NCBI GenBank assembly: GCA_018381595.1
Contig: JAGZRP010000020.1
Span: 1-9,776, forward strand
Source of the DNA: Bacillota bacterium
Lineage (GTDB): Bacteria; Bacillota_I; Bacilli_A; RF39; UBA660
Direction: 5' to 3'
Length of the DNA stretch: 9,776 bases
In this document: positions 1 through 9,776 of the stretch, piece after piece
Layout: each line of letters begins with the position of its first letter
Position numbering within the stretch: the first letter of the stretch is position 1
Program-made: the position numbers and the translations under genes
The notes under the pieces: generated by a model
Database searches by the model: none
Told to the model about the DNA's origin: nothing
The model's input: the letters and a program-made list of their open reading frames with translations, nothing else

Positions 1-2
1 TT

Positions 3-590
3 CGCATTAGTCATGTGGTTTTAATGGGAATTGGAGAACCATTTGATAACTATGATCATGTGATTGATTTTATTCGTATTATGAATCATCCAAAAGGACT
101 TGCCATTGGTGCCAGACACATTACGGTATCAACTTGTGGCGTGATTCCTAAGATTGAACAATTTATGAAAGATGAAAGCCAAGTTAATTTAGCAATTAGT
201 CTTCATGCTCCAAATAATGAACTTAGAAATCAATTAATGAAAGTGAATAAAGCATATCCTTTAGAAAAGTTAATGCCGGTTTTAAAAAAATATATTGAAA
301 CGACTAATCGAAGATTAACATTTGAATATATTTTATTAAGTGGCGTGAATGATACAACGGAATGTGCATTAGAACTTTCTTCTTTATTAAAGGGAATGAA
401 TTGCTATGTGAATTTGATTCCATACAATGAGACAAGTCATTTTGAATATAAAAAGAGTCATCAAGAACGTATTTTAAACTTTTTAGATGTATTAAAGAAA
501 AATCATATACAAGCAACGATACGAAGAGAATTTGGAAGTAAAGTAAAGGCAGCATGTGGACAACTTCGTTCGCATTATGAGGAGGGATAG
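3..590 (+). CDS. rlmN: RlmN, dual-specificity 23S rRNA / tRNA adenine-C2 methyltransferase (5' partial)
   Basis: This is the C-terminal part of the radical SAM enzyme that methylates C2 of A2503 in 23S rRNA and A37 in some tRNAs. The frame is open from base 3 and the first residues (RISHVVLMGIGEP) are internal to the family, so the true start lies upstream of the window and the ATG at 15 is only an internal Met. Visible family marks are the GIGEP motif followed by NYD, the ISLHAPN stretch, the EYILLSGVND segment, and the C-terminal ACGQLR. The Cys of ACGQLR (codon 555-557) is the residue that carries the methyl intermediate in characterised RlmN. The N-terminal region and the CxxxCxxC iron-sulfur motif are outside the window. 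The stop is one base before the next gene's ATG, and the tail of the gene contains that gene's ribosome binding site, as in an operon. Confidence 0.95.
   Translation, partial: RISHVVLMGIGEPFDNYDHVIDFIRIMNHPKGLAIGARHITVSTCGVIPKIEQFMKDESQVNLAISLHAPNNELRNQLMKVNKAYPLEKLMPVLKKYIETTNRRLTFEYILLSGVNDTTECALELSSLLKGMNCYVNLIPYNETSHFEYKKSHQERILNFLDVLKKNHIQATIRREFGSKVKAACGQLRSHYEEG
579..587 (+). promoter_or_regulatory. RBS of the PP2C phosphatase gene
   Basis: GAGGAGGGA lies inside the end of rlmN, four bases before ATG 592. This strong Shine-Dalgarno site fixes the phosphatase start at 592 rather than at the in-frame ATG at 556, which would lie inside rlmN with no comparable site. Confidence 0.85.
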
Positions 591-591
591 C

Positions 592-1326
592 ATGGAGTAT
601 TTTTGTTTAACAGACCCAGGTAAAGTAAGAGATCACAATGAAGATTCTGTTTCTATTGTCGCAAATGAATCATTAGAATATTTATTAGCGGTTGCCGATG
701 GAATGGGTGGACACCAAGCTGGAGAAGTTGCAAGTAATATTACGATTAATCATTTAACAAAATGTTTTAAAGATAAAATTAGTGTAGGAAGTAAGGAAGA
801 TGCCATTGAATTTTTAAAAACAACGGTATCGGAAGCAAATAAAAAAATATATGATTATACAGAAGAGAATCCAGAAAGTACTGGAATGGGAACAACCATA
901 GTGGTTGCTCTTCTGACAAGTGAATATTTATTGTTTGGAAATATTGGAGACTCTAGTGGCTTTGTTTTAAAGAATGGAAAGATTCACAAGATTACCAATG
1001 ACCATACGCTTGTAAACTTACTTGTAAAAAGTGGAGAACTAACGGAAGAGGAGGCAAAAGAACATCCTCGTAAAAATGTATTGATGAGAGCATTAGGAGC
1101 AAATACAACAGTAGAAATGGATATATTTGATGTAGAAACGGATGTAGAGGGAATTTTACTTTGTAGTGATGGTCTTACCAATATGTTAGAACAAGAACAA
1201 ATTGAAAAGGTTTTAAATGAAAAATTAGATGCGCAAGAAATTGTGCGTAAGTTAATTAATAAAAGTAATAATCGCGGAGGAAATGATAATATTTCCGTTG
1301 CATATTTGAAAAGAGGTGTTTCATAA
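592..1326 (+). CDS. prpC: PP2C-family Ser/Thr protein phosphatase (PrpC/Stp)
   Basis: A cytoplasmic metal-dependent phosphatase that in Bacilli removes phosphate from the partner PASTA kinase and its substrates. The protein is 244 residues, normal for PrpC/Stp, and begins MEYFCLTDPGKVRDHNEDS. The PP2C metal-binding residues are all visible: RDHNED (D14-D18), ADGMGGH (D36), CSDGL (D193) and GGNDNIS (D232). There is no signal peptide or membrane segment. ATG 592 is chosen because of the GAGGAGGGA site just upstream and because the resulting N-terminus matches the usual PP2C beginning. The stop TAA shares its last base with the ATG of the kinase, so the two are translationally coupled, as usual for this phosphatase/kinase pair. 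Confidence 0.94.
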   Translation: MEYFCLTDPGKVRDHNEDSVSIVANESLEYLLAVADGMGGHQAGEVASNITINHLTKCFKDKISVGSKEDAIEFLKTTVSEANKKIYDYTEENPESTGMGTTIVVALLTSEYLLFGNIGDSSGFVLKNGKIHKITNDHTLVNLLVKSGELTEEEAKEHPRKNVLMRALGANTTVEMDIFDVETDVEGILLCSDGLTNMLEQEQIEKVLNEKLDAQEIVRKLINKSNNRGGNDNISVAYLKRGVS

Positions 1327-3116
1327 TGGTAGCAAAAGGACAAAAGATTAATGACAGATACCAAATTATACGTTTGATTGGGGAAGGTGGCATGGCCAAT
1401 GTTTATCTTGCTCACGATATTATTTTAGATAGGGATGTCGCAGTTAAAATTTTAAGAGGCGATTTAGCGCATGATGAAAAGTTTGTAAAGAAATTTCAAC
1501 GAGAAGCAATCAGTGCTTCTAGTTTGAACCATCCAAATATTGTAGAAATGTATGATGTAGGAGAAGACAATGATTTATATTTTATTGTCATGGAATATGT
1601 AGAAGGAAAAACCTTAAAGAATTTAGTGAAAAAACGTGGTGCGCTTACACTTCCAGAAGTTGTTGACATTATGTTACAACTCACAAGTGCAATTGCTCAT
1701 GCCCATGATAGTTATATCATTCACCGTGATATTAAACCACAAAATGTATTAATCCTAGATAATGGTATGGTAAAAATTACAGACTTTGGAATTGCCACTG
1801 CTTTGAATAATCATGAATTAACAGAGACCAATTCTATTATGGGTTCAGTTCATTATTTACCACCAGAACAAGCAAATGGAAATGGTGCTACGGTAAAAAG
1901 TGATATCTATTCTCTTGGAATTTTAATGTTTGAATTATTAACAGGAAAAGTTCCATTTAAAGGAGATAATGCAGTAGAGATTGCGATTAAGCAAATGAAA
2001 AATCCAATCCCAAGTGTTTGTAAATACGATGAAGAAATTCCACAGAGTATTGAGAATGTCATTTTAAGAGCTTGTGCAAAAAATCCTAAGAATCGTTATG
2101 ACTCTGCTCGTGAAATGCACGATGATTTAAAAACAGTATTATCGAAAGATCGTGAAGATGAAGATAAGTGGGTATATGCTTATCCAGAAACAGATTTAGA
2201 TGAAACCAAACGTTTGAGTCGTGAAGAACTTAATAAAGGTCTTCTTGCTGAAATGGAAGAAGAGGAAGAAGAAATTTCTAAAAAAGGTGGAAAAAAGAAA
2301 AAAGATAAAAAAATGAATACAGCACTTCTTGTTGCAGGTAGTATCTTTGCAACGCTTGTAATTGTATTTATCGCCATTTTCTTCTTAATTCCTAGTATGA
2401 CAGATGGAAAAGAAGTGAAAGTTCCAGATGTTACAAAAATGACTGTGAAAGAAGCAACCAAAGAATTGAAAAAAGTTGGTTTAGAAGTTGCTGCAAAAGA
2501 TATTGAACTTGCAGATGAGAAGATTAAAAAAGGTGCAGTTATTAAAACGAATCCTCCAAAAGGACGCAGTGTAAAAGAGGGAACTAAGATTCAACTTTAT
2601 GTTTCCAAAGGAAATGAAAAAATTAAAATTGAAGATTATACTGGTAAAAACTATTATGAAGTCGAAGCCAAATTAAAAGCAGCTGGTGTTACTGTGAATA
2701 AGATGACAAAAGAAGTACCTGAATCTGATACTACAGTAAAAGCAGGAACTATCTTATCACAGGATGTGAAAGCAGGAGAAAAACTAGGTAAGGGAGATGT
2801 TATTACCTTATATGTTCCAGAGTTTTATGCAGAATATCCAGATTTCATTGGAGAAAATTATACCATTTCCCAAGTAGAAACATGGGCAAAAAAATATGGT
2901 GTTACTTTAGAAAAAAATTATCGTGAAACAGATGAAGTAGATCCAAATATGATTTTGACACAAAGTAGACCAGCAGGGACAAAAGTGAATACGAATATTA
3001 CATTAACCGTAACGGTTTCTAAGAAACCAACTAAAGATACAACACCAAGTCCTACAACAACGCCTACGCAAACAACTACTCCAACAAATTCTCCTACACC
3101 ATCGACAGGAAGTTAA
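1326..3116 (+). CDS. prkC: PASTA-domain Ser/Thr protein kinase (PrkC/Stk1 type)
   Basis: A membrane receptor kinase that senses peptidoglycan fragments or lipid II outside and phosphorylates wall, division and translation proteins inside. Order of parts in 596 residues: kinase domain at about 13-270, with the Gly-rich loop GEGGMA (19-24), catalytic Lys K41 (VAVK), HRD at 133-135 and DFG at 153-155; a highly charged juxtamembrane stretch with seven consecutive acidic residues followed by a Lys-rich run; one membrane helix at about 333-355; three extracellular PASTA repeats at about 364-431, 432-500 and 501-567; then a Thr/Pro-rich tail (568-596) that could span or bind the wall. All catalytic residues are present, so it should be active. 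It overlaps prpC by one base and is followed one base later by rsgA. The rlmN-prpC-prkC-rsgA-rpe order is the standard Bacilli arrangement. Confidence 0.96.
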   Translation: MVAKGQKINDRYQIIRLIGEGGMANVYLAHDIILDRDVAVKILRGDLAHDEKFVKKFQREAISASSLNHPNIVEMYDVGEDNDLYFIVMEYVEGKTLKNLVKKRGALTLPEVVDIMLQLTSAIAHAHDSYIIHRDIKPQNVLILDNGMVKITDFGIATALNNHELTETNSIMGSVHYLPPEQANGNGATVKSDIYSLGILMFELLTGKVPFKGDNAVEIAIKQMKNPIPSVCKYDEEIPQSIENVILRACAKNPKNRYDSAREMHDDLKTVLSKDREDEDKWVYAYPETDLDETKRLSREELNKGLLAEMEEEEEEISKKGGKKKKDKKMNTALLVAGSIFATLVIVFIAIFFLIPSMTDGKEVKVPDVTKMTVKEATKELKKVGLEVAAKDIELADEKIKKGAVIKTNPPKGRSVKEGTKIQLYVSKGNEKIKIEDYTGKNYYEVEAKLKAAGVTVNKMTKEVPESDTTVKAGTILSQDVKAGEKLGKGDVITLYVPEFYAEYPDFIGENYTISQVETWAKKYGVTLEKNYRETDEVDPNMILTQSRPAGTKVNTNITLTVTVSKKPTKDTTPSPTTTPTQTTTPTNSPTPSTGS

Positions 3117-3117
3117 T

Positions 3118-3957
3118 ATGCGAGGAAAAATAGTAAAAAATATCAGTAATGATTACACGGTAAAAACAGAATCAGGATTGGAATACGTTTGCAAATGTCG
3201 TGGGAAATTTCGCAATCTAAAAATCACACCACTCGTTGGAGATAATGTAGTTTTTGATGAAGAAAATAACTACATATTAGAAATTGAGCCACGTAAGAAT
3301 GAATTACGTAGGCCTCCTGTTTCTAATATCTCACAAGTATTTATATTAACCAGTGTAAAACATCCTGATTTCTCTTCTCATTTACTAGATAAACTGATTA
3401 CTGTGGTTGAATATCATTGTATTGAACCAATCATATGTATTACAAAGTTAGATTTACTAACAAAAGAAGAGTTAGAAAAAATAGAACCAATTATGAAATA
3501 TTATCAAAGTTTAGGTTACAAAGTATTTCAAAATACAGAATTAGAAGCAATTAAAGCATGCTTTCAAGATAAGATTACTGTTTTTACAGGCCAAAGTGGA
3601 GCAGGAAAATCAACACTATTGAATCATTTAGATGAGAATCTACAAATTAAAACAGCTGAAATTTCTATGGCATTGGGTCGTGGTAAACATACGACAAGAC
3701 ATGTAGAATTAATTCCAATGTTTGGTGGCTTGGTTGCGGATACACCTGGTTTTTCCTCTTTAGATTTCGATATGGATAAAGCATCCATTCGCGATCAGTT
3801 TGTAGAGTTTGAAAAATATAAAGAAGGCTGTAAATATAAAGATTGTATGCATGTCAAAGAAGACGATTGTCTTGTGAAAGAAAAAGTGAAAGATGGAACA
3901 ATTTTAAAATCTAGATATGAGAATTATTTAAAATTTGTAGAAGGTGATATATGTTAG
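3118..3957 (+). CDS. rsgA: RsgA, small-subunit ribosome biogenesis GTPase (YloQ/CpgA)
   Basis: A circularly permuted GTPase that acts in late maturation of the 30S subunit and is stimulated by it. In the 279 residues an OB-fold occupies about 1-70. The G motifs then follow in permuted order: ITKLD (108-112, G4), GQSGAGKST (158-166, G1/P-loop) and DTPGF (208-212, G3). The C-terminal zinc knuckle shows C238, C243, H245 and C251. The length is normal for the family. The gene starts one base after the prkC stop, and its own stop overlaps the start of rpe by seven bases, so it is translated as part of the operon. In Bacillus subtilis the homologue CpgA is also a phosphorylation target of the neighbouring kinase. 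That link is family knowledge, not seen here. Confidence 0.96.
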   Translation: MRGKIVKNISNDYTVKTESGLEYVCKCRGKFRNLKITPLVGDNVVFDEENNYILEIEPRKNELRRPPVSNISQVFILTSVKHPDFSSHLLDKLITVVEYHCIEPIICITKLDLLTKEELEKIEPIMKYYQSLGYKVFQNTELEAIKACFQDKITVFTGQSGAGKSTLLNHLDENLQIKTAEISMALGRGKHTTRHVELIPMFGGLVADTPGFSSLDFDMDKASIRDQFVEFEKYKEGCKYKDCMHVKEDDCLVKEKVKDGTILKSRYENYLKFVEGDIC

Positions 3958-4571
3958 TATCAACAAGTATTTTGTCCATAAAAGAAGATATGGAATTAAA
4001 ATTAGAACAATTGAATGCAACAGATACGGACTATATTCACTTAGATGTAATGGATGGTATCTTTGTAGAGAATAAAACAGAAGATTATATGCCACTCAAA
4101 ACACGTTTGAAAAAGCCATTAGATATTCATTTTATGGTAGAAGATGTTCCTCGTTATATCGAGCATTATCATTCATTAGAGCCTGTTTACATGACATTTC
4201 ATGTAGAAGTAAAAAATAATGTGGAAAAATTAATTGATATGATTCATCAATATGGAATTAAAGTAGGAATTTCTTTAAAACCAGATACTCCAGTTGCTTT
4301 TTTACTGCCATACCTAGATAAAATTGATATGGTATTAGTAATGAGTGTAGAACCAGGTCGTGGTGGACAAGAATTTCTAGAAAGTGCGAATGATAAAATT
4401 CATTTTCTAGATGATATTCGAAAAGAAAAAAATTATCAATATCTAATTGAAGTTGATGGTGGAATTAATGAGGAAACCAAACATCTTTGTACACATGCAG
4501 ATATTTTAGTAGCTGGAAGTTTCATTGTAAATCATGATAAATTTCAGGAACAAATTGATAAATTAAGATAG
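3951..4571 (+). CDS. rpe: Ribulose-phosphate 3-epimerase
   Basis: A cytoplasmic TIM-barrel enzyme interconverting D-ribulose 5-phosphate and D-xylulose 5-phosphate in the pentose phosphate pathway. The metal ligands of the family are present: H30 and D32 in IHLDVMDG, H60 in DIHFMV, and D169 in EVDGG. The phosphate-binding region around GGQ and the AGSFI strand near the C-terminus are recognisable. At 206 residues it is slightly shorter than the usual 215-225, and some loops differ from consensus: VEPGRGGQ where VNPGFGGQ is usual, and GIFVEN where GHFVPN is usual. I still favour epimerase because of the intact metal site and the conserved position after rsgA. Related sugar-phosphate epimerases of the same fold are an alternative. 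The start overlaps the rsgA stop by seven bases, which implies translational coupling. Confidence 0.9.
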   Translation: MLVSTSILSIKEDMELKLEQLNATDTDYIHLDVMDGIFVENKTEDYMPLKTRLKKPLDIHFMVEDVPRYIEHYHSLEPVYMTFHVEVKNNVEKLIDMIHQYGIKVGISLKPDTPVAFLLPYLDKIDMVLVMSVEPGRGGQEFLESANDKIHFLDDIRKEKNYQYLIEVDGGINEETKHLCTHADILVAGSFIVNHDKFQEQIDKLR

Positions 4572-4590
4572 ATTTTCTATCTTTTTTTTT
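4565..4590 (+). terminator. Rho-independent terminator of the rlmN-rpe operon
   Basis: The stem AAGATAG/CTATCTT (7 bp) with loop ATTTT is followed by a run of Ts (nine from 4582). The left arm contains the rpe stop codon TAG. It closes the housekeeping operon and separates it from the pilin region. Confidence 0.85.
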
Positions 4591-4634
4591 GACAATTTTT
4601 TATAAGAAATAGCTGTTTCAAAATTTGATTCATT

Positions 4635-4655
4635 TGACACTAGAAAAGTGTCAAT
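4635..4655. promoter_or_regulatory. Perfect inverted repeat, candidate operator
   Basis: TTGACAC and GTGTCAA form a perfect 7-bp inverted repeat around a 7-base spacer (total 21 bp, typical for a dimeric repressor). With one bulged T the arms extend by TCA/TGA. There is no T-run after it, so it is not a terminator. It covers the -35 region of the promoter just downstream, a classic position for repression. The binding protein is unknown. Confidence 0.55.
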
Positions 4656-4670
4656 GAATTTGGTATACTT
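4642..4670 (+). promoter_or_regulatory. Extended -10 promoter for the leader ORF / pilin unit
   Basis: TGGTATACT (4662-4670) is an extended -10 element (TGn plus TATACT, 5 of 6 consensus). Seventeen bases upstream is a weak -35, TAGAAA (4642-4647), which lies inside the inverted repeat. Transcription would start near 4677, just before an RBS at 4689. The ltaS gene has a very similar TGTTATACT element. Confidence 0.6.
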
Positions 4671-4701
4671 GTGGTAGATAAAAAAACTAGGAGTGTTGCA
4701 T

Positions 4702-4884
4702 ATGAATGTTAGCTTAACGTTACCATGGGGGGGGGGGTATTTATATAATACTACCAAAACAAAATTAGAAAAATTAGATAAAAAAAATAGACATATAAGT
4801 TGTTTTCATGGTGGAAACAACTTTTTTGCTGTGTGCAAATTATCTCGTTTTTTGGCATACTTTCACAACAAAAATCCTATATAA
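4702..4884 (+). CDS. 60-codon leader ORF containing an 11-G tract
   Basis: I do not recognise this product. ATG 4702 has a good RBS (AGGAG at 4689-4693, eight bases upstream) and lies about 25 bases behind a promoter. The peptide starts MNVSLTLPWGGGYLY. It is rich in Lys, Asn and Phe later on and has no membrane helix or known motif. Codons 9-12 (TGG GGG GGG GGG) are the G tract at 4727-4737. Only with 11 Gs (or 11 plus or minus 3) does the frame stay open to TAA 4882-4884, passing through the terminator at 4797-4827. One G more stops at 4746-4748 (15 residues) and one fewer at 4766-4768 (21 residues). I infer a regulatory leader peptide rather than a functional protein. It may also be a chance ORF over a small RNA. 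The alternative GTG/TTG/ATG starts upstream of 4702 fit the RBS less well. Confidence 0.45.
   Translation: MNVSLTLPWGGGYLYNTTKTKLEKLDKKNRHISCFHGGNNFFAVCKLSRFLAYFHNKNPI
4727..4737 (+). repeat. Homopolymer of 11 Gs, candidate phase-variation tract
   Basis: Eleven consecutive Gs in a strongly AT-rich setting, inside the start of a ribosome-bound leader ORF. Tracts of this length slip during replication and are the classic basis of ON/OFF phase variation in surface genes. An assembly or sequencing artefact (poly-G from two-colour chemistry) is possible, but the tract sits in otherwise sensible sequence between promoter and terminator. Confidence 0.8.
4797..4827 (+). terminator. Rho-independent terminator inside the leader ORF
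   Basis: The arms AAGTTGTTTTCA and TGGAAACAACTT pair along 12 positions (one G-U) around a TGG loop and are followed by a T-run to 4827. This is a strong intrinsic terminator about 120 bases downstream of the predicted transcription start and about 105 bases before the first pilin gene. It would end a transcript of about 150 bases unless ribosomes translating the leader ORF cover it. Confidence 0.8.
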
Positions 4885-4899
4885 ATAAAGGAAAATATG

Positions 4900-4908
4900 T
4901 GATAAAAT
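4900..4908 (+). promoter_or_regulatory. Weak candidate promoter directly before the first pilin gene
   Basis: TGATAAAAT fits an extended -10 (TGn plus TAAAAT, 5 of 6), but there is no acceptable -35 seventeen bases upstream (TATAAA). If it works, the pilin operon would have its own promoter independent of the upstream leader. I regard it as weak. Confidence 0.25.
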
Positions 4909-4916
4909 GACAAGAT

Positions 4917-4924
4917 AGAGAGGT
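4917..4924 (+). promoter_or_regulatory. RBS of first pilin gene, duplicated at the second
   Basis: AGAGAGGT lies nine bases before ATG 4934. The same octamer sits at 6080-6087 with the same nine-base spacing to ATG 6097, followed in both by AGTA. This shows that the duplicated module includes the translation start signals. Confidence 0.7.
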
Positions 4925-4933
4925 AGTAAAAAC

Positions 4934-6061
4934 ATGAAAAAGAAACAAGGATTTACATTAATTGAATTATTAGCTGTGATTGTGATACTTGCAGTGATTG
5001 CCTTAATCGCAACGCCATTAATCATGGGCACCATTACGAAAGCGAAAATCAATAGCTTCAAAGATAGTATGTATGGAGTTCTCAAAAGTGCAGAACAATA
5101 TGTAGGAGAAAAGTTATTAGAAAGTGAAAATAGTTATCCTGGAGAGTTCATTAATTTAACAAATCAAGATAAATTAAATTATAAAGGAAGTAAAATAAAT
5201 GGGGAAGTGATGATTACAAAAGACGGATCTGTGAATATCAAAGCAGTTTATGGAGATAGTTGTTATTACAAAAATGAATCAGATAAAGAGATATTAAGTT
5301 TCAAAGGGAATTGTGATAAGCTTTATACTTATAACGGGGTTTATGGAATTCCAACAGACGCAAATGAATTTGAAACAGAAGTATTGGATAATGGTAAAAT
5401 ATCAATTAAAAAATATAAGGGACCAACTAATACCATTGTGAATATTCCAGAAACAATTAATGGAAAATTAGTTGTGAAAATAGATAGTTATGCTTTTAGG
5501 TGGATGAAACTTACAAAAGTTCGAATTCCAAACAGTGTGGAACGCATGGAATGGGGAAGTTTTATGGGAAATAATTTAAATGAAATTATTTTTCCGAAAA
5601 ATGAATATACCTATTCAGGTGCTAATTTTATTTCGAATAATATGCCAGAAGAAAAAGCTTGGATTTATCACAGAACTGTTGATGGTCTTGAAGATAGGAA
5701 AGTGTTAAATAGTTATGCAGGGGCTGACAAAAAGGTAAATGTTCCTTCACTGATAGAAGTATTGTTAAGTTGGTCTCTTACAAATCGAGAAGAAGTAATA
5801 TTGAATGAAGGATTAAAAATTATGCATGATTTTTCTTTGTCAGAGCACCAATTTACAGAAATCAGGATTCCTTCTACAGTGACGAATATTGGAACAGATG
5901 TGTTACGATTAAGCCCGACAAATGATCATTTCCAAAAAATTATCAATAAAACGGGAAGAGCTTTTGACTGGGGACTTATCACAGGAACGACATCCACAGG
6001 TGCATTTGTAACAGGAGTTGTACATCATCCTAATGGAGATATTCAGGTAGTAAGTGAGTAA
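4934..6061 (+). CDS. Prepilin-like surface protein with BspA-type leucine-rich repeats
   Basis: A 375-residue secreted or membrane-displayed protein. The N-terminus is a class III (type IV pilin/pseudopilin) signal: a short basic leader, GFTLIE at 6-11 with cleavage expected after G6 and E11 as the conserved Glu+5, then a hydrophobic helix to about residue 33. After the pilin stalk (to about 60) comes a small domain with two Cys (SCYY and GNCDK) that could form a pilin-type disulfide. From about 150 on come LRR_5/BspA-like units: IPETING with SYAF, RIPNSVERMEWGSF with LNEIIFP, and a later RIPSTVTNIG. LRR_5 domains in this setting usually bind host or partner-cell molecules; the ligand here is unknown. 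The gene is followed after 35 bases by a paralogue with no terminator between. No pilus assembly ATPase or prepilin peptidase gene lies in the window. Confidence 0.85.
   Translation: MKKKQGFTLIELLAVIVILAVIALIATPLIMGTITKAKINSFKDSMYGVLKSAEQYVGEKLLESENSYPGEFINLTNQDKLNYKGSKINGEVMITKDGSVNIKAVYGDSCYYKNESDKEILSFKGNCDKLYTYNGVYGIPTDANEFETEVLDNGKISIKKYKGPTNTIVNIPETINGKLVVKIDSYAFRWMKLTKVRIPNSVERMEWGSFMGNNLNEIIFPKNEYTYSGANFISNNMPEEKAWIYHRTVDGLEDRKVLNSYAGADKKVNVPSLIEVLLSWSLTNREEVILNEGLKIMHDFSLSEHQFTEIRIPSTVTNIGTDVLRLSPTNDHFQKIINKTGRAFDWGLITGTTSTGAFVTGVVHHPNGDIQVVSE
4976..5022 (+). repeat. 47-bp perfect direct repeat, copy 1 (pilin signal helix)
   Basis: These 47 bases are identical to 6139-6185 and code for the hydrophobic helix of the pilin signal. 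The similarity continues on both sides, from the RBS to about codon 58. Identity down to synonymous positions suggests recent duplication or gene conversion of the head. Confidence 0.9.
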
Positions 6062-6096
6062 ATATCAAAGGGAATCAATAGAGAGGTAGTACAAAT

Positions 6097-6363
6097 ATGA
6101 AAAAAGAAAAAGGATTTACATTAATTGAATTACTTGCAGTGATTGTGATACTTGCAGTGATTGCCTTAATCGCAACGCCATTAATTATGGGAACAATTAC
6201 GAAAGCCAAGAAAAATGCATTTAAAGATACTGCATTTGGTATTTTAAAAGCAGCTGAAAATTATGTTGCAGAAAAAATGTTGGAGGAGGATGTCTATTCT
6301 GGAGAAGAAATTATTTTACCGGATTCTAGACGATTGAAGTATAAAGGGGGAGACTTAAAATAA
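6097..6363 (+). CDS. Prepilin-type head, truncated by TAA (88 residues)
   Basis: This is the part of the second pilin gene that would be translated as the DNA stands. It has a good RBS (AGAGAGGT, 6080-6087). Its signal is identical to that of the upstream paralogue over 33 residues from the Gly of GFTLIE, and the stalk is then similar (KNAFKDTAFGILKAAENYVAEKMLE against KINSFKDSMYGVLKSAEQYVGEKLLE, each shown here for comparison). It ends at TAA 6361-6363 in the middle of a conserved stretch (YKGGDLK), where the paralogue continues. The 88-residue product would be a stalk with almost no globular head. It is either a broken remnant or, less likely, a minimal pilin. Confidence 0.6.
   Translation: MKKEKGFTLIELLAVIVILAVIALIATPLIMGTITKAKKNAFKDTAFGILKAAENYVAEKMLEEDVYSGEEIILPDSRRLKYKGGDLK
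6139..6185 (+). repeat. 47-bp perfect direct repeat, copy 2 (pilin signal helix)
   Basis: Identical to 4976-5022, 1163 bases apart in the same orientation. Recombination between the copies would delete one C-terminal domain and fuse the remaining one to the same head. Confidence 0.9.
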
Positions 6364-7261
6364 GGAATTGTTCAAATTAATAGTCAAGGTGAAATTGCAA
6401 TTTATAATGATAGTTGGTGTGTAAAAAAAGATTCTTTTGAAAAAGATTTCCAAGTTGAGCCTTATCAAAAACATAAGTGTTATGCTAGTGTTTCTACAAA
6501 GGAAGCAAGTAAGCAAATTGCTAGTAAGAATATTGAAAATAATACGGATGGTTTGTTCACAGATGATTATGGGAATATTAGATATCGTGGTGGTAACAAT
6601 GAAGTAAAAAATTATGTATCGTTTAATAATCAATCATGGTGAATTATTGGAATTTTTCAAGGAAAAATCAAATTAATTAAAAATGATACATTTCTATCAG
6701 TATGGAACGAAAATAAAAATAATGATTGGAGAGATTCAACTCTAAAAAAATATTTAAATACTAATTTTTATCAATCTTTCCAGGAATCTGCGAAAAGTAT
6801 GGTTGCACGTTATCCTTATTATTTAGGAGGTTCTTCATTCGTTCCTTCTACTAAGGAAAACGCATATTCTGTAGAACGTGGAACAGAAATATTTCAATGT
6901 TCTTCAGGTTCAACATGCCCTAGAGCGTATGAAACAAAAGAATATATAGGAATTCCATATATAAGTGATTATGGATATGCAGCAAGAGAAAATTGTGAGG
7001 TTAGTACATTATGGCAATATGGAGATAATGAAAACTGTAGTCGTGATGGGAATTGGTTATTATTATCTGATGCGCTTTGCTTTATTACTCCCAGATCAGA
7101 TTTAGCTTCTAGTGTATTTCATATTTATACAAATGGATATATAGGAAGAGATTTATCAACAAAGGCACAATGCCGTGTTGCACCAGTTTTATATTTAGAG
7201 GAACAAGTAAGAATAGTAAGTGGGGATGGAACGATTCAGAACCCTTATATTTTTGAAAAAT

Positions 7262-7288
7262 AAAGCAGGTTTTTTTCCTGCTTTTCTT
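7262..7288 (+). terminator. Rho-independent terminator after the pilin pair
   Basis: The stem AAAGCAGG/CCTGCTTT (7262-7269 with 7277-7284) has a loop of seven Ts and is followed by TTCTTG. The left arm overlaps the stop codon of the second pilin gene. It ends the pilin unit before the ltaS promoter. Confidence 0.8.
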
Positions 7289-7309
7289 GTAAACAGGCTT
7301 TTTTGAGAC

Positions 7310-7338
7310 TTGATGAAATATGTATTTAGTGTTATACT
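7310..7338 (+). promoter_or_regulatory. Promoter of the ltaS gene
   Basis: An extended -10, TGTTATACT (7330-7338), lies 17 bases after a -35-like TTGATG (7310-7315). Transcription would start near 7345, and the RBS GAGGTGA (7355-7361) lies just before ATG 7365. Confidence 0.6.
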
Positions 7339-7364
7339 GATTTAGTATATTATTGAGGTGAAAT

Positions 7365-9434
7365 ATGAAAAAGAAAATAAAAGAAACTTCAAAAACTGTT
7401 TCCAAAAAGATTAAAACTTATTCAAAATCTTATATGAAAACAAATATTTTATTTTTGAGTTTCGTTGTAACATCTGTTTTAAATGCAATGTTATTACGTT
7501 TTTTAACCGTTAAAAATTATTTTGATGTATTTCCAATCATTGCTGACTTGGCAGTTGTTGTAATCATTGGAGCATTTGGATATTTTTTAAAGCCAAAAAA
7601 CCAATTTAAATATTTTTCAATTTGTTCGATATTTTTTGCAGCACTTTGTGTCATCAATTCTATGTATTACACAAATTATTTATCATTCGCATCGCTTTCT
7701 TTATTACAAACATCGCTACAAATTGTGGATGTTGCAGATGCGGTTGTAGAAAATGTTATGGAACTAAAAGACTTTTCTTATATTTGGGCACCACTTGCTT
7801 TATTCTTTTTGAATCATGCATTGAAAAAAAGAGAATATTATAAACGTGTTGCAGAAGTTGAAGTGGGAAAAGTTCGTGCATTAAATACGATGGTATTTGG
7901 ATTAATTGTTGTTGGAGTATTTATTTCAACGCTAAATTCAGTAGATATATCAAGACTTGGTAAACAATGGAATCGTGAATTCATTGTTATGCGTTTCGGT
8001 ATTTATACTTATCAAATTAATGACGTCATTGCGAGTTTAAAACCACAAATCAGTCCACTTTTTGGATATGATGAAAAAGCAAAAGAGTTTAGAGAGTATT
8101 ATGACAAACGTGATAGTGAAGAGAAAAAGGAAAATGAATACACAGATGTATTTAAAGGAAAAAATTTACTTGTGATTCATGCGGAAAGTATACAACAGTT
8201 TGTTATGAACTTAAAATTTAACGATGAAGAATTAACACCAAATTTGAATCGAATTGCGAAAGAAGGACTTTATTTTTCTAACTTTTATGCACAAGAAAGT
8301 GTAGGAACAAGTAGTGATACGGAGTTTACATTGAATACTTCTTTAATGCCAGCAACCAGTGGAACTGTATTTATCAGTTACTGGGATAGAGATTATGTAA
8401 CCATTCCAAAGATTTTAAAAGAACAAGGCTATTATGCATTTAGTATGCATGGGAATAAAGGTAGTATGTGGAATCGTGATACGGTTCACATCAAGACTTT
8501 TGGATATGATAAATTTTATAATTATAAAAAAGACTTTAAAATTGATGAAACAATTGGTTTAGGTCTTTCTGATAAATCATTCTTTAAACAAGCAGTTCCT
8601 AAAATTAAAAAGATCAGTGAAACCAAAAAGAATTTCTATGGAACATTGATTATGTTATCAAATCATACACCATTTTCGGATATTGATAAATTACCAGACC
8701 CATTTGCAGTTGATTTTAAATATGAAAAAGAAAATCCTGAAACGGGAGAAAAAGAAACAGTAACTGCTCCTTATATGGAAGGAACAAAATTAGGTAATTA
8801 CTTTAAGTTTGTTCACTATGCGGATAGTGCGATTGGACAATTATTTGAAGACCTTGATAAAGCTGGTATTTTAGATAATACCGTAATTGCAATTTATGGA
8901 GACCATGATGCGAAGTTAAAGAAATCTGAATTTGAATATTTCTATAATTATGATCCATATACAGATAGTGTTTTGGATAGTGATGATCCAAATTACCACG
9001 AAGTCGATTTCTATGACTATGAATTGAATCGTAAAGTTCCATTTATTATTTGGTCAAAAGATCATGAAAATAATAGTAAATACTCAAAAGAAATTTCTAA
9101 GGTTATGGGAATGTATGATGTCCTTCCAACGCTTGGTAATATGTTTGGGTTTACAGATAAATACGCATTAGGACATGATATTTTCAGTATTGATGAAAAT
9201 GTAGTGATTTTCCCAGATGGTAACTGGTTAACGGATAAGATGTACTATAACCATCAAAAAGGGGAAGGAAAAGTATTAAATGAAGGAGATACTGTAAGTA
9301 TTGAATATATTAAAAAATATAATGAGATGTCTGAAGAAGTACTGAATGTAAGCGATTCTATTATTGTTTATGATTTAATTAAAAAACAAGATGAAGCTAA
9401 GAAAATGGTTGATAACTATAATAAGAATAAATAG
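7365..9434 (+). CDS. ltaS: LTA synthase family protein (sulfatase-fold polyglycerolphosphate synthase)
   Basis: A membrane enzyme that polymerises lipoteichoic acid by transferring glycerol phosphate from phosphatidylglycerol. In 689 residues there is a Lys-rich cytoplasmic start. Five membrane helices follow at about 27-47, 54-75, 83-105, 137-152 and 171-190, then an extracellular sulfatase-type domain from about 265. Metal and catalytic positions of the family are visible: E274 in HAES, H434 in SNHTPF, and D513-H514 in YGDHD. The nucleophile region is GTSSDTEF (314-321). Aligned on the SD, the position of the usual catalytic Thr of GKTSDxE is Ser 316, with Thr 315 just before it. The length and architecture match LtaS/YfnI-type proteins. 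A relative that makes another glycerol-phosphate polymer cannot be excluded. It has its own promoter, and its stop overlaps the RBS of the next gene. Confidence 0.88.
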   Translation: MKKKIKETSKTVSKKIKTYSKSYMKTNILFLSFVVTSVLNAMLLRFLTVKNYFDVFPIIADLAVVVIIGAFGYFLKPKNQFKYFSICSIFFAALCVINSMYYTNYLSFASLSLLQTSLQIVDVADAVVENVMELKDFSYIWAPLALFFLNHALKKREYYKRVAEVEVGKVRALNTMVFGLIVVGVFISTLNSVDISRLGKQWNREFIVMRFGIYTYQINDVIASLKPQISPLFGYDEKAKEFREYYDKRDSEEKKENEYTDVFKGKNLLVIHAESIQQFVMNLKFNDEELTPNLNRIAKEGLYFSNFYAQESVGTSSDTEFTLNTSLMPATSGTVFISYWDRDYVTIPKILKEQGYYAFSMHGNKGSMWNRDTVHIKTFGYDKFYNYKKDFKIDETIGLGLSDKSFFKQAVPKIKKISETKKNFYGTLIMLSNHTPFSDIDKLPDPFAVDFKYEKENPETGEKETVTAPYMEGTKLGNYFKFVHYADSAIGQLFEDLDKAGILDNTVIAIYGDHDAKLKKSEFEYFYNYDPYTDSVLDSDDPNYHEVDFYDYELNRKVPFIIWSKDHENNSKYSKEISKVMGMYDVLPTLGNMFGFTDKYALGHDIFSIDENVVIFPDGNWLTDKMYYNHQKGEGKVLNEGDTVSIEYIKKYNEMSEEVLNVSDSIIVYDLIKKQDEAKKMVDNYNKNK

Positions 9435-9438
9435 GAGG
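9433..9438 (+). promoter_or_regulatory. RBS of the last gene, overlapping the ltaS stop
   Basis: AGGAGG shares its first two bases with the TAG of ltaS and lies five bases before ATG 9444. This strong site shows that the last gene is a real translation unit co-transcribed with ltaS. Confidence 0.85.
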
Positions 9439-9443
9439 AAGTT

Positions 9444-9776
9444 ATGACACGTACTAAAAAAAGAAAATTAAAAAAGAAACGTTTATTCATTGCACTTGCG
9501 GTTGTACTTGTAATTTTACTAGTTACTGGATTTGGAATATATCAAGTATTCTTTAAAAATGATAAAGAAAAGCAAGTAGTAAAAGTTGCAGACAAAATTA
9601 CAGATGGATATGGTTATACCATTACAGATAGCGCAACGAAGTATTCAAAAGATTTATTTCAAAAATTAAAAACAGAACTTGCATAAGCAACTCCAAATGA
9701 AAAAAAAAATGCAGAACTAGAGAGTCAATTATTCTTAAGTGAATTCTTTACTTTAAGTAATAAGATAAACCGTAAT
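9444..9776 (+). pseudogene. Membrane-anchored protein of unknown function, interrupted by TAA (3' partial)
   Basis: The product starts with a strongly basic segment (MTRTKKRKLKKKR). One hydrophobic helix follows at about 14-34 and then an extracytoplasmic part beginning FFKNDKEKQVVKVADKITDGYGY, all typical of a small single-pass anchored protein. The frame stops at TAA 9684-9686 after 80 residues. It then stays open in the same frame to the window end for 30 codons of ordinary coding character (TPNEKKNAELESQLFLSEF and onward), which look like the continuation of the same helical domain. I recall similar proteins next to LTA synthase in uncultured Bacilli with a longer ectodomain, but cannot name a function. 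The neighbourhood suggests a role in the cell envelope. The TAA could come from CAA, AAA or GAA by one change. The gene is cut by the window edge. Confidence 0.6.

Follow-up and report, generated by a model that had tools for sequence, protein, structure and literature searches.

Layout of the locus and its poly-G leader

The window, that is, the whole stretch of 9776 bases analysed here, carries an rlmN-like gene, a PP2C phosphatase, a PASTA kinase and an RsgA-like GTPase (names that we presume from the sequence), followed by rpe (ribulose-phosphate epimerase), a short leader, two pilin-like genes and a sulfatase/LTA-synthase-like gene. The features relevant to this work are the following.

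4634..4654, no strand: inverted repeat TTGACACT-N5-AGTGTCAA, 8-bp perfect, overlapping the -35 region
4661..4669, + strand: extended -10 TGGTATACT, predicted leader promoter, 7/8 consensus positions, 32 nt before the leader ATG
4689..4693, + strand: ribosome-binding site AGGAG of the leader ORF, by direct reading, 8 nt before the ATG
4702..4884, + strand: leader ORF of 60 aa with 11 Gs, ATG at 4702 and stop TAA at 4882-4884, spanning the terminator
4727..4737, + strand: 11-G tract, predicted slippage site, with homologous tracts of 3-11 G in relatives
4746..4748, + strand: TAA ending the leader at 12 Gs (phase 1), by frame computation
4766..4768, + strand: TAG ending the leader at 10 Gs (phase 2), by frame computation
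4797..4827, + strand: predicted intrinsic terminator, 12-bp stem at 4797-4823 and T run to 4827
4900..4908, + strand: -10-like TGATAAAAT, possible internal promoter, 7/8 positions, 25 nt before the pilin ATG, counting against a switch
4934..6061, + strand: pilin-like gene 1, N_methyl prepilin motif and BspA-type LRR_5 (Pfam), predicted switch target
6097..7263, + strand: pilin-like gene 2, N_methyl, DUF6273 in its last part, in-frame TAA at 6361-6363 and TGA at 6640-6642

The domains of the second pilin-like gene were obtained by searching its broken pieces separately, and its frame is open around the two in-frame stops. Another gene, at 9444, is ended early by an in-frame TAA (9684-9686), after which the frame is open to the end of the window.

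The leader ORF, the 11-G tract, the hairpin, the end of the ORF at 4884 and the pilin gene at 4934 had all been described in a first-pass annotation of this DNA, and they were confirmed to the base. Downstream of the tract, the first stops of the three phases are at +144, +8 and +28 nt. With 11 Gs the frame runs through the hairpin, and the ends that had been given for 12 and 10 Gs (4748 and 4768) are indeed the stops at +8 and +28 nt. The promoter that had been claimed held up in part, since the extended -10 is good but a clear -35 is absent. An extended -10 matching 7 or 8 of 8 positions was present upstream of the leader in 23 of the 24 copies tested, at a distance of 19-40 nt from the scored leader start; this score was also reached by 0-25% of shuffles of those 23 stretches (13% for the window). 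The inverted repeat at the leader promoter is a possible operator, and it was absent from all 361 loci fetched.

In 200 shuffles of the window, a run of eight Gs had a mean of 0.01 matches and a maximum of 2, as compared with the 4 overlapping matches observed, all from one tract. The opening of a single phase is not rare in itself: 22% of dinucleotide shuffles of the 59-nt spacer of the window gave the same pattern. A protein search with the window leader returned its own copy only and Pfam gave no match; the leader of another copy, L294, had no match in the protein search. Close leader peptides were thus not found in the protein set searched. An Rfam search of the window returned three matches up to an E-value of 5, all far under their cut-offs, and thus no convincing family; the match nearest to the leader, and the sole one near it, was mir-2733 at 4599-4682 (26.8 bits, cut-off 72.9).

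Related leaders and their genomic positions

A protein search of genome contigs with rpe returned 50 distant loci, the best at 46% identity (L001, recorded as an uncultured Tenericutes bacterium). The family of this record (386 genomes) was used as the set for genome searches. Searching these genomes with the sulfatase protein identified G255, G153, G387 and G329 at 85-89% identity, which belong to the same genus as G006. The sulfatase gene follows rpe directly in G153 and G387, other DNA without a leader follows rpe in G329, and the contig of G006 breaks off 28 nt past rpe. G255 has a homologous leader behind rpe and, next to it, a different surface gene, whose link to the sulfatase gene runs via a second contig with an overlapping end. 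Therefore, the module sits in the same position in G255, with other cargo. The terminator core AAGTTGTTTTC...RAACAACTTTTT is similar in this syntenic leader (L078 from 2473, also L233) and in other copies; the G255 leader reads through the terminator and stops just after it. Since its tract is only GGG, it could hardly switch.

A second poly-G leader was first found in L069 (genome G097). The pattern GTTAGC-N{4,25}-GGGTATTT matched in 28 of 372 family genomes, with multiple copies in G097 (15), G255 (8) and G329 (5), and single copies with a G tract in G208, G170 and G153 (tract interrupted in G153). The other 22 genomes had one match each, with no G run longer than four except in G032 (six Gs, in-gene), and we took these matches as chance because the reversed control scatters over even more genomes. 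The pattern GGGGGGGGTATTT was matched 119 times, over 29 of the 386 family genomes, versus 4 times for the reversed control, and it was found in 5/78 and 7/79 genomes of two overlapping samples of relatives (control: 0). G097 alone has 16 poly-G leaders, and in same-family genomes the leaders precede pilin-like or other surface genes. The pattern T-G7-TAT matched in none of eight genomes and was a poor choice, as it demands exactly seven Gs. In viral_contigs, a loose pattern matched at least 120 stretches, where the sole G8 run among the matches listed (L094) is no leader, and two stricter patterns gave no matches.

Poly-G tracts of other designs were also read. G173 has 41 GGGGGGGGTATTT matches, nine of which were fetched (L329-L337). 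All nine have, behind a short start (for example MNHNVNR), a tract of 9 Gs, a length that leaves the frame of this start closed at +5; another phase is open for 1500-1632 nt in six of them (a surface-type protein) and gives a short ORF to the next gene start in three. The G8 tracts of G036 (L262, L267, L270, L273 and L275) lie between CGAAC...GTTC, which we take to be a LexA-box-like motif (imperfect in some), and TATAAT, and they possibly represent promoter-spacing phase variation. In G265 (L338-L344), G9 tracts lie just upstream of a TTGACA...TATAAT-like promoter in all seven copies read. A different design is also present in G152 (L345-L349), where 8-11 Gs lead straight into a hairpin that resembles a terminator (for example GGGGTATTTATACCCC) and is followed by a T run.

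Reading frames, tract lengths and alternative readings

We scored 48 distinct tracts, which were sorted into types by reading; L249 (G032) had been dropped earlier as a chance match in a gene. Twenty-seven of them combine a terminator-like hairpin with three phases that can be read. Left out of this set were eight tracts cut by a contig end (L242, L246, L252, L253, L255, L259, L283 and L286), two without a terminator between leader and gene (L241 and L297) and 11 of in-gene or promoter type (L247, L261, L262, L263, L266, L267, L269, L270, L272, L273 and L275).

In all 27 copies, exactly one tract phase takes the leader to or through the hairpin. This open phase ends 1 nt short of the hairpin in the G097 copies and 2 nt short of it in L237; in all others, its stop is inside or past the hairpin. 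For the two closed phases, the distances from tract to stop are 4 and 8-17 nt in 26 of the 27 copies, and 8 and 28 nt in the window. In L264 (G006) and L298 (G255) the open phase corresponds to n = 0 mod 3 and not to 2 mod 3, and still one phase crosses the hairpin; in L243, a 1-nt shift is present and the frame stays open. Shuffles of single spacers reproduced the one-phase-open pattern in 22-45% of cases. Therefore, one copy proves little, and it is the recurrence over diverged classes that carries weight, copies within a class not being independent. In a neutral simulation of seven related spacers, all seven were open with P of about 0.05. We conclude that the poly-G leader with its hairpin is a real, repeated element.

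A later survey covered 46 further regions, 32 of which were scored and 14 read by eye (L307, L326, L338-L344 and L351-L355). Among the 32, L317, L360 and L361 were taken as attenuator-type, and the other hairpins are in-gene, save for the ambiguous L350 (G152), whose longest phase stops 11 nt before the predicted hairpin. An alignment of relatives had been proposed as a check of the switch, and a leader closed whatever its tract length had been named as evidence against it. The logic of long frame and hairpin was kept in the 27 copies and in L317 (G353), which fits the one-phase-open rule, but not in both copies from G107: L360 is borderline, and L361 falls short of the hairpin in every phase. 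None of the 27 copies is closed in this way.

Single-base codon differences in the leader frame were 161 nonsynonymous to 25 synonymous, with 119/72 and 165/43 in the other two frames. By these codon counts there was no positive coding signal and no codon-level conservation of the leader peptide, which fits a leader whose translation, and not its sequence, matters. We also considered that the 3' Gs of the tract serve mainly as a hairpin arm, as GGGTAT...ATACCC was seen by eye in several copies, and this idea fits the G152 tracts abutting GGGGTATTTATACCCC. It fails for the one-phase-open pattern, because a change in tract length leaves the 3' Gs unaltered.

As assembled, eight of the 27 copies are ON (the window, L233, L235, L236, L238, L240, L244 and L264) and 19 are OFF; L233 and L240, with runs of only 3 and 4 Gs, would be locked ON. 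The G097 leaders have 9 Gs in 14 of 16 copies and 8 in the remaining two; the sequence can be read as far as the hairpin in 10 of these 16. Between G006 and G255, near-identical leaders (67 nt shared) differ in having 9 versus 10 Gs. Two overlapping contigs of G034 differ in tract length: C4 has 9 Gs and ends 8 nt past them, and C7 has 10 Gs preceded by 117 nt from its start. Upstream of the tract, the contigs are identical at 117/117 positions, and the tract is of the in-gene type. This looks like one locus with two alleles, the other explanations being a duplicated locus or a homopolymer sequencing error. Across relatives, the tracts range from 3 to 11 Gs, and so do not have the fixed length that the first-pass annotation had named as speaking against slippage.

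These data suggest that the window element is probably a phase-variable transcription attenuator, in which slippage would switch the frame and translation-coupled antitermination would gate the pilin-like genes. Slipped-strand mispairing at replication would add or remove Gs, tract length would set the leader frame, and one frame in three crosses the predicted terminator. At a length of 11 Gs, and likewise of 8 or 14, ribosomes would trail RNA polymerase over 4797-4827 and block the hairpin, turning pilin transcription ON. With 10 or 12 Gs, they would stop about 30-50 nt upstream, allowing the hairpin to form and leaving transcription OFF. This chain from length through frame to readthrough had been put forward beforehand; it remains the best reading, strengthened by the 27 copies and L317, and is inferred from sequence.

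The main open doubt is an internal promoter in the window. If a promoter between the terminator and 4934 mainly drove the pilin genes, the poly-G leader would have little or no effect. A transcription start between 4830 and 4933, which had been named as contrary evidence, could arise from the TGATAAAAT site, and a 7/8 -10-like site between hairpin and gene is also present in L233, L239, L240 and L244. We nevertheless regard such a promoter as an unlikely main driver: 16% of shuffles reach the score of the window site, no -35 was seen, and the other 19 of the 24 copies tested have no 7/8 site between hairpin and gene. Since no -10-like site of at least 7/8 lies between hairpin and gene in the compact copies L235, L236, L248, L264 and L298 or in the G097 copies tested, the leader promoter is the only obvious one in compact copies.

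A further point against an attenuator is that similar tracts lie inside genes or promoters in other genomes. Phase variation could also act by translational coupling to the downstream gene, with a minor part for the hairpin, as the TGA of the open frame overlaps the ATG of the downstream gene in L235, L264, L295 and L298, the leaders of L241 and L297 stand just before the gene without a terminator, and the tract is in frame with the gene itself in G034, G206 and G184. This route is improbable for the element as a whole, as 49 nt separate the leader stop from the pilin ATG in the window, and the G097 leaders stop just before the hairpin, about 70-90 nt from the gene. The leader might even be a non-functional relic of a prepilin gene start next to a chance terminator; it resembles poly-G prepilin leader peptides and the second pilin gene of the window is broken, but the one-phase-open pattern is kept in 27/27 copies over several diverged classes, including those with a changed phase, and makes a relic very improbable. 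The run of GGG codons ahead of a terminator also recalls an ordinary amino-acid attenuator that senses glycine supply, with slippage being incidental. We give this the slightest of chances, as the targets look surface-type or pilin-like and not like glycine genes, and lengths that close the leader before the hairpin are common (the 19 OFF copies).

Predicted target genes and comparison with known switches

The genes behind the attenuator-type leaders of G097 are pilin-like, with N_methyl in both of the two tested and a KGFTLIELLAVIVIL start in all nine copies with a readable gene start. The targets read in G255, G329 and G153 are proteins of about 490 or 330 aa that lack a Pfam match and have a hydrophobic stretch at the N-terminus; in this set, the leader of L241, which has no terminator, precedes the gene of a C39-peptidase protein. 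On contig C39 of G255 (L238 2527-2651 and 2852-2976), the 125-nt end of the gene behind the leader is repeated 325 nt downstream. The two repeats have 18 differences, and all 18 are at adenines of the downstream (template) copy. Beyond them lies an RVT_1 match; since it has two in-frame stops, this copy of the enzyme may be decayed. The arrangement is the variable/template layout of a putative diversity-generating retroelement, whose variable gene is the one behind the predicted poly-G attenuator.

Tracts of this kind are part of the prepilin leader peptide proper in G034 and G206 (MVANSNFGGGYLKNTNKKGFTLIELL; MRNRFANSKNGGGYLNNPQGFTLIELL), and the first 14 bases of a G097 leader in L265 are common to the G034 prepilin start. 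From these comparisons of short stretches, the attenuator leader likely derives from a poly-G prepilin start.

On balance, we favor a multi-locus slippage-attenuator regulon in this family of uncultured, Bacilli-like bacteria, in which prepilin-derived poly-G modules would each gate a paralogous pilin or surface gene and at least one target would also be diversified by a retroelement. Because relatives put the same module on many paralogous surface genes, each cell would express a random subset of them. Such a regulon would thus produce random subsets of the surface repertoire, with two layers of random variation at one locus at least. For existing metagenomes, it predicts mixed tract lengths per leader and ON alleles given by length modulo 3.

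Poly-G phase-variable genes are known from Neisseria and Campylobacter, where poly-G slippage switches surface genes, as proposed here. The Clostridioides difficile genes cwpV and flgB switch by DNA inversion and not by tract length. They share with the switch proposed here a phase-variable surface expression in a low-GC Gram-positive bacterium (PMC2784873 and PMC5386303). In the Neisseria/Campylobacter systems, the switched gene itself carries the tract, in its coding frame or its promoter (as abstracts state for PorA, HmbR and HpuAB), whereas here it lies in a separate leader before a terminator. As in trp-type attenuators, which are also discussed in PMC3894217, leader translation would decide terminator formation; unlike in these, the deciding factor would be the position of a stop codon set by the tract, and no amino-acid sensing is evident.

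The closest known systems are pil1 and pil3 of Streptococcus gallolyticus, and the claim of the first-pass annotation that no such switch had been described was wrong. As reported by Danne et al. 2014 (PMC3894217), out-of-frame changes in GCAGA number move the leader stop from before the terminator to close to, inside or past it, and this shift raises pilus transcription in a translation-dependent manner; a Pil3 phase-variation event in the same species is reported in PMC8545106. Among the matches listed, judged by titles and the beginnings of abstracts and with most subscription papers outside, no slippage-in-leader-peptide attenuation besides the S. gallolyticus pili was found. Since Danne et al. 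2014 (PMC3894217) showed the same logic, the mechanism proposed here is of a known kind.

As in pil1/pil3 (PMC3894217), the elements have a repeat in a leader ORF with start and ribosome-binding site, a predicted intrinsic terminator before the pilus or other surface genes, and a frame that sets the stop relative to the hairpin. Repeat number places this stop before, or in or after, the hairpin in the window and 26 further copies, and fails to do so in one of the two G107 copies. The pil1/pil3 repeat is the pentanucleotide GCAGA, with 22 and 13 units at two loci of strain UCN34 that encode sortase pili (PMC3894217), whereas here a mononucleotide G tract precedes type IV pilin-like and other surface proteins, at 16 leaders in G097. 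As the repeat is poly-G and not GCAGA, we describe the element as one that would work like pil1 and do not file it as a pil1 homologue. New here are the mononucleotide tract, the many loci per genome, the likely kinship with prepilin leaders, and the case of a predicted target that a putative retroelement would diversify as well. A second, seemingly unrelated case would show that this logic evolved more than once and was scaled to a whole surface repertoire.
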